From Bacteroidota bacterium (GTDB lineage Bacteria > Bacteroidota > Bacteroidia > 2-12-FULL-35-15): a DNA stretch of 64,000 nucleotides. Of the stretch, positions 1-64,000 are shown piece by piece. Each line of letters opens with the position of its first letter. The stretch's first letter is position 1. The stretch covers positions 1,179,765 through 1,243,764 of the forward strand of contig JAOQAE010000002.1 in the NCBI GenBank assembly GCA_025963725.1, in the 5' to 3' direction. The position numbers and the translations under genes are program-made. Under the pieces are notes generated by a model. That model worked only from the letters and a program-made list of their open reading frames with translations. It had not been told where the DNA came from and did not search any database.

Positions 1-30
1 CTGCGCAAATTTACGATGTGTGCAGTTTTT

Positions 31-63
31 GTTCCCCTCTTGAGAGGGGTTAGGGGTGTGTTT
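31..63 (+). repeat. Extragenic palindrome, family A copy 1
   Basis: A 16-bp palindrome CCCCTCTTGAGAGGGG is followed by TTAGGGGTGTGTTT. The same unit occurs twice more, inverted relative to each other, at 12922-12953 and 13047-13079. It lies downstream of the NUDIX gene, whose stop codon is at 101. Units of this kind are widespread between genes in Bacteroidota and resemble REP sequences. No mobilising transposase is seen in the window. Confidence 0.75.
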
Positions 64-100
64 ATCTTACGAGGAGGCACGACGAGCAATCCCCATTCTT

Positions 101-706
101 TCAAAGCTTTTCAATAAGATCCAAAATAGAAGGAAAGGTATTTTCCCGCACCATTTTAAAATCGGCGGGGCTGATCCATTTCACATCGGTAATGCCTTCT
201 TCTGCCTGCGGCACCGGGCGGGAAGTATCCGAGCAGCTCATTTCAAACCAGTGCGTCGGCTTTAAAACAGCTTTATCATCCAGGTAATAGGTATGGTAGG
301 TGGTTTCCAGCTCCTTTGTGATCGTGAGCCCGCTGATGCCGCATTCCTCCTCCACTTCCCTTACAGCCGCATCCCTGATAGCTTCTTTCTTTTCAACCTT
401 GCCTTTGGGCAGGTCCCATTTGCCATTCCGCTGAATGAACAGGTACTCGTTATTGGGGTTCTTCACCAGTCCGCCGGCAGCCTCCACCACATTGAACATT
501 GCGCTGAACCATTCCAGGAGCAGCTTTTCATCCTTATTAAAAAAGCGGATCTCCTTTATTTCATTGCTGCCGGCAAGCGTGGCATAGAAATCGGACATCT
601 CTTTTTCGGAGGAAATATTTACAAGAATGAAACCTGCCGGAGGCTCGGAAAGGCTATAATCACTGATCAGACGTATCGTTTTACCGGATGAAGTTATCTT
701 AATCAT
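101..706 (-). CDS. NUDIX hydrolase
   Basis: Predicted to hydrolyse a nucleoside diphosphate linked to another group; the substrate cannot be read from the sequence. The protein has 201 residues. A Nudix box spans about residues 102-124 (G102, E108, R116-E117, E120-E121, G123), matching GX5EX7REUXEEXGU, so the metal-binding glutamates are present. The first 70 residues precede the Nudix fold and carry no motif I know. The gene is divergent from pyrE across 59 bp. That pairing may reflect shared control or only proximity. Family is certain, role unknown. Confidence 0.9.
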   Translation of the reverse strand: MIKITSSGKTIRLISDYSLSEPPAGFILVNISSEKEMSDFYATLAGSNEIKEIRFFNKDEKLLLEWFSAMFNVVEAAGGLVKNPNNEYLFIQRNGKWDLPKGKVEKKEAIRDAAVREVEEECGISGLTITKELETTYHTYYLDDKAVLKPTHWFEMSCSDTSRPVPQAEEGITDVKWISPADFKMVRENTFPSILDLIEKL

Positions 707-753
707 TGCTGGATTTGTTAATTAAATTTTAAATGCCGCCCCAATAGTTTTGG

Positions 754-761
754 TATATTTG
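754..761 (+). promoter_or_regulatory. -7 promoter box of pyrE, 4 bp before the ATG
   Basis: TATATTTG matches the Bacteroidota -7 consensus TAnnTTTG exactly and is separated from the pyrE ATG (766) by only CAGC. Transcription would then start at or next to the start codon, giving a leaderless or nearly leaderless mRNA. No TTG -33 element is present at the usual 17-23 bp distance. Confidence 0.55.
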
Positions 762-765
762 CAGC

Positions 766-1419
766 ATGATATTGAACGATGAATCTGCCTTGAAAGTTGC
801 CGAATTTCTGCTGCAAATCAAAGCAATTAAATTACAGCCGAATAAACCTTTTACCTGGGCTTCCGGATGGAAATCCCCGATTTATTGTGACAACCGCGTT
901 ACTCTATCCTACCCAAAGGTACGAACTTATATCCGCCAGCAATTTGTAAATGCAATTAATGAAAAATATGCCAAGCCGGATGTGATCGCAGGGGTGGCTA
1001 CAGGCGGGATTGCACAGGGTGCGCTTGTGGCGCAGGAGCTTGGGCTGCCGTTCGTTTATATCCGCTCCGAGGCTAAAAAGCACGGGCTTACAAACATGAT
1101 CGAAGGTGTGGTGGAGAAGGGACAATCCGTGGTGGTGATCGAAGACCTTATTTCCACCGGCGGAAGCAGCCTGAAAGCTGTAGAAGCCTTGCGGGAAGCG
1201 GGATGCGAAGTAAAAGGAATGGCGGCCATCTTTACCTATGGCTTCCAGGCTGCGGAAGACAATTTTAAAAATGCCAAATGCAAGCTGCTGACACTCAGCG
1301 ATTATGAAACACTGATCAGGCAGGCGCTTCAATCTAAATACGTTACCGAGAAAGACCTTAAATCCCTCCAGGAATGGCGTGAGAACCCTGCCGAATGGGG
1401 AAAGCTTGTGGGCAGCTAA
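766..1419 (+). CDS. pyrE: Orotate phosphoribosyltransferase
   Basis: Converts orotate and PRPP to orotidine 5'-monophosphate in pyrimidine synthesis, in the cytoplasm. The 217-residue protein has the PRPP-binding signature VVVIEDLISTGG at about 122-133 (E126, D127, T131, G132) and the N-terminal TWASGWKSPIYCDNR block typical of PyrE. The ATG at 766 gives the N-terminus expected for Bacteroidota PyrE, so the start is firm although it directly follows a promoter box. An SRPBCC gene follows after 56 bp, an arrangement I recall from other Bacteroidota. Confidence 0.96.
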   Translation: MILNDESALKVAEFLLQIKAIKLQPNKPFTWASGWKSPIYCDNRVTLSYPKVRTYIRQQFVNAINEKYAKPDVIAGVATGGIAQGALVAQELGLPFVYIRSEAKKHGLTNMIEGVVEKGQSVVVIEDLISTGGSSLKAVEALREAGCEVKGMAAIFTYGFQAAEDNFKNAKCKLLTLSDYETLIRQALQSKYVTEKDLKSLQEWRENPAEWGKLVGS

Positions 1420-1475
1420 GCTGAGCGCCTCCACCGGTAAAAAATTCGTAACCCTTTAAAACTCATCCCAGCTGT

Positions 1476-1880
1476 ATGTCACAAACCAAGCTTCAAAGCG
1501 ATATAGTGGAGATCAATAACTCCGCCCAAAATGTCTTCAATTACCTCAGCGATTTCGGGAATTTCGAAAAGCTGATGCCGCCGCAGGTCACCAACTGGCA
1601 GTCGACAACCGACGAATGCTCCTTTACCATTAACGGGATGGCCACCATCGGGATGAAGATCATCGAAAAAGCCCCTTTTTCAAAGATCACCATCACGTCC
1701 AACGGAAAGGTGCCTTTCGAATTTAAATTGTTTGTGCTTATCGAGGAGAAAGGCCCCGATAACTGCACCGGGCAGCTCCTGTTTGAATCGGAAATGAACA
1801 TGATGCTGAAAATGATGGTGGAAAAGCCGCTTGGCAATTTCTTCAACATGCTCGCACAACGAATGAAAGAGATCAAATAG
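1476..1880 (+). CDS. SRPBCC (START-like) family protein
   Basis: A 134-residue protein with the layout of the SRPBCC helix-grip fold: an N-terminal strand and helix with NSAQNVFNYLSDFGNFEKLMP, then alternating strands, and a long C-terminal helix from about 105 to 132. Such folds enclose a hydrophobic cavity and usually bind lipids or other hydrophobic ligands. No signal peptide, so cytoplasmic. Cotranscription with pyrE is likely from the 56-bp spacing, but no functional link is known to me. Confidence 0.8.
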   Translation: MSQTKLQSDIVEINNSAQNVFNYLSDFGNFEKLMPPQVTNWQSTTDECSFTINGMATIGMKIIEKAPFSKITITSNGKVPFEFKLFVLIEEKGPDNCTGQLLFESEMNMMLKMMVEKPLGNFFNMLAQRMKEIK

Positions 1881-1886
1881 CTGGCG

Positions 1887-1932
1887 TCACAACACTTCTC
1901 GATACTCTCCCTTCGGTCGAACTCGAAGTGAC
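1887..1932 (+). repeat. Extragenic palindromic repeat, family B copy 1
   Basis: A 46-bp unit beginning TCACAACACTTCTCGATACT and ending GAACTCGAAGTGAC, repeated without change at 2008-2053. The 75 bp between the copies contain a diverged inverted segment (AGTTCGAGTGTTTTC ... GAAAACGTATCGAGAAC), so the block can fold on itself. It fills the space between two convergent genes and may act as a transcript end. Confidence 0.8.
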
Positions 1933-2007
1933 ATTAGCGTCAGTTCGAGTGTTTTCTGACGGTAGGAAGAAAACGTATCGAGAACAAGCGACGAAAATCC
2001 CTCCTGC

Positions 2008-2053
2008 TCACAACACTTCTCGATACTCTCCCTTCGGTCGAACTCGAAGTGAC
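2008..2053 (+). repeat. Extragenic palindromic repeat, family B copy 2
   Basis: Identical in sequence to 1887-1932 and in the same orientation. It ends 3 bp before the stop codon of the convergent T9SS gene (stop at 2056-2058). A diverged third member lies at 35191-35233. Confidence 0.8.
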
Positions 2054-2055
2054 CT

Positions 2056-3198
2056 CTACCTGCTCACATTGAACATCTGCTTCGCCTGAAGCTGCTCCGC
2101 GCCTGTAACGCTCAGGATGTATGTTCCCTGTGCAAGCTGGGAGATGTCGATGCTCAGGTTATTTTCACCTGCTGAAGCCTTCATTGAAGTAGCCAGTTTC
2201 TTTTTACCCATCATGTCGTACACCTCAACGCTGAACAACCCGGATCCCTTTGAATTGATCACCACGGAAACCGAGCTCACCGCAGGGTTCGGATATACAT
2301 TCGTGATCAGCAGATCGCTTTGTGCAGCCTGCTCGGTGATGCCCACCGGCACACAGCTGTTGGAGCAGGCACAATAGGTGGTGGTAGAAGCAATGGTGCC
2401 GATGTTGCCATCCATTCCGCCTGCAGGATTTCCTGCATCGCAAATATCAACATGCTGCGCAGATGTTCCGATGGTGCCGGAGTTGAAGCTTTGCCCCGTG
2501 ATTGCAAATCCGCCGCAGCTGCTGGTTCCCGGGCCGGAAACGGTTGCCGAATTGAACCAGTCGTGCTGCACCACGGCCATGCATTTTGAAAGCACAATGC
2601 CGGTATTGGAGTTATAAAAATCGTGCACGATCTTCATGTAATTGTTATTGGTGAAGGTTGCGCCATAAGCGTTGTAAAAATCATTGGTCACCGTAAAATT
2701 GCCGTTGTTGGTGAAGGTGCTGTTGTATGCATTCCCAAAATCATTGTTAATGAGCATGGTTCCGTTGTTGATAAACGTGCCAATGGAATCGCCCATAAAA
2801 TTCATCGTGAAGCTGCCGTTATTTGTAGACATCGCGCCATCTGCCGTAGCAAAGCGGATCCCCGTAAGCATCCCGGAGTTGAACAGACCGGAGCCCGCAT
2901 CGATGATCAGGAGGCTGTCTATATCCGCCACGCCATAATTATTAAAGGTTCCGTTCGTGGTCACGGCAATGTTGCTCGAGTTGATCGTTCCCTGGTTGCA
3001 GAGCGTTCCGCCATTCACGAGGATGTCGCCGGTAACGGTCGCCGAACTTGCAATGCAGAGCGTGGTGCCTGCAGGAACAACATGCGCGCTGCCATCCGTT
3101 CCCGTGATGGTAACGGTACAGGTGCCGCATTGCGCAGCGGCTTCGAGGCCAAATGCCATCAGTGCGAGAAAGATGATCTTTTTGTAATTGTTTTTCAT
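2056..3198 (-). CDS. Secreted protein with T9SS type A sorting domain
   Basis: A 380-residue exported protein. Signal peptide at about 1-22 (basic start, hydrophobic stretch, AAAQ). Residues about 30-270 are low-complexity N/T/G-rich strands with repeated FTNNGNF / FNNYG motifs that suggest a beta-solenoid. Residues about 300-380 form a type A sorting domain (VYPNPAVSSV, VYDMMGKK, GTYILSV, final KQMFNVSR). The T9SS would move it across the outer membrane and remove this domain on attachment or release. It follows the CHU_C gene after 19 bp, probably as an operon. Function unknown. Confidence 0.85.
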   Translation of the reverse strand: MKNNYKKIIFLALMAFGLEAAAQCGTCTVTITGTDGSAHVVPAGTTLCIASSATVTGDILVNGGTLCNQGTINSSNIAVTTNGTFNNYGVADIDSLLIIDAGSGLFNSGMLTGIRFATADGAMSTNNGSFTMNFMGDSIGTFINNGTMLINNDFGNAYNSTFTNNGNFTVTNDFYNAYGATFTNNNYMKIVHDFYNSNTGIVLSKCMAVVQHDWFNSATVSGPGTSSCGGFAITGQSFNSGTIGTSAQHVDICDAGNPAGGMDGNIGTIASTTTYCACSNSCVPVGITEQAAQSDLLITNVYPNPAVSSVSVVINSKGSGLFSVEVYDMMGKKKLATSMKASAGENNLSIDISQLAQGTYILSVTGAEQLQAKQMFNVSR

Positions 3199-3217
3199 AT
3201 TGTTTTTATTTGATTGT

Positions 3218-6200
3218 TTACCGGATCAAAGTGACTGAACCTTTCCGTTCAATGAATTCGCCTCTCAATGTTTTAAAGCGCACAAGGTATACATACACGC
3301 CCAGCTCGCTTTTAGTTCCGCCGTGCGTGCCGTCCCAGCCTTCGTTCACATCCGTGGTGGAGAATACTTTCAGGCCCCAGCGGTTGAACACATAAAATTC
3401 ATAATCGGAAATGTTCACAAAGGAAGTAACGGGAATAAATATGTTGTTCACACCCGAGGGCTTAAAGGCATTCGGGATGAACACCTGCGGGTCCTGGTAA
3501 GCTTCCGCAATGTTGGAAAGGCTGTTATCGCTAAAGCCATAGCTGTTGCCCATGCCTTCGAGCGCTTCCACGTAATAGTTGAACACGCCCTGGCCCTGCA
3601 TGAGCATGGAAATATCATCTGTATACGTGTTCGAATCCGTTCCCATGAAAGGTACATTGGCGATGGGCACTGGATCCATCACGCCATCCACTCCCCTGTA
3701 AATATTATACGACATCACGCTTCCCTGCCAGTTCTCATAGTCGTTCCATACAAGCGAATTCGTAAAATCGCTGTGGCTGATCGCCTTCAGCAATATCGTC
3801 CGCCCGATGTTGGTCTGGATACCATCGAACCCGCAGCTGTCCACATTGATCATTTTGTAATAATAGCTGTACTTGTCGGTATGCACATTCGCATCCGTGA
3901 AAACAACCGGCGTGCTGCCCGTTACGGCAACCGTGCCTACATGCGAAAAATTTGCGGAAACGGTATCGTAGGAGCGCATGATCTTGTAGGCCCGTGAAGA
4001 TGCGGCCGTATCCACATGGCAGGTAACGATCACCCTGTCGGGATCGGCAACGCTCACCTTTCTCAGGTATGTGAACAAAGGCGGCACCGGCGCTGCGGAA
4101 TAAAATGAGTACCTGTTGGAAGAAGCGGTTTTGCCGGAAGCATCGAAGGCCTCTACTTTGAAATGGTACGTGAGATTGGGAGGCAGCGGGCCAACCGTGT
4201 AGGTAAGCACCCCGGGAGCGACCGTGCCCACAAGCGTGTAAGGGCCCGCAGCGCCGGTGTTCGACTGGTAGATGCGATAGCCTGCAAGGCCGGTACCGAT
4301 AGCCGGATAGGCATTCCAGCTTAAGACCGCGCTGCGCGCACATACATCGGCTGTTGCAGAAAGATAAATGGTTTTAAAGATGATCCCGAGCGGACTTACA
4401 TTTCCGCAGCTGTCGTAGGCGGTAAGGCGGTACTGCTCGGAAGCATTGCCGGCGGCCGAAAGCAGGTATGTGTAATTAGTGCTGCTTAATCCGTACAGCG
4501 TATCCACCGGGATCCAGAGCCCGCTGTTGAAGATGTACACCACGTAAGCTTCCACATCCGCTGCCGGATTCATGTTCCAGTTAAGCAGCGCATGGTTGCT
4601 GTCGTCTACGCTCAGCGTATCGATCAGGGGCGATGAAGGCACGATCGTATTCAGGAACGTGCTGCCGTCGAAGGAGGAAACCGAAGTGCATCCCGCAGTA
4701 TCGCTCATCTCCACGCGGTAATTGATGTAGCCGTTGCAGATGTAGATGGTATCGATGTACGAGAGGCTGGTTGTGGTTCCCGTTACCGACCATACTCCCG
4801 CGGGGTATTCCTCGTAGATCGTGTATACGCCCGAAGAACTTGCCGGCAGAGGGCTTGCGATGCTGTTCCATGTAAGCACCGCGGTGCCGTTCGCAGGATT
4901 GATCACATTAAGCAGCATGGAATGCACGGTATCGGCGGCAGGCGCCAGCACTTGTCCGAGGCAGCCGGAGCGTGTGGCGATGTAATAATACACCGAAGAT
5001 AGCTGCGCATTGGCGCCCACATGCGTGTAGGTGTCCTGCCCGATGGTAAAGATGCTGTCGAGCAGCGTATACGGGCCTCCCGCTGCCGGAGCAGTGTAGA
5101 TCTGGTAAGAGTTGAATGTGCCTCCCGTGTCTGCCGGGGGTGTCCAGGTTAGCACTACATCGCCATTCGGCTGAACGGCGACACACCGCGGCTGCGGCGA
5201 AGCGACGAGCGGCGGGGCAAGCACAGTGATGGAAACGGTGGAGATCTTTTCGGCGGGAGCCGGACAAAAATCATCCTTTACCTTGAACACGAACGTGTAT
5301 GTATTTGCATTGCTGCTGCAGCCTGCACCCGTTGAAATATGGCTGCAGCTTGTTTGCCAGTTGAAGGTGGTGGATGTATTGGCCGGCGCCGATGCGGGTG
5401 GTGCCGGCGATAAGGTGGCGCAGGGCGGATTGGAGCAGCCTGCCGCCGCATTGGTAAAACCCGCGCCAAACTGGTTCCCGCTGGCTGAAATAGACAAATT
5501 TTGCGGAGTAACGCCGTCGGCAAGCAGGTCGGGATCGCTTGCATTCAGCGTGAAATTCACCACGGTGCCGGCTACAACCGTGTCCTGGTAGCTTGTGTAA
5601 GTAACCGCAGGGCTTGTATTGGATGCGCAGGGCAGCAATACGATCTGCATTTCGCGGTAGATCTCCGCCACCAGCTGCCCGCATTTCCAGGCTTCCACCT
5701 TTACAACCGTCACAAAGCTGCCTTGCGTGTACGATGTGAATGTAATTTCACCTGTTACCGGGTTGATGGTGGCAGGAATGTTCGAAGGGTTCTGCAGTGT
5801 TCCCGGCAAAGGGCTGCTGTAGCTGTAGCCGGAAGTGAACAGCAATGGAAGCGGCTCCGTAGGCGGATTATAGGAAACCGAATAATCGTCAAGCGGCTCT
5901 GCCCATGAATAATTGAGCGAGTCGAGCTCAGGATCGTACGCATTGTGATTGTAGCTGAAGGAGGTGCCGAGACAGATCACGGTGCTTGGCAGCTCGAGGA
6001 ACTTCGGGGATGAATCGAAGCAGGGGCTTGCATTCTGGCCATTGTAATTATACATCACCGCACGCATGGTGTAGCCTTGTGCTGAAGGCGATTGCAGGTT
6101 GGAGATGGAGCCGTTGCGGCAGCAGCCGGTGTAGGTGAACACCCATCCGGCAGGAGGAGGAACGCCGCTTAGTGTTACCAGCCCCGACTGATAAGTGGTT

Positions 6201-6547
6201 TCCTGCACGGCGCCTGTAACGGGCGTGGAGCTGCTTGGCCAGCCGGGCATCGCCATTGCATCGGCGCAGGTGATGGAAGGCCCGGCAGCATTGCATACGG
6301 GCGAAATGTCGTTTTGGGAAACAAGGTTGAGGGTGATGGAAGTTGTTCCGGGAAGGTTGGCCACATCCATGTTTACCAATGGCGGAACAGCGGCGCCGTT
6401 ACAATCGCGGTAAAGCTTGAGGGTGAAAATGTATTGTCCGCCGCCCTGGCAGGCCCATGTTATTTCTCCCCCCATCAAATGAGAGGCATCTGCCTTTGGA
6501 ACAAGCAGGGCGAAAAAACAGGCAAGCAGTACAAGCTTTTTGAACAT
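3218..6547 (-). CDS. Large secreted protein with gliding-motility (CHU_C, T9SS type B) C-terminal domain
   Basis: About 1109 residues. I start it at the ATG at 6547, because the signal peptide MFKKLVLLACFFALLVPKAD begins there; a longer frame runs to 6598. The N-terminus SHLMGGEITW is common in such Bacteroidota proteins. The middle holds Ig/cadherin-like and several fibronectin type III-like segments (YKIMRSYDT, YRIYQSNTG, YYYIATRSG). The last 90 residues are the CHU_C sorting domain (VFIPNAFKPSGVNNIF, FNRWGLKVF, GVYVYLVRF). Likely a surface structural or adhesive protein exported by the T9SS. The flanking peptidase genes do not indicate a more specific role. Confidence 0.88.
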   Translation of the reverse strand: MFKKLVLLACFFALLVPKADASHLMGGEITWACQGGGQYIFTLKLYRDCNGAAVPPLVNMDVANLPGTTSITLNLVSQNDISPVCNAAGPSITCADAMAMPGWPSSSTPVTGAVQETTYQSGLVTLSGVPPPAGWVFTYTGCCRNGSISNLQSPSAQGYTMRAVMYNYNGQNASPCFDSSPKFLELPSTVICLGTSFSYNHNAYDPELDSLNYSWAEPLDDYSVSYNPPTEPLPLLFTSGYSYSSPLPGTLQNPSNIPATINPVTGEITFTSYTQGSFVTVVKVEAWKCGQLVAEIYREMQIVLLPCASNTSPAVTYTSYQDTVVAGTVVNFTLNASDPDLLADGVTPQNLSISASGNQFGAGFTNAAAGCSNPPCATLSPAPPASAPANTSTTFNWQTSCSHISTGAGCSSNANTYTFVFKVKDDFCPAPAEKISTVSITVLAPPLVASPQPRCVAVQPNGDVVLTWTPPADTGGTFNSYQIYTAPAAGGPYTLLDSIFTIGQDTYTHVGANAQLSSVYYYIATRSGCLGQVLAPAADTVHSMLLNVINPANGTAVLTWNSIASPLPASSSGVYTIYEEYPAGVWSVTGTTTSLSYIDTIYICNGYINYRVEMSDTAGCTSVSSFDGSTFLNTIVPSSPLIDTLSVDDSNHALLNWNMNPAADVEAYVVYIFNSGLWIPVDTLYGLSSTNYTYLLSAAGNASEQYRLTAYDSCGNVSPLGIIFKTIYLSATADVCARSAVLSWNAYPAIGTGLAGYRIYQSNTGAAGPYTLVGTVAPGVLTYTVGPLPPNLTYHFKVEAFDASGKTASSNRYSFYSAAPVPPLFTYLRKVSVADPDRVIVTCHVDTAASSRAYKIMRSYDTVSANFSHVGTVAVTGSTPVVFTDANVHTDKYSYYYKMINVDSCGFDGIQTNIGRTILLKAISHSDFTNSLVWNDYENWQGSVMSYNIYRGVDGVMDPVPIANVPFMGTDSNTYTDDISMLMQGQGVFNYYVEALEGMGNSYGFSDNSLSNIAEAYQDPQVFIPNAFKPSGVNNIFIPVTSFVNISDYEFYVFNRWGLKVFSTTDVNEGWDGTHGGTKSELGVYVYLVRFKTLRGEFIERKGSVTLIR

Positions 6548-6598
6548 TTTATAATCAGCGATAGCTACAAATTTACTGAAATGGAGCCGCTTAACCAA

Positions 6599-7885
6599 TT
6601 ATTTTTTGCCCACCACCAGCTCTATCATGCTGCTTTTATCGAAATAGGTATTGGCAAGCTCCCTGATCTCAGATGCAGTTATGCTCTTTACCGTTGCAAT
6701 GTAGCGATCGAAATATTCATAACCCAGCCCGTATTCGAGCAGGCCCTTGAACCTGTCGGCAAGGGCGAAAGGCCCATCTGCATTTCGCAGGAAGGTCCCG
6801 AGCATGTAGTTCTTCACCAGCTGCAGCTCCTCCTCGCCTACCAGCTCTTCGCGAAGGCGGTTCATTTCAAAATATATTTCAGTGATGGCATTGCTGCACA
6901 CATCAACCCCCACTTCCGTGGAGATGAAAAAATAGCCACCATGCTTCAGGGAAACAAGCCCCGATCCGATACCGTAAGTATAACCTTTATCCTCGCGGAT
7001 GTTGGACATGAGCCTTGATCCGAAATAACCGCCGTACACGGTGTTCAGCACCTGCACGGGATGGTAGTCGGGATGCGTTTTATTGAACATCGGCTTCCCG
7101 ATCCTGATGGCCGACTGCAGAGCATCTTCCTTGAAGATCAGCTGCTCGCGGTCTGCGGTAGTATCAAGCGGCACAGTGCCTTTATTTACCGGGGCATTTC
7201 CAGCCCAGTCGTTCCCGCCGAAAAGATCATCCAGCTCCGTGTATACCGTATCATCCACCTTCCCCGAAAGAATGATCCGGCAGTTGTTGGAGCGGTAGCA
7301 CGATGCGTAAAAGCGGAGCAGCTGCTCACGGCCGATCTTTTCAAAATCGGCATCCTTCACATCGCGCCCGTAGGGATGCTGCTCACCGAACACCAGCTCG
7401 GAGAAGCGCTTGCGTGCAAGGGTTGCCACCTTTTGGTTGTTGACGAGGAATTTTTGCTTTTTATTTTTCAGGTGCGTTTCCAGTTCGCTCTGCGGGAACA
7501 CCGCATCCTTGATCACCTGCTCTACCACGGGCAACGTGGCTTTCAGGTGCTTGTTCAATGTATAAAGGATCACGGAAGCATTGTCCTGCTCCACACCCAC
7601 CTCCAGGAATGCGCCGTAAAAATCAACGGCATCGGCGATCTGCGCTGCATTCATTTTCGAGGTTCCCTCTTCCAGCATGGAGTTAACAGTTGTAGCCTGT
7701 AGTGGCATTTCCTGCTGGTACATGCCCGCAGAGAACAGGAACTCGATCTTGATGATCTCCTGTGTGCCCGCATTGATGGCATATACGGGAATGTTGTTCC
7801 GCAAACGCTTTTCGCTGGCATGGATCATTTCGATCTTTTCGATCGTTTTAAATGCAGGTATAATTTTTCTGTCGAGGAGTTGCAT
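6599..7885 (-). CDS. M16 family peptidase-like protein, metal site lost
   Basis: A 428-residue M16B-like protein. I start it at the ATG at 7885, 28 bp after the previous gene; the frame upstream of that is unlike the family. At the place of the zinc motif HxxEH it reads NSMLEEGTS, so it should not bind zinc. The C-terminal half keeps the R/Y substrate-binding block SNIREDKGYTYGI. Known bacterial M16B enzymes and mitochondrial processing peptidase pair one active subunit with one inactive partner. This gene and the next one upstream look like such a pair. No signal peptide is apparent. Confidence 0.88.
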   Translation of the reverse strand: MQLLDRKIIPAFKTIEKIEMIHASEKRLRNNIPVYAINAGTQEIIKIEFLFSAGMYQQEMPLQATTVNSMLEEGTSKMNAAQIADAVDFYGAFLEVGVEQDNASVILYTLNKHLKATLPVVEQVIKDAVFPQSELETHLKNKKQKFLVNNQKVATLARKRFSELVFGEQHPYGRDVKDADFEKIGREQLLRFYASCYRSNNCRIILSGKVDDTVYTELDDLFGGNDWAGNAPVNKGTVPLDTTADREQLIFKEDALQSAIRIGKPMFNKTHPDYHPVQVLNTVYGGYFGSRLMSNIREDKGYTYGIGSGLVSLKHGGYFFISTEVGVDVCSNAITEIYFEMNRLREELVGEEELQLVKNYMLGTFLRNADGPFALADRFKGLLEYGLGYEYFDRYIATVKSITASEIRELANTYFDKSSMIELVVGKK

Positions 7886-7913
7886 ACGCGTGTGTTGAAT
7901 AAAAATTGAATGC

Positions 7914-9152
7914 TTAATTTTTTGCTTTGTAATACAGGGTGGAACAGTTCTCTTCCCTGAAAATGATGTTCGCCTGCTCCCTGATCTGATCTGCGGTAAC
8001 GGCAAGGTATTTTTCCACCTCGCGGTTGATCAGCCCTGCATCGCCCAGCAGTTCACACACGGCGAGATTGGTTGCCTTGTTGAGCACATCCACTTCACCG
8101 AACACATGCGAAGCTTCCATTTTGTTCTTCACCTTGGTGAGCTCATCGGCGCTAACAGCTGCTGCTTTCATTTTCTCCAGCTCTTCGTTGATGGCGGCAT
8201 CGGCCTGCGCCATGTCGACCCCTTTGGTGAGCTTGCCGGAAACTACGAAAAGCCCTTTATCGAAATCGCCCAGCACATAGGCACTGATGTCGCTAAACAG
8301 TTTTTTCTCCTTGATGAGGGCATTGTGCATGCGGGAGGAGTTCCCGCGGGAAAGGATGTCGGAAATAAGATCCACTGCATAATATTCCTTGTCGTAACGC
8401 GAGCACATGTGATAGGCTTTATAGATGGCATCCACCGGCACATCGCGCTCCACGGTGAGACTGCGCGCTTCCGCTTGTTGCGGCTCCGGCTGCAGGCTGC
8501 GCTTGTTCTCAGGCCCCATCGGGATCGGGCCGAACCATTTTTCGGAAAGGCGCTTCACTTCTTCCAGCTCCACATTGCCGGCAACTACCATGATGGCATT
8601 GTTGGGACAGTAAAACTTTTTGAAAAAATTCCGTACATCCTCCATGCGTGCATTCTCAATATGGGAGATCTCCTTGCCGATCGTATCCCATTTGTAGGAA
8701 TGCACCTTGTATGCCATCGGCCGCAGCAGCAGCCACACATCGCCGTAAGGCTGGTTCAGGTAGCGCTGCTTGAACTCTTCTATCACCACGTTGCGCTGCA
8801 CCTCGAGGCTCTTTTCAGAGAAGGCAAGGCTCAGCATGCGGTCGCTCTCGAGCCAGAATCCCGTTTCAAGGTTTTCCACGGGAAGCGTAAGGTAATAGTT
8901 GGTGATATCGTTGGTGGTGAAGGCATTGTTCTCGCCGCCAACCATCTGCAGGGGCTCGTCGTAATTCGGGATGTTCACCGAGCCGCCGAACATAAGGTGC
9001 TCGAACAAATGCGCAAAGCCTGTTTGCTCCGGGTCCTCATCGCGGGCGCCTACATTGTAAAGTATGTTGATGCAGGCAAGCGGCGTTGATTTGTCCTGGT
9101 GGACGATCACCTTCAGCCCGTTCGGTAATTGAAACTTTTCGTATTTTATCAT
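7914..9152 (-). CDS. M16 family zinc peptidase (active subunit)
   Basis: A 412-residue M16B peptidase. The zinc motif HLFEH is in TGFAHLFEHLMFGGS near residue 50, with a downstream glutamate-rich helix (VVIEEFKQRY) supplying the third ligand. The ATG at 9152 (MIKYEKFQLPNGLKV) fits the family start; the extension to 9212 would overlap upstream sequence without support. The inactive partner follows 28 bp downstream, so a heterodimeric processing or peptide-degrading peptidase is likely. Substrate unknown. Confidence 0.92.
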   Translation of the reverse strand: MIKYEKFQLPNGLKVIVHQDKSTPLACINILYNVGARDEDPEQTGFAHLFEHLMFGGSVNIPNYDEPLQMVGGENNAFTTNDITNYYLTLPVENLETGFWLESDRMLSLAFSEKSLEVQRNVVIEEFKQRYLNQPYGDVWLLLRPMAYKVHSYKWDTIGKEISHIENARMEDVRNFFKKFYCPNNAIMVVAGNVELEEVKRLSEKWFGPIPMGPENKRSLQPEPQQAEARSLTVERDVPVDAIYKAYHMCSRYDKEYYAVDLISDILSRGNSSRMHNALIKEKKLFSDISAYVLGDFDKGLFVVSGKLTKGVDMAQADAAINEELEKMKAAAVSADELTKVKNKMEASHVFGEVDVLNKATNLAVCELLGDAGLINREVEKYLAVTADQIREQANIIFREENCSTLYYKAKN

Positions 9153-9201
9153 ACTTTGGTTAAATAGGTTATTGGTTAAATGGTGATTGAGGCGAAAAAT
9201 T

Positions 9202-10146
9202 TCAAAAACCACTCAGCAGTTCTTTTTTTGCAGCCTGGTATTCGGCAATGATCTCATCAATGATCGCTTTCGCGGGTTTGATCTCCTTTATGAGCGCAGC
9301 TACCTGCCCTATCTCGAGCTCGCCTTCATCGAGGTCGCCCTCAAACATGCCTTTTTTGGAGCGGCCCCTTCCGAGAAGCGTGTTCAACTCTTCAACGGAT
9401 GCTCCCCTGTTCTCCGCCTCCTGCACCTCCGAGAAAAATTTGTTCCTGAGCAGGCGGACAGGTGTAAGCTGCTTGAGCATTAATTTAGTATCGCCTTCCG
9501 AGGAACTGATCACGCTGTTCTTAAAATTGATATTAGCGGATGATTCTTCCGAGGCTACAAAGCGGCTGCCGATCTGCACGCCGTCCGCGCCCAGCGCCAT
9601 TACAGCGAGCATTGCGCGCCCGGTGCCGATGCCTCCCGCGGCTATCACGGGAATTTTCACGGCCTGTTTGATGAGCGGAATGAGGCAAAGCGTGGTGGTT
9701 TCTTCCCTGCCGTTGTGTCCCCCGGCCTCAAAGCCCTCCGCAACAATAGCGTCAACTCCCGCTTCCTCGGCCTTCAGGGCGAATTTTGTGTTGGCGATCA
9801 CGTGCACTACCGTAACTCCTTTATCCTTCAGTATTTTTGTCCATGTTTTGGGGTTCCCGGCGGAGGTGATCACCACTTTTACGCCTTCCGAAAGGATGAT
9901 GTCCATGTGCTTGTCGATGTCGGGGTAAAGCATGGGCACATTTACGCCGAAGGGCTTGTCTGTGGCCTTTTTGCACTTCTGAATATGCTCCCTGAGCACC
10001 TCAGGGTACATGCTGCCGCTCCCGATAACCCCGAGCCCGCCGGCATTGCTTACCGCGGCTGCCAGCTCCCAACCGCTGCACCAGATCATGCCTGCCTGCA
10101 CAATGGGGTATTGAATGTTAAAAAGTTCGGTGATCTTTTTGGACAT
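9202..10146 (-). CDS. Nitronate monooxygenase / FabK-like flavin oxidoreductase
   Basis: A 314-residue TIM-barrel flavoprotein. Visible family blocks are PIVQAGMIWCSGWELAAAVSNAGGLGVIG at the start, GFEAGGHNG near 140, and the FMN-phosphate segment AAGGIGTGRAMLAVMALGADGVQIGSRF near 170-197. Such enzymes oxidise nitronates or, as FabK, reduce enoyl-ACP using FMN; the sequence alone does not decide between them. Cytoplasmic. It heads a minus-strand run that continues into the M16 pair after 49 bp. A good plus-strand promoter for the barrel gene overlaps its 5' end. Confidence 0.85.
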   Translation of the reverse strand: MSKKITELFNIQYPIVQAGMIWCSGWELAAAVSNAGGLGVIGSGSMYPEVLREHIQKCKKATDKPFGVNVPMLYPDIDKHMDIILSEGVKVVITSAGNPKTWTKILKDKGVTVVHVIANTKFALKAEEAGVDAIVAEGFEAGGHNGREETTTLCLIPLIKQAVKIPVIAAGGIGTGRAMLAVMALGADGVQIGSRFVASEESSANINFKNSVISSSEGDTKLMLKQLTPVRLLRNKFFSEVQEAENRGASVEELNTLLGRGRSKKGMFEGDLDEGELEIGQVAALIKEIKPAKAIIDEIIAEYQAAKKELLSGF

Positions 10147-10168
10147 TATTCGGTTTTTTTTATCTTTG
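10139..10168 (+). promoter_or_regulatory. Candidate promoter of the first barrel gene
   Basis: TTG at 10139-10141, 19 bp, then TATCTTTG at 10161-10168, an exact TAnnTTTG match with standard spacing. It would give a leader of about 65 nt before the ATG at 10240. A second exact box, TATATTTG, lies at 10227-10234, only 5 bp before that ATG and without a well-spaced TTG, so two start sites are possible. Confidence 0.5.
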
Positions 10169-10239
10169 TAAAGAAGTGACGAAGGTAAAAATATTATTTG
10201 TGTATTTTTGTTTACATTTTTTATTATATATTTGCAACT

Positions 10240-11154
10240 ATGCGTAAATTACTACTACTATTAACCGTACTCTCCATACCGGCACTTTCCCACGCACAAT
10301 ACCTGTGGGATTTCGGCGTTCAGGCCGGCGCATCCAACTACCTGGGTGAAATGGGCGGTAAAGAAAAGACCCGCAGAAACTTTGTCAGCGACATTAAATT
10401 ATCCAAAACACAGATCACTGCAGGCGGCTTTGCCCGCTATAAATTCACCCCACTGATCTCTGCCAAGCTTGCCGCTAACTGGATCCGCATTGAAGGCGAG
10501 GATAACAAATCCACCAACAGGGGCCGCGTTGGCCGCAACCTTTCCTTTCAGAACAACATTTTTGAGCTTGAGCTTACCGGGCAGGTCTTCTTTTACGAGG
10601 TGCCCGATCTCGGACATACCTACCGCTACCGCAACGATTTTAAAATGTACGCATTCGCAGGTGTTGCCGGTTATTACCACAACCCGCGCGCTAATTACCA
10701 AGGCGAATGGGTGAACCTTCAGCCCTTGCAGACGGAAGGACGCCATTACAGCAAAATGGGCGTTTCCATTCCTTTGGGGATCGGCCTGTTCTTCACACTT
10801 GAAAAGCGCCACCGCATCGGCTGGGAATTCAACTGGAGGACCACCTTTACCGATTACCTCGATGACGTAAGCACCGTATATGCAGATCCTGCAGACCTTA
10901 CAAGCGCTGAAGCGATAGCGCTGGCAAACCGTCACAATGAATTGGGTGATGACACAAACAAGGATTATCCGGTAGCTTCTAATTACGGACCGGGCAAAAA
11001 GCGCGGCGATCCTTCGCATAACGATTCTTACCTGTCTACCTCGGTGTATTACAGCTATGTATTGCGCGGACGAAGCAGCTTCTACCGCTCCAAATACGGC
11101 AGCATCTTCAAACACAAAAAATACAAGAAACGTAAGATCCGTGCTAAATTCTAA
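10240..11154 (+). CDS. DUF6089-like outer membrane beta-barrel protein, paralogue 1
   Basis: A 304-residue protein with a signal peptide (MRKLLLLLTVLSIPALSHA, then QYLWDFGVQAGASNYLG) and alternating aromatic strands through the whole length, as in small outer membrane barrels. The tail is very basic (KHKKYKKRKIRAKF), unusual for a barrel end and possibly periplasmic. The ATG at 10240 begins the signal peptide. About two thirds of residues match the next gene, so the two are a tandem duplication, each with its own promoter and terminator. The family assignment is from memory of similar sequences. Role unknown. Confidence 0.75.
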   Translation: MRKLLLLLTVLSIPALSHAQYLWDFGVQAGASNYLGEMGGKEKTRRNFVSDIKLSKTQITAGGFARYKFTPLISAKLAANWIRIEGEDNKSTNRGRVGRNLSFQNNIFELELTGQVFFYEVPDLGHTYRYRNDFKMYAFAGVAGYYHNPRANYQGEWVNLQPLQTEGRHYSKMGVSIPLGIGLFFTLEKRHRIGWEFNWRTTFTDYLDDVSTVYADPADLTSAEAIALANRHNELGDDTNKDYPVASNYGPGKKRGDPSHNDSYLSTSVYYSYVLRGRSSFYRSKYGSIFKHKKYKKRKIRAKF

Positions 11155-11161
11155 AACAAAG

Positions 11162-11187
11162 GCCCCCGCAAAACGGGGGCTTTTTTT
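11162..11187 (+). terminator. Rho-independent terminator after barrel gene 1
   Basis: A perfect 7-bp stem GCCCCCG / CGGGGGC with a 5-nt loop is followed by seven T residues. It lies 7 bp after the stop codon. Confidence 0.9.
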
Positions 11188-11233
11188 ATGGCATTAAAAT
11201 ACGTTTTTAATGGCGAAAAAATATTCGCGTAAA

Positions 11234-11264
11234 TTGTGTGTTGTCGGGAATTATTTTATATTTG
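11234..11264 (+). promoter_or_regulatory. Promoter of the second barrel gene, adjacent to the start codon
   Basis: TTG at 11234-11236, a 20-bp spacer, then TATATTTG at 11257-11264, an exact Bacteroidota match. The ATG (11269) is 4 bp further on, so the mRNA would be leaderless or nearly so, as at pyrE. Confidence 0.6.
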
Positions 11265-11268
11265 TTAT

Positions 11269-12180
11269 ATGCGTAAACTACTCACCCTTATAACAATCAT
11301 TGCTTTACCTGTAATTTCCCAGGCTCAGTATCTTTGGGATTTCGGCGTTCAGGCAGGCGCTTCCAACTATCTTGGTGATATAGGAGGCAAAGAAAAAACC
11401 CGCAGAGATTTTGTGAGCGACATCCAGCTTTCGAAAACACAATTTACAACAGGTGCTTTTGCCCGCTACAGGTTCTCCCCCCTGATCTCAGCAAAGCTTG
11501 CTGCAAACTGGGTGCGGATAGAAGGAGCAGATAATAAATCGAGCAACCCGGGGCGGGTAGGCCGCAACCTTTCTTTCCAGAATAACATTCTTGAGCTGGA
11601 GCTTACCGGACAGGTATTCTTTTATGAAATTCCGGATCTCGGGCATACTTATATGTACCGCAACGATTTTAAAATGTATGCTTTTGCAGGCGTTACAGGC
11701 TTTTACAACAATCCGCGGACAATGTACAACGGCCAATGGGTCAACCTGCAGCCCTTGCAGACCGAAGGCAAGCACTACAGCAAAGCAGGCTTTGCAATCC
11801 CGTTAGGCATTGGGATGTATTTCACGATCAACAAGCGCCACCGCTTTGGCTGGGAATTCAACTGGAGAACAACGTTTACCGATTACCTCGATGATGTAAG
11901 CGGCGTATATGCCGATCCGTCGGAGCTGAGCAGCGAGGAGGCAATACTGCTTGCCAACCGCTACAACGAACTTGGCTCACAGGCCGGCGTTCCGGCTTCA
12001 AGGAATTACATGCCGGGCTCCAAAAGAGGCGATGCGAGCCATAACGACGCATACCTCTCCACCTCCTTTTATTACAGCTATGTGATCCGCGGAAGGAGCA
12101 GCATTTATAAAGGCCAGTTCGGAAGCATCTTCAAGAACAGCCAGCAATATAAAAAACGCAGAAGACGCGCAAAATTCTAA
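11269..12180 (+). CDS. DUF6089-like outer membrane beta-barrel protein, paralogue 2
   Basis: A 303-residue paralogue of the preceding gene. It has the same layout: signal peptide, QYLWDFGVQAGASNYLGDIGG start, aromatic barrel strands and a basic end (QQYKKRRRRAKF). Differences cluster in the segment after YADPSELSSEE, probably an exposed loop. The ATG at 11269 matches the start chosen for paralogue 1; a GTG at 11236 is in frame but lies on the promoter. Likely an outer membrane protein of unknown role. Confidence 0.75.
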   Translation: MRKLLTLITIIALPVISQAQYLWDFGVQAGASNYLGDIGGKEKTRRDFVSDIQLSKTQFTTGAFARYRFSPLISAKLAANWVRIEGADNKSSNPGRVGRNLSFQNNILELELTGQVFFYEIPDLGHTYMYRNDFKMYAFAGVTGFYNNPRTMYNGQWVNLQPLQTEGKHYSKAGFAIPLGIGMYFTINKRHRFGWEFNWRTTFTDYLDDVSGVYADPSELSSEEAILLANRYNELGSQAGVPASRNYMPGSKRGDASHNDAYLSTSFYYSYVIRGRSSIYKGQFGSIFKNSQQYKKRRRRAKF

Positions 12181-12189
12181 CCATACAAA

Positions 12190-12214
12190 GCCTCCGCAAA
12201 CCGGGGGCTTTTTT
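12190..12214 (+). terminator. Rho-independent terminator after barrel gene 2
   Basis: Stem GCCTCCG / CGGGGGC with one T-G wobble and a 5-nt loop, then six T residues. It is a diverged copy of the terminator at 11162-11187, so the duplication included the terminator. Confidence 0.8.
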
Positions 12215-12226
12215 AATACCATACAA

Positions 12227-12919
12227 ATGAGAAAGATCGGATTGATAGGCGGCATCAGCTGGGTATCCACTGTTGATTATTACAGGTTCATCAATACGGG
12301 TGTCAATGAAAAGCTCGGCGGACTCAACTTCGCGGAATGCATGATCCACTCCTTTAATTACGCGGAGATCAAAAAGAACAACGATGCCAACGACTGGGAC
12401 AAGACCTTAGCCATGATCAGTGAAGCATCGCTGCACATGAAGAATGCAGGCGCTGAAGCGATCGTGCTGTGCGCAAATACCATGCACCTGATCGCAGACA
12501 GGCTGCAGGAAAGGATCGGCATCCCGGTGATCCACATTGCCGTGGCAACAGCGGATGCGGTCCGGGAAAAGCAGGTAAAAAAAGTGGGGCTGCTGGGGAC
12601 AAAGTTCACAATGGAGCGAGACTTCTTTACATCTAAGCTGGAGGAAAAAGATATTGAGGCGATCATTCCAGAGGAAGAGGACCGCGCTTTTATCCATTAC
12701 ACTATTTTCGAGGAATTGGGCCGTGGTGCATTACTTGAAGAAAGCAGGCAGCGATACATTTCGATCATCGGCAAATTAATTGAAAGAGGTGCCGGCGGGA
12801 TCATTCTCGGCTGCACGGAGATCCCATTATTAATTAAGCAGGAAGATGTGAGTGTGCCGGTGTTTGATACGACGATGATCCATTCGAAGGCGGCAGTGGA
12901 GTTTATGGTTAGCGGTTAA
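12227..12919 (+). CDS. Aspartate/glutamate racemase family protein
   Basis: A 230-residue cytoplasmic amino-acid racemase. The N-terminal IGLIGGISWVSTVDYY and the two catalytic cysteines, in LCANTMH (near 84) and LGCTEIPLL (near 194), are those of the PLP-independent Asp/Glu racemase family. It interconverts L and D forms of an amino acid; aspartate or a broad substrate range is more likely than glutamate for this subgroup, but this is inference. It starts 12 bp after the terminator of the barrel gene and ends 3 bp before a palindromic repeat. Confidence 0.88.
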   Translation: MRKIGLIGGISWVSTVDYYRFINTGVNEKLGGLNFAECMIHSFNYAEIKKNNDANDWDKTLAMISEASLHMKNAGAEAIVLCANTMHLIADRLQERIGIPVIHIAVATADAVREKQVKKVGLLGTKFTMERDFFTSKLEEKDIEAIIPEEEDRAFIHYTIFEELGRGALLEESRQRYISIIGKLIERGAGGIILGCTEIPLLIKQEDVSVPVFDTTMIHSKAAVEFMVSG

Positions 12920-12921
12920 AG

Positions 12922-12953
12922 GACACACCCCTAACCCCTCTCGAGAGGGGAAT
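12922..12953 (-). repeat. Extragenic palindrome, family A copy 2
   Basis: ACACACCCCTAACCCCTCTCGAGAGGGGAAT, the reverse-complement orientation of copy 1. It forms an inverted pair with 13047-13079 around 93 bp of AT-rich sequence. The pair occupies the gap between the convergent racemase and glycosyltransferase genes. Confidence 0.75.
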
Positions 12954-13046
12954 TGCCGCTGCATGACTTGAACTGCAATGGGCACAATACAACTTTTTTT
13001 TTCGAATTATAATCACTGAATACGTAGTTAAAATTGAACGAAATCC

Positions 13047-13079
13047 ATTCCCCTCTTGAGAGGGGCAAGGGGTGTGTTT
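13047..13079 (+). repeat. Extragenic palindrome, family A copy 3
   Basis: ATTCCCCTCTTGAGAGGGG followed by CAAGGGGTGTGTTT, inverted relative to 12922-12953. It runs into the stop codon (13078-13080) of the glycosyltransferase gene, so the repeat supplies part of that stop. Confidence 0.75.
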
Positions 13080-13833
13080 ACGACCCAGCGCCAAAGAACT
13101 GCCCCAATTTCGACAGCGGCTTCCTGATGAGCGTGAACATTCCCGGCTTTAACCCGTTCAGCAGCCAGGCCTTTTTATCCTCGCGGTTCGCTTTGATGCG
13201 GTTGGACAGCGACACATTGCTTTTCCCGCCCACACGCATTTTCACCAATACTTCCGGGATGTACGTAGTGCTGCACTTATACCTGTGCAGCAGTCGGAGC
13301 ATCATTTCATAATCGGCAGCGGAGCGGAGCGTGGTGTTGAACACGCCAAATTTATCATAGCACTTTTTAAGGACGAAGAAAGATGGATGAGGCGGCATCC
13401 AGCCTTTGAAGAACAGCCCGTGCGTATATCCGCCGGAGCTCCAGTGGCGTTTCACCTTGCTTGTATCTTCCCTGTCTACATACTGCAGGTCGCCATAAAC
13501 GGTATCCGTTTTTTGTTCACTGAACGCTTTTACAATTTTAGAGATCACTTTATCATCGGTATAAAAATCATCCGCGTGAAGGATACCGATGATCTCGCCG
13601 GTAGCCAAAGCGATCCCTTTGTTGATGGCAAAATAGATCCCATCGTCCTTTTCAGAAATTATTTTTGAGATCCGCGAACTGTATTTTTCAGCTACCTGCA
13701 GGGTGTTGTCTTTGGAAAGGCCGTCCACGATAATGTATTCAATGTCCTTATGATCCTGTGAAAGCACCGACAAGATCGTAGATTCAATGGTGGAAGCGCT
13801 GTTGTAGCAAACGGTGATAATGGAAACTTTCAT
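13078..13833 (-). CDS. Glycosyltransferase family 2
   Basis: A 251-residue GT-A enzyme that should add a sugar to the growing surface polysaccharide at the inner face of the membrane. It shows the N-terminal SIITVCYNSASTIESTILSVLSQ, the nucleotide block EYIIVDGLSKDNT and the metal-binding HADD near residue 88. The start codon overlaps the stop of the upstream acetyltransferase by 4 bp (ATGA). It is the last gene of the polysaccharide operon and ends in a palindromic repeat. Sugar specificity cannot be read. Confidence 0.9.
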   Translation of the reverse strand: MKVSIITVCYNSASTIESTILSVLSQDHKDIEYIIVDGLSKDNTLQVAEKYSSRISKIISEKDDGIYFAINKGIALATGEIIGILHADDFYTDDKVISKIVKAFSEQKTDTVYGDLQYVDREDTSKVKRHWSSGGYTHGLFFKGWMPPHPSFFVLKKCYDKFGVFNTTLRSAADYEMMLRLLHRYKCSTTYIPEVLVKMRVGGKSNVSLSNRIKANREDKKAWLLNGLKPGMFTLIRKPLSKLGQFFGAGS

Positions 13834-14381
13834 CCCGCAATGATCCTTTCCCTTATTTTTTTTGCCGGGTTTCCCTGGTAAACAGCATAAGCATCAAGAT
13901 CGGATGTGGCCACCGATCCCGCGGAAAGCACGGCATGCGAATGACATTTCACTCCCGGGCAAACGGTTGACTTCGCCCCGATCCAAACGCCTTCTTCAAG
14001 GATGATCGCACCAACGATGAGGTCGAAGGCCGGTTTCTTATAATTGTGATTTCCGCAGAGCAGCAATGCGCCCTGCGAAACGCAGGCATTATTGCCGATG
14101 GAAACTTCCGCAAGGTTATCGATCCAGGCGTATTCACCGATCCATGCATGATCGCCGATGCTGAGCTTCCAGGGATATTTGATATTTACATGCGGCTTGA
14201 TAACAACTGACTGCCCTACCCTGGCACCAAAAAGCCGCAGCAGGAAGATCTTGAAGCCGTTGACAGGAAAAGCCGAATTAAGGAAGGCCGCATTGGTAAA
14301 ATACCACAGGAACCTTTTCACAGGATTTGCCCCCGGCGCATACCAGGAATTATTGAACTGCGACAAATCGGTTTTCTGCAT
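13830..14381 (-). CDS. WcaF-like hexapeptide acetyltransferase
   Basis: A 183-residue left-handed beta-helix acetyltransferase. Hexapeptide repeats run from about 60 to 165 (VVIKPHVNIKYPWKLSIGDHAWIGEYAWI, GVWIGAKSTVCPGVKCHSHAVLSAGSVAT), ending in YQGNPAKKIRERI. The overall layout, with an N-terminal FNNSWYAPGANPVKRFLWYF, is that of WcaF, which O-acetylates a colanic acid sugar. Here it probably acetylates a sugar of the local polysaccharide. It overlaps the next gene by 4 bp. Confidence 0.85.
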   Translation of the reverse strand: MQKTDLSQFNNSWYAPGANPVKRFLWYFTNAAFLNSAFPVNGFKIFLLRLFGARVGQSVVIKPHVNIKYPWKLSIGDHAWIGEYAWIDNLAEVSIGNNACVSQGALLLCGNHNYKKPAFDLIVGAIILEEGVWIGAKSTVCPGVKCHSHAVLSAGSVATSDLDAYAVYQGNPAKKIRERIIAG

Positions 14382-14399
14382 GTAACAAATTTATTAAAG

Positions 14400-15539
14400 C
14401 TATAAGAATAAATGCCTGTTTTGCTTAAGTATTTCATCGTTCCGGCTGTACTTCGCGGCGTAGCGAAAAGCGGCTTCCGACATTTCATTGTATTCCTGCT
14501 GGCCAAGCGCGGCGGAATGATCGATGTTATCGGCAAAATGCTCTTTGAACCGCAGGTCGCAGTCCCAGCCCACATTGCTTTCGATAAGGCGCTTCCAGGG
14601 CGTCTGGTCGCTGATGATCACAGGGCAGCCTGCCGATAACGACTGCAGAATGATGTGCCCGAAGTTCTCCCCCTGCGTAGGCATGAACATCATGTGATAG
14701 CTGCTGAGCATGGAAATCACCTTGCCGCTTTCTATGCTGCCTTTGTAATTGGCGGCCACGTTCTGCGGAAGCTCATCCATCACGAGCTTGCACTGCGCCC
14801 AGTATTCCTGGTCGTACACCGGCCCGTAAAAATCAAAGGCCACGTCCTGCTTCACCTGCTTCAGCACTTCCAGCGCATACAATAAATTTTTTTCCGGCGC
14901 TATGCGCGCCACATTCACAAGACGCAGTGTGCCTGCTTTTTTTTCGCGCAGCGGCAATTTTTCAAGCGGATTCTTTGAAGGGAGATTGGCAGCGATCATT
15001 ACAGGAATTTCCTCTCCGAGCGCCCTCCGCACATCCTGCTTTTCCTGTTCGTTGGTAACATGAAAGAGCACATTATCAAACAATTTCAGGATCCTTGCGG
15101 AGTGCATGAAAAATTTCTTCTTCGTTTTTTTTACACCCAGCGCGCTTTCCGCAAACATCCCCCTTGCAGCGATCACCACGCGCTTTTCGCGTTTTTTCCG
15201 CATGTAAAAAAGAGGGATAAGCGTAAAGTAAAGCGAGAAGATCCCGTTCAGGTAGAGATGATCAAATTCCGTTTTACGCAGGAGGTTCCGCACATTTGCA
15301 CGTGTGAGCTGATCTTCCGAAAAGTACCAGACCCTTGTTCCATCGGCTTGTACATTCCATTCGTTGCTCTTTACATTCTGATACGGGATGCTTTCACAGT
15401 AATCGGTATCACGCGTCACGATCGAGAAATCGAACTCGTCTTTTAAATGCTCCACCAAATTGGACACAGACTGGATGGGCCCGCCGGCCTTGTAGCCCGG
15501 GAGATACCAGTCGATGAAGATGAGCACCTTTTTTTTCAT
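14400..15539 (-). CDS. Glycosyltransferase family 4
   Basis: A 379-residue GT-B enzyme. The N-terminal domain begins VLIFIDWYLPGYKAGGPIQSVSNL, with the glycine-rich donor loop. The C-terminal domain has RLVNVARIAPEKNL and the retaining-GT block TQGENFGHIILQSLSAGCPVII, which carries the EX7E-type position with Q in place of the second glutamate. Expected to transfer a sugar from a nucleotide donor in the cytoplasm. It sits 2 bp downstream of AsnB and 18 bp before the acetyltransferase. Confidence 0.88.
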   Translation of the reverse strand: MKKKVLIFIDWYLPGYKAGGPIQSVSNLVEHLKDEFDFSIVTRDTDYCESIPYQNVKSNEWNVQADGTRVWYFSEDQLTRANVRNLLRKTEFDHLYLNGIFSLYFTLIPLFYMRKKREKRVVIAARGMFAESALGVKKTKKKFFMHSARILKLFDNVLFHVTNEQEKQDVRRALGEEIPVMIAANLPSKNPLEKLPLREKKAGTLRLVNVARIAPEKNLLYALEVLKQVKQDVAFDFYGPVYDQEYWAQCKLVMDELPQNVAANYKGSIESGKVISMLSSYHMMFMPTQGENFGHIILQSLSAGCPVIISDQTPWKRLIESNVGWDCDLRFKEHFADNIDHSAALGQQEYNEMSEAAFRYAAKYSRNDEILKQNRHLFL

Positions 15540-15541
15540 GT

Positions 15542-17437
15542 TTAATTTTCAATGTTATTTTCCTGCAGCCAGTTCTCCAGCACCACGAGGTACCATACCC
15601 TCGACCAGGTGATCCGCGGATCGTCCTTCATAAAATCAGTCCAGAGCTTCATCACTCCTTTTTCATGGAACATTTCCCGTTTCGACAGCGAGGCCATTCT
15701 CTGCTCGCAGAAAGCTCTCAATTCATTTTTCATCCAGCTTTTCCAAGGGAAGGTAAAGCCCATTTTCGGGCGGTTCACGATCTCCGGAGGAAGAAGATCT
15801 CCGAGCGAATCCACCAGTAATTTTTTGGGCGATGCGGTGCTCTTGTATTTATCGGGCACTCCAAGCACATATTCCACGAGCGTGTAGTCGATGAAGGGAA
15901 CACGCACTTCGAGCGCATGCGCCATGCTCATCTGGTCGGTATCGCGCAGCAGCACATTTTGCATGTATGAGGCGATCTCAGCTACCGATACCTTCGACAT
16001 AACCGGGCTGATCTCTTCCAGCTTACAGGCATCCAGTATTTCGGAAACGCTGTTGGGCGGCAGTGCCGTTGCATTCAGCACCGAGCCGATCTGTCCGTCG
16101 GTAAGCACCTGCCTCGACAATGCATAAAATGAATTAAAGCTGATCTTCGGCTGCTTCAGCAATTCCGCGATCTTTTCGGAAGCAACGCCGGGCTTCATTT
16201 TCATCAGCCCACTTCCACCGATGGCTCGCACCGGCCGCGGAATGCTATTCATCCATTTGATCTTTCCTAATTCGGCAACACGCTTAAAAACATCGTAGCC
16301 CGCAAAAAGCTCATCGCCGCCAAGGCCCGATAAAGCCATGGTGATACCGGCATTCTTCGTGGCTTTTGAAACAACATAAGTATTCGGCCCGTCACCGCTC
16401 GGGTGGTCCATTGCCTTTAATGCATTGGGCAGCTCCTTAATAAAATCATCCGGTGAAAGGCGGATCTCGTGGTGATCGGTATTGAATTTTTTTGCGATGA
16501 GCTGCGCATATTTTGCTTCGGAGAATTCGCTCTCGTCGAAGGTCACGGAGAAGGTCTTTACTTTTTCAGCAGATACCTTGCTCATCAGCCCAACCACGGC
16601 GCTCGAATCGATCCCGCCGGAAAGAAAGGCCCCGAAAGGAACATCGGCGATCAGCCTTCGTTCTACGGACTTGGTCAGCAGCGTTTCCACATCTTTGCAA
16701 ACTTCGGTATAGCTTTTTCCATCCGATGCCCTGCTGATATTTTTAGTGAGGCTCCAGTAATTTTTTATGGTGAGCTTCTCATTTTTCATTTCCACGTAAT
16801 GCCCGGGCATCAGCATCTTTATGCCTTTAATGATGGTGTTCGGGGCATGCACGGTTTGGTAGCGCAGGTAATCCGCAAGCCCGGCAGGATCCATTTTTTT
16901 CGGGATCAGCCCGCTTGCAAGCAGCGGCCTCATTTCGGAGGAGAATGCAAACACGCCATTGGTGTACAGGTAATACAGCGGCTTGATGCCAAGCCTGTCG
17001 CGTGCAATAAAGAGCTCCTGCTTTTCTGTGTCCCAGATCGCGAAAGCGTACATGCCGTTGAAGCGCTTCAGGCAATCGGCGCCCCAGCGTGCATACGCAG
17101 CAAGGATGACTTCGGTGTCGGTGTTTGTTTTAAAAATATAAGCGCGCTCCGATGAGCCGCTCACCACGCGCTGCAGCTCGAATTTCAGCTCCCTGTAATT
17201 ATACAGCTCGCCATTGTAGGTGATCTGGTAACGCCCGTCGGACGAAACCATCGGCTGGTGTCCCGCAGAGGAAAGATCAATGATAGAAAGCCGGCGGTGC
17301 GCAAGTGCGATCTTCCCATCCACAAAAAAGCCTTCATCATCCGGCCCGCGGTGCTTCATGCAGGTGTTCATCGCGCCGAGCTTATCACGGGCGATCCCTG
17401 CATCTGTTAAACCATATATTCCGTTAATGCCGCACAT
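15542..17437 (-). CDS. asnB: Asparagine synthase (glutamine-hydrolysing)
   Basis: A 631-residue class II amidotransferase. Cys2 of MCGINGIYG is the glutaminase nucleophile, followed by HRGPDDEGF and HRRLSIIDL. The synthetase domain has the ATP PP-loop SGGIDSS near residue 270 and GLGGDELFAGYDVF. It transfers ammonia from glutamine to an adenylated carboxylate. In polysaccharide loci such enzymes may amidate a uronic acid rather than aspartate; the sequence does not decide. It lies between WecE and a GT4, within the operon. Confidence 0.9.
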   Translation of the reverse strand: MCGINGIYGLTDAGIARDKLGAMNTCMKHRGPDDEGFFVDGKIALAHRRLSIIDLSSAGHQPMVSSDGRYQITYNGELYNYRELKFELQRVVSGSSERAYIFKTNTDTEVILAAYARWGADCLKRFNGMYAFAIWDTEKQELFIARDRLGIKPLYYLYTNGVFAFSSEMRPLLASGLIPKKMDPAGLADYLRYQTVHAPNTIIKGIKMLMPGHYVEMKNEKLTIKNYWSLTKNISRASDGKSYTEVCKDVETLLTKSVERRLIADVPFGAFLSGGIDSSAVVGLMSKVSAEKVKTFSVTFDESEFSEAKYAQLIAKKFNTDHHEIRLSPDDFIKELPNALKAMDHPSGDGPNTYVVSKATKNAGITMALSGLGGDELFAGYDVFKRVAELGKIKWMNSIPRPVRAIGGSGLMKMKPGVASEKIAELLKQPKISFNSFYALSRQVLTDGQIGSVLNATALPPNSVSEILDACKLEEISPVMSKVSVAEIASYMQNVLLRDTDQMSMAHALEVRVPFIDYTLVEYVLGVPDKYKSTASPKKLLVDSLGDLLPPEIVNRPKMGFTFPWKSWMKNELRAFCEQRMASLSKREMFHEKGVMKLWTDFMKDDPRITWSRVWYLVVLENWLQENNIEN

Positions 17438-17460
17438 TTCGTTTTTGAAAAATTAAAAAA

Positions 17461-18585
17461 TTATAAATTAAAAAAATCCAGCACCTGCCTGCAAACCTGC
17501 TCCAGCTCTTTGTTCGAAAGATCATAGAACAATGGCAGCCGCACAAGGCATTCGCTGAACCTGTCGGCGTACGGAAGCCCCGCGCCTTTGTACTTATTTT
17601 TAAAATACGGACTGCGGTGCAGCGACTGGTAATGAAACACTGCCTGGATGTTCTTTTCCTTCAGGTGCTTTATCAGCGCCGCCCTTTCATCCCCGCTGCG
17701 GCACACGAGGTAAAACATGTGCGCATTGTTGGATGCATAAGCGGGAATGCCCGGCAGCAGAATGTCCTTTTTCGCCAAAGGGCTCAATGCCTTTTTATAT
17801 TTTTCCCAGAGCATGTTCCTGCGCTTCTGCACTGGGTCGATGCTCTTTAGCTGCGGCAGCAGGAATGCCGCCGTAAGCGATGTGGGAATGGAAGAAAATC
17901 CCAGGCCGGTCCACTCGTACCTGTTCACTTCCCCTCTCAGGAAAGCAGACCTGTTTGTGCCTTTGTTCCTTAGTATTTCCGCACGTTCCACCAGCTTTGG
18001 ATTGTTGATGGAAATAAACCCGCCTTCGCCGCAATGAATATTTTTTGTTTCGTGAAATGAAAAGCACCCGATGTCGCCAAGCGAGCCAAGCGGCGAATCA
18101 TTGTAATATGCATCGATGCACTGCGCCGCATCCTCGATCACCATGAGCTTGTGGCGGGCCGCAATTTCTTTCACCAGCTTCATGTTACAGGCAATGCCCG
18201 CATAATGCACCAGCACGATGGCTTTTGTTTTTTCCGTTACCAGCTTTTCTATTTTGCTTTCATCGATGCCGGGATGATCGCTTTTGCTGTCGGCAAATAC
18301 GATGCTTGCTCCCCTGAGCGCAAAGGCATTTGCGGTCGACACATACGTGTATGCAGGCATGATCACTTCATCGCCTTCAGCAATGTTCAGCAGCACTGCC
18401 GCCATTTCGAGCGCCATGGTGCAGGAATTGGTGAGGAACACTTTTGGAAAACCGTATTTTTTTTCGAGGAAAGTTTCACACTTACGGAGCATTGCAGTAT
18501 CGCCGGTCAGGACCTTTGTTTCCATGACACCGGAGATGGAGCCGATCTCCTTTCCTGAATAATATGGCTTGTTGAAGGGGATCAA
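17461..18585 (-). CDS. wecE: dTDP-4-amino-4,6-dideoxygalactose transaminase
   Basis: A 374-residue PLP aminotransferase of the DegT/AryC1 family. It resembles E. coli WecE throughout: MIPFNKP start, GDEVIMPAYTYVSTANAF, VHYAG, GCFSFHETKN with the PLP lysine K181, GTNRSAFLRGEV, NAHMFYLV. It transfers an amino group to dTDP-4-keto-6-deoxyglucose to make dTDP-4-amino-4,6-dideoxygalactose. The start is TTG, one base after the stop of the epimerase gene; the MIPFNKP match fixes it. RmlA/RmlB, which would make the substrate, are not in the window. Confidence 0.9.
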   Translation of the reverse strand: MIPFNKPYYSGKEIGSISGVMETKVLTGDTAMLRKCETFLEKKYGFPKVFLTNSCTMALEMAAVLLNIAEGDEVIMPAYTYVSTANAFALRGASIVFADSKSDHPGIDESKIEKLVTEKTKAIVLVHYAGIACNMKLVKEIAARHKLMVIEDAAQCIDAYYNDSPLGSLGDIGCFSFHETKNIHCGEGGFISINNPKLVERAEILRNKGTNRSAFLRGEVNRYEWTGLGFSSIPTSLTAAFLLPQLKSIDPVQKRRNMLWEKYKKALSPLAKKDILLPGIPAYASNNAHMFYLVCRSGDERAALIKHLKEKNIQAVFHYQSLHRSPYFKNKYKGAGLPYADRFSECLVRLPLFYDLSNKELEQVCRQVLDFFNL

Positions 18586-18586
18586 G

Positions 18587-19534
18587 TTAAAGTCCGATTG
18601 AAGATAAAAAAGGACGCGATGAGATCATCCTGCTGATGCCGTCTTCCAATGAGATCAGCGGGCGGCCAAGGATCTCGCGCATCTTTGAATTATCGGGCTG
18701 CCTCCGCGTCATGTCGCCTTCTTTCAAAGGAGGAAGGTGAATGATCTTCGAAGAGGAGCCGCTGAGCTTAATGATGAGCTGCGCAAGGTCGAGCACTGTG
18801 CAGAGCTGGTCATTGCCGATATTGATCACATCGTTCACCTGCTGGTTGGTGTAAAAGCACCTCAGGCAGGTATCCACCGTATCGTCTACGTAAGTGAAGG
18901 TCCGCGTTTGCGAGCCATCGCCGTAAATGGTGATGTCGGTGCCTTTCAATGCGGCTGCAAGAAAGCGCGACACTACGAAGTCGGTGCTCTGGTTGGGGCC
19001 GTATGTATTGAAAAAGCGGAAGATTGTATAGCTTAAATTGTATTCCTGGTAATAGCTTTTGCAGAATGATTCGCCTACATTTTTCACAACAGCATACGGG
19101 ACCCTTGAGTTCAGCGGCGTTGTTTCCTCGTGCTGCGGCAATACCACAGGCTCACCGTACACTTCGGAAGAGGAAGAGAAGAACACGCGCTTCACGGAAG
19201 TGTTCTTTGCAAGGTCGAGGATATTTTTGATTCCGTCGATATCACGAAGCACCTTCACGGGATTTTCCTGTGTGCGGATCACTCCCACTACTGCAGCGAG
19301 GTGAAATACGAAATCGAACTTATGCGACATCATGATGGGCGAGATCTCCTTAAAATCGTTCACATCCGCCTTGATGAATTCCCACCTGCCATTGCTGAGC
19401 TTTGGCAGCTTTGAAAGAAAGCCGGTGGAAAGATCGTCGACGATCACGATGTAATTATTCTCGTCGGTGATCAGCTTTTCAACCAATGCACTGCCGATGT
19501 TTCCTGCCCCGCCGGTGATCAATATTTTATTCAT
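18587..19534 (-). CDS. NAD-dependent nucleotide-sugar epimerase/dehydratase
   Basis: A 315-residue extended short-chain dehydrogenase. It has the NAD motif GGAGNIGS at 8-15, the HLAAVVG block, SSSSEVYG with the catalytic serine, and YAVVK (YxxxK) near residue 150. RFFNTYGPNQ and DGSQTRTFTYVDD are typical of UDP-sugar epimerases and decarboxylases such as GalE or UDP-glucuronate decarboxylase. The exact reaction is not decidable here. It overlaps the upstream glycosyltransferase by 4 bp and precedes wecE by 1 bp, so it probably acts in the same sugar pathway. Confidence 0.88.
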   Translation of the reverse strand: MNKILITGGAGNIGSALVEKLITDENNYIVIVDDLSTGFLSKLPKLSNGRWEFIKADVNDFKEISPIMMSHKFDFVFHLAAVVGVIRTQENPVKVLRDIDGIKNILDLAKNTSVKRVFFSSSSEVYGEPVVLPQHEETTPLNSRVPYAVVKNVGESFCKSYYQEYNLSYTIFRFFNTYGPNQSTDFVVSRFLAAALKGTDITIYGDGSQTRTFTYVDDTVDTCLRCFYTNQQVNDVINIGNDQLCTVLDLAQLIIKLSGSSSKIIHLPPLKEGDMTRRQPDNSKMREILGRPLISLEDGISRMISSRPFLSSIGL

Positions 19535-20580
19535 AGTACCGATATAAGTTTTTGTGCCCAGGTTTTCGGAGTGATGCTTTTCGCCTTTTTAACGCTCTGC
19601 TCTCCCATCTCTTTTAAAGCTAGAGGAGTGGCATTCACGATCCTGGAAAGCGCCAGCTTTAATGCCTGCTTGTCTCCCGACTTGTAAATATAGCCATTTA
19701 AATTATTCTCTACAAAAGCCGCCGAGGCCCCCACTTCATCCGTACAGATCAGGGGAAAGCCGGCGGCAGCGAACTCATGCACCACCACTCCCCAGGGCTC
19801 AAAATGACTGGGCAGCACAAATACGCCGGTATCGCGCAGGTAAGGCTTCATGGCATCGGGCTGCACAAATCCGAAATGTCTGATTTTCGGATGCAGGCGC
19901 GGCGGCACATCCCCGGTGCCGAGGCACCACAGCTCCCAGCCGTTCGGGCGTTCCTCCTGCAGCTCGCTGAAAGCATCCCAAAGGTCGCTGATGCCTTTGT
20001 GCTCCACGTAACGGCCGGCATAGATAAAGCGCTTCGGGAAATTGGTATTTTTTTGGGTTCTATTCTCGAGGTACTGCGCATGAAAAAAATCGTGGTCGCA
20101 GCTGTAAAAGCCTGTTAAAATGCGGCTGTCCTTAAATCCCAGCTTCTTTGCATACTCAAGCTGGGGCTCGCCGGGAACCCAGCAATGGCTGAAATGATTT
20201 AAGATGCGGAAGGGGCTGGCCAGCCTTGCAAGCTGCTGCTTCAGTGTGCCTTTCCATTGATTGTCGAACCCCACGATCACCGGGACCTTTCCTTTGTAAG
20301 GCCTGCACACCTGCATGTATCCTTTGTCGATCCAGCCGCTGCAATAAATAGCCGAAGGGTTAATGTTCCCTACAAGATCATGCAGCTGCTCAACGCTGTA
20401 ATCCTTCCTGTTGTAAACGTTCAGGCCGGAAGAGAATGTAAATTTAAAAGGCGCTTCGCTGTTTACTTCCCAGCGTACAATGTGCACTTCAATGCCGGGC
20501 GACTTCAGCAGCTCTTCCACGCAGGCCAGGAAATAAGTGGCAAGCTCGGTGTACAGGAAAACTATTTTCTTTTTTTCCAT
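19531..20580 (-). CDS. Glycosyltransferase family 4
   Basis: A 349-residue GT-B enzyme. I start it at the ATG at 20580 (MEKKKIVFLYTEL), inside the 3' end of the phosphoesterase gene. A frame open to 20727 would add 49 residues of overlapping sequence unlike the family. The C-terminal domain has RFIYAGRYVEHKGISDL, WCLGTGDV and the donor block SHFEPWGVVVHEFAAAGFPLI with the EX7E motif. It should transfer a sugar to the polysaccharide precursor. It ends overlapping the epimerase gene by 4 bp. Confidence 0.9.
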   Translation of the reverse strand: MEKKKIVFLYTELATYFLACVEELLKSPGIEVHIVRWEVNSEAPFKFTFSSGLNVYNRKDYSVEQLHDLVGNINPSAIYCSGWIDKGYMQVCRPYKGKVPVIVGFDNQWKGTLKQQLARLASPFRILNHFSHCWVPGEPQLEYAKKLGFKDSRILTGFYSCDHDFFHAQYLENRTQKNTNFPKRFIYAGRYVEHKGISDLWDAFSELQEERPNGWELWCLGTGDVPPRLHPKIRHFGFVQPDAMKPYLRDTGVFVLPSHFEPWGVVVHEFAAAGFPLICTDEVGASAAFVENNLNGYIYKSGDKQALKLALSRIVNATPLALKEMGEQSVKKAKSITPKTWAQKLISVL

Positions 20581-21617
20581 CTCTTCGTTACAAAGCGTAA
20601 AAGCAAAAACAGCAGAAGGGCAATCACAAAGCCCGACCAGAAGTACAGGTGTGTAACGGCTTTGAAAAGCATCAACGGCAACAAGCGGTAATTGAATTTC
20701 TCTTCTTCGGGAACCGACCTTTTCCAATATTCGATGCCGTAATGCTCTACCGGCTCCAGCGATTGGCCGGTGAGTGAAATGCCTTTGAACGAGATAGCGC
20801 CTTTGTTTGCAGTCACCAGTAAAACTGCATCGCGCGGCAGGTCGCGGATAGCTGTTTGCATAAAAGTGATGTTCGTTTTTTCATCCCTGTGATAAAAAAA
20901 AGAAGCCGGCGCATTTGCCATGGAGCCCGACATCCAATACACAGGCTTGGCTTTAGAAACAGCGGTAAGCAAGGGCTTCAGCTCTTTCTCATAATTGTTG
21001 CTACCTATTGCTGTGCGCGTATTACCGGCAAAGAGGCCGGCGAATGTGGGATCATTTTCCGACCAGACCGGACGATGCGAAAAAATAAAAATATTCTTAA
21101 TGCTTTGCTCCTCCCCTTTCTTTAGCGCATTCTGCAACATCTCCAGCTGCGCGCCATCAATGCTTCCATCATTTTTTTCCGTATTTAAAACGATGAAGAG
21201 CTCCGAACCTGCCGTAAAAAAATACCAGGTTGCGCCGAATGTTTTCTCATACATATCGCCATTGGAAAGGTCGTGATTGCCCACGGCATTAAACACGGGC
21301 ATTTTCAATTTGCTGAATAGCGAACGCCGGTAATGCTCAATGTAATTCTTATCCAGGTCGAGGAACACATCGCCCAGCGTAAGCAGGAAAGCCGGTTGGA
21401 AGCTGTTAAGCGTATCGGTATTCGCCAGGACGGTAGCTGCCGGAAAAGTAGAGAGATTGGTGGATGCGCCGTGAAAATGACCGCTTACAATGAACGAATA
21501 CGTATCAGAAGTATCCTTCAGCTCCAGCCTGTTGAAAGGAGAGATCACCTGCGCGGCCGATGTAAGCGACAGCAGCAGGAGCATGCACAAACAGATCCTA
21601 TTTTTCAGCTTTATCAC
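20562..21617 (-). CDS. Membrane-anchored metallophosphoesterase
   Basis: A 351-residue protein. It has an N-terminal signal or anchor (about 5-23), a calcineurin-like phosphoesterase domain, one C-terminal transmembrane helix near 325-342 and a basic tail RFVTKRWKKRK. The metal-site blocks are TLGDVFLD, VGNHDLS and FSHRPVW. The first motif reads VSGHFHG where DxH is usual, so one metal ligand differs. The active domain should face the periplasm. The start is GTG, overlapping the upstream CotH gene by 20 bp; its end overlaps the next glycosyltransferase by 19 bp. Substrate unknown, perhaps a lipid-linked or phosphorylated glycan. Confidence 0.82.
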   Translation of the reverse strand: MIKLKNRICLCMLLLLSLTSAAQVISPFNRLELKDTSDTYSFIVSGHFHGASTNLSTFPAATVLANTDTLNSFQPAFLLTLGDVFLDLDKNYIEHYRRSLFSKLKMPVFNAVGNHDLSNGDMYEKTFGATWYFFTAGSELFIVLNTEKNDGSIDGAQLEMLQNALKKGEEQSIKNIFIFSHRPVWSENDPTFAGLFAGNTRTAIGSNNYEKELKPLLTAVSKAKPVYWMSGSMANAPASFFYHRDEKTNITFMQTAIRDLPRDAVLLVTANKGAISFKGISLTGQSLEPVEHYGIEYWKRSVPEEEKFNYRLLPLMLFKAVTHLYFWSGFVIALLLFLLLRFVTKRWKKRK

Positions 21618-24189
21618 CTTTTATGAGTGTTTCAACATTGTCAACTATTTCTCCTGCTTCTACCCCGTCAACCACGATCAGCGATTTCTTTTCACGGAGA
21701 TAATTTTTCTGCACCTTTGTTAATGTGACCCTCGTCAGCCTTACCTGGGGCTGTCCGCCGGCAGACTTATTTTTGTACGCTACCACTCCCGTTTTACAAT
21801 CGCTTAACTTCACGTCGCTGAGCGTTATGGTTGACAGGTCTTCCGCAGCGATCGCGATGTTGGAATATTCGATCTTTACCTCTTCGCCTTTCAGCTGTCC
21901 GCCGGCTTTTATATGGATGGCCTTATTTCCTGCGTTATTGATAGTAACCGATTTCAGCTCCACCTGTCCCATCGTAATATCGAGCGCATTCTCGCCGCAA
22001 AACGAAAAAGCACAACCTGAGACTGTACCATCCGAAAATTTGCAATCCAGCGCATCGTCCTTCATGTTCCGGAAGTAGCAGGTTGTAAGCGAAAATGCAG
22101 AACGGATCATACTCAGGGCATCCTCCGCTTTGCAATCATAGAAGCTACACCAGCTGATGTCAACCGGGGATTCATAAAAGGTAAGGCTGCCCGTTCTTGC
22201 CCATCCGCTGCTTTTTACTTCCGGAAGATCTGTAAACGTTACATTCCTCAATACAGAGCGCTCGCCTGCCTGAATAAGCATAATTCCCTGTGAGCTGGAA
22301 TCGGAGGACCCGATATAGATCTGCTCATCCTCGTTACCTGTAAAAAACAGCGGCGAATACGAAACGATCCCGGACTTGTTCTTAAAGTCGAGCCACACAC
22401 CGGCACCTACAACAAGCTTATAACCGGCAGGAATAACAATTCCTTCAGTTACAACATATTTTCCCGGCTGTATTGCGATGATCTTGCTGCTCTCATCCAC
22501 CTGCAGAAAAGCGAAATCCTGAACATTCCCTTTTTTACTTTTCAGATCATCTGCAATAAACTCCGCATCGGTATGCGGAAAAGGGAACACGGCACATTGC
22601 TTTAGATCCGAAGAGCCTAACACCGAATAGCTGAGCTTCATGGAATCAAGGTCGTTTTTACTGAATGTGCCGGGCTTACCGGATTCGAACTTAAATTCTT
22701 TGTAATCGAGGTAGCTGCCCGGCTGCTTTGCAGGAAGGATGATCTCTTTTGCAGGAAGCAACTTCTGCTTTCCTACGATCAGCGAATGCACCTGCACAGG
22801 CATCGCATCGATAGCCCCAAGCTGGATCACTACTGAATTATTTTCTGTCCTGTTATAATAGGCATGGACTGCTTTCGGCGAATCCAGCACCTTCCGGATC
22901 ATCCGTTGGCGCTTGTAATAATCCTGCCGGTCGAATTTTTTGTAAGGAAATTCTTTGTAGATGATCGCAAGATTTTTATCCAGCTCCGTGTTCGAAGAGC
23001 TGAAAAAATCATCGAGATACTGAGGCTTTGTAAGCCTTTCGAGGTTCTTCATGTATTCCTTAAAGAAAACAGGATTGCTGAAGATCATCGAATGCCAGTC
23101 TTCATAATTAGCAGTTGAATCGGGCGCTGCAAATTTGTATTGTGCCGACAGGCTGTGCGAATTAAGCTCCGTAAAGCTTTCGTAAGCAACGGGCTCCAGC
23201 TTTTCAGTTACAGGGTTGTAATAATATTTAATGTCGCTCCAGTCGATACTATGAACACCGCCCACCAGGTCGATCACCGCGTGGAACCTTGCCAGGCGCG
23301 GGATATCAAAGGCCTCATCCACGCTGACCTTCCTGCTTCTCAGCCCTTCGATCAGTGCGATGGCCTTCAGGTAATAATTTTTTTGAACCGGATCTTCCAG
23401 CACTTTGTCTTCACGGTATGCTTCAGGATTTGCGGAATAGTAGGATGCGAATTCCGCTGCAGAATTTGCGCCTGTCATTCCATTGTAACGCTTTACCCAG
23501 TACAGGTCGGGATTAAACCGCAGCACAGGCCCTTTGAGGCGTTTGTTATTTTCCACGAGCTCATTCTCGAAATTTTCTTCAACAGCGTAAATGCCCCAGT
23601 CGCGGCCGTTTACAGAAACACTGATGAACTTATAGCGGAGCGCCATCACATCCTCGCGCTTCATCAGCTCATGATAGATCCATTCATAAACATAGCCCCT
23701 TGTTCCGGGATGCTGGATGGAAAAGCGCTTCATGCCCATGAACGTTTCGTCCTTCTCTTTCACCTTGATGCGGAACGACCATTTATCATCCTGCAGGTGA
23801 TCGGTCATGTGCCCTTTCAGGCGCAGCTTCACATCGATCTTTTTCCCGTTGTATCCAATTGTCGCAGGAACATAATCGCCATCCATATCGTTGATGATCA
23901 CGCCGCGCTCCAGCGCCTGCTCACGGTTCTTCTGCAGCTTCTTATAATCCTTATCTTTTATTTCGATGGAAAGCAATTCCGGTTGGGCGCTTCTGCCTTT
24001 CCAGTAATTGGAGAGAATGGTGGATGTAAAATCCCAGAGGCCGCTGTACCCCTTGCCGCGAACAAAGCCCGACGCCTTATACGCTCCGGCAATGATGAGA
24101 ACAAGCAGCACAGCAAGCACAAGGCGCCTGTTAAAATATCTTTTAAGGCCCAGCCTGCCTGCTTTCTTATTTGAGTTGTACACGTCCAT
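21598..24189 (-). CDS. CotH kinase-like protein with beta-helix domain
   Basis: An 863-residue protein with one N-terminal transmembrane helix (about 21-40) and a periplasmic remainder. Residues about 70-350 resemble the CotH protein-kinase fold (RLKGHMTDHLQDDKWSFRIK, SVNGRDWGIYAVEENFENE, SIDWSDIKYYYNP). Residues about 570-830 are short imperfect strands of a right-handed beta-helix (CSFYDCKAEDALSMI, NAGNKAIHIKAGGQ). Known CotH proteins phosphorylate secreted proteins in an atypical kinase fold. The second CotH gene, a polymerase and VTC/DUF4956 genes are in the same operon. Target unknown. Confidence 0.83.
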   Translation of the reverse strand: MDVYNSNKKAGRLGLKRYFNRRLVLAVLLVLIIAGAYKASGFVRGKGYSGLWDFTSTILSNYWKGRSAQPELLSIEIKDKDYKKLQKNREQALERGVIINDMDGDYVPATIGYNGKKIDVKLRLKGHMTDHLQDDKWSFRIKVKEKDETFMGMKRFSIQHPGTRGYVYEWIYHELMKREDVMALRYKFISVSVNGRDWGIYAVEENFENELVENNKRLKGPVLRFNPDLYWVKRYNGMTGANSAAEFASYYSANPEAYREDKVLEDPVQKNYYLKAIALIEGLRSRKVSVDEAFDIPRLARFHAVIDLVGGVHSIDWSDIKYYYNPVTEKLEPVAYESFTELNSHSLSAQYKFAAPDSTANYEDWHSMIFSNPVFFKEYMKNLERLTKPQYLDDFFSSSNTELDKNLAIIYKEFPYKKFDRQDYYKRQRMIRKVLDSPKAVHAYYNRTENNSVVIQLGAIDAMPVQVHSLIVGKQKLLPAKEIILPAKQPGSYLDYKEFKFESGKPGTFSKNDLDSMKLSYSVLGSSDLKQCAVFPFPHTDAEFIADDLKSKKGNVQDFAFLQVDESSKIIAIQPGKYVVTEGIVIPAGYKLVVGAGVWLDFKNKSGIVSYSPLFFTGNEDEQIYIGSSDSSSQGIMLIQAGERSVLRNVTFTDLPEVKSSGWARTGSLTFYESPVDISWCSFYDCKAEDALSMIRSAFSLTTCYFRNMKDDALDCKFSDGTVSGCAFSFCGENALDITMGQVELKSVTINNAGNKAIHIKAGGQLKGEEVKIEYSNIAIAAEDLSTITLSDVKLSDCKTGVVAYKNKSAGGQPQVRLTRVTLTKVQKNYLREKKSLIVVDGVEAGEIVDNVETLIKGDKAEK

Positions 24190-24190
24190 A

Positions 24191-25552
24191 TCAGTTGATT
24201 GCGGGGATGATCGTTTCCGGTTCCGGCTCTGCTCCTGCTTCCTCCACAGGCTTCAACACTGTTTCCGGCAGGATCTCCTCGCTGGTGATCAGCGTAAAGA
24301 TAAACATCCCTAAAAATGCGAAAGCGCTTAATGAGGCCACCAGCCACGATTCGAAGAAGGCGGAGAATGAGATCGCGAACATGATCGGGAATGCGAATTT
24401 TGTTTTTTTAGAGCCTTTGATGAACATGAGAATGTACGAACGGAGATAGATCAGGAGGCCGATCAGCCCGTGGTCCATCCAGAAGGTAAGGAACGAATTG
24501 TGGATCCCTCCCTGGTGGTTCAGCTTTAAGAGCATCCCGTAATGCTGGCGCATGTAATACTCGTCGTACGCAAACCCCTTCCCTATAAAGAAATTATTCT
24601 GGATCTGCTTCCATGCAAAGTTCCATGCGATATACCTTCCGCTGCCTTCTTCAAGCGTATTTGTACGAAGGTATTCACCGAGGCCCAGCGACACAATAAT
24701 GGCGGTGGCATTGGTGCTGACCAGCTCGGTGATGAAGATGGTGAGGATGAATAAAATAAAGCCAAGGAAGGGCGAAAAGCTGAAGAAGCGCTGGAACACG
24801 TAAAAGATCGCAACTGAAATGATCGCATTCCGCGAGCCGGTAAGGTAAATCGAAAACAGGATCGCGCCGAAGATAATGATCCGCTCGTTGCGGCTGAACA
24901 GGTTGGGAAAGAAGTCATTCAGCACAAAGAACACGATGAAGATGAGAACGCAGTACACTCCTAATCCGTTAGGACCTCCGAAGATCCCGCGGAACCTCGT
25001 TCCCAGCAGGAATGCCGAATCGGGCGAGATGTATTCCATTAAAAAGCCAAGCAGGAGCACTGTGAAGATAAAGAAGACAAACCGCCGGAGAAACTCTTTT
25101 CCTTTCTCACGGTAGATCCTGTTTACCATGTTCGGGATCACGATGAACGAAAGAATAAAGGAAAGTGTTTTCTGAAGGCTGGTAAAGAAGAAGGAGTCGT
25201 TTACGCTGGTAGACATGGTGATGACCGCGATAATGAAAAAGGGGATGAAGATCCGGTAAAGCTGGTTGAAAGGGCGGAATTCCACGCTGTCGACCAGCAG
25301 GAAAAGCGCAAGTATGGAGATGTAAATGTTCTTCGCATTTTTCGCAAACTCAAAGATCGGCTCCTTGCTGTCGGATAGAACGAGAATGAATAGATAGCCG
25401 ATCAGCAGTTCCTCGTACATTCCCTTGTTGCGCAGCAGGAGCATCACCATCGGGATCACAGCCAGGATCACCGGGCCGCCGAAGCCCCCGATAAGGATCC
25501 ATACCAGGAACAGTATGTACAGTTGTGAATTATCTTTATAGTATTGCAGCAC
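24191..25552 (-). CDS. O-antigen polymerase/ligase family membrane protein
   Basis: A 453-residue polytopic membrane protein with about ten to eleven hydrophobic helices and a large loop near 300-350 (GSGRYIAWNFAWKQIQNNFFIGKGFAYDEYY). That loop and the following HNSFLTFWMDHGLIG are typical of Wzy polymerases and WaaL-type ligases, which join or attach undecaprenyl-linked glycans at the periplasmic face. The two cannot be told apart here. The C-terminal 30 residues are acidic and P/E-rich. The start is GTG, 2 bp after the upstream CotH gene; the next CotH gene follows after 1 bp. Confidence 0.85.
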   Translation of the reverse strand: MLQYYKDNSQLYILFLVWILIGGFGGPVILAVIPMVMLLLRNKGMYEELLIGYLFILVLSDSKEPIFEFAKNAKNIYISILALFLLVDSVEFRPFNQLYRIFIPFFIIAVITMSTSVNDSFFFTSLQKTLSFILSFIVIPNMVNRIYREKGKEFLRRFVFFIFTVLLLGFLMEYISPDSAFLLGTRFRGIFGGPNGLGVYCVLIFIVFFVLNDFFPNLFSRNERIIIFGAILFSIYLTGSRNAIISVAIFYVFQRFFSFSPFLGFILFILTIFITELVSTNATAIIVSLGLGEYLRTNTLEEGSGRYIAWNFAWKQIQNNFFIGKGFAYDEYYMRQHYGMLLKLNHQGGIHNSFLTFWMDHGLIGLLIYLRSYILMFIKGSKKTKFAFPIMFAISFSAFFESWLVASLSAFAFLGMFIFTLITSEEILPETVLKPVEEAGAEPEPETIIPAIN

Positions 25553-25554
25553 GC

Positions 25555-27306
25555 TTATCTGTTTTTATTCAAAAATTCATCCAGCTGCTTTCGCTGGATC
25601 GCAGGCCTCTCAGCTGCAAAATCTTTCATCTCCTTCACATTCTCTTTCCAGCTGCTGTATGAGCCGATCGCACGCCAGCGGTCGATATGCTCGGGCATGG
25701 CCGGCGCCAGCTCCTTCTCAAATTCATCGATCTTCGCTATCACTTTCTCCTTATTAAAAGTGCTGTCCAGCAAAAAGAGAAACCGCTCTTTAAAGGCTTC
25801 TCTGAATGTGTCGTTCCTGAGCAGTCCGCTGAAGATCACACCGGTGCTGCCCATTTTACGGGCCTTTTCAAGCAGGTCCATGTGTACCGAAGCGCTTCCC
25901 GTGTAGCCAAAGCCCCAGTCGGTATCGTACAGGATCCAGCGCCAGCGGCCGTCTTTCTTTTTTGCCGATGAGGAAGAGTCCGCGACAGGGCTGTTCGCCC
26001 GGTACCGCCAGAACTTCACATTGTTGTTAGGCCAGTCGCTGTTGCAAAAATACACATTTGCGATAACAAAGTCGATGAAGCTCGACACATCTATTTTGCC
26101 AAGCACATACTTATAATTTTCCTCTTCCGACAGATCGCTGTTGCGGATGTGATCAAGCAGCGCCTTAAACTCATCGCCATCGCGCTTCTTTCCGAATGCC
26201 ACAATGCCGCCATGTTCCAGGATCACGATGCTGTCCCTGCCCAGTTTATATTTCGCTGCAAGAAAATCCTCATCGGAGCGCTCCCGGATGTTGTGAATGC
26301 CCCAGTACTCGCCGTTTATAAAAACGATCGCATTCCGGCAGTCCTGCACATCCACACGCGAATCCTTCATTAGCGCCTGCATGAAGGCATCGCGGAACAT
26401 TGTTTTATTCCAGTCGTTCCCGCCGTTCCTTAAAATAAAGGATTTGAATTTGCTTACCGGATTCCCCGGGAACAAAGGATATTCCAGCTGCTCCTGCCCG
26501 TATTTTCCATCAAAGCAGATCCGCAGCGACTTCTGGCTGAATCCTCTCGTCGCATTTCCATTGATCCTCGCTCCTGCATTGCTTTCAAATCCCGGTTTTC
26601 CGTCCGGCTCAAAAAATTCGATGTGCACAGGCCGCTCCGAATTATCGCCGCGCTTTAAATAATTCGAAGGATATTCCCACCAGGCAAGGTCAAGCGGCAG
26701 CTTCTTACGGATGTAATCCCGCTTGTCCTCATAATTCTTGCCCAATACATAAATGCCTTTCGCGTAGCCGAAAAAATCATCCGGCTCAACGGTGAGCGCG
26801 ATCACGGGAAGCGTATAGCGGTTGCCTGCCTTCTCATCCACAAAGAAAGTACGGATCAGCTCACCGCTTTTTTTATTATCGTCGCTTACCGAAATTGCAC
26901 GGAGCACCGTTCCTTTGAAAACATCGCCAAGCGGCGGGGTCCAGCGGGCAGAGGTCGGGATCGCCGAATATACCGCGGGATCATTTGTACGGTTTTGGAT
27001 CAGGATCGGCTTTTCGTACACAGCGGAACGCAATGTAGGCATGGAGCCGTCGAGCGTGTAATAGATCTTCGAGGAAGCCGGCGGCAGCAGGGAAAGTGAA
27101 AATGCATCTGCATAAAACCCTCCTTTCACAGGGCATTCAGGAGCCTGCAGGCTTTGGTCGTATTTCAGCTCCGGATATTCTTTACGGTTCTCACCGGAAT
27201 AAGAGAGGCTGAGCACAAATGAAACGATCGCGGCAAGCAGCACGAGCACAGCCGCGAGCTTTGCCTGCGGGGATGTTTTGTGGGTGGTTGTTTTGATTGG
27301 TTTCAT
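25555..27306 (-). CDS. CotH kinase family protein with chitobiase-like domain
   Basis: A 583-residue protein with one N-terminal membrane helix (about 14-35) and a periplasmic body. Residues about 65-130 match a CHB_HEX / chitobiase-type beta-sandwich (KIYYTLDGSMPTLRSAVYEKPI). The CotH domain follows from about 225 (RINGNATRGFSQKSLRI, RNGGNDWNKTMFRDAFMQAL, NGEYWGIHNIRERSDEDFL, ILYDTDWGFG), with D/N residues at the expected nucleotide-metal positions. It is probably a secreted protein kinase. Upstream lies the repeat-flanked GxxExxY insert, beginning 14 bp from the ATG. It leads the tight CotH/polymerase/CotH run. Confidence 0.88.
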   Translation of the reverse strand: MKPIKTTTHKTSPQAKLAAVLVLLAAIVSFVLSLSYSGENRKEYPELKYDQSLQAPECPVKGGFYADAFSLSLLPPASSKIYYTLDGSMPTLRSAVYEKPILIQNRTNDPAVYSAIPTSARWTPPLGDVFKGTVLRAISVSDDNKKSGELIRTFFVDEKAGNRYTLPVIALTVEPDDFFGYAKGIYVLGKNYEDKRDYIRKKLPLDLAWWEYPSNYLKRGDNSERPVHIEFFEPDGKPGFESNAGARINGNATRGFSQKSLRICFDGKYGQEQLEYPLFPGNPVSKFKSFILRNGGNDWNKTMFRDAFMQALMKDSRVDVQDCRNAIVFINGEYWGIHNIRERSDEDFLAAKYKLGRDSIVILEHGGIVAFGKKRDGDEFKALLDHIRNSDLSEEENYKYVLGKIDVSSFIDFVIANVYFCNSDWPNNNVKFWRYRANSPVADSSSSAKKKDGRWRWILYDTDWGFGYTGSASVHMDLLEKARKMGSTGVIFSGLLRNDTFREAFKERFLFLLDSTFNKEKVIAKIDEFEKELAPAMPEHIDRWRAIGSYSSWKENVKEMKDFAAERPAIQRKQLDEFLNKNR

Positions 27307-27320
27307 GTTGGTGTTATTTC

Positions 27321-27640
27321 AACCGCAAAGAACGCAAAGCTGAGCGCAGAGAACGCAAAGCTAAGGACGGCTTACAGTTGCTGTTTTTTCCATTGTTTTT
27401 ATTTTAACCGCAAAGAGCGCAAAGCTGGGCGCAGAGAACGCAAAGCTAAGGTTGATTTACAGTTGTTGTTCTTTCATTGTTTTTATTTTAACCGCAAAGA
27501 GCGCAAAGCTGGGCGCAGAGAACGCAAAGCTAAGGCCGGTTTACAGTTGTTGGTTTTTCATTGTTTTTATTTTAACCGCAAAGAGTGCAAAGCTGGGCGC
27601 AGAGAACGCAAAGCAGGGTGCAGGGAATACGAAGTTAAAG
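27321..27640 (+). repeat. Left tandem array, 84-85 bp period, about 3.8 copies
   Basis: Units begin with AACCGCAAAG at 27321, 27406, 27490 and 27574. Each unit holds four CGCAAAG-like heptamers (one as CGCAGAG) in its first 47 bp, then a T-rich stretch with TTACAGTTGTTG and CATTGTTTTTATTTT. The last unit decays into the 3' end of the GxxExxY gene. Three units also contain CAAAGCTA (27356, 27441, 27525), the complement of a TAnnTTTG promoter box pointing towards the CotH gene, though without a spaced TTG. This is all that lies between the GxxExxY and CotH genes. Confidence 0.92.
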
Positions 27641-28012
27641 TCCGTTTACTACTCTCTTTATACCGTCCTTTAAACGGGCTACATTAAAGTTGATCAGTAG
27701 CCCTAATTTAAAATTGCCCAGCTTTAAATATGTTAGTGTTTGTGCAAGATGAACATCATTTAAAGCTTCCACGCTTTTAAGCTCTATCACTAATTTGTTC
27801 TCTATCAGTAAATCCAGCCTGTAACCACAGTCTAATCGTACTTCCTCAAATACCAACGGCATTGGCTTTTCCTTTTCAACCCAAATACCTGCCTTACCTA
27901 TTTTGTAATACAAGCATTCCTTGTATGCGCTTTCAAGTAAACCCGGCCCAAGCGCGTTGTGCACTTCCATTCCCAAACCGATGATTTTATTTGATAGTTC
28001 ATTTTCTGTCAT
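27635..28012 (-). CDS. GxxExxY family protein (PD-(D/E)XK nuclease-like)
   Basis: A 125-residue cytoplasmic protein. The family motif is G24-x2-E27-x2-Y30 in GPGLLESAY. A nuclease-like core follows: GYRLDLLIENKLVIELKSVEAL gives D67 and the E77-x-K79 pair of the PD-(D/E)XK fold. The rest (LAQTLTYLKLGNFKLGLLINFN) is typical of the family. DNA binding or cleavage is inferred from the fold; no biochemical function is known to me. The gene is framed by inverted CGCAAAG arrays and lies inside a polysaccharide operon to which it seems unrelated. Its 3' end merges with the left array. Confidence 0.9.
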   Translation of the reverse strand: MTENELSNKIIGLGMEVHNALGPGLLESAYKECLYYKIGKAGIWVEKEKPMPLVFEEVRLDCGYRLDLLIENKLVIELKSVEALNDVHLAQTLTYLKLGNFKLGLLINFNVARLKDGIKRVVNGL

Positions 28013-28047
28013 AATTGTTTTTCAAACAAACTTTTACTTTTTCTTTA

Positions 28048-28286
28048 CTTTGCGCCTTCTTTGCGAAAAAGCTTGACGACCTTTGCGGTTAAACACCCAT
28101 ATAACTTTGCACCTTCTTTGCGAAAAACCTTCGCCCTTTGCGGTTAAAAACCCACAGCTTTGCGTTCTTTACGAAAAACCTTTGCGTCCTTTGCGGTTAA
28201 ACACCCCGACAGCTCTGCGTTCTTTGCGAAAACACTTTGCGCTCTTTGCGGTTACACATCCAAACACATTTGCCCCCTTTGCGGTT
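28048..28286 (-). repeat. Right tandem array, 53-57 bp period, about 4.5 copies
   Basis: Units begin with CTTTGCG or near matches at 28048, 28105, 28158, 28213 and 28266 and end with CTTTGCGGTTAAA (28081, 28136, 28189, 28244, 28277). It uses the same heptamer as the left array, inverted, with a different period and linkers (AAACACCCA). Copies are diverged by a few bases, so the array is not recent or is under weak selection. Confidence 0.92.
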
Positions 28287-28301
28287 AAAGAACGTACGTA
28301 G

Positions 28302-28997
28302 CTATAAAAACAACCTCTCCAAACCCGTCAGATACTTCGAATTTTTTGTCATCATAAACGGGAACAAGGCGCCAATCTCTTTCGCCTCCTGCTCCAGCGC
28401 GGAATCATATTTTAATTCAAGCACTGTTGCGTTACGGTCAAGCGACTTATTTGTAAATGTATTGCTGTCGTAACTGATCCTGTAATATGATAACTGGTGA
28501 TCGATCGTGATCCGGAAGTTCTTATCTGCCGACATAAAATATCTCCGTGTGTAGCTGTTCAGCAGCGCCGGCTTGAGTGACAGCAGCTCGTCCTTCACCT
28601 GTTGCGGTATGTCACTTCCGTTGATGGCATTGAGGATCTGGCGCTTGTCAAAATGCTCATCCAGCGTAAAAGGCCGGAGCGCATAGGAATCCTTTTTTCC
28701 AAGCAATCCCTTTTTGATCTTATATTCAAGAACGGGCTGTGCGATCATTCCAAAGAGCCCGTCATACCAACGGATCCGCACTTTGAGCCGCTCCTGCGAG
28801 CCTTCCACATTGTCGTAATAATAGCTAAAGCCAAGCGTGTCGAAGTAAATGTTGTTCACCGTACGCTGGTGGTAGATCTCGGAAAAGCAGGCGGGATGAA
28901 ATTTGATCATTTGCTCAACATCCCTGTGGGAATAGCCGGTGATCAGGAATTTACGTTCATAACGCAAGGGCTCCGCTTGTTCCGTTGAATGAGGCAT
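28302..28997 (-). CDS. VTC domain protein (polyphosphate polymerase domain)
   Basis: A 231-residue protein made almost entirely of a VTC domain, the tunnel fold that in yeast Vtc4 makes polyphosphate from ATP. Basic and acidic tunnel residues are visible: RYERKF at 12-17, KVRIRWY, LEYKIKKG, TRRYF, FRITIDHQLSY, VLELKY and the final KNSKYLTGLERLF. No membrane helix, so cytoplasmic; the neighbouring DUF4956 membrane protein (20 bp upstream) is its usual partner. VTC, DUF4956 and CotH genes commonly cluster. Whether it makes polyphosphate here is inferred. Confidence 0.9.
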   Translation of the reverse strand: MPHSTEQAEPLRYERKFLITGYSHRDVEQMIKFHPACFSEIYHQRTVNNIYFDTLGFSYYYDNVEGSQERLKVRIRWYDGLFGMIAQPVLEYKIKKGLLGKKDSYALRPFTLDEHFDKRQILNAINGSDIPQQVKDELLSLKPALLNSYTRRYFMSADKNFRITIDHQLSYYRISYDSNTFTNKSLDRNATVLELKYDSALEQEAKEIGALFPFMMTKNSKYLTGLERLFL

Positions 28998-29017
28998 GTG
29001 CAGGATGTTTAAACGGA

Positions 29018-29701
29018 TTAAAGGTCGCGGGTGTTATCCATAAATGAGATGGTTATGGATGAATGAATGCTTTTCAGATCGGCTTTTGCCTGCTCCAGCT
29101 TTTCGAAATCATCGAACTCCACGAAGAAGGAGGCTTCAACGGCTGCGGGCGTTTCATCGCTGCGCTTCAGCTTAATGGCCGTGCAGTATTTTTTTAATAT
29201 CTCAACAATGCTTTTCAGATCGATCATCCCCGGCTGGTTCCCGGAAATGGTGAGGTACAGGCTTTGCGATTCCACGCTTTTCTGCGTGCGGTTCACAAAC
29301 CAGATCACGGCTACAAAGCCAATGAACGCAATAAGTGTAAGCACTGTAAGCCCTGCGCCGCAACCGAGGCCAATTGCAATGGTCAGGAATAAATAGGTAA
29401 GCTCCTCCGGTTCCTTGATCGCGGCCCGGAAGCGCACAATGGAGAGCGCCCCAACCAATCCTAAGGACAATGCCAGGGAAGATTTGACAACGGAAATAAT
29501 GAACATGGTAGTGATGGCAAGCACAATGAAGTTACGTGCAAAGGATTTGCGGTTTGATAACGCATTCCCATAGCGCACATAAAATTTGCCGAGCACAAAA
29601 GCAAGCACCGCACATACGATAAAGCTGAAAATAAATCCGGGAATGGCTTTGGGTGAAAAGCCGGAGAGGTTATCGGCTAAAAATGCTTTCAGGTTGTTCA
29701 T
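29018..29701 (-). CDS. DUF4956 membrane protein
   Basis: A 227-residue inner membrane protein. It has four hydrophobic helices (about 20-40, 53-73, a glycine-rich SLGLVGALSIVRFRAAIKEPEEL segment near 80-100, and 103-135) and a cytoplasmic ferredoxin-like C-terminus (140-227). The SIVRFRAAIKEPEEL block is diagnostic of DUF4956. The family occurs beside VTC-domain and CotH genes and is thought to be the membrane part of that system. A matching promoter lies directly upstream, so it begins the operon that runs to 13078. Confidence 0.87.
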   Translation of the reverse strand: MNNLKAFLADNLSGFSPKAIPGFIFSFIVCAVLAFVLGKFYVRYGNALSNRKSFARNFIVLAITTMFIISVVKSSLALSLGLVGALSIVRFRAAIKEPEELTYLFLTIAIGLGCGAGLTVLTLIAFIGFVAVIWFVNRTQKSVESQSLYLTISGNQPGMIDLKSIVEILKKYCTAIKLKRSDETPAAVEASFFVEFDDFEKLEQAKADLKSIHSSITISFMDNTRDL

Positions 29702-29725
29702 AGGGTTTTCCGGCTTGCTGGTTGC

Positions 29726-29763
29726 CTCACAAATTTAAACAATTTTGTGAGAGAGCGGCACAA
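29726..29763 (-). promoter_or_regulatory. Promoter and operator-like inverted repeat of the DUF4956 operon
   Basis: On the minus strand, TAAATTTG (29730-29737, exact TAnnTTTG) lies 23 bp from a TTG (29761-29763). A perfect 8-bp inverted repeat CTCACAAA-N10-TTTGTGAG (29726-29751) covers the -7 box, as expected for a repressor site. The likely transcript start is near 29724, 23 nt before the ATG. Confidence 0.55.
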
Positions 29764-29815
29764 ATGACCAAAATATAACAGGAAGGATAATCGACTAACA
29801 ATCAGCCGGATGGCG

Positions 29816-30742
29816 TCATTTTTCAGCACTGTTCCCATCCGTCATATCGGGATAGGCGAACCACCTGAAAAACGATGCGTAGCCAAGCTTATTGGAATGC
29901 TTAAAAGAATACGGGATAAAAGTAAAAAAGCGCTGCAGCATCCTGAAAAAGCCTGCAAGTTGTTTCTCCTGGAGCACCATTTTATAAAAGGCGAGCAGCG
30001 TGCGGTAGCAGATAAATACAAAACCGATCCCGAAAGGATAATACAAGGCGGTGATGATAAGGTTGTTCGCATACAGGTGAATGTTGCGCCATTCGCGGCC
30101 ATAGATGCCTTTCGCATTCACTGTCGACTTCTGCTTTTCCCGCTGCTGCATGTCGATCCGGTGATGAACGATGAGATTATCCTGGCTCACCGTATAATAT
30201 CCGAGCTTATAAGCGCGCAGTGAATAGTCGAGCTCCTCGCAGTAAAACACGAGCTCTTCCCTGTATCGCCCGAGCTTTTGGATCACTTCCCTTTTAATGA
30301 GGTGACCGCAGCCGATGTAGCCGCGTAAGAACCGGAACGTGTTTGGCAATTCATTTTTAGGCGGCGGCGACGCCAGCTGGTTAAACACCCGGAAGTGAAA
30401 AATGCCGTACTCCTTCCTGCTTTCCATGATTGCGACCGCCTCTTCCACATCTTCCCTTGTACGGATGTGCGAATCATCATCGATCGAAAGAATATATTCA
30501 TTCTGCGACCATTCCATCATGTCGGAACGGTTCGTCATTAAACCTCTTGAAGCTTCGTTGCGCCGGATATTGATCTCAGGGTAAGAGCTGCGGATCTTTG
30601 TGAATGTTCCATCGGTGGAGCCATCGTCGATGATAAAGAACTGAGCCTGGGCAAAGCCGATGGAAAGCATGTGCTCGATCGTGATCAGCAGGTCGGTTAA
30701 CCTGTTCTTGGTAGTAATGATGATATCAACCTTGTGGATCAC
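29816..30742 (-). CDS. Glycosyltransferase family 2
   Basis: A GT-A enzyme of 308 residues from the GTG at 30742 (reading VIHKVDIIITTKNR), 7 bp after the upstream stop. The frame is open to a TTG at 30796, but that start would lie inside the acyltransferase gene and adds nothing family-like. Motifs are QFFIIDDGSTDGT and SIDDDSHI with the DxD, then RGYIGCGHLIKRE. A hydrophobic helix near 245-270 suggests membrane association. It closes the run of genes transcribed from the exporter side and lies 114 bp before the DUF4956 gene. Confidence 0.85.
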   Translation of the reverse strand: MIHKVDIIITTKNRLTDLLITIEHMLSIGFAQAQFFIIDDGSTDGTFTKIRSSYPEINIRRNEASRGLMTNRSDMMEWSQNEYILSIDDDSHIRTREDVEEAVAIMESRKEYGIFHFRVFNQLASPPPKNELPNTFRFLRGYIGCGHLIKREVIQKLGRYREELVFYCEELDYSLRAYKLGYYTVSQDNLIVHHRIDMQQREKQKSTVNAKGIYGREWRNIHLYANNLIITALYYPFGIGFVFICYRTLLAFYKMVLQEKQLAGFFRMLQRFFTFIPYSFKHSNKLGYASFFRWFAYPDMTDGNSAEK

Positions 30743-30749
30743 AGCTGCT

Positions 30750-31733
30750 TTATAATTTAATTTTTGAAGATAAGCGTTTCGATGGCTTTTCGACAAACAG
30801 GTACATAAAATAGGAACACACGATGCTTACGCCTACGCCAACAAGCACTACAAGCGCCTTCGTAAGCGGGCTATGGGCATGATGCGATAAAATATTGATA
30901 ACGGTTGTGCCGACAATCGTATGCAGCAGGTAGATCGAATAGGAAATCTTCCCGATCCAGTCGAGAACGCGGTTCGAATAGCTGAACATGTACAGGATGG
31001 CTGCTGCGGGGATCAGCGACGAGAAGAACACCGGCCCGGGCAGGAAGACCGCGATCTGTGCAAGCAGAATGACCATCATGCTATAAAATTCCGCTTTGCC
31101 GATCCGCTTTGCCAAAAAAAGGAACAGCATATTCCCAAGCAGGAAAACAGGCAGCCAGTAAAAAAGAAAATTGCGTGTGCCGATAAAAGAAAGGCCGATC
31201 ACCAAGGCATAGCCGGCAATGCGAAGCGCGATCTTTTCGCTGATGGTCACGAAATAGAACAAGCCCATAAACAGGTAGAACTGAAATTCCACGGCCAGTG
31301 TCCAGTACACATCCAGGATCCACCGGTAGCTGGAGAAGGGAATAAAGTAGCCGATGTGCAGCAGCACCTGCTCCGCACTGATCGCGCGCGATTCCGGCAG
31401 GTCGGCATAAAAGCCGCGGAAGAAAAGAATGCCGAGCGCCAGCGCGATCGATACAAGATAAGGTGGCTCAAGGCGAAGAAAGCGCTTCAGCAAAAACTTA
31501 AAATATTTACCGATCCTGTAATCGTTGTGGTAAACCGACCAGGGGATGATGAATCCCGAGATCACAAAAAATAGCTGCACGCCGTATTTCCCGAAGGTGA
31601 ATACATCGAGCACCGTTTCATTGCTGATGAAGTTGACAGGCCCGCATACGAAATGGTACAGGCATACCGAAAGCGCTGCGATCGCCCTCAGGCTGTCGAG
31701 AATGGGAACATGCTGTGCTTTTTGCAGTGCCAT
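30750..31733 (-). CDS. Membrane acyltransferase family 3, paralogue 1
   Basis: A 327-residue multi-pass membrane acyltransferase. The family signature is in HVPILDSLRAIAALSVCLYHF (histidine in the first helix) and GVQLFFVISGFIIPWS, with RFLRLEPPYLVSIALAL. Such enzymes add acetyl or other acyl groups to sugars of exported glycans. It is closely similar over its whole length to the next gene upstream, with no base between them, a tandem duplication. Both copies keep all motifs. Confidence 0.92.
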   Translation of the reverse strand: MALQKAQHVPILDSLRAIAALSVCLYHFVCGPVNFISNETVLDVFTFGKYGVQLFFVISGFIIPWSVYHNDYRIGKYFKFLLKRFLRLEPPYLVSIALALGILFFRGFYADLPESRAISAEQVLLHIGYFIPFSSYRWILDVYWTLAVEFQFYLFMGLFYFVTISEKIALRIAGYALVIGLSFIGTRNFLFYWLPVFLLGNMLFLFLAKRIGKAEFYSMMVILLAQIAVFLPGPVFFSSLIPAAAILYMFSYSNRVLDWIGKISYSIYLLHTIVGTTVINILSHHAHSPLTKALVVLVGVGVSIVCSYFMYLFVEKPSKRLSSKIKL

Positions 31734-32720
31734 TTACAATTTTATTTTTGAAGATAATTTCTGTGAAGGCTTCTCTATCCACAGGTACATGCAATACGAA
31801 ACAAGTATAGTGATGCCCGCACCTGCCAGGATCACCGCAAATTTCATAATTCCCGTATGCGCGTATTTCGACATCACATTGATCGCCGCCAATCCTACAA
31901 TAGCGTGGATCAGGTAAATGGAATACGAGATCTTCCCGATCCAGCTTAAAAAGCGGTTATGATAATTAGTGAGGAACAGGATGCAAAGCACCGCGAACAG
32001 GCAGGCGAAGAAAGCGGGATATGGCAGAAACAGCCAGATGTGCAGGAACACAAGCGCAAGAACAGTATACGATTCATACTTCGTGATGCGCCCGCTCAGG
32101 TACAGGAACAGCACATTGCCAAGCAGGAACACCGGCAGCCAGAACAGCACAAACTTTTCGGAGCCGATAAAGGAAACCGCCAAAACGCCTGCGTAGCCGA
32201 GGATGCGGATCGCCAGCTCCTTCCGGATGATCACAAAATAGAACAGCCCCATGAACAGGTAGAACTGGAATTCGATCGCGAGCGTCCAGTAAACGCGGCA
32301 CATCCAATTGTAGCCGGTGAAGGGAATGAGATAGCCCAGGTGCAGCAGCGTTTGCTTCGCATCCAGCACCGGCAGCCTTACATCGGGAACATCGGTGTAT
32401 AATTTACGGATGAAAAAGAAAGCGATCACAAGCCCGATAGAAACAAGATAGGGCGGCTCGAGGCGTATGAAACGCTTGAGCAAAAATTTAAAATAGTTCT
32501 TCAGCTCGTAATGATATTTGTGGATCGACCAGGGGATCACGAAGCCGGAGATCACGAAAAAAAGCTGCACGCCGTAAAGCCCGAAATGAAAAATACCGGT
32601 GATGGCCTCGTTCTTAATAAAGCCGATCGGGCCGCATACGAAATGGAAAAAACATACCGAAAGCGCCGCAATGGCCCTTAAGCTGTCAAGTATGGGAACA
32701 TGTTTTTTTTCCGGGATCAT
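31734..32720 (-). CDS. Membrane acyltransferase family 3, paralogue 2
   Basis: A 328-residue paralogue of the adjacent gene with about ten membrane helices. It shows VPILDSLRAIAALSVCFFHF, YGVQLFFVISGFVIPWS and RFIRLEPPYLVSIGL. It ends in SQKLSSKIKL, nearly the same end as the other copy. The ATG overlaps the stop of the following GT4 reading by 4 bp. Two copies may acylate different positions or sugars; their substrates are not readable. Confidence 0.92.
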   Translation of the reverse strand: MIPEKKHVPILDSLRAIAALSVCFFHFVCGPIGFIKNEAITGIFHFGLYGVQLFFVISGFVIPWSIHKYHYELKNYFKFLLKRFIRLEPPYLVSIGLVIAFFFIRKLYTDVPDVRLPVLDAKQTLLHLGYLIPFTGYNWMCRVYWTLAIEFQFYLFMGLFYFVIIRKELAIRILGYAGVLAVSFIGSEKFVLFWLPVFLLGNVLFLYLSGRITKYESYTVLALVFLHIWLFLPYPAFFACLFAVLCILFLTNYHNRFLSWIGKISYSIYLIHAIVGLAAINVMSKYAHTGIMKFAVILAGAGITILVSYCMYLWIEKPSQKLSSKIKL

Positions 32721-33850
32721 CTGCTTTTTTCCAGTGCATTTATAATTTGTTCATGCGCATCAAATTTCAGTTGCTCACTTATCGAATGGCTGGCTGCAAG
32801 CCCGAACGATTGCAATTCTGCTTTCCTCGTCCACATGCGCTCCATTGCTTTTCCAAAGGAATTTACCGAAGGCGCTTCCGCAACAAAGCCATTCACGCCT
32901 TCGCGGATCAGCTCCGCATTGCCGCCTACATCCGACACAACAGCCGTTCTGCCGCTGAGCATCGCTTCTATTAAACTGAGCGGTGTGCCTTCTAAGGTAG
33001 AAGCCATCAGCAATACATGATTGAGCTCCCACACCTGTTTTATATCATTCACAAAGCCTTTGAAATTCACGTTGCTTTCGAGCTGATAGAGCTTTACCAG
33101 CTCTTTTAAATATTCTTCATCCTCGCCTTTTCCGTACAGGTTCAGCTGCCAGCTCCGCTGCTTCCATTCCGGCCTGCCGAGCACCTGCAGCAAAACGCCG
33201 AGCCCTTTTACCGTGGAGTTCAGCCTGCCCGCAAAAGCAAAATTAACCGTCGCCGATCCATTCCATTTGCAGACCTCATAGCTCTGCAGGTTAGCAGGGT
33301 TTGAAACAACAGTTGCGTTTTCAAACTTCATGGCCAGCTGCCTTTCCGCCACTTCCATGTTTCTCCGCGATACAAAGTACAGCTGAAAAGCGGAGCGGAA
33401 TAATTTTCTTCCCGTTTCAAAGCATAGGGCAGGGATGGTCTCATATTCAGAATTGGCCTGCGTGATCACGCTGAGCTTTCCCCCTGTTGATCCTGCTAAT
33501 GCCGAAAATTCGGGGAACATGCATTCGTAAATTGTTCCCTGGCTGATGACAATTGCATCCGGGCTGTATTTTTTCAAGGCCTGAATTTCTTTCGCCGCAA
33601 ACATTTTCTTTATAAAAAAACCTTTGATCCTCTGCGAAGCCGAGCCGCCATAAAAGATCCTTTTGCGCAGGCTGATCTCCGCGCCCTTCTCCTTTAGCTG
33701 TTGCAGCTTCGGATGCAAAGCGCCCCAGTCGTACACGGAAACAACAACGCTGTGCCCTTTTTCAAGCGCATACGCGGCGCACTTCACCCAGAGCTCTTCG
33801 CTGCCGCCCCAGGATGCACCTGCCATTGTTGATATGAATAAGATCCTCAT
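32717..33850 (-). CDS. Glycosyltransferase family 4
   Basis: A 377-residue GT-B enzyme. The N-terminus LFISTMAGASWGGSEELWVKCA carries the glycine-rich acceptor loop. The C-terminal domain has NFAFAGRLNSTVKGLGVLL, LNLYGKGEDEEYL and the donor block STLEGTPLSLIEAMLSGRTAVVS with the EX7E motif. It adds a sugar to the lipid-linked precursor in the cytoplasm. It is 20 bp downstream of the preceding GT gene and overlaps the acyltransferase by 4 bp. Confidence 0.92.
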   Translation of the reverse strand: MRILFISTMAGASWGGSEELWVKCAAYALEKGHSVVVSVYDWGALHPKLQQLKEKGAEISLRKRIFYGGSASQRIKGFFIKKMFAAKEIQALKKYSPDAIVISQGTIYECMFPEFSALAGSTGGKLSVITQANSEYETIPALCFETGRKLFRSAFQLYFVSRRNMEVAERQLAMKFENATVVSNPANLQSYEVCKWNGSATVNFAFAGRLNSTVKGLGVLLQVLGRPEWKQRSWQLNLYGKGEDEEYLKELVKLYQLESNVNFKGFVNDIKQVWELNHVLLMASTLEGTPLSLIEAMLSGRTAVVSDVGGNAELIREGVNGFVAEAPSVNSFGKAMERMWTRKAELQSFGLAASHSISEQLKFDAHEQIINALEKSR

Positions 33851-33870
33851 CTATAAATCTGAAATCCTGC

Positions 33871-35151
33871 TTAATTTTTTAATAGCCCGGCCAGCTTCTT
33901 ACTGGCTTTTTCGTATGAAAAAGCCGAGTAGTCGTAACCGGCATCAAACTCGAGGGAACCGTTAAGGTAATTCTGCAGCAAGTTAATTAAATTATCATAA
34001 CAGTGCTGCGGCACAATGCAGTACCCAAGCTTATGCTGCGCCATCATCCTGCTCACTTCGCCTTCTTCCGAAACCACTATCACCGGCCGTTTAAAAGGCA
34101 GGTAGGTGATGTTCTTGGTGGTGATCAGGTCCTTCCATTTGCTGCCGAGGAACACAAGCAGGAAATCGCTTTCCGCCACTTTCGCATAGAACTCTTTTTC
34201 CGGGATCTTTGATGCCACCTTCACCGCATCATCTATTCCAAGCTCCTTCACCATGCGGTTGACCATGTAATGATCGCCGTACACGGAGATCTCCAGCATC
34301 GTGTAAAGGGCGGCATTTTCCTTTTTCAATTTTTGCAGGGCATGAAAGAACGGACTGAATGCATCATTAAATGCCGCCGTGTTGATCGTTCCGCCATATA
34401 TGAACCGGATCTTTTCCGTGCTGCCCGCCGCGCGCTGCTTTGCAGTGATGGCAGGGTAATCGTCAATATCGTAATTGTGCGGAAAGAGAATGAACTTTTC
34501 CGGAGACAAATGCGTGTATTCGCTCCTGAGCTCTTTGATGATCTCCTCATACGTCGAGATCACATAGTCGGCATGCTCGCAGGTATACCGCTGCAGCGCG
34601 CTTTCTTTGCGGAAGGCTGCGTCTGAAACCTTTTCAATGCCGTACACCTGTCCGTCGGTCCAGCGGTCGCGGAAATCAATGATGATATTTAGATCGTTAA
34701 AGTTTTTTTTCAGAAGCGTGGTAAAATAGCTGGCACGGTGATATGGCCCGGAGCAGATCACATTCCTGATGGAGAATTCACGGATGAGCTCTTCCGCTTT
34801 TTCAAGCAGGGCCTTTTTAAAAAAGATCGCCTTATCCTGGATGATCCCGCCATCATAGGCTTCAACAGCTTTGGTTGCGATCTTCTTAATGATCCTTACA
34901 GCAATGTTCGGGGAAGTTGATTTTAAGATCTTCGGGTAACCGCTGGGTAGGTAATACACGCTGATGTTCGGATGTGTGATATCCGCCATCCAGTTCTGCC
35001 CTTTCACTTCCTGCTCCGGTTTAAACGCGATCACTTTGATCACAAACCCATCCTTCGCAAGATACTTGGCAAACTTTGCCCAGCGCCTTCCGCCAATGGA
35101 GCCGTTCGGTGGAAATTCGGGAACAATCAGTAAAAGGCTTTTGTCTTTCAA
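33871..35151 (-). CDS. Glycosyltransferase, GT4-like
   Basis: A 426-residue GT-B-like protein with a TTG start at 35151; no in-frame ATG precedes it, and LLLIVPEFPPNGSIGGRRWAKFAKYL is the expected N-terminal block. Other visible segments are ICSGPYHRASYFT, IDFRDRWTDG, IRFIYGGTI and ESDFLLVFLGSKWKDL, followed by PVIVVSEEG. The family handles sugars with various nucleotide donors. A weak -7 box (TATATTTA) lies 25 bp upstream on the minus strand, so a local promoter is possible. Confidence 0.83.
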   Translation of the reverse strand: MKDKSLLLIVPEFPPNGSIGGRRWAKFAKYLAKDGFVIKVIAFKPEQEVKGQNWMADITHPNISVYYLPSGYPKILKSTSPNIAVRIIKKIATKAVEAYDGGIIQDKAIFFKKALLEKAEELIREFSIRNVICSGPYHRASYFTTLLKKNFNDLNIIIDFRDRWTDGQVYGIEKVSDAAFRKESALQRYTCEHADYVISTYEEIIKELRSEYTHLSPEKFILFPHNYDIDDYPAITAKQRAAGSTEKIRFIYGGTINTAAFNDAFSPFFHALQKLKKENAALYTMLEISVYGDHYMVNRMVKELGIDDAVKVASKIPEKEFYAKVAESDFLLVFLGSKWKDLITTKNITYLPFKRPVIVVSEEGEVSRMMAQHKLGYCIVPQHCYDNLINLLQNYLNGSLEFDAGYDYSAFSYEKASKKLAGLLKN

Positions 35152-35190
35152 GCGTAACTTTTTAATATGACCATGTAAATATAACGGATG

Positions 35191-35233
35191 TCACTTCGGG
35201 TTTCCGGGAACCGGAAAGTATCGGGAAGTGGTT
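35191..35233 (+). repeat. Extragenic palindromic repeat, family B copy 3 (diverged)
   Basis: GTCACTTCGGGTTTCCGGGA then ACCGGAAAGTATCGGGAAGTG aligns with the reverse complement of the unit at 1887-1932 (GTCACTTCGAGTT ... GTATCGAGAAGTG). It folds as a hairpin through TTTCCGG / CCGGAAA and CACTTC / GAAGTG. It lies in the 110-bp gap between two glycan genes. Confidence 0.6.
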
Positions 35234-35261
35234 ATCACTATTTATTCCTTAAAAATACTAT

Positions 35262-36410
35262 TTATCTTTCATTTACAAGGTCGCCCGTTTCGAGGGATGA
35301 GTATTTCCGCTTCATCCTCAGGATCCGCTGCTCGATGAATGTATAGGAGAGCTGCGAAACAAGCACGGTGAGCAGGCAGGTGGCCAGCAGCAATCCTGCG
35401 CTCCACAGCAGATACGCCGGAGTTGATGAGGGATAGAACAGCATGAAGATCTTCAGGCAGATCACCGCGATGATCGAATGATAAATATACATCCCGTAAG
35501 AGATCTTCCCGAGGAAATCGAGATACCTGTTCTCCAGCTTCAGCAGGGAAGAGGGATTCGTGGAAATGTTCACAAGGATCACCGCAACAATAACGGAGGT
35601 AAGCTCGCTCTTTATCAATTCAAAATACGGTAACCGGATCACATTCAGCAGCAGCACAAGAAAGAAAGAATAACACAGCAGCTGCGTGGCCGGGTGATAC
35701 GCCAGTTTTATGATGGACCGCTTTCCCTTAAAGATCAGCCAGGCACCCATCCCGCCGATGATCATGGCGGAGAAGCGCGTACGGTCAAGCAATTTGAGCA
35801 GCTTATGAGAGCCGAAGCCGCCAATGTTGAATGTAAGGATCCATTTCAGCAGCATGTACAGCAGCAGGCAGGCGCAGAGCATGGCGAATATATTTTTAAA
35901 GCGCTTCACCAGGTTGGGCCATACAAGGTAAAATTGCTCCTCCACCGCCACCGACCATAACACATTGGCAAACGTTACGGTTGGAAAATACACGAAGGCC
36001 ACATTCGCTAAAAAGAACAGGAAGAGCATGAACTTTTCCCAGAAATTGACGCTCACATCCTGGTAAACAGGCACTGTTAAAAAGCTGATATGAGGCAATA
36101 TGAAAAAGCCGAGGAGCATCAGGATAAAATACAGCGGCCAGATGCGCAGGATCCGCCTGATGTAAAAGTTTTTGATGTTGATCCCCGTTTCCTTTTTTTC
36201 TTCCAGCAGCAAATACGTGATGAGGTAACCGCTGAGCACAAAGAACACGGTAACTCCCAGCTGCCCCAGGTGCGAGCTGTAGCTTTCCGGCCAGAGCGTT
36301 CTTAGCTTAAAATAGCTTTTGAATAATTCGAGGTGGTCTAAAATAACAAGGAAAACAGCAATGAAGCGAATGCCGTTGAGGCCGGGGAAATAGATCTTCT
36401 TGGTGCTCAT
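35262..36410 (-). CDS. Membrane acyltransferase family 3
   Basis: A 382-residue multi-pass acyltransferase of a different subgroup from the pair at 30750-32720. The start YFPGLNGIRFIAVFLVILDHLEL has the first-helix histidine (DH); LGVTVFFVLSGYLITYLLLEE and RRILRIWPLYFILML follow. It is expected to O-acylate a sugar of the exported glycan, using a cytoplasmic acyl donor. The final residues are basic. It lies 8 bp downstream of a GT2 gene. Confidence 0.92.
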   Translation of the reverse strand: MSTKKIYFPGLNGIRFIAVFLVILDHLELFKSYFKLRTLWPESYSSHLGQLGVTVFFVLSGYLITYLLLEEKKETGINIKNFYIRRILRIWPLYFILMLLGFFILPHISFLTVPVYQDVSVNFWEKFMLFLFFLANVAFVYFPTVTFANVLWSVAVEEQFYLVWPNLVKRFKNIFAMLCACLLLYMLLKWILTFNIGGFGSHKLLKLLDRTRFSAMIIGGMGAWLIFKGKRSIIKLAYHPATQLLCYSFFLVLLLNVIRLPYFELIKSELTSVIVAVILVNISTNPSSLLKLENRYLDFLGKISYGMYIYHSIIAVICLKIFMLFYPSSTPAYLLWSAGLLLATCLLTVLVSQLSYTFIEQRILRMKRKYSSLETGDLVNER

Positions 36411-36418
36411 GCCGCTGC

Positions 36419-37354
36419 TCAGGGCTTTAATTTACTGAACATTCCTTTTATCCGCTCTGCGCCCCTGAAGCCAAACACGCGAAATAGCACGGCATACGGG
36501 GAAAATCCTCCTCCTGCCGAAGGAGTAAAACCTGCTTCAAAATTATCTTTAAAGACAAGCGCTGCACTTTCGAGATCATACTTCGCAAGCGTACGCACCT
36601 GCGAAAAAAGATTCTGGTAATAAAAATCCTTCTCCTTTTCGAAATACTCTTTCCTGTTTGTCTTCAGGTAATCGATGATCTCAACCCGCAGTGCAATGTA
36701 CTGCATCCAGTTCCTTTTCGGGTCGCCCTGAGAGATCTGTCCCGAGGCCCTTTCACGGATCACTGTCAGCGGTACGTTATCATCCGTGATCACTGCACCG
36801 TTCTTCAGCAGCCTGAACATCAGGTCGCTTTCCTGCGAGCTCCGGATGTTCTCATTCCAGCCGCCGATGCTTTTCAGCTGAGCCGCATTGAACATATTTG
36901 CGCAGGTATTGCCAAGCTTCGTTGTGTATAAGGATTTGAAGGGGTCTTTCGTTCTTATAGTTACGGTTGTTTGTTTTCCGTCTACAGTTTGCCTGATGCA
37001 GGCTGCGGCAACAAAGGTAATGTTGCTGTTACCTGAGATAATTCCGAGCTGATGCTTTATTTTTTCCGGCAGTAGCAGGTCGTCCGCATCGAGGAACTGG
37101 ATCCACGCTCCGGCTGCAGCCGACAAGCCTTTATTACGGGCTGCCGAAGCGCCTTTTTTCAATTCCTGCAGCACGCGCACCTTGCCGGGATGCTTTGCTG
37201 CCTGCTCATCGAGGATGGCGGCTGTGCGGTCGGAAGAGTTATTGTCAACACAGATGATCTCGGTCTCCGAATGCGACTGCGACAGCACCGAAGCGATACA
37301 TTCCTCGATGTATGCTTCAACGTTATAGCAGGGAATAATGACGGAAACAAGCAT
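36419..37354 (-). CDS. Glycosyltransferase family 2
   Basis: A 311-residue GT-A enzyme. The N-terminus reads VSVIIPCYNVEAYIEECIASVLSQ. It has the metal-binding FLDADDLLL near residue 90 and WNENIRSSQESDLMFRLL, typical of inverting family 2 enzymes. It adds a sugar to the surface glycan. It is 4 bp from the next upstream gene and 8 bp from the acyltransferase. Confidence 0.92.
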   Translation of the reverse strand: MLVSVIIPCYNVEAYIEECIASVLSQSHSETEIICVDNNSSDRTAAILDEQAAKHPGKVRVLQELKKGASAARNKGLSAAAGAWIQFLDADDLLLPEKIKHQLGIISGNSNITFVAAACIRQTVDGKQTTVTIRTKDPFKSLYTTKLGNTCANMFNAAQLKSIGGWNENIRSSQESDLMFRLLKNGAVITDDNVPLTVIRERASGQISQGDPKRNWMQYIALRVEIIDYLKTNRKEYFEKEKDFYYQNLFSQVRTLAKYDLESAALVFKDNFEAGFTPSAGGGFSPYAVLFRVFGFRGAERIKGMFSKLKP

Positions 37355-37358
37355 CTGA

Positions 37359-38144
37359 TTATCTGAAAAGGTCTAAGAAACTCCGTTTGCGCGGCGTGAT
37401 CGTTTTGCCGGAGAATTCTTCCCAGGCCTGCACCAATTGATCATAGCAACCTTCGAAATCACGCAGGTTAAAATTCCGCCATTTCCCGAAACCAACGAGA
37501 TAAGCGGAATAGGCGTTCATATCTATGCTCTCGAATTTTCCCGATTGAAGCGGATCGATCTTGCTGGTGATAGTGGTTGGTGAAAGGATCCTTAAATATA
37601 CAGGATGCTTCTTCGGAACAAAATGGATCTTTTTATCCGCATAATACCGGTGCCATGCCTGGCTGTGGTCCTGGCTGAACAATGGCTGGCCCGAATCGCC
37701 ATACGCTGCAACAGCATGCTCGTATTTGTGAATGATCGTATTCGGCAGCCAGTCGCGGTGCTGCTGGCTGATAAGCCCCGAGGCAATATCGTAAAAGGTA
37801 TGGTAAAGGTCGGAGCAGCAGTCGAACTCATGCTTTGCCGCGTATTCCAGCGCATACTGGGAAATAAGGTCGTCGTCGTCGAGACGGATGATGTAATCGG
37901 GCTTCACCTCAAGCGATAGCAGGTACTCGTAGGCAACCTTTAATTTATCGCCTTTTGAAACCGCATCCGTTTTTTTAAAGATGATCCTTCCCTGCTTTTT
38001 TTCCTCTTCACCGATCAGCAATGCTTCCCAGTTCGAATAGCTTTGTGAGTTCAGGGAATCTTTATACAGGTCAAACAGCGATGCCCTCAGCGGCGACAAA
38101 AGGGATTTCGGGGTAAGCGTGGTTATGAACAGGAATTTTTTCAT
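37359..38144 (-). CDS. Glycosyltransferase, GT-A fold (putative rhamnosyltransferase-like)
   Basis: A 261-residue protein without a typical family 2 start. It begins MKKFLFITTLTPKSLLSPLRASLFDLY and then shows SYSNWEALLIGEE and the metal motif IRLDDDDLIS near 95-104, followed by a cysteine pair in FDCCSDLYH. This resembles a group annotated as putative rhamnosyltransferases; that name is from memory and the sugar is uncertain. It lies in the operon, 4 bp before the GT2 gene. Confidence 0.75.
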   Translation of the reverse strand: MKKFLFITTLTPKSLLSPLRASLFDLYKDSLNSQSYSNWEALLIGEEEKKQGRIIFKKTDAVSKGDKLKVAYEYLLSLEVKPDYIIRLDDDDLISQYALEYAAKHEFDCCSDLYHTFYDIASGLISQQHRDWLPNTIIHKYEHAVAAYGDSGQPLFSQDHSQAWHRYYADKKIHFVPKKHPVYLRILSPTTITSKIDPLQSGKFESIDMNAYSAYLVGFGKWRNFNLRDFEGCYDQLVQAWEEFSGKTITPRKRSFLDLFR

Positions 38145-38170
38145 TGAAAATAAATCTTCATGAACTTCAA

Positions 38171-38917
38171 TTACTTCTTATTCATTTCCAGCACACCAAT
38201 GCCATAACCGCCCTGGTTCTTGTCCTGGATCAGCTCCGTGTATTTGTAATCGTTCTTGATCTCATGCCATAATTTCTCTACGCCGTACACCGGGTTCGGA
38301 TTATGGGCGATGTCGTGAAACGCGATGATCCCGTTCTCAGAGACCAATTCCCGGTATTGCAGAAAATCCTGCTTTACGCCTTCGTAGGTATGGTCCGCAT
38401 CAATAAAAAGAAAATCAACCTTTTTACCTGCGAGTAATTTCTTTGCTTTTTCGAGTGTTAAAGGGCTGTGGGAATCTTCCCTCAGCAAATGGATCGTCTG
38501 GCCTTTCTTCGCGAACGACTCGTACACAGGGATCTTCCAGCTTGGGTATCCCCTGCCGAACTTGCCATGCGGAAGGTCGATGCTGATAACGGTGGCATCA
38601 TCCTTTGCAAGGCGGCAGAAGGAAAAAAGCGTTCCGCCGTTTGCCGTGCCGATCTCCAGCACGCATGCCGGCTTTTGCTTGTCAACGATCTTCAGCAGGT
38701 TCAGGAACTCTGTTTTCTCCTGCCATGGAATGATGAGTCCGCCAAGGCCTTCCTGCTTTGAGAACATAAAATCGATGATGAACTCCGGTGTGAGGTTATT
38801 GGAACGGGTTTTATTTTCCTTTATCAGTTTTTTATAGCCTAAACGGATCAGGATCGGACTGATGATCGGGCTGAGGATTCTTTTATAGAACGGAAGTGTT
38901 GGTTTTTGTTGTGGCAT
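38171..38917 (-). CDS. SAM-dependent methyltransferase (class I)
   Basis: A 248-residue methyltransferase. The SAM site is VLEIGTANGGTLFSFC near 86-101, with VISIDLPHGKFG as the acidic second strand and VDFLFIDADHTYEGVKQDF with a metal-type aspartate pair near 170. It resembles CmcI/class I enzymes that methylate hydroxyls with a divalent metal. It probably caps or methylates a sugar of the glycan. It lies 26 bp before the GT gene and 43 bp after the acetyltransferase. Confidence 0.85.
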   Translation of the reverse strand: MPQQKPTLPFYKRILSPIISPILIRLGYKKLIKENKTRSNNLTPEFIIDFMFSKQEGLGGLIIPWQEKTEFLNLLKIVDKQKPACVLEIGTANGGTLFSFCRLAKDDATVISIDLPHGKFGRGYPSWKIPVYESFAKKGQTIHLLREDSHSPLTLEKAKKLLAGKKVDFLFIDADHTYEGVKQDFLQYRELVSENGIIAFHDIAHNPNPVYGVEKLWHEIKNDYKYTELIQDKNQGGYGIGVLEMNKK

Positions 38918-38960
38918 GGCCTTGTTTGCTTTATACTTTTTTTGTTTGTGTTTCTTCAGA

Positions 38961-39659
38961 TCAACGCTGTAAGGTAGCTAAAAACTTTGCCGGGTCGCCG
39001 GCATCCGCCGACATTTTTTTCAACTGCTCATCGCTCAGCTCCCACCAGCGGCTTTTCAGCAGCTCCGAGCGCAGCGGCTCCTCAAACCTGTAGCGGATCA
39101 GCTTTGCGGGCACTCCGCCTACAATCGCATACGGCTCCACATCGGCGCTTACTACGGCACCTGCGGCTATCACAGCGCCGTCGCCTATCTTCACACCTTC
39201 AAGGATCACCACATTCGCGGAGATCAGCACATCGTTCCCGATCTCCACCATTGATTTGGTAAGGTCGTCGAACTTGTTTTCCTTCACCCATCCCCTGCGT
39301 GTGCCGTACATGATCGGGCTTGTAGACACAATGTTGAGCGGATGGTTCCGCAGCCCGATCTTCACGCCGAATGAAATGCTTGTAAAGCTTCCGATGCTTT
39401 TGCATAAGCCGATATAAGTGTTCCCGCCGATGTATACGTTCTTTCCAAGCTCTTTCAGGTGGCGGAGAATGATCACATCCTTGCCGATCGTAACGCCTTC
39501 CTTTATTTCAAGCGCGGCAGGCACAATGGATTTTATGCCTGAGTAATTTTTTTTATAGGGATATAAAAACGTAAGACGAAGCGATGTTTTAAAATCGCCC
39601 CATTTTGCATACAAGATCTCGAAAAAAAGTCCTATTCCCATTTCAAAAAAAATTCCCAT
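38961..39659 (-). CDS. Hexapeptide acetyltransferase
   Basis: A 232-residue acyltransferase with a left-handed beta-helix. The first 60 residues are predicted helices (GIGLFFEILYAKWGDFKTSLR). The hexapeptide repeats run from about 66 to 200 (GKDVIILRHLKELGKNVYIGGNTYIG, GNDVLISANVVILEGVKIGDGAVIAAGAVV) and end in VGGVPAKLIRYRF, the CatB/LacA-type close. It should acetylate a sugar in the cytoplasm. Its ATG shares one base with the stop of the upstream GT4 gene (TGATG). Confidence 0.88.
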   Translation of the reverse strand: MGIFFEMGIGLFFEILYAKWGDFKTSLRLTFLYPYKKNYSGIKSIVPAALEIKEGVTIGKDVIILRHLKELGKNVYIGGNTYIGLCKSIGSFTSISFGVKIGLRNHPLNIVSTSPIMYGTRRGWVKENKFDDLTKSMVEIGNDVLISANVVILEGVKIGDGAVIAAGAVVSADVEPYAIVGGVPAKLIRYRFEEPLRSELLKSRWWELSDEQLKKMSADAGDPAKFLATLQR

Positions 39660-40897
39660 CAGCGTTTTCCTTTACTGATATCAATGATCGTATTATAAAA
39701 TGCCTGATAATTATTTCTGTTGTAAAAATTCTCTTTCCAGAATTCCCTCACTCCTGCCCTGAATGCTTTTGTATTCTTCTTCTCCCTGAAATCGCGGATC
39801 AGCGCTGCTGCTTTTACGGGATCAACTTCCTTCGGGATCAGGATCCCGGTGGTATCATTTACAATTTCCGGGATGCCGTCCACATCGGTGCCCATCAATG
39901 GAATGCCGAAGCTGCAAGCCTCTATCAGCGACATGGGCAGGCCTTCCATTTCACTTGCAATAATAAACAAATTAATCGAATGGCTTCCGTAATATTCCAG
40001 CACCTCGCTGTTGGAAACATGCCCCTTGAATTCCACGCTTACGTTGGAAGGCAGCGTGGAAGCAAGCGTTTTCACTTCTTCAAATAATTTCCCGTCGCCG
40101 AAATGAACCCAGCTTACCGGGATATCAATATTCCTCAGGATCTCCACAATTAAATGAACGCGTTTCAAAGGCATGAGGTTGGAGCAGGAAACTATTTTGA
40201 AAGGCGCATGCTCATCGAAAGGGTTCAGTCCGTGATCAGGTACACCGAGGTAGCTGTAAGCGATCTTCTCAGGGAACAGCTTTCTGTTCTTCAGATAATT
40301 GTAGCCTTTCTTCGATACGGAAAAAACCCTGTCCACCATTTTCAGCTGGAAGTTACGGAAGGGGATAATGCCCTGCGGCCAGCGGTCCTCATACAGGTCG
40401 AAGCCATGAACGCGCGAGATGAAGCTGCGCACAACGCCTTTGCGCTTCAGCATTCCGAGCATGATGGTCCAGTCGTTCAGCCAGTACGAATAAAAAACGG
40501 CGTCCTCCAGCTTTTCACGCTTGATGATCGCCTCCAATTGTTCAGCGAGGTAAAGCTTATGCACGAGCGTGTTCTTGAACTTCCGCACATTATCGAGAAA
40601 ATATTTTTTGGAAGGGGCGGTAACAAATTCCGAAAAAAGGATCTGCGCTATTAAAAAAAAATTGGAAGAGAGGATGCGGGAGCTGTGCTTTTCCCATGCC
40701 TGGTCGAGCCTGATGATCTCCGCGTTTGCCGGGATGTTACGTACATGCGGATCGTTGGAGATGGCGGGAAAAATATAGATCTTCTCAAACATTTCCGACA
40801 TCACGCCGGTTTCCGAATCAATGAATGTTTCTACTTTATTCCCGTAAGGATATCCCGTAGTGAACAGGCAGATCTTCTTTTTTTTTGCGTCCTGCAT
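39659..40897 (-). CDS. Glycosyltransferase family 4
   Basis: A 412-residue GT-B enzyme. It opens ICLFTTGYPYGNKVETFIDSE. Later blocks are SRVHGFDLYEDRW, KIVSCSNLMPLKRVHLIVE, SWVHFGDGKLFEEV and the donor site ASEMEGLPMSLIEACSFGIPLMG with EX7E. It adds a sugar to the lipid-linked precursor. It lies 18 bp downstream of the S74 protein gene, so it is probably also read from the S74 operon promoter at 45434-45464. Confidence 0.92.
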   Translation of the reverse strand: MQDAKKKKICLFTTGYPYGNKVETFIDSETGVMSEMFEKIYIFPAISNDPHVRNIPANAEIIRLDQAWEKHSSRILSSNFFLIAQILFSEFVTAPSKKYFLDNVRKFKNTLVHKLYLAEQLEAIIKREKLEDAVFYSYWLNDWTIMLGMLKRKGVVRSFISRVHGFDLYEDRWPQGIIPFRNFQLKMVDRVFSVSKKGYNYLKNRKLFPEKIAYSYLGVPDHGLNPFDEHAPFKIVSCSNLMPLKRVHLIVEILRNIDIPVSWVHFGDGKLFEEVKTLASTLPSNVSVEFKGHVSNSEVLEYYGSHSINLFIIASEMEGLPMSLIEACSFGIPLMGTDVDGIPEIVNDTTGILIPKEVDPVKAAALIRDFREKKNTKAFRAGVREFWKENFYNRNNYQAFYNTIIDISKGKR

Positions 40898-40915
40898 AAA
40901 ATGAGCTGCCCGGCC

Positions 40916-42922
40916 TTAGTTGCTGCCCGCTTGTTTCAGCACCATCACCGATGCCGGGGTTAAATTCAGCTTTTGCTCCATGCCTGCGATGCGCTTCTCG
41001 AGCTTCATGTTCTCGGCTTCAAGCCTGCTTACGGTCGCTTTCAGGCGCTCCACCTCTGCGGCTTTTTCCTGCAGCTCTTTTGTTTTGCGCGACAAGGCCT
41101 GGATCGCGATCAGGCTGATGCCGTCCATATCGATGGTGGTGATCGTGGTATCGCTTTCGCCGAAGCTGAATGCCTTGTAAAAATCCTGCGCCATCGGGCC
41201 GATATGCCTAATGGAAGCCGCCTGTGTTTTATAGTTCCAGGATGTTACTTCAATAAGATCGAGCTTCTTCAAAATGGCATCGCCGCTCTCTTTTTTGAAA
41301 TGCTCTTTTTTGTTCTTATCGGATACGCTGGCCCAGCTTCCGCCGCCTGCTGGCAAGGAAACGCCCGCTGTCATCGCCGCGTTTGAATAGAAAATAGTTC
41401 CGCCCGATGCACGCACCATGAACTGGTTGTCTGCGGTATTCAATGTCATAGAGCTGGCGCCGCCCGAGCCATCGGCATACACGAAGCATCCGGTATGCGC
41501 ATTGGAGCTGGAGTAATAGCCCATCGCAATAGAGTTACGGCCTGTTGCATCCGTCTGGTTCCCGATGGAGATCGCATATTTTGCAGTGGCTGTGTTATGA
41601 TAGCCGATCGCGATCGCGAATGAATCCGTTGCCATCGGCGCACGGCCCAGCGCAATTGAATACGGCCCCGATGCCTGCGCTACAGAGCCCATGGCTACCG
41701 AAGAAATTCCCGATGCGGTAGCAAGCTCGCAGGCTGCAACCGAGTATTGTCCGCTCGCAATGCTGCCCGATCCGAATGCCGTTGAATAAGCTCCCGATGC
41801 TTTTGTATTGTATCCCGATGCAAATGAATAATTGCCGATGTTCACATCATCCCATTGGTTGGAACTTACGCCGCCCGACCTGAACGCCGCTTTTTTCGGG
41901 TACCAGATCATGCGTGTGCCTGCGCCGGTTGGCGGCGCCACACCTGTTCCGAATGTGCCTTCCGCAACAAGGCCATCGTTGCCTACGATGTGTAACGTGG
42001 CTGTAGGCGTAGATGTGCCGATGCCGATCTTGCCTGCAGATGTGATGCGCATGCGCTCGATGTTGTTTGTGCGGAACGCAAGGTCTTTATTATCGGTGGT
42101 ACCGAGAAAATTCGAAGTTGGTGTTGTTCCTGTATTCCCGGTAAGGTTCCAGTACGTGTATGAGCTGCCGGTATTAAGCGCATACGTTGCAGTATCACAA
42201 TAATCGGAATTCACGGAATTCACAGATGTGCCCGCACTCGTTGAATAAAGCGCGGAATCGGCATTGTAAGAGAAGGGAACCGTATCTATTGTCGACAATA
42301 CATTTGTCGCATACGTAGCGGTATCAGCCGTGTTGGCGTGGTCTGCCGAGCTTGCGTATAACGCTGTATCCGAATCATTGTCCATGGCTGGTACCCAGAG
42401 CGAGCCGTTCCATTTCAGCACCGACCCTGTGTTCACACCCACCGTATCCACATCGCTGAGCTGGCTGATGCGTAAAGGCTGGTTCAGGTTGCCGGCGTTA
42501 CCGGAATACATCGCATACGGCACCGACCAGAACTGGATCGTATCAATATTCACGTAAGAGCTTCCGCCTGTTTCATCCATCGCGATCCTGATGAAATGCG
42601 CTGCCGCTCCCCAGTTCACAGCAGCAAATGAAGGCGCTGTTCCCGCACCAGTGGAAGTGCCCTGCCCGACCACCGTATAGAACAAGCCCAGTGCGCTGGT
42701 GGTCACAGCATGCACTTCCTCCCACTCCGGTGTGCCGGAAACAGATGTTGCATAGATCCCGACCTTTAAGCTCACCGGCTGGCTCACGATAAGGTTGCCG
42801 GATGAGTTGCGGGCCAGGCCCTGGTAAGTGATGCCCTGCGGCACTGTTTGCGCGCTCATTCCCACGTTCAGCAGGAGAAGCAAAAGCCCCAGGATGTATG
42901 AATTGTGAAGTGTTTTTTTCAT
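40916..42922 (-). CDS. Secreted protein with S74 tail-fibre chaperone domain, paralogue 1
   Basis: A 668-residue exported protein. It has a signal peptide at 1-24 (ending MSAQT), an N-terminal region with VPQGITYQGLARNSSGN, then a repeat zone (about 360-480) of YadA-head-like units (SVAMGSVAQASGPYSIALG). A Peptidase_S74 domain lies at about 530-605 (WASVSDKNKKE, RHIGPMAQDFYKAF), followed by a coiled coil at about 608-652. S74 domains of phage tail fibres help trimerise and may cut themselves off after a serine; S534 is in the matching place. Probably a trimeric surface fibre. No T9SS domain at its end. Confidence 0.85.
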   Translation of the reverse strand: MKKTLHNSYILGLLLLLLNVGMSAQTVPQGITYQGLARNSSGNLIVSQPVSLKVGIYATSVSGTPEWEEVHAVTTSALGLFYTVVGQGTSTGAGTAPSFAAVNWGAAAHFIRIAMDETGGSSYVNIDTIQFWSVPYAMYSGNAGNLNQPLRISQLSDVDTVGVNTGSVLKWNGSLWVPAMDNDSDTALYASSADHANTADTATYATNVLSTIDTVPFSYNADSALYSTSAGTSVNSVNSDYCDTATYALNTGSSYTYWNLTGNTGTTPTSNFLGTTDNKDLAFRTNNIERMRITSAGKIGIGTSTPTATLHIVGNDGLVAEGTFGTGVAPPTGAGTRMIWYPKKAAFRSGGVSSNQWDDVNIGNYSFASGYNTKASGAYSTAFGSGSIASGQYSVAACELATASGISSVAMGSVAQASGPYSIALGRAPMATDSFAIAIGYHNTATAKYAISIGNQTDATGRNSIAMGYYSSSNAHTGCFVYADGSGGASSMTLNTADNQFMVRASGGTIFYSNAAMTAGVSLPAGGGSWASVSDKNKKEHFKKESGDAILKKLDLIEVTSWNYKTQAASIRHIGPMAQDFYKAFSFGESDTTITTIDMDGISLIAIQALSRKTKELQEKAAEVERLKATVSRLEAENMKLEKRIAGMEQKLNLTPASVMVLKQAGSN

Positions 42923-42936
42923 CGCTTAATTTTCGA

Positions 42937-44895
42937 TTAATTTTTATTGAGTGCCGCCTCGATCGCATCCAGCCTGCTGTTCAGCTCTGCTGCATTGTCT
43001 ATTGCGTTCACTTTGAATTTTAAAGCATCAAGATCAAAGCTTTTATCAAGTGTGCCGATCCTGTTGCTTAAGCCTTTGATCCCCGAGAGGATCACGCCAT
43101 CCATATCGGTGGTGGTAATGCTGATGTTGTTTTCGCCAACGCTGAACGCGCGGTAAAAATCCTGCGCCATCGGGCCGATGTGGCGGATGCGCTTCGATTG
43201 TGCCTTGTATTTCCAGCTGCTGATCCTCAGCTCATCTATTTTATCAAGTATGAATTCATAATCCACCTTTTCAAAATTCTCTTTTTTATTCCTGTCGGAT
43301 ACCGTTGCCCAGCTTCCGCTTCCGGGATTCAATGCTACGCCCATGCTGTTCACCGTATCGGTGTAAAAGATCATCCCGCCCGAAGCCCTTGCCACAAACT
43401 GGTGATTTACAGTGGAGTTCACCGTTGTGGCCGAGGAGAAATCCGCAAACACAAATGAGCCTACAAAGTTCGAAGATGCATGATAGCCCATTGCTAACGA
43501 CCTTGCTCCCGGCGACTTACAGAAGGAACCCAGGCATACGGATGTTCCTCCGCTGGCGATGTTTCCATAGCCTGCTGCAACATCGGCGCCGTTGCTTGCC
43601 ACATTATTTTTTCCGATCGAGATCGCGCGCTGGTAGGAAGACACGCAGCTGTCGCCCATCGCAATACTGTTCCCGCCGGGATACGGCCCCACGCCCATCG
43701 CTTTCGACTGCCTTCCGAAAGCGACCGAATAATCCACCGCCTCGTTATCGCTGCCGGAGCTGAAAGAACATACATTCGATTTGTTATTGTATCCTGCGGC
43801 GATGGAGTATCTGCCAACGCTTGCGCTGTCCCATTGCGCGCCGTTTACCGATCCTGCCCTGAATGCACCTTTTGAAGGGTTCCACATAAGGCGTGTTCCG
43901 GCGCCCTGCACAGGCGTGTACACGGAGTTAAGAACGCCAATCGCGAACAGCCCTTCATTGCCAAGCAGGCCAAGGCTTGCGCCTGATGAAGAATTGCCGA
44001 TGGCTAAATTGCCGTTGCTTTTCAAAGTGGCCCTGAGCGCATTGTTCGTGATGAAAGCAACATTGCTGTTATCGTTCGTCCCGATGTAAGAGTTTGTTCC
44101 GGTGATGGCATTGCCGTTGATCTTCCAGGCTGTGGGCGGACTTGCCAGCGCATACGTTGCGGTATCGGAATGTACTGAAGTATTGGTTGAAGAGGCATTC
44201 TGCGCGCCGCCCGAATAAAGGGCAGAATCGGTAGCGTATGCAAACAGCACGGTATCTGTTGTAAGCGAACCAAAAGTATACAAAGCCGTATCGGCGTCAT
44301 TTGCATGTGAGGCGTTCAACGCAAACAGCACGGTATCCGAATCATTATCCACACCCGGCATCCAATAGCTGCCGTTCCATTTCAATACTTTGCCTGTGGC
44401 AAGTCCCGCCAGGTTCGCATCGTTCATCTGTGCAAGCGAAGCATCCGGGAGCCCCGCCGTTTTCGCTGCATAAAACACGTACGGCACGGAGAACAGCTGG
44501 CTGCTGCCCATATCGGTATAGCTGCTTCCGCCTGTAGCATCGGCAGACACTTTCAGAAAATACGAAGCGCTTCCCCAGTTGATCAAACTGAAAGAGCCGA
44601 GCGTTCCCGCTCCTGTGCTCGTTCCTGTCCCGATAACCGTTCTCGCTAAACCGTATGCATCCGTTACCAGCGCATGGTCTTCCTGCCATACCAGCGTGCC
44701 CGCCGGCGAGCCTGCATACAGCGAAAAGCGGATGCCCACAGCCTGGCTGATCACGGGAAGCCCCGAGCCATTCCGCACTACCGTTTGATAGCTGAAGCCC
44801 TGCGGCACATTCTGCGCATACCCGGAAATGCCTGCAAAGCAAAGGATGCAGATGAATGTGAAAATATATTTTGAAAAAAGGCTTTTCATGAACAT
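42937..44895 (-). CDS. Secreted protein with S74 tail-fibre chaperone domain, paralogue 2
   Basis: A 652-residue paralogue of the next gene with the same parts: signal peptide (about 1-28), NVPQGFSYQTVVRNGSG start, YadA-like SVAFGRQSKAMG / SIAMGDSCVSSYQ units, S74 domain at about 529-600 (WATVSDRNKKE, RHIGPMAQDFYRAF) and a weaker C-terminal helical tail (DAIEAALNKN). The first ATG (44895) shares one base with the stop of the preceding T9SS gene, so I keep it; a second ATG at 44889 is equally possible. The two S74 genes are 14 bp apart. Confidence 0.85.
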   Translation of the reverse strand: MFMKSLFSKYIFTFICILCFAGISGYAQNVPQGFSYQTVVRNGSGLPVISQAVGIRFSLYAGSPAGTLVWQEDHALVTDAYGLARTVIGTGTSTGAGTLGSFSLINWGSASYFLKVSADATGGSSYTDMGSSQLFSVPYVFYAAKTAGLPDASLAQMNDANLAGLATGKVLKWNGSYWMPGVDNDSDTVLFALNASHANDADTALYTFGSLTTDTVLFAYATDSALYSGGAQNASSTNTSVHSDTATYALASPPTAWKINGNAITGTNSYIGTNDNSNVAFITNNALRATLKSNGNLAIGNSSSGASLGLLGNEGLFAIGVLNSVYTPVQGAGTRLMWNPSKGAFRAGSVNGAQWDSASVGRYSIAAGYNNKSNVCSFSSGSDNEAVDYSVAFGRQSKAMGVGPYPGGNSIAMGDSCVSSYQRAISIGKNNVASNGADVAAGYGNIASGGTSVCLGSFCKSPGARSLAMGYHASSNFVGSFVFADFSSATTVNSTVNHQFVARASGGMIFYTDTVNSMGVALNPGSGSWATVSDRNKKENFEKVDYEFILDKIDELRISSWKYKAQSKRIRHIGPMAQDFYRAFSVGENNISITTTDMDGVILSGIKGLSNRIGTLDKSFDLDALKFKVNAIDNAAELNSRLDAIEAALNKN

Positions 44896-45395
44896 CAGAT
44901 TTTAGTGATCCTGAACACCTGGTTAAGCTGGTCTTTATCCGAACGCACGGAGATGAAATAAATCCCGGGGCTGAAGCCTTCAAGGCTTAGCTCATAAGCG
45001 CCTTTCCCCGACATGTAAGTGCTTCCCGTTCCCGAGATCAGCTTCTTGCCGGAAAAATCAAATACTTCTATAATGAGCTCTGCGCATTCGCAAGAGCTGA
45101 TGGTAATGTTAAGGTGTGATGAAACGGGATTTGGAAATGCTTTGCTTTGAATGTCGCGCGGCCTTGTCGGGTCAACATTCACCGATACCTGGTCGTTCTG
45201 CACAAAGCCCTGTGTAAGCATGGTGCCGGAAGCTACATAAGTATCGCTCATCAGCTCCCCGATATTGGATTGGATCATCGGCAGGCCGGAGCTCAATGAA
45301 CCTGCAGAGCTGAAGGCATAGCGCTCTATGCTTTGTGAAAATGCAAAGGCGCTTTTAACTACCAGGAATAGGAAAAGTACAGATCTGCTGCTCAT
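44895..45395 (-). CDS. Small secreted protein with T9SS type A sorting domain
   Basis: A 166-residue protein with a signal peptide (about 1-20, AFAFSQ), a short middle part (SNIGELMSDTYV, LTQGFVQND) and a type A sorting domain from about residue 85 (AFPNPVSSHLNITI, VFDFSGKKLI, PGIYFISVRSD). The middle motif occurs in many short T9SS proteins that precede tail-fibre-domain genes in Bacteroidota (from memory). It starts the three-gene operon T9SS/S74/S74, has its own promoter and overlaps the next gene by one base. Role unknown. Confidence 0.88.
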   Translation of the reverse strand: MSSRSVLFLFLVVKSAFAFSQSIERYAFSSAGSLSSGLPMIQSNIGELMSDTYVASGTMLTQGFVQNDQVSVNVDPTRPRDIQSKAFPNPVSSHLNITISSCECAELIIEVFDFSGKKLISGTGSTYMSGKGAYELSLEGFSPGIYFISVRSDKDQLNQVFRITKI

Positions 45396-45433
45396 TGTTT
45401 CTGATTACGGAAATACATGTTTTACCCTTCCTT

Positions 45434-45464
45434 CAAAGGTAGGGTTAAATCATGTAAAAACCAA
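45434..45464 (-). promoter_or_regulatory. Promoter of the T9SS/S74 operon
   Basis: On the minus strand TTG (45462-45464), a 20-bp spacer, and TACCTTTG (45434-45441), an exact match with ideal spacing. The leader to the ATG at 45395 is about 33 nt. The box also sits between the arms ACCCT and AGGGT of a short inverted repeat (45424-45445). Confidence 0.65.
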
Positions 45465-45492
45465 AAAAGGGAATGTGAGGATCTGCGGCAGC

Positions 45493-46758
45493 TTATTTAC
45501 CGCTGATGGCCCATTCGGAATTAACGAACACTTTGATATTGTGCGGGTAAATGATGCGGTTGAAATCGGGGTTGTTCATCACTTCAAAATGAACGCAATT
45601 CTCTATAATGTCGTACGCATCGCTGTTGCAGCCGGTCCACACGGAGATGAAATACGTATCGGGAACGAACAGCACTGACGATAATTTTATTCTCAGCGTG
45701 ATCGTATCGAAATCATAGGGAATGGAAAAATCATTGTCCATGTTCTGCACATGCGTGATCGCCTCGCCCATCGCATTCCTGATCGTAAAGGAAACATCCA
45801 CGCTCTTTACTTCCGCTTTTCTTTCGAGCACCGCGTTCAGGTAAATGTCGGAGCCCATGATCATGGAATCCGCTTTGTTGCCGCTGGCATCCGTCAGGTA
45901 AAAATCGCTGAACAGCACCGACTTGTTTCCTCTTCGCGCATGGTTGCCGCTGGAGAAAGAGCCCTGCTTTGCAATGCCGATGTAATGGTTCACCACTTTG
46001 TCGATCGGCCCTTCCATCGCCAGCTGGCCGTTGGAGATCAAAATCCCCTTAGTGCACAGCTGCTGCATTGCGTTCATGTTGTGGCTCACAAACAACACCG
46101 TTCTCCCCTGCTCGGAAACATCCTTCATTTTGCCAAGGCATTTTTTCTGGAATTCAAGATCGCCCACTGCAAGCACCTCATCCACGATCAGTATTTCCGG
46201 TTCGAGGTGCGCTGCAACCGCAAAGCCCAAACGGACCATCATTCCTGATGAGTAGCGCTTCACCGGCGTGTCGATGTATTTATCAACGCCCGAAAATTCA
46301 ACGATCTCGTCGAACTTGCTTCTGATCTCGGATTTGGTCATGCCGAGAATGGCGCCGTTCAGAAATATGTTTTCCCGGCCTGTAAGCTCGGGGTGAAATC
46401 CTGTGCCCACTTCCAGCAGTGCCGCTATCCTTCCTTTCACTTTCACGCTGCCCACTGTAGGCGAGGTGATCTGCGACAGCACTTTCAGCAAGGTCGATTT
46501 TCCTGCGCCGTTCTTCCCGATAATGCCTAATACTTCTCCCTGGTTCACCTGAAAATTAATATCCTGCAATGCCCATACAATGTTGCTTCCGCCCTTCTGC
46601 GTCCTGTCGTTCACAACGCCTATTTTCAGGTACGGATCTTCCTTCCCCCTGATCTTGTGCCAGGTGCGGTTCAGGTCATGCGACAGCGTGCCCGTACCGA
46701 TCTGCCCGAGGCGGTATTGCTTTCCTAAATTCTCAACTTTTATAACTGTAACCGGCAT
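45493..46758 (-). CDS. ABC transporter ATP-binding protein, Wzt type
   Basis: A 421-residue ATPase of a polysaccharide exporter. It has Walker A GKNGAGKST at 81-89, the family-typical VKGRIAALLEVGTGFHPELTGRENI, signature YSSGM and Walker B ILIVDEVLAVGD. Residues about 270-421 form a beta-rich C-terminal domain like that of Wzt, which in known systems binds the non-reducing end of the O-antigen and sets chain recognition. It pairs with the permease 29 bp upstream in the same operon and acts at the inner membrane. Confidence 0.93.
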   Translation of the reverse strand: MPVTVIKVENLGKQYRLGQIGTGTLSHDLNRTWHKIRGKEDPYLKIGVVNDRTQKGGSNIVWALQDINFQVNQGEVLGIIGKNGAGKSTLLKVLSQITSPTVGSVKVKGRIAALLEVGTGFHPELTGRENIFLNGAILGMTKSEIRSKFDEIVEFSGVDKYIDTPVKRYSSGMMVRLGFAVAAHLEPEILIVDEVLAVGDLEFQKKCLGKMKDVSEQGRTVLFVSHNMNAMQQLCTKGILISNGQLAMEGPIDKVVNHYIGIAKQGSFSSGNHARRGNKSVLFSDFYLTDASGNKADSMIMGSDIYLNAVLERKAEVKSVDVSFTIRNAMGEAITHVQNMDNDFSIPYDFDTITLRIKLSSVLFVPDTYFISVWTGCNSDAYDIIENCVHFEVMNNPDFNRIIYPHNIKVFVNSEWAISGK

Positions 46759-46787
46759 TTTAAAATTTCAAATTGATTGCGATCCGC

Positions 46788-47639
46788 TTAAACGGTATCC
46801 ATAAAGCTTTTTTCCACCTTGTTAAAGATGAACAAGCCGATAAACAAAATGATGAGCAGCGAAATAAAATTGTACAGGAGATATACAGGCTCGTACACAC
46901 CTTTTCCTAAAAAGCTGTATTTGAATGTTTCAATGATGCTGGTCATCGGGTTCATCAGGAACACCCACCTGTAATGTTCCGGAACTCTTGAAAGCGGGAT
47001 CACAACGGAGGAAGCGTACATCAATAACTGAACACCGAACTGGATCAGGAATTTAAGATCCCGGTATTTTGTAGTAAGCGATGAAATGATCAATCCTGCA
47101 GCGAAGCCGTGCCCTGCCATAAGCAGTAACAATAATGGAAGAAGCAGCAGGGTTGAATTTAAGTGCACTGGCTTGCCTGTTGCGTATGCGTATAGCCAGA
47201 ATGAGATCAGGAGCAACAACTGAATCCCGAAGCGGATGATGTTCGAAACCACAATGGAAAGCGGCACGATGAGCCGTGGAAAATACACCTTGCCGAAAAT
47301 GTTTGCGTTGGCGGTGAATGTTTCCGATGTCTTCATAAGGCATTCCGCAAAATAATTCCAGAGCACGATCCCCGACATGTAAAACAGGATCGGCGGAAGC
47401 CCGTCAGTCGACATTTTACCAAAAAATGTAAAAATGATATAGTAGGTAAGCGTGGTGAGGATCGGCTGGATGATGAACCAGATCGGGCCGAGGATCGTCT
47501 GCTTGTAAACCGAAACAAAATCGCGCCTTACAAACAGCATCAGCAGGTCGCGGTAGCGCCACAGCGATTTCAGATCGATGCTGAACATCGACTGCTTCGG
47601 CTTTATGACAAGGTCCCAGTTTTCTTTTTCTTCGTTCAT
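46788..47639 (-). CDS. ABC-2 type polysaccharide export permease, Wzm type
   Basis: A 283-residue membrane protein with six hydrophobic helices. The block SVYKQTILGPIWFIIQPILTTLTYYIIF and the C-terminal VPEHYRWVFLMNPMTSIIETFKY are typical of Wzm/TagG permeases. With the Wzt-type ATPase it should export a lipid-linked glycan across the inner membrane. It starts 31 bp after the sulfotransferase gene. Confidence 0.93.
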   Translation of the reverse strand: MNEEKENWDLVIKPKQSMFSIDLKSLWRYRDLLMLFVRRDFVSVYKQTILGPIWFIIQPILTTLTYYIIFTFFGKMSTDGLPPILFYMSGIVLWNYFAECLMKTSETFTANANIFGKVYFPRLIVPLSIVVSNIIRFGIQLLLLISFWLYAYATGKPVHLNSTLLLLPLLLLLMAGHGFAAGLIISSLTTKYRDLKFLIQFGVQLLMYASSVVIPLSRVPEHYRWVFLMNPMTSIIETFKYSFLGKGVYEPVYLLYNFISLLIILFIGLFIFNKVEKSFMDTV

Positions 47640-47670
47640 TTATTCTAAAAATAGCTCAGCACAAATTCCC

Positions 47671-48237
47671 TTATGTTTTATTCTCATGCGGCATTTTTGT
47701 ATGCGTTGTTTCCTTGCCCAGGAATTTCGCCAGCTTCACAAATGCATCCTCATCCGAAACTCTCATGATCAGTATGTCTGCCGGCCGGTCCTTGAAATAA
47801 TCGAGCACAAAAGCGCGGTGCTTCCGGTAATCCGCCAGCCCTTTTTCAAGGTCGGGATATTTTCCCGTTTGCTTGAAGGTCCAGTTGTTCAGTGATTTCA
47901 GCCACGATTCCTCATCCCGTTCGAGGTATACGAATTTGCTGCGCGGAAATACTTTATCCAGCAGGGGGATCATGTCCTCCTTCAGCCAGGGCGCATCATC
48001 AAATGAATCGAATTTTGTGGCGTGCTCCAGTACCTTAAAAAAATTCTTGTTGGCATAATGCCCTCTCCAGAGCTTTCTGTCGAAAGAGCGGTTCCGGTAG
48101 CCGAGCAGCTCAAATGCCTTTCCGCAGGAGCTGGTGCCGGTCTTGTAATAGCCGATGCAAAACACCTTTTCCGAATACCGGGGCTTTCTTAATGCGGTCT
48201 TTAAATCAAAAAGTATATGCCTGATCTTTGTTCTCAT
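47671..48237 (-). CDS. Sulfotransferase family protein
   Basis: A 188-residue protein, short for the family. The PAPS 5'-phosphosulfate loop is visible as YYKTGTSS at 30-37 and a 3'-phosphate site as KFVYLERDEESWLKSL near 100-115; WNN-type and late RVSDEDAFVKLAKFLG segments follow. It would transfer sulfate from PAPS to a carbohydrate or other acceptor. Placement between Wzc and the exporter suggests sulfation of the glycan. No signal or membrane segment. Confidence 0.85.
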   Translation of the reverse strand: MRTKIRHILFDLKTALRKPRYSEKVFCIGYYKTGTSSCGKAFELLGYRNRSFDRKLWRGHYANKNFFKVLEHATKFDSFDDAPWLKEDMIPLLDKVFPRSKFVYLERDEESWLKSLNNWTFKQTGKYPDLEKGLADYRKHRAFVLDYFKDRPADILIMRVSDEDAFVKLAKFLGKETTHTKMPHENKT

Positions 48238-48282
48238 AATGAAAATGTGCCTGGCGCAGCGTACAAATTAAGCGGACAGGGT

Positions 48283-50658
48283 TTATTTCTTTTTCGGGCT
48301 TCCGCCATAGCCATACGTGTTGCCGTAGCCATATCCATAACCATAGCCGTATCCATAACCGTAATTATAGTAATACCTCGAGCGACTGCGTTTCACACCG
48401 TTGAGAATAAATCCGATGTTCGAAAGCTTGTTCACATCCGAGATCTCGTGAACCACATTCACGATGTGCTTTTTCGCAAACTTGGCATTGAGCACGAACA
48501 GGGAAATGTTCACATTCTTCATCAGCACCAGTGCATCGGTGATCAGGCCGATCGGCGCAGTATCCACGATCACATACTCGAAGTTGGCCCTGCCGTAATC
48601 AAAAATATCCTGCAGGTGCTTGCTCAGGATCAGCTCTGAAGCATTCGGAGGCGTTGGCCCGGATAAGATCACCGAAAGGTTCTCCACCGACGTTTCAAGG
48701 ATCGCATCCTTCACCTGCGTTTTACCGATCAGGATGGTGCTTACGCCTACATCCGACGACATTTTCAGCGCATGCTGGATCTTCGGCTTGTGCAGGTCCA
48801 GCTCAATGAGCAGGATGCGCTTGTTGGCCTTTGCAAGAATAGTGGCAAGGTTCACCGAGCAGAATGTTTTTCCTTCGCCGGGATTATACGAAGTGATCAG
48901 CACCACTTTGGATGCCGCTTCATTTGCAAAATATTCGAGGTTGTTGCGGATCGCCCTGAAGCTTTCCGTGATCGGCGCTTTTACATCCTTGTCAACAATA
49001 AGGTAGTTCTCGGCAGCTTCCGACGACTGGATGATCTCGCCCAGGATCGGCAGATGCGTCAGGCGTTTCAGCTCTTCCGCGCTTTCTATCGTGGAGAACA
49101 CGGCTGTCCTGAAATACACCACCACGAGGCTTAAAATGATCCCCACAGTAAGGAAATAATACAGGATCTTCCGCTTGTTCGGCTTCACGATCCCTACGGA
49201 ATGCGCTGTTTCAATGATGCTCGTCTGCGGCAGGATCCCTGCACGGGCGATCACCGTATTTGCACGGTTCTGCAGTAAATATTCATACAGCTTTTGGTTC
49301 ACATCCACCTTGCGCTGGATCGCCAGCAGGTCGCGCTGCGTTTTAGGGATGCCTTTGATGATCCCCTTGTAATCCATGATCTGCCTGTTAATATCATTGA
49401 TCCGCAGCTGGAGCCCGTTCTTGGAGTTCGCAATGTAGATCAGCATGTTCTTCTTCTGGAGGTCGATCGTCTGGTCCAGCTCGCTGATGTTCTTATTCTG
49501 CTCCGTTGAGTTGAACAGCCTTGCATTCCTGTCCATCTGCATAGAGTACAGGTTGTTCAGGGCGGTCCTTAAATAATCATCCCCGTCGGCTATATAAAAC
49601 GACGGCGGCAATAATTTATCCTCTTTGGAATTGCCGATGGTAAGAATGTATTTTTCGAGCGCATCCAGCGATTGCGACCAAAGCTCAAGCTCGCGCTTCT
49701 TGGCATCGTTGGCAACCACCTGGTCAAAATACTGGTCCTCCTGCCGCGGAAGGTCAAGGATCTCCTTGTTGGATTTAAAGCCTTCGAGATCGTCCTCTAT
49801 CGATTTCAGCTCCAGCGTTACGCCGGCCAGCTGCTTGTCGATGTTCTCGAGGGTGTTCTGGTTGATCGTATACTGTGCCTGCGAAGTGTAATCGATGTAT
49901 ACTTTCGACAGTGTATCGAGAAACGTGATGGCACGGCTCGGGATCTGGTCCTCCAGCGAAAGCTCAAGGATGGTAGTGCTTTCAAGGTTCTCGATCGACA
50001 AGGCATTCTTGAAGGTGGCTACGAGGTTATCCGTATCATGGATCTTCACGAGGTAGTCGATGCTCTTTAAGGTCTGGATCGTCTGGTCGTTGATATTCTC
50101 ATTTTTCACCACTGTTAATACAAAATCGGGATCAATGATCTCCTTATTGAATAGGAACGTTTTGGTGATCTCCTCGCCCGCCTTGATATAGGCGATCTGG
50201 AAGCGGTTCTTGTCGAGCACCTTGAATTTAAGGGCCTGCTCGTAAAGGCTGTAATTGAGCTGCTTTACGTTGAACTCAAACGGCATCGACTGGTAAACCT
50301 CCGTGGTTTTGAGCCTTCCCACAATAAAGTACGACACATTGAGCTTCAGCTTCGATAAGGTTTTTTCTACGATATCATTGGAGGTAAGCACCCTGATCTG
50401 GTTGACATTGTCCTGGTACGCATTGTAATATCCGAGGCCTTTGTAAAGCTGCGTCTGGTAATCGTAGGTCTCGTTCGTTTTAAGGAGGATCTGCGATTTG
50501 GCTGCATAAATATCGGGCAGCTTATAGGTAAAGAAGTAGGAAAGGATGCCGGCTAAGAAAACAAAGGAGAATATGATGTACCAATTCCTGGCGAAGACCT
50601 TGAAGAAGTTCCTAAGGTCATCTACCTCAATTATGTTGGTTTTTTTCTTATCGGACAT
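48283..50658 (-). CDS. Polysaccharide co-polymerase / tyrosine autokinase, Wzc type
   Basis: A 791-residue inner membrane protein. A Wzz domain fills the N-terminus, with helices at about 25-45 and 490-510. A long periplasmic helical segment lies between them. A BY-kinase domain follows, with Walker A' in YNPGEGKT, LLIELDLHKPKIQ (A'') and YVIVDTAPIGLITDALVL. The tail from about 750 is RSRSRYYYNYGYGYGYG, a run of tyrosines, the usual phosphorylation cluster. It controls chain length and export of Wzx/Wzy-type polysaccharide. The gene starts the locus. Confidence 0.93.
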   Translation of the reverse strand: MSDKKKTNIIEVDDLRNFFKVFARNWYIIFSFVFLAGILSYFFTYKLPDIYAAKSQILLKTNETYDYQTQLYKGLGYYNAYQDNVNQIRVLTSNDIVEKTLSKLKLNVSYFIVGRLKTTEVYQSMPFEFNVKQLNYSLYEQALKFKVLDKNRFQIAYIKAGEEITKTFLFNKEIIDPDFVLTVVKNENINDQTIQTLKSIDYLVKIHDTDNLVATFKNALSIENLESTTILELSLEDQIPSRAITFLDTLSKVYIDYTSQAQYTINQNTLENIDKQLAGVTLELKSIEDDLEGFKSNKEILDLPRQEDQYFDQVVANDAKKRELELWSQSLDALEKYILTIGNSKEDKLLPPSFYIADGDDYLRTALNNLYSMQMDRNARLFNSTEQNKNISELDQTIDLQKKNMLIYIANSKNGLQLRINDINRQIMDYKGIIKGIPKTQRDLLAIQRKVDVNQKLYEYLLQNRANTVIARAGILPQTSIIETAHSVGIVKPNKRKILYYFLTVGIILSLVVVYFRTAVFSTIESAEELKRLTHLPILGEIIQSSEAAENYLIVDKDVKAPITESFRAIRNNLEYFANEAASKVVLITSYNPGEGKTFCSVNLATILAKANKRILLIELDLHKPKIQHALKMSSDVGVSTILIGKTQVKDAILETSVENLSVILSGPTPPNASELILSKHLQDIFDYGRANFEYVIVDTAPIGLITDALVLMKNVNISLFVLNAKFAKKHIVNVVHEISDVNKLSNIGFILNGVKRSRSRYYYNYGYGYGYGYGYGYGNTYGYGGSPKKK
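48311..48380 (-). repeat. Short tandem GGNTAY repeat in the Wzc tail
   Basis: About ten hexamers coding Gly-Tyr (CCATAG / CCGTAT / CCATAT on the plus strand) form the tyrosine-rich end of the kinase. The period of 6 stays in frame if units are gained or lost, so the number of phosphorylatable tyrosines could vary by slippage. The unit is visible in the sequence; the consequence is inference. Confidence 0.85.
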
Positions 50659-50678
50659 ACGTGCTTATAAAAATCACG

Positions 50679-50686
50679 CAAATATA
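50679..50686 (-). promoter_or_regulatory. -7 promoter box of the Wzc gene
   Basis: TATATTTG on the minus strand, an exact consensus match, 20 bp before the ATG (50658). The expected transcript start is near 50672. No well-spaced TTG is seen. This is the candidate promoter for the upstream part of the polysaccharide locus. Confidence 0.5.
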
Positions 50687-50901
50687 GAAAATTAAAACGT
50701 ATCCGCCGCCGCTTGTTGCTTTCCGGGAGGAAACATACTTTTGTTAATAACCGCCCGAAACTTTTTAGCGGGAACACCGTATGCGGATACGGAACTATTT
50801 GCCGGAACCTCCTGCTGCTCAGCGCAACTATTCTTTTCTGGGAAATTACACCCATGTAAGAAAATTCGCGTCTTTGTATAAAATTGTTTCAGTAAAAGAT
50901 G

Positions 50902-50909
50902 TATCTTTA
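50902..50909 (+). promoter_or_regulatory. Possible -7 box of the T9SS gene at 50930
   Basis: TATCTTTA, one base from TAnnTTTG, 20 bp before the ATG. The rest of the 271-bp divergent gap to the Wzc gene shows no other feature I can support. Confidence 0.35.
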
Positions 50910-50929
50910 CCATACTAATTTTGAGAATC

Positions 50930-53323
50930 ATGAAAATATTTACAAAAGCCCTCTTTACCCTTTGTATTGTAACGCTGGCAAGCACATTCAAATCATATAG
51001 CGTAAATTACGTATCCGCTGTGGCAGGCCCTGCCGACTGGAACGTAAACACAACCTGGTCGCCGGTAGGGATCCCTACCTCTTCGGATAATGTCACTGTA
51101 TTGGCCGGACACCAGGTGAACATCAGCACCGCCAGCAACGTTTGCCGGAACCTCACTGTTTCAGGCACTCTTAACTGGACCGCCAACGTGGCTATTGTAG
51201 TTTACGGGGATTATTCTGTAACTGCAACCGGAACAGAATCGGCGCCAGTATTCGGAAAGATCACCTTCAACCCTCCGGGAACAACCCTGAACATTGCAGG
51301 AACATCATCTCCAAAGCTTTACTATAACTTTAACTCCAACAGGACCCTTACCGGAACGTTCAATAAAACCAGCGCGTTTACCCAAATCGCTGCGAGCAAA
51401 ACCGTTACGAACATGGGCACCTACATTATGGGTAACATCACTGCCAGTGCGGGATCTGTATGGATCAATGGAACTAACTCTTCCCTTTCACTGAGGCTTG
51501 TCGGCTTTATGTCCGGACACGTGTTTACCGCTAATGCAACAGGCAACACGGTGATCCTCACGTATGCTACAGGTGCAATTCCAACAACTACTTCCGGTTA
51601 TTATAACCTCACGCTTTCCTCTGCCACGGCAGGAACCAAAACATTGCCGTCGAACACTGTTATAGCACACAATCTTACCATGAACGCCAACAACCACCTC
51701 AACTCAAATAATTTCGACCTGAGCGTTGGCGGTAACTGGGTAAGCAATGCAACCTTCACGGCGAGCGTTGGCAAAACAGTAACATTCAACGGAACTTCAG
51801 CGCAGACTGTTTCCAACACACTGGGAACAACCACCTTCAAACGCCTTGCTGTTAACAACAACATGGGTGTTACACTCACAACCGGCACCTACATCCTGGA
51901 TGAAGTGCTCACCATCAGCAACGGTACGTTCAATACCGGCGGCAGGAGCTTCACAATGACCTCCACTGCAACGCAAACCGCCCGCATTGCACCAATCACA
52001 GGCTCTGGCGCTATTGCAGGCAACTTCACCATCCAGCGCTTCATCACCACCCGCGATTCAACATGGTCCGACCTTTCCTCACCTGTTCAGAATTCCACTT
52101 TTGTGGATTGGGACAATGAGCTGCCGGCCATCTATTACGGACAATATCCTACACAATACACCTACGATGAGGCTGCCGATGATTTCAGCCCGGTACAGTC
52201 TTCCGGAACGGCTTTAACACCGGGACAAGGCTTTGAAGTGTTCTTAACAGGCGATTTCAGCTACGGCAACCTTCCGAACACAACCATCAATACCATTGGT
52301 GTTCCGAACCAGTCGGACCAGGACCTTACCGGCCTCATCTCCTTTAACGGAGCTGGTTCCAACCTGGTAGGAAATCCATTCGCATCCAGCATCGCCTGGA
52401 GCTCGGTATTCGCTGCGTCCAGCGGGATCCTGAACACCTACGATATGTATGATTACACGGCGGGCAACTATACAACCTTCGGCCTTGGCACCGAGATCGG
52501 CTCCACACAAGGATTCTGGGTATACACCACCACTCCGGCTGCTACCCTTTTAATTCCTGAAAGCGCGAAAACAACCTCTTCCAACAGCTCGATCAGGTCT
52601 GCCATCAACGAATCTTATTTTACACTTCGCTTATCCGGCAACGATCAGGGCAACCACTTTTTCCATGTATTGAAAGTGAATACCGACGAAGCTTCTTCTG
52701 ACGGCTGGGACAACAACGACCATCCTTACAGGAAAAGCCCGAACAAGCTGGCTCCTTCCATGTACACATTCATTGACGGCAAAAAAGCAGTGATCAGCTC
52801 GTTCAGCCCTTCTGATGATAATTTCTCAATGCCGGTTGCTGTAAATGCAGGAACCAACGGTTACTACAAAATTGAAGCGGCAGGATTTGAGAACGTAAGC
52901 GATTACTCCTGCATTAAGCTGGAAGATAAACTGCTGAACAAAATGTTCGACCTTACTTCCGGTGAAGCTTATTCTTTCCAGATGAGCACCGGCGATAATG
53001 CCGACCGCTTTGTGCTGCACTTCAGCAAATCCGGAAGCTGCAAATCATTTGTGGCCGACAACACCATCGGCACCAGCCTTGAATCACAGGTAACCGTATT
53101 GCCTACTTCTGAAGGAAATTCCATCACCTTTAACATGGCCGAAGCAACACCTGTAACTGTAACCGTTACAAATGTGCTCGGACAGGATGTGGTTGAGAAA
53201 AGCTCGGTAATGGCAGCATCACAAACCATGAATGTGGCTGTGCCGCAGGATTTTTCAGGAATGTACATCCTGAAGATCGAATCTTCCCAGGGCGTGATCA
53301 CTAAAAAGTATGTAAGAAAATAA
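50930..53323 (+). CDS. Secreted beta-helix-like protein with T9SS type A sorting domain
   Basis: A 797-residue protein. I start it at the ATG at 50930 (MKIFTKALFTLCIV), the head of a signal peptide; the TTG at 50921 is in frame but unneeded. Residues about 25-350 are repeated short strands with GNW / NNLTV motifs (beta-solenoid). From about 350 to 550 there is a module with FTIQRFI, SNLVGNPFASSIAW and GFWVY that also occurs in the 2480-residue protein nearby. The last 80 residues form a type A sorting domain (VTVTNVLGQDVV, GMYILKI, ITKKYVRK). Likely surface protein; role unknown. Confidence 0.88.
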   Translation: MKIFTKALFTLCIVTLASTFKSYSVNYVSAVAGPADWNVNTTWSPVGIPTSSDNVTVLAGHQVNISTASNVCRNLTVSGTLNWTANVAIVVYGDYSVTATGTESAPVFGKITFNPPGTTLNIAGTSSPKLYYNFNSNRTLTGTFNKTSAFTQIAASKTVTNMGTYIMGNITASAGSVWINGTNSSLSLRLVGFMSGHVFTANATGNTVILTYATGAIPTTTSGYYNLTLSSATAGTKTLPSNTVIAHNLTMNANNHLNSNNFDLSVGGNWVSNATFTASVGKTVTFNGTSAQTVSNTLGTTTFKRLAVNNNMGVTLTTGTYILDEVLTISNGTFNTGGRSFTMTSTATQTARIAPITGSGAIAGNFTIQRFITTRDSTWSDLSSPVQNSTFVDWDNELPAIYYGQYPTQYTYDEAADDFSPVQSSGTALTPGQGFEVFLTGDFSYGNLPNTTINTIGVPNQSDQDLTGLISFNGAGSNLVGNPFASSIAWSSVFAASSGILNTYDMYDYTAGNYTTFGLGTEIGSTQGFWVYTTTPAATLLIPESAKTTSSNSSIRSAINESYFTLRLSGNDQGNHFFHVLKVNTDEASSDGWDNNDHPYRKSPNKLAPSMYTFIDGKKAVISSFSPSDDNFSMPVAVNAGTNGYYKIEAAGFENVSDYSCIKLEDKLLNKMFDLTSGEAYSFQMSTGDNADRFVLHFSKSGSCKSFVADNTIGTSLESQVTVLPTSEGNSITFNMAEATPVTVTVTNVLGQDVVEKSSVMAASQTMNVAVPQDFSGMYILKIESSQGVITKKYVRK

Positions 53324-53348
53324 TTTTCGGAGAATAAATAATTAATTA

Positions 53349-53356
53349 TAAATTTG
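53349..53356 (+). promoter_or_regulatory. -7 promoter box of the PID-CTERM gene
   Basis: TAAATTTG, an exact consensus match 17 bp before the ATG. There is no TTG at the expected distance. It gives the substrate gene a promoter separate from the T9SS gene upstream. Confidence 0.5.
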
Positions 53357-53373
53357 CCAAAAGCACATTCAAC

Positions 53374-53598
53374 ATGACCCTTAAGAAATTAATATTAACC
53401 CTCATTATACTCATCTCCCCATTCCTGGCGAGCGAATCGATGGCTGCAGGTATGGGTATGGGGCCACCACCACCCTGCGGAGGGCCCTTTCCGCCATGCC
53501 CTATCCCACTGGACAATGGCGTGCTGTTCCTCCTCCTTGCCGGAATGGCTTATGGTGGATATAAGATCTATAACTCTTTCAAAAAAAATCCCGCTTAA
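53374..53598 (+). CDS. Short exosortase substrate with PID-CTERM-like sorting signal
   Basis: A 74-residue protein. It has a signal peptide at about 1-25 (ending SMAA), then GMGMGPPPPCGGPFPPC and the sorting signal: PIPLDNG at 43-49, a hydrophobic helix at 50-63 and a basic end YKIYNSFKK. That three-part signal, next to an exosortase gene, matches what I know of PID-CTERM proteins in Bacteroidota (P-I/L-D-G motif). After removal of both ends only about 22 residues rich in Pro, Gly and Cys would remain. A terminator overlaps its 3' end. The exosortase gene starts 31 bp downstream. Confidence 0.8.
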   Translation: MTLKKLILTLIILISPFLASESMAAGMGMGPPPPCGGPFPPCPIPLDNGVLFLLLAGMAYGGYKIYNSFKKNPA

Positions 53599-53611
53599 AC
53601 GGGATTTTTTT
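53582..53611 (+). terminator. Terminator overlapping the end of the PID-CTERM gene
   Basis: Stem AAAAAAATCCCG (53582-53593) with CGGGATTTTTTT (53600-53611), loop CTTAAA containing the stop codon. The U-rich arm follows a GC core of 5 bp. It lies between substrate and exosortase, so most transcripts should end before the exosortase. Confidence 0.75.
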
Positions 53612-53628
53612 ATGCTCCTTTGCTACCT

Positions 53629-54165
53629 ATGCGCTTCGATTTTCTGAAAAACCCGATCACACGCTTTTTACTCAGGGTGCTCTGCTTCTACCTTGTATGG
53701 TACCTTGTTTATAACCTGTGGCTGCATCCTGCGCAAACAGTCGACCTCTGGGTGATCGACATTACCGTGGCTGCCAGCAAATGGCTGCTGGAAGCATTCG
53801 GGTATCTTGTGTTCACCGGCTCCGACCGGCTCATCGGTGTGGATGGCACCGGCGGCTTATGGATCGGCGACAACTGCAACGGCATCGCGCTTTTTGCATT
53901 ATTCGCGGGCTTCATACTGGCTTACCCGGGCAACTGGAAAAAAAAGCTGTTCTATATCCCCCTTGGCATCCTCCTGATCCAGCTGCTGAACATTGCAAGA
54001 GTGGTAGCGCTTGCCATCCTCGATACGCATTCCCGCGCATGGACGGAGTTCAACCATACCTACACCTTTACCATCGTTATCTACGGATGTATCTTCCTGC
54101 TCTGGATGCTGTGGACCAATAAGATCTCGGATGAGGGGCTAACACAAATAAAAAAGGAAGGCTAA
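53629..54165 (+). CDS. Exosortase (archaeosortase/exosortase family, Bacteroidota type)
   Basis: A 178-residue inner membrane protein with about six hydrophobic helices. The three catalytic residues of the family are present: Cys83 in GDNCNG, Arg124 in NIARV and His143 in FNHTYTF. The start is the ATG at 53629; a TTG at 53620 is in frame but the MRFDFLKNP start looks normal. Exosortases cut C-terminal sorting signals of exported proteins at the membrane. The adjacent PID-CTERM-like gene is the obvious substrate. It resembles the XrtX-type group. Length is short but includes all motifs. Confidence 0.9.
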   Translation: MRFDFLKNPITRFLLRVLCFYLVWYLVYNLWLHPAQTVDLWVIDITVAASKWLLEAFGYLVFTGSDRLIGVDGTGGLWIGDNCNGIALFALFAGFILAYPGNWKKKLFYIPLGILLIQLLNIARVVALAILDTHSRAWTEFNHTYTFTIVIYGCIFLLWMLWTNKISDEGLTQIKKEG

Positions 54166-54182
54166 AATATTGCCTTCCTTTT
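54152..54182. terminator. Bidirectional terminator between exosortase and the giant T9SS gene
   Basis: A perfect 11-bp stem AAAAGGAAGGC (54152-54162) and GCCTTCCTTTT (54172-54182), loop of 9 nt holding the exosortase stop. A-rich on one side and T-rich on the other, so it works for both convergent genes. Confidence 0.85.
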
Positions 54183-54200
54183 CTGTATGTATCAATTTCT

Positions 54201-57200
54201 TTACGACCGCACTACTTTCTTTACCACCATTACTCCATTTCCTGACCTGATCTTAATAAAATAAACGCCTTTCGATTTGCTTGAGAAATCATAGCTGATG
54301 CTGTTCCTGTAAACGCTTGCTGTGCGCCTCTCAAACACCTGCTGGCCTAATGAGTTCATCACTTCAACGCTCACATCGGCGCTGCTTTCCAGGTTGAACA
54401 GCACCTGAATGGTTGTTTCATTTGTACCGATCGAGATGCCTTCATTAAAGTTCTGTTCACCAATACCTGTCGGGGTTGGAGGTAACGAAGAGATCACAAC
54501 GATCACCTGCGTTACCGTATCCGTGCAGTTTCCATCCGATACGATCATTGTTACGGTATACACTCCCTCCTCCTTATAGTAATAGGATGGATTTTCTGAA
54601 TAATCCGCTGTTGTGCCGTCACCGAAATTCCAGGTAAAGGAAGTGCCGCCGGCCGATGTATTGGTAAAGGCCACAGGAATGCCGCTTGCCAGGTCTACCG
54701 TATCGTAATTCACGGTAAAGCCGCCCAGCAGGGATGAGCCCTGCGCCACGGTATATGTATTCTCCTGGATGCAGCCGGTGCTGTCTGTTACATCGAGTAT
54801 ATAAACGCCCGGTGCAATGTTGGTGTTATCTGCCGTAGTAACGCCGTTCGACCAGCTGTAAGAATATGGTGGAACACCTCCGCTTGCAGAAACAAGGAGA
54901 ATGCCTCCGTCAGGACTTCCTGAACAGCTTCCGTCCACAGTATTTGTCACCACGTCTATCGAATCCGCACCCGTTACTTCCACAAGGCCGTTCATTACAT
55001 TGCATAATCCGGGATTGCCTGAAATGGTAACGGTATAAACTCCCGCAGAGATATTGCTCAGCGTATCAGGGCCATTCAGGCCTGTATGCGTTTGCACAAC
55101 GGTTCCGGAAGCATCCTGCCATGTATAGTCCCATGGGCCGGAGCCATTACCTGTTGCGCTTGCCATCCCGTTAGGATTGCCGCTGCAGGAAGAGGGCGCA
55201 GAAGCCGTTTGAACCGGCTGGCTGATATTGATCACAAAGCGCGGATACAGTGTTGTATCCATAATGTAAAATGAATAGGTGGAAGTGGTCCGCAAGTCTG
55301 TTTGCGTACCTGTAAGCAGATCCTGCATTACGATGCAGGCGCCTGCAGGAAGCCTGCTGAGGCTGTCGAGATGGATCGTATATGTTCCGCTCACGCCTAC
55401 CCGTACATTCACCGGGATCGAGAGGTTGCTGAGCAGAGGATATGTATTTACCGACAGGTTCACCGTATCGAGCACAGTTGCTATTCCCGGAACATCAGGG
55501 TTAAAGCTGAAAAACTTCATCGCATCATACGAAAGGTCAAAATTGTTGCTTGCCCCTCCATTGAAGTGGATCACCGTTTCATCCGTATAGCCGTTCCCGC
55601 TGAGGTTAAGCCTGAGAAGATCGTCTGACGAAGCGGATGATGCGCGGATGAACAAGCCATCGGTAGCGTCTTTCGCAGTTTCAGTAAGCTTCAGCACAGG
55701 GCCTGCCGCATACGACTGTACAAGGAATGCCTGTGATGAAGCAATGTAATTGGAGCCGCCGTTAATGCCGATCCCGCCAACATAGCTCGTATACTGGTCA
55801 AGTGTAGGGCTGTACATGTAGATCGCATCATTGATGTTCGTTTTGGTCCAGCCGGCTGCATCCCAGTCGATGGTTGAGGGATAAGGATTTGAGATCAGGT
55901 TCCAGCCGTCTTCAATAGCCGGCTCATAAGGATCATCGTTATAGGTTACAGGGAACGTCTGCAGGTTTTTCAGGATCGGGCCGGTAACATCAACAGTTAC
56001 AGGCGTACCTACAATATACGCCCAGTAGCCTTTTCGGTCGGCAATAGGGTTTGTGATATTTGTAGGCGATACATATCCGTCGTCATAAATGCCCGGCAAT
56101 GCTTCATTGTAGCTTACAATGGAAGGGTTCGGCGAAGGAGGATAAGCAGATCCCGGGAATCCGCCGGTTGGAAAATCATCGTCCCATTGTGCCAGCGTTG
56201 CGCCGCTAACAGGCGCGCAGAGAAACATCCAGCCATCGGTACCGCCGGGAATATAACGCTGCATGGTCACATTCCCCGTCACATCGGCTCCGGCTGCGAG
56301 CGCTGCAACCCTTGCGGTTCCGCTTGCATCGGAGATCAGCGTTAAGTTGCTGCCCGTGGCAAGCGTGCCGGAAATAACATTCACGGTGCCGGTCACATGT
56401 GTGCTGTTGCCCATGGTTACGGTCGCTCCTGCCCTGTTCAGGGAAATTGAATTAATAATATTGGTTGTTCCCGGGCTCGACTGGTCCATGTTAAATGTAC
56501 CGCCTGTACCAGCGCCAATGATCGTCAGCGATGAGGTAAGCGAGCCGGTCATTACTCCCGTGCCTGCGAAAGTTCCCGAAACGCTCAGGTCGTTGTTGTT
56601 CAGATCCAGCACTGTGCCGGCGCCAAGCGTTAGGTTTTTACATGCAGCGCCGCCTGTAAGCATTGGTGAAAAAGGTGTTCCGCTTGTAACGGAAACATTT
56701 GTGGTTGCCGCAGGCACTCCGCCGCACCAGTTCAGAGGGTCGTCCCAGTCGTTGGAGATCGCTCCCAGCCATGTTCCCGCTACAGTGATCACTTGGGTGA
56801 TCGCGTTGCTGGTGGCAGGGCTTCCGGTTGCACAGGTTGCATTCGATGTAAGCACACAGGTGATCACATCCCCGTTGTTCATAGATGAGCTTGTATAGGT
56901 TGATGCGTTGATCCCCACATTGCCGCCGTTCACCTTCCATTGGTATGCAGGTGTGGTGCCGCCGTTCACAGGCGCTGCCGTATAGGTGATGCTTGTTCCT
57001 GCACAGGCCGATCCCGAAGGGCTTGCCGAAATGCTTACGCTTACCGGCAGGTTCGGGTTCACCGTCATGTTAATTGCAGGTGAAGTTGCCGGGTTGCCGG
57101 TTGCGCACACTGCATTGGAGGTGAGCACGCAGGTAACTATGTCGCCGTTTGCAAGCGCCGCATTCGAATAAGTGGTGGAATTGATCCCGACATTCGCGCC

Positions 57201-60200
57201 ATTCAGCTTCCATTGATATACGGGAGCCCCGCCCCCATTGGTTGGTGTTGCCGTGAATGTTACATTGGTGCCGGCGCAAATAGTGGATGAAGGGCTTGCT
57301 GAAACGGAAATGCTCACGGGCGAGCCCGGTGTAACCGTCATTGTAATGCTGTTGGATGTGGCCGGGCTGCCGGTTGTGCAGGCCGCCGAAGAGGTAAGCA
57401 CGCAGGTCACAATATTTCCGTTGGCAAGCGTGGTGCTGGTGTAAGTAGGTGAATTGGTGCCCACATTCGCGCCGTTCACTTTCCACTGGTAGGCAGGAGT
57501 AGTGCCGCCGTTGGTTGGTGTTGCCGTAAATGTTACGCTGGTTCCTGCGCAGATCGTTCCGGCCGGACTTGCACTAATAGATACGCTTACAGGCACATTC
57601 GGGTTCACCGTCATGGTGATCGCATTGGAAGTGGCCGGACTGCCGGTTCCACAGGAAGCAACGGAAGTCATTACGCAGGTCACCACATTCCCGTTGGCAA
57701 GCGCGGCATTGGTGTAGGTAGGTGAATTAACGCCAACGTTGGCGCCGTTCAGCTTCCACTGGTAAACAGGGCTTGTGCCGCCGTTCACAGGCACTGCGGT
57801 AAACGTTACGCTGGTTCCTGCGCAGATCACATTTGAAGGGCTTGCAGAAATGGAAACGCTGACAGGGATCGATGAATTCACGATAATGGTAATGGCATTG
57901 GACGTAGCCGGCGAGCCTGTAGCGCAAAGCGCATTAGAGGTAAGCACGCAGGTGATCACATTTCCGTTGGTAAGCGTGCTGCTGGTGTATGTGCTCGACG
58001 TAGCCCCGCCGATATTCACGCCATTCTTTTTCCATTGATAAGCTGGCGTGGTTCCGCCGTTGGTGGGCGTTGCGGTAAAGGTTACGGATGTTCCCGGGCA
58101 AATGGTTGTGGAGCTTGCCGAAATACTTACGCTTACCGGCAGGTTCGGGTTCACCGTCATGGTAATAGAGTTGGATGTGGCCGGGCTTCCCGTTACACAA
58201 GCCGCGTTCGAGGTCATTACGCAGGTCACCACGTTTCCGCTGGCAAGTGTGGTGGTGGTAAAAGTCGGTGAGTTAAGGCCCGCATTCACGCCATTCACTT
58301 TCCACTGGTAAACCGGGGTTGTTCCTCCATTGGTGGGCGTTGCCGTAAAGGTAACGCTGGTTCCCGCACATATTGTAGTGGCGCTTGCGCTGATGGAAAC
58401 GCTTGCTGCAACGCTCGGCGTAACTGTTAAAATAGCATTCGTGGAAGTTACGCTGCTTCCGCAGGATGCGCTTACAATGCACCTGTACTGATAGGTATTC
58501 AAAGGTGTTGTGGCATTGGTCAGCGTTAAGGTGGCTGTTGTAACCCCTGAATAGATGCCACCGTTGGCAAGGTTTACAAACCCGCCGCCGTTGTTCTGTT
58601 GCCACTGGTACGTTAAGCTTGTTCCGGTTGCAGCCACGCTGAATGTTGCTACGGTATTATTGCAAACCGTAACGCTTGCGGGCTGAGTGGTGATCACCGG
58701 TAATTTCTTTTCAGCCACCTGCAGGTCGCCGATGAGCGTAATGCCTGTTGCCTGGTTGGAGGTGGCTGTTACCGTGCCCTGCGTAAGCATGGTCCATGCG
58801 CCGGCATTGTATACCGACATGAAATAATTCGCCGGTACCGAGCCTGCATCCGCATCCGTTGGAACACCAAGGAAATTACAGGTTGCGGAATAGCTGGTGA
58901 AGGTGGTTCCCGCATTGCTGAGCTGCCAGTAGTGGTTCACGCTCTTCGCAGGATCGAGACAGGATGTGGCAATATTCGGATGGTCGCCGTTGTTTACTTT
59001 TGCCGTCACATTTCCGGCAACGCTTACACTTGCAAAATTAAGGCTAACGGGCAGATAATCGCTGGAGCCGGATCCGATCTCGTACGTTCGTGCAACATTG
59101 GTTCCTGTAGCTACATTCTTCTGGAGGAATCCGTTCACAAAGCGCCCGGTGGCCGCACCTGTTACAGAACCTGTTGCTGTGATGATCACATTGTTGACGC
59201 CTGTATTGATAACGCCCGCAGTAAAGTTCAGCACGCCTGCAACGCTTGTATTGAGCGCTAGCGTAACGCCCGTGGCATCGCTGATCGTAAGGTTGCGGTA
59301 TGCGGTAACCACCGATCCGCCAATAGTTTGCGGGCTTGTGCCGTTAAAGGTCACCGTTCCGGTACCCGGTGTAAACGTGCTGTTGTTCGTCCAGTTGCCG
59401 CCGAGTGAAATGCCAAGGTTATTCGCGTTGAGCACACCCAGCAAAATGTTTACATTCTGTGTCACCGTTAACGGATTGGTGGTGATCATGCAGGTTGCAT
59501 TGCTGCTGTTCACCGTTAAATTTCCAACGCGTGAGCTGCTGTTCACATTCATGACCTGTGCCGCCGGTGTGGAAGCATTCCCGATCTGCAATGTACCGCC
59601 GGTAACAGCGCTGTTGCTCACGCCCGTAATGGTACAGCCGAGGTTCTGCGGGCCTGCGCCTCCTTCTCTTTCAATAATGATGGTTCCGCCCGACATGTTA
59701 TACGTTGAGCCTACACCGTCGATCTGGAAAGGAGCAATAGTGGTTGATGTGGATCCAATGGTTGGTAACGTAAGCGTTCCGCCCGAAATGGTGAATTTCG
59801 ACAGCGTATTGATATTTGCGGAATAATAGCAGCCTGCAATTCTTGTCACGCCGGCAAACACCTGGAACACGCCTCCGTTGGAAGCCACATTCTGGTTGAC
59901 GGCGGTCCCTACATTCAGGTTCCCGTTGGTAACGATCAGGTTTCCGTAAAGGTCGATCCCGTTGCTGAAATTAACGGTTGCCAGGGCGCTGTTCAGGGTG
60001 ATCCCCGCCGTATTCGGAATAACTGCCAGTGCAGTATAAGGAGTAATGGTTACAGCATTTACTGTCGACAGCTTGAACGTTCCGTTTGTAAGCGTAAGGA
60101 AGTTGTTTGCCGCGGTGAAATTACTGGAAGTGACATTCAGCGTATTGTTAATAGAGGCTCCCATGTTCAGGATCACCTTGTTGTAATTATTGGTAGCCCC

Positions 60201-61643
60201 CGTTCCGCTCAGCGTGGCGTTGCCGTTCTTAGTGAATGTTACATTACACAGGTTGGTCCCTGAAAAAAAGTTAAGCGTTCCGTTATTGGTAAGGTTCCCG
60301 GCTGCAAGCAAGCTGTGTGTCGCCACCGAAGCAGCATTTACGCGGAAGATGGCGCCCGCATTCACCGTAATATTCCCCTTAACATTCAGGGTCCGCACGG
60401 TGGCGTTATTCCCCATCTGCAGGATGCCGGAAGCTCCCTGGCCCACAGTAAGATTGTTGCAGTTGCCATTCACATCCAGGGTTACGGTATGCGTGTTCGC
60501 AATGGTTACGTTATCAGAAATTGCAGGCACGCAGGCACAGTTCCAGGTGGCAGGATTGCTCCAGTTCCCTGTAGCGATGGAGATCACTGTTCCCGCGGCG
60601 GCTGTGGTTTGCGAAGCTGTAACAAAATTGCTCAATGCGCCTTCCGTTACTGAATACACGCGCCAGTAATAAAGCGTTCCCGGCGACAACCCCGTTGAGG
60701 CGAATGTAGTAGCATTGGCTGCGGTCTGCGTTACAAAGCTAAAATTGACATTATCCGTTGAATTGTAAAGCACATAGCCAACCTCGTTGCTGCACCAGTT
60801 GGTCCAGTTCACATTCATCGATGTTTGTGTAACGCCAGTGAATGTTACTGCACCCGATGCTGCAGGCGTTGTAAGAGGAGGCGTAAAAGAGATCTTCGAA
60901 TTGGAAGCAGGCAATGTCACCAGCGCGTTCTGCTCGCCGTTATTAAAAGTATTTGTATTCGCCGTCTGCTGGCATTTCAGCTGCGCTGCAGTAGCGGCAT
61001 TGCTCAGCACAGCAGCGTTGATCCCGCAGGTGTATGAAAATGTATGCGTTCCCGAAACCATGGTCCCGTATATAAATTCAATCACACCGGTGGTTTCATA
61101 CAGCTTTACCTGGAAATTTATATTTGGCGTGGTGTTAAGGTATACAGCCATGTTGATCCATTCCACCGTAAGCACGCGGTTGGGGGCAGCTCCCGTCACC
61201 AAATACTTGATGCTGTTACCAAGGGCGGAAGTACCACCCTGTGCGGTCATGTCGTCGTAAAACGGAGCGAGCGCCAGCCAGGTTCCCGAGCCGTTGGAAG
61301 TGAACGCAGTATTGTTGTAGCTGTAAGGGCCGGCTGTAGGGCCGCCATTGAGTGCGCTTGAGGAAAAATCGATAAAGCCGTTCGTGGAAACGCTGAACTG
61401 GGTGTAGCGTGCACCATTGTACCAGAAATCGAAGCCGATGTCGGTTGCATTGCTCCGGTTGTCATCCTGTGAAAAGCCTGCATTGTTCCTCCAGCTGTCG
61501 ATAGCGTTCCCTGTTGCAGCAATGGAGCTATAGGCGATCCCGGTAGTACGTACTGTGGTATAATTGGCGATGCTCTGCGCGCTGGCGCTGAAAATGCTGA
61601 TTAAAAAGGAAATAAGAAAGGCAGAGTAATTTCTTAATTTCAT
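54201..61643 (-). CDS. Giant multi-domain surface protein with T9SS type A sorting domain
   Basis: A 2480-residue secreted protein. In order: signal peptide (1-22); an N-terminal sandwich with FSVSTNGFIDF; a fibronectin III domain near 265-350; beta-solenoid strands with GNWSNPATWNC (about 355-960); one Ig-like domain (QPASVTVCNNTV); six near-identical Ig-like units of about 90 residues (ICAGTSVTFTATPTNGG); a second solenoid; a WNLISNPYPS module shared with the protein at 50930; a PKD domain (FTWNFGDGTTADY) near 2310-2370; and a type A sorting domain (VMNSLGQQVFE, GVYFIKI). Probably an adhesin or surface-layer-like protein. The minus-strand box TATATTTA (61677-61684) may be its promoter. Confidence 0.92.
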   Translation of the reverse strand: MKLRNYSAFLISFLISIFSASAQSIANYTTVRTTGIAYSSIAATGNAIDSWRNNAGFSQDDNRSNATDIGFDFWYNGARYTQFSVSTNGFIDFSSSALNGGPTAGPYSYNNTAFTSNGSGTWLALAPFYDDMTAQGGTSALGNSIKYLVTGAAPNRVLTVEWINMAVYLNTTPNINFQVKLYETTGVIEFIYGTMVSGTHTFSYTCGINAAVLSNAATAAQLKCQQTANTNTFNNGEQNALVTLPASNSKISFTPPLTTPAASGAVTFTGVTQTSMNVNWTNWCSNEVGYVLYNSTDNVNFSFVTQTAANATTFASTGLSPGTLYYWRVYSVTEGALSNFVTASQTTAAAGTVISIATGNWSNPATWNCACVPAISDNVTIANTHTVTLDVNGNCNNLTVGQGASGILQMGNNATVRTLNVKGNITVNAGAIFRVNAASVATHSLLAAGNLTNNGTLNFFSGTNLCNVTFTKNGNATLSGTGATNNYNKVILNMGASINNTLNVTSSNFTAANNFLTLTNGTFKLSTVNAVTITPYTALAVIPNTAGITLNSALATVNFSNGIDLYGNLIVTNGNLNVGTAVNQNVASNGGVFQVFAGVTRIAGCYYSANINTLSKFTISGGTLTLPTIGSTSTTIAPFQIDGVGSTYNMSGGTIIIEREGGAGPQNLGCTITGVSNSAVTGGTLQIGNASTPAAQVMNVNSSSRVGNLTVNSSNATCMITTNPLTVTQNVNILLGVLNANNLGISLGGNWTNNSTFTPGTGTVTFNGTSPQTIGGSVVTAYRNLTISDATGVTLALNTSVAGVLNFTAGVINTGVNNVIITATGSVTGAATGRFVNGFLQKNVATGTNVARTYEIGSGSSDYLPVSLNFASVSVAGNVTAKVNNGDHPNIATSCLDPAKSVNHYWQLSNAGTTFTSYSATCNFLGVPTDADAGSVPANYFMSVYNAGAWTMLTQGTVTATSNQATGITLIGDLQVAEKKLPVITTQPASVTVCNNTVATFSVAATGTSLTYQWQQNNGGGFVNLANGGIYSGVTTATLTLTNATTPLNTYQYRCIVSASCGSSVTSTNAILTVTPSVAASVSISASATTICAGTSVTFTATPTNGGTTPVYQWKVNGVNAGLNSPTFTTTTLASGNVVTCVMTSNAACVTGSPATSNSITMTVNPNLPVSVSISASSTTICPGTSVTFTATPTNGGTTPAYQWKKNGVNIGGATSSTYTSSTLTNGNVITCVLTSNALCATGSPATSNAITIIVNSSIPVSVSISASPSNVICAGTSVTFTAVPVNGGTSPVYQWKLNGANVGVNSPTYTNAALANGNVVTCVMTSVASCGTGSPATSNAITMTVNPNVPVSVSISASPAGTICAGTSVTFTATPTNGGTTPAYQWKVNGANVGTNSPTYTSTTLANGNIVTCVLTSSAACTTGSPATSNSITMTVTPGSPVSISVSASPSSTICAGTNVTFTATPTNGGGAPVYQWKLNGANVGINSTTYSNAALANGDIVTCVLTSNAVCATGNPATSPAINMTVNPNLPVSVSISASPSGSACAGTSITYTAAPVNGGTTPAYQWKVNGGNVGINASTYTSSSMNNGDVITCVLTSNATCATGSPATSNAITQVITVAGTWLGAISNDWDDPLNWCGGVPAATTNVSVTSGTPFSPMLTGGAACKNLTLGAGTVLDLNNNDLSVSGTFAGTGVMTGSLTSSLTIIGAGTGGTFNMDQSSPGTTNIINSISLNRAGATVTMGNSTHVTGTVNVISGTLATGSNLTLISDASGTARVAALAAGADVTGNVTMQRYIPGGTDGWMFLCAPVSGATLAQWDDDFPTGGFPGSAYPPSPNPSIVSYNEALPGIYDDGYVSPTNITNPIADRKGYWAYIVGTPVTVDVTGPILKNLQTFPVTYNDDPYEPAIEDGWNLISNPYPSTIDWDAAGWTKTNINDAIYMYSPTLDQYTSYVGGIGINGGSNYIASSQAFLVQSYAAGPVLKLTETAKDATDGLFIRASSASSDDLLRLNLSGNGYTDETVIHFNGGASNNFDLSYDAMKFFSFNPDVPGIATVLDTVNLSVNTYPLLSNLSIPVNVRVGVSGTYTIHLDSLSRLPAGACIVMQDLLTGTQTDLRTTSTYSFYIMDTTLYPRFVINISQPVQTASAPSSCSGNPNGMASATGNGSGPWDYTWQDASGTVVQTHTGLNGPDTLSNISAGVYTVTISGNPGLCNVMNGLVEVTGADSIDVVTNTVDGSCSGSPDGGILLVSASGGVPPYSYSWSNGVTTADNTNIAPGVYILDVTDSTGCIQENTYTVAQGSSLLGGFTVNYDTVDLASGIPVAFTNTSAGGTSFTWNFGDGTTADYSENPSYYYKEEGVYTVTMIVSDGNCTDTVTQVIVVISSLPPTPTGIGEQNFNEGISIGTNETTIQVLFNLESSADVSVEVMNSLGQQVFERRTASVYRNSISYDFSSKSKGVYFIKIRSGNGVMVVKKVVRS
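56785..58412 (-). repeat. Six Ig-like coding repeats of about 271 bp
   Basis: Six head-to-tail units, each coding a segment of about 90 residues with SISAS, ICAGTSVTFT, YQWK-NG and VVTCV-TS blocks. The DNA is very similar between units, for example repeated GCCGTAAATGTTACGCTGGT-type stretches, with no intervening sequence. Homologous recombination could change the copy number. Each unit has two conserved cysteines, probably a disulfide. Confidence 0.9.
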
Positions 61644-61867
61644 GTTGGAATGCGGGAGCTATTTTTTATATATGCATAAATATAGTAAAAGCTTGACGAT
61701 CAGCATTAATTTTTCGACCAATTAAGGCTTTACCACGATATAAGCAAAAGATTTTTCAGGTACGTATAAATAGCCCCCAAGGTTACATGCCGGCTTTCGG
61801 GGATTGATTATCGGCAAACTGACAAAATATTCCCGTTTAAATTTTTTTAAAGTATTTTCGTACTGTT

Positions 61868-62353
61868 ATGTCAAGAATAAAGAGGCTCTCCTTTTATTTG
61901 CTCATCATTGCCCTGCTGCTGGTTACAGGCTTCTACAGGGATTTTGTATTTAAAAGCATCAATGCCCTGCTGCAGGCATGGGACGCCAATGTTGACTATT
62001 ACCTGCCCCCTTCCCTTCAATTTTTTGAGAATTATGAATACGACACCCTCCTGCGGATCAAATGGGTCCTGACCTTCGCATTCAGCTTCGTATACCTGCT
62101 CATCTCCATTGTCACCATCCGGTTCATTTTCGGAAAAAGAAGGCTTATGCTTATTACGGCATGGGCTTATGCAGGCATCATGGCGCTTTCCGGCGCCTTT
62201 ATGCTTACCGGGATCATTTTCAGCTCAGCCTCGGAGAAGATGTATGAATTTGCACGGTACTTTATGGGAATGGCGCAGTCGCCGCTCATCCTCATGATCC
62301 TTATCCCGGTATTTAAGCTCGCTGAAAAAGAAAATACAGGCGCTGCAAAGTAA
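61868..62353 (+). CDS. Small membrane protein resembling exosortase-associated proteins
   Basis: A 161-residue protein with about four hydrophobic helices (10-28, 62-82, 93-117, 132-152) and the N-terminal motif [16 protein letters not shown]. Small membrane proteins with an FRDF-type start and the same size are encoded beside XrtX/XrtF exosortases in Bacteroidota (from memory). Here the exosortase is 7.7 kb upstream, on the same strand, separated by the giant T9SS gene. Association is inferred. A near-consensus box TATTTTCG ends 7 bp before the ATG. glyA follows after 44 bp. Confidence 0.65.
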
Positions 62354-62367
62354 TTAGAAAGAAACCT

Positions 62368-62375
62368 TACTTTTG
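62368..62375 (+). promoter_or_regulatory. -7 promoter box of glyA
   Basis: TACTTTTG, exact consensus, 22 bp before the glyA ATG. The leader ends AAAGAAA next to the ATG. So glyA has its own promoter independent of the membrane protein gene upstream. Confidence 0.5.
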
Positions 62376-62397
62376 TCATTCTAAAAAACCAAAGAAA

Positions 62398-63669
62398 ATG
62401 AAAAAAGACACCACCATTTTTGACCTGATCAACGAAGAGAAAAAACGCCAGACAGTTGGCATAGAGCTGATCGCCTCCGAAAATTATGTGAGCGACCAGG
62501 TGATGAAAGCAATGGGTTCGGTGCTTACCAATAAATATGCGGAAGGCCTCCCGGGCAAGCGCTATTACGGCGGCTGCGAGGTGGTTGATAAAGTGGAGCA
62601 GCTCGCGATCGACAGGGCAAAGCAGCTGTTCAATGCGGAATGGGTGAATGTTCAGCCGCACTCCGGCGCACAGGCAAACGCAGCGGTAATGCTCGCGGTA
62701 TTAAAGCCCGGAGATAAAATATTGGGCTTCGACCTTTCGCATGGCGGACACCTTACACATGGCTCTCCTGTTAACTTTTCAGGGAAATTATACTCGCCGA
62801 GCTTTTACGGCGTGGAAGAAAAAACAGGCCGCGTGAACATGAAAAAAGTGGAAGAGATCGCTGTGAAAGAGCAGCCAAAACTGATCATCTGCGGCGCTTC
62901 CTCCTATTCCCGTGACTGGGATTACAAAGCTTTCCGCAAGATCGCCGATAAGGTTGGCGCTTTGCTGATGGCGGATATCTCCCATCCATCGGGCCTCATT
63001 GCACGCGGATTGCTCAACGATCCATTGCCGTACTGCCACATAGTTACCACCACAACACATAAAACCTTGCGCGGGCCGCGCGGCGGAATGATCATGATGG
63101 GCAAGGATTTTCCAAACCCCTTTGGCGAAAAAACACTGAAAGGCGAGATCAAGATGATGTCGCAGCTCCTCGATGGCGCCGTATTCCCGGGAACACAGGG
63201 CGGCCCGCTCGAGCATGTGATCGCTGCAAAAGCGGTTGCTTACGGCGAAGCGCTGGAGGACAGCTACATGAAATACTGCATCCAGGTAATGAAGAACGCC
63301 AAAGTAATGGCGCAATGCTTCATGGATAAAGGATATAAAGTGATCTCCGGCGGAACCGACAATCACTGCATGCTCATCGACCTGCGCTCGAAGAACATTT
63401 CCGGGAAGCTGGCCGAGAACACCCTTGTAAAAGCCGACATCACCGTGAACAAGAACATGGTGCCGTTCGACGATAAATCACCATTCGTTACTTCCGGTAT
63501 CCGGGTAGGCACATCGGCCATCACCACGAGGGGATTGAAAGAAAAGCACATCCCGAAGATCGTGAACCTTATCGATAAGGTACTTACCAATCATGAAAAT
63601 GAAAAAGTGATCGCGGAAGTAAAGAAAGAAGTAAATAAAATGATGAAAACACTGCCGCTTTTCGCGTAA
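62398..63669 (+). CDS. glyA: Serine hydroxymethyltransferase
   Basis: A 423-residue PLP enzyme that interconverts serine and glycine with tetrahydrofolate, supplying one-carbon units. Signature blocks are [41 protein letters not shown], the PLP lysine K222 in [15 protein letters not shown], and GTQGGPLEH. Length and motif order are those of bacterial GlyA. Cytoplasmic. It ends at 63669 and is followed by a strong hairpin terminator. Confidence 0.97.
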
Positions 63670-63682
63670 GCAATACCCTTTA

Positions 63683-63718
63683 AAAGAAGCCCTGAACAGC
63701 AATGTTCAGGGCTTCTTT
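63683..63718 (+). terminator. Rho-independent terminator of glyA
   Basis: A 15-bp stem AAAGAAGCCCTGAAC and GTTCAGGGCTTCTTT with a 6-nt loop (AGCAAT), ending in a short T-rich stretch. Confidence 0.85.
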
Positions 63719-63731
63719 ATTTCTGAAAATG

Positions 63732-64000
63732 AATAATTCGCTCCTCCGGAGCTCCTTGATGGATCATCACATTTAACTATTAATAATCAGCTCCTCCGGA
63801 GCAGATGGTCCATTTCCTCTGCTCAACTTCACGCCATTTCATTCACAATGGATTATAATCTGACCATTCTTCCGGAGCTACATACCATTCTTTCTGCTCG
63901 GTTTCAGGATTCACTCACATAAGCACTCCGGAGGAGTGCATTATTAATAACATTCGCATACCATCGATACCTGAGCTCCTGAGGAGCGAATTATTATTCC
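63732..64000. repeat. Cluster of REP-like palindromes GCTCCTCCGGAGC
   Basis: At least four palindromic units: GCTCCTCCGGAGC at 63740-63752 and 63790-63802, GCACTCCGGAGGAGTGC at 63923-63939, and GCTCCTGAGGAGC at 63975-63987, with a partial unit TTCTTCCGGAGC near 63868. The first two are preceded by AATAAT, the last two followed by ATTATTAAT or AATTATTATT, so the units form inverted pairs. No gene is seen in this 331-bp stretch, which runs off the window end. Confidence 0.8.

Follow-up and report, generated by a model that had tools for sequence, protein, structure and literature searches.

The window analyzed here, a stretch of 64,000 nucleotides from a Bacteroidota genome, contains a 966-bp segment (27321-28286) in which a short gene of the GxxExxY family lies between two arrays of the heptamer CGCAAAG, the whole being placed between two genes of an apparent operon. 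The locus raises the question of whether gene and repeats merely adjoin one another, or whether they form a single element, and if so, of what kind. A sequence-only reading of the window had proposed that protein and repeats are one unit, inserted into the operon, being either a selfish repeat that the nuclease assists or a repeat that the protein maintains and reads.

Layout of the window element

The whole element spans ~27318..28289 on the minus strand. It is set between a VTC-domain gene (28302..28997, minus strand, stop at 28302), its co-directional upstream host neighbor, and a CotH-type kinase gene (25555..27306, minus strand, start at 27306), its downstream host neighbor. From the CotH side inward, it consists of an end array 3' of the GxxExxY gene (27318..27627, heptamer on the plus strand; 4 tandem copies of 84-85 bp, spaced 85/84/84), the GxxExxY gene itself (27635..28012, minus strand; 125 aa, a predicted PD-(D/E)XK nuclease of the RecB/Cas4-like type), and an end array 5' of the gene (28046..28289, heptamer on the minus strand; 4 tandem copies of 53-55 bp, spaced 55/53/55, plus one partial copy). 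Each copy in the left array bears four heptamer sites, arranged as CGCAAAG NN CGCAAAG .. CGCAGAG NN CGCAAAG. Since the CGCAAAG of both arrays points to the gene from either side, the arrays are mutually inverted, and the outermost borders of the element are TTCAACCGCAAAG and CTTTGCGGTTAAA. Exact CGCAAAG sites were concentrated in the segment, which holds 23 of the 31 found in the window (11 on the plus strand at left, 12 on the minus strand at right), compared to chance expectations of 16.5 for the whole window and ~0.25 for the segment.

Re-measuring the arrays confirmed the coordinates, ends, periods and opposite heptamer orientation described in the sequence-only reading, together with its claim that excision of 27321-28286 would leave 29 bp between the two host genes (14 + 15 bp between the CotH start and the VTC stop). 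Two points required adjustment. CGCAAAG arrays do surround the gene, but CGCAAAG proved to be the word of the window protein's clade and not of the family as a whole. Likewise, the long array ends are real at this locus, whereas the usual copies carry one short end per side. Among the eight GxxExxY copies in the genome of the window (G000), only the window copy displays tandem array amplification. Since most relatives have one short end with ~2-4 heptamers per side, we regard the amplified tandem ends of the window element as a local elaboration.

The GxxExxY protein

The window protein matched PF13366 (E=5.5e-40, 136.8 bits; cut-off 22) and TIGR04256 (E=3.8e-42, 143.3 bits; cut-off 35). The element contains this single gene, which matched only these two models, with neither an HUH Y1 domain nor a DDE/DDD transposase detected. 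Across a set of 284 distinct GxxExxY genes, the signature G24-x2-E27-x2-Y30 was 99-100% conserved, as were individually E27, Y30, D67, E77 and K79, with Q91 and Y95 conserved at 96%. The D-ExK active site and QxxxY motif of PD-(D/E)XK RecB/Cas4-like nucleases are present. Copies in one genome shared a median of 38% identity (best 79%). The dN/dS ratio among close relatives was ~0.07 which, taken together with the conserved residues, indicates that the active site is under purifying selection.

The best solved structural relative of an AlphaFold2 model of the window protein (pLDDT 96) was the Cas4 protein SSO0001 (PDB 4ic1; Z 9.9, 102 residues, rmsd 4.5). Another Cas4, Hjc and various restriction-fold nucleases followed at Z ~7, a range where matches may reflect a common arrangement alone. 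Foldseek ranked lambda exonuclease high, with no match below E=0.001, and a search of solved structures by sequence returned no match. Neither the PADLOC defense models (only PDC-M36A, at E=0.028) nor PHROGs gave a significant match. The predicted fold, D-ExK site and Q-x3-Y motif are shared with Cas4/RecB-family nucleases, such as SSO0001 (PDB 4ic1) and lambda exonuclease. In contrast to Cas4 proper, with its four conserved iron-sulfur cysteines, the 125-aa GxxExxY protein lacks them, as there was no conserved cysteine column in the 284 sequences; it is associated instead with heptamer repeats, and has no cas neighbors at the window locus, where the neighboring genes encode VTC, CotH and DUF4956 proteins and neither cas1 nor cas2 is found (this locus only). 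Based on the structural model, the protein is predicted to be a minimal RecB/Cas4-like nuclease with a Q-x3-Y motif and without conserved cysteines.

GxxExxY domains were also seen within larger reading frames. In three genomes of one genus (L318, L322 and G095:C22:338274-338612), the domain lies inside an 883-aa frame, placed in L318 in-frame at the N-terminus of a RecQ-type helicase. A similar in-frame fusion to an amidohydrolase gene was observed in L201. These frames are possible element-to-gene fusions.

Inverted ends as a property of GxxExxY genes

We scored inverted ends for the 284 genes by local alignment of the upstream 250 bp with the reverse complement of the downstream 250 bp. The median score for a gene's own flanks was 35, compared to null medians that were all 18, irrespective of whether the partner flank came from another copy in the same genome (642 pairs), from other genomes or from dinucleotide shuffles. 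Scores of at least 30 were obtained for 64% of own flanks vs 1.7% for another copy of the same genome, and 225 of the 284 genes outscored all 20 of their own shuffles; ~1/5 of GxxExxY genes were without significant inverted ends. As a control, we scored 289 ORFs that accompany the GxxExxY genes within the 10-kb loci; a score of at least 30 was reached by 3.5% of them, compared to 59% of the GxxExxY genes there. Repeats in direct orientation round the GxxExxY gene were much less frequent than inverted ones. Since own flanks match while those of neighboring ORFs and of other copies do not, the ends belong to the gene and are specific to each copy. Thus, GxxExxY genes are enriched between inverted heptamer ends relative to shuffles, same-genome copies and neighboring ORFs, an association on which the sequence-only reading had made its proposal of a unit depend.

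Typical ends contain ~2-4 heptamers per side at a spacing of 8-10 nt, 9 being the commonest, and the heptamers have the same direction within one end and are inverted between the two ends. L142, for example, carries TTTAACCGCAAAGGGCGCTAAGAAGACGCAAAGATCGCAGAGG on one side, and almost the same sequence inverted on the other. On inspection by eye, single ends were not palindromic. The words are short and partly A-rich, as would be expected of an artefact or of chance low-complexity repeats. However, this explanation is rejected by the composition-preserving shuffles, the same-genome swaps and the neighboring-ORF control, as well as by the reversed-pattern control discussed below, and we assign it a negligible probability.

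Occupied and empty junctions

The VTC and CotH genes are adjacent throughout the genus. The distance from the VTC stop to the CotH start in 11 congeners ranges from an overlap to ~30 bp, and the spacer contains neither the gene nor heptamers. A segment present in all close relatives had been named in the sequence-only reading as the observation that would speak against a unit; instead, the junction is closed in these 11 congeners. In G018, the closest genome by sequence, the VTC/CotH spacer is 187 bp long and contains one isolated end there, CTTTGCGCCTTTGCGGTTAA, perhaps what is left of an element, perhaps a single end in its own right. The longer VTC/CotH spacer of L115 is composed of other sequence. 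The spacer of an aldehyde dehydrogenase gene pair (ALDH/ALDH) is without any GxxExxY gene in 22 congeners and holds elements in 4 genomes, with CGCAAAG-type ends in G032 and G034, and CACAGAT-type ends in G000 and G012. Since different word types are found in this one spacer, elements entered it at least twice. Presence/absence polymorphism was observed at three junctions. The empty sites were 72-84% identical, too diverged to set the junctions to the base, and no target-site duplication was identified at them; no transposition event was caught in the genome comparisons. Taken together, these alignments of related genomes show that the element was inserted at once-empty junctions.

PD-(D/E)XK homing enzymes exist, and insertion exactly between conserved genes would also be expected of a nuclease that cuts one cognate empty site and is then copied in by allelic repair. 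However, the eight copies of G000 are at unrelated junctions with no shared target, and homing has no call for multi-copy inverted heptamer ends or for gene-less doublets. We consider a homing-endonuclease-like origin very improbable.

The ALDH/ALDH spacer in L377, L384, L385, L397, L408 and L410 contains another palindromic intergenic repeat, ~CCCTGTCAGGGTTTCAAACCCTGACAGGG. This repeat of several congeners probably represents a separate REP-like family.

Heptamer type and protein phylogeny

Each copy carries its own type of word, and the types seen included CGCAAAG, CACAGAG, CACAGAT/CACGGAT, ACGAAT and others. All eight PF13366 matches in G000 were flanked by short inverted repeats, with words that differed from one another (CACAGAT/CACGGAT, NCGGAT, CGCAAAG, CACAGAG/CGGAG, CGCAGAT, ACGAAT, CACAGAT and CACGGAG/CACAGAG). 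On a tree of 181 proteins, three broad word classes (AAG/GAG, GAT and GAAT) required 8 changes, compared to 58 (minimum 52) with shuffled labels and 46.7 (minimum 37) with within-genome shuffling. Likewise, when a gene was compared with a multi-copy genome of another group, its ends tended to be matched best at the nearest protein (mean rank 0.306, compared to a null of 0.498, sd 0.024, from permuting ends among copies within genomes), these within-genome permutations controlling for composition and sampling, and for phylogenetic dependence only in part. The finer word class was predicted in 90% of cases when only the five nearest proteins from other genomes were used, vs a 43% baseline; as simple rules were used to assign the word classes, and near-identical relatives across species are not independent, the strength of the association is somewhat overstated by such figures. 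Covariation of heptamer and protein clade, which the sequence-only reading had suggested as a check, was thus strongly positive by all three measures, and demonstrates a cognate pairing of word and protein.

Joint absence at empty junctions, inverted-end enrichment and covariation of word with clade together support the earlier proposal of one unit. Within the genomes compared, these findings show that the protein and its two heptamer ends behave as such a unit. Residues at positions 32, 87, 90, 94, 98, 110, 111 and 113 differ between heptamer classes, a difference confounded by phylogeny; that they might bear on word choice is only a lead.

Gene-less doublets and single ends

Inverted doublets without a gene, whose loops range from a few bases to some tens, were found in L346, L352, L353 and L354, and single ends without a gene in L119, L120 and L133. 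The gene-less copies sit in intergenic spacers, with doublet ends a few to ~100 bp apart. A doublet adjoining an aldehyde dehydrogenase gene in G000 is missing at that junction in G009, G023, G028 and G024, and G032 has a different, larger doublet there. Dispersed exact pair sites reached as many as 46 per genome for CRCAAAGNNCRCAAAG, 29 for CRCAGATNNCRCAGAT and 43 for ACGAATAACGAAT among 36 congeners, compared to 0-3, 0 and 0-7 per genome, respectively, for the reversed control pattern. Counts of gene-less motifs were higher where the matching protein class was present (two-way-centered permutation p=0.025), a link that is modest to weak at the genome level, with some off-diagonal pairs also significant. 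These counts and alignments show that the element has gene-less relatives and that its words are dispersed.

If another agent, such as a RAYT, an IS or replication slippage, spread the heptamers, GxxExxY genes might simply ride between them as passengers. Many genomes of the genus also carry Y1_Tnp (RAYT/IS200-like) genes, and the tandem amplification in the window resembles slippage or unequal recombination, both of which fit this explanation. In contrast, it does not account for our findings that word type goes with GxxExxY phylogeny even in unrelated genomes, and that other ORFs are not found between such ends. Moreover, G010, G028 and G031 have no Y1_Tnp match yet contain dispersed heptamer pairs, and G032, the genome richest in AAG and GAAT pairs, has two weak Y1_Tnp matches only. 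Since heptamers also occur in genomes without a Y1_Tnp match, RAYTs are not needed, and we dropped the RAYT as spreader of the heptamers. The passenger explanation as a whole is improbable in our estimation.

An end subtype with three heptamers, TTTCTCGCAAAGGCGCAAAGNNCGCAAAG, was found in L123, L129-L131, L134 and L135. In the G018 element L160 the ends are similar, and the subtype may be that of another protein clade. In G000, loci L123, L131, L134, L135, L138 and L349 share another dispersed repeat, whose core is TTTCGAGT..TTTCGGGAAG..TATCGAGAA and which often adjoins single heptamer ends.

Relation to known repeat systems

We found no published description of a GxxExxY-heptamer system in open-access text (preprints and most subscription papers lay outside the search), and a literature search on the words themselves gave primer-type matches only. 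The passage of PMC8934634 that concerns GxxExxY treats reverse-transcriptase neighbors, and that passage has nothing on repeats. Heptamer direct repeats of TAACTGA are described in Beggiatoaceae, Cyanobacteria and five Bacteroidetes, with a proposed role in translational regulation (PMC4679880). These are likewise intergenic and patchily distributed, and close relatives of some Bacteroidetes lack them at the corresponding junction. Unlike the ends of GxxExxY genes, they consist of a directly abutting single word, with no associated nuclease reported.

REPtrons (RAYT/TnpA_REP with REP/REPIN; PMC3116915, PMC8266576) resemble the GxxExxY element in having a gene between inverted repeats, inverted doublets (compare REPINs) and singlets that lack the gene in intergenic space, a repeat sequence that co-evolves with the protein, occasional tandem copies, and gene copies that are not bursty and are rare on plasmids. 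They differ in that RAYT is an HUH Y1 transposase, whereas the GxxExxY protein is a predicted PD-(D/E)XK RecB/Cas4-like nuclease; in that REP is a single GTAG-led hairpin, whereas GxxExxY ends are a row of direct heptamers at 8-10 nt spacing; and in that several divergent GxxExxY systems with different words coexist in one genome. Since it has no HUH domain, and a direct heptamer row with no GTAG-led hairpin, the GxxExxY element is not a member of the REPtrons, although it is organized like one. IS elements and MITEs likewise have inverted repeats at their termini, occur in autonomous forms and in forms that have lost the gene, and are polymorphic in insertion, but the GxxExxY element has no DDE/DDD or HUH transposase, and there are no near-identical copies within a genome.

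We know of no repeat-spreading system built on a lone PD-(D/E)XK enzyme, and for this reason judge the class to be categorically new; if classed by organization and not by enzyme, the system falls in the REPtron kind as a new form. In either case, this class of short mobile elements is apparently undescribed. Our preferred reading, which we hold to be somewhat probable, is that of a REPtron-like class of mobile repeat based on a lone PD-(D/E)XK nuclease, with the order heptamer end, GxxExxY gene, inverted end. The nuclease would recognize its own heptamers, probably with several protomers lined up on sites that recur every 9 bp, and would cut or process the inverted ends, after which host repair or replication would occasionally copy or move the intervening piece, with or without a gene, into a new intergenic spacer. 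We infer that the GxxExxY protein binds and cleaves heptamers, and that it is the cause of their spread. No strand-transfer activity is known for the lone nuclease, which counts against this reading. If the nuclease moves the repeats, it would represent a third kind of chemistry among known repeat-spreading systems. Pairing with the words gives GxxExxY, a very common orphan family, a testable function, and the clade-specific words provide a natural specificity series for how a minimal nuclease reads rows of 7-bp sites. Such a system would also explain a large part of the short heptamer repeats in the intergenic DNA of these genomes, and some of the junk small ORFs that these repeats encode.

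Distribution and genomic context

GxxExxY genes were present in all 36 congeners and in 39 of 80 sampled Bacteroidota, often at 4-12 copies each. They were found in none of 50,697 phage records, in 8 of 72,556 plasmids and at 3 loci of IMG/VR. Of 274 genes, 223 were co-directional with both neighbors and 6 were opposed to both. Such an orientation bias suggests that selection favors read-through expression or acts against antisense insertion, and could mean that retention rather than insertion shapes the pattern. Since within-genome copies are divergent, there have been no recent bursts, and in its behavior the GxxExxY gene is closer to a resident gene than to an active IS, as is also the case for RAYTs (PMC8266576).

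These findings lend weight to the main rival of our preferred reading, an autoregulated resident nuclease, in which the ends are operators or an mRNA stem of a rarely moving housekeeping or defense gene, and the copies scattered elsewhere are further sites bound by this protein, much as for a nucleoid, repair or replication-fork factor. Strong purifying selection (dN/dS ~0.07), the diverged copies within genomes, co-directional operonic placement (223 of 274) and near absence from phage (0/50,697) and plasmid (8/72,556) records are each consistent with it. A resident nuclease with scattered sites explains conservation. It does not explain why the gene and its two ends come and go together at junctions that are otherwise conserved, or why different types are present in one spacer in different species. 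Moreover, complete inverted doublets are found among the scattered sites, and these are insertion polymorphisms in their own right. Operators also leave unexplained why the two ends of one copy are more alike than either is to ends elsewhere in the genome. We therefore view the resident nuclease as unlikely, albeit worth serious consideration, and retain the mobile repeat as the preferred reading.

Evidence outside Bacteroidota consists of a few loci in Gemmatimonadota, Fusobacteriota, Spirochaetota, Pseudomonadota and Planctomycetota. Copies with matching ends were seen in Gemmatimonadota, as they were in Bacteroides. In a Sphingomonas fatty-acid operon, a GxxExxY gene lies between fabD and fabG, with an inverted score that was not significant, and a Treponema plasmid copy displayed a short inverted score only. 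We are evenly divided on the broader proposal of a major mobile repeat class, in which a stand-alone RecB/Cas4-like nuclease, with no HUH, DDE, RT or recombinase partner, would read a clade-specific heptamer code at inverted ends with multiple sites and spread itself, together with gene-less doublets, through intergenic spacers in several phyla. In L369, an IMG/VR contig classed as viral, a GxxExxY element with a TTGATT-type word (3001-3360) lies just 5' of an HsdS-like gene.
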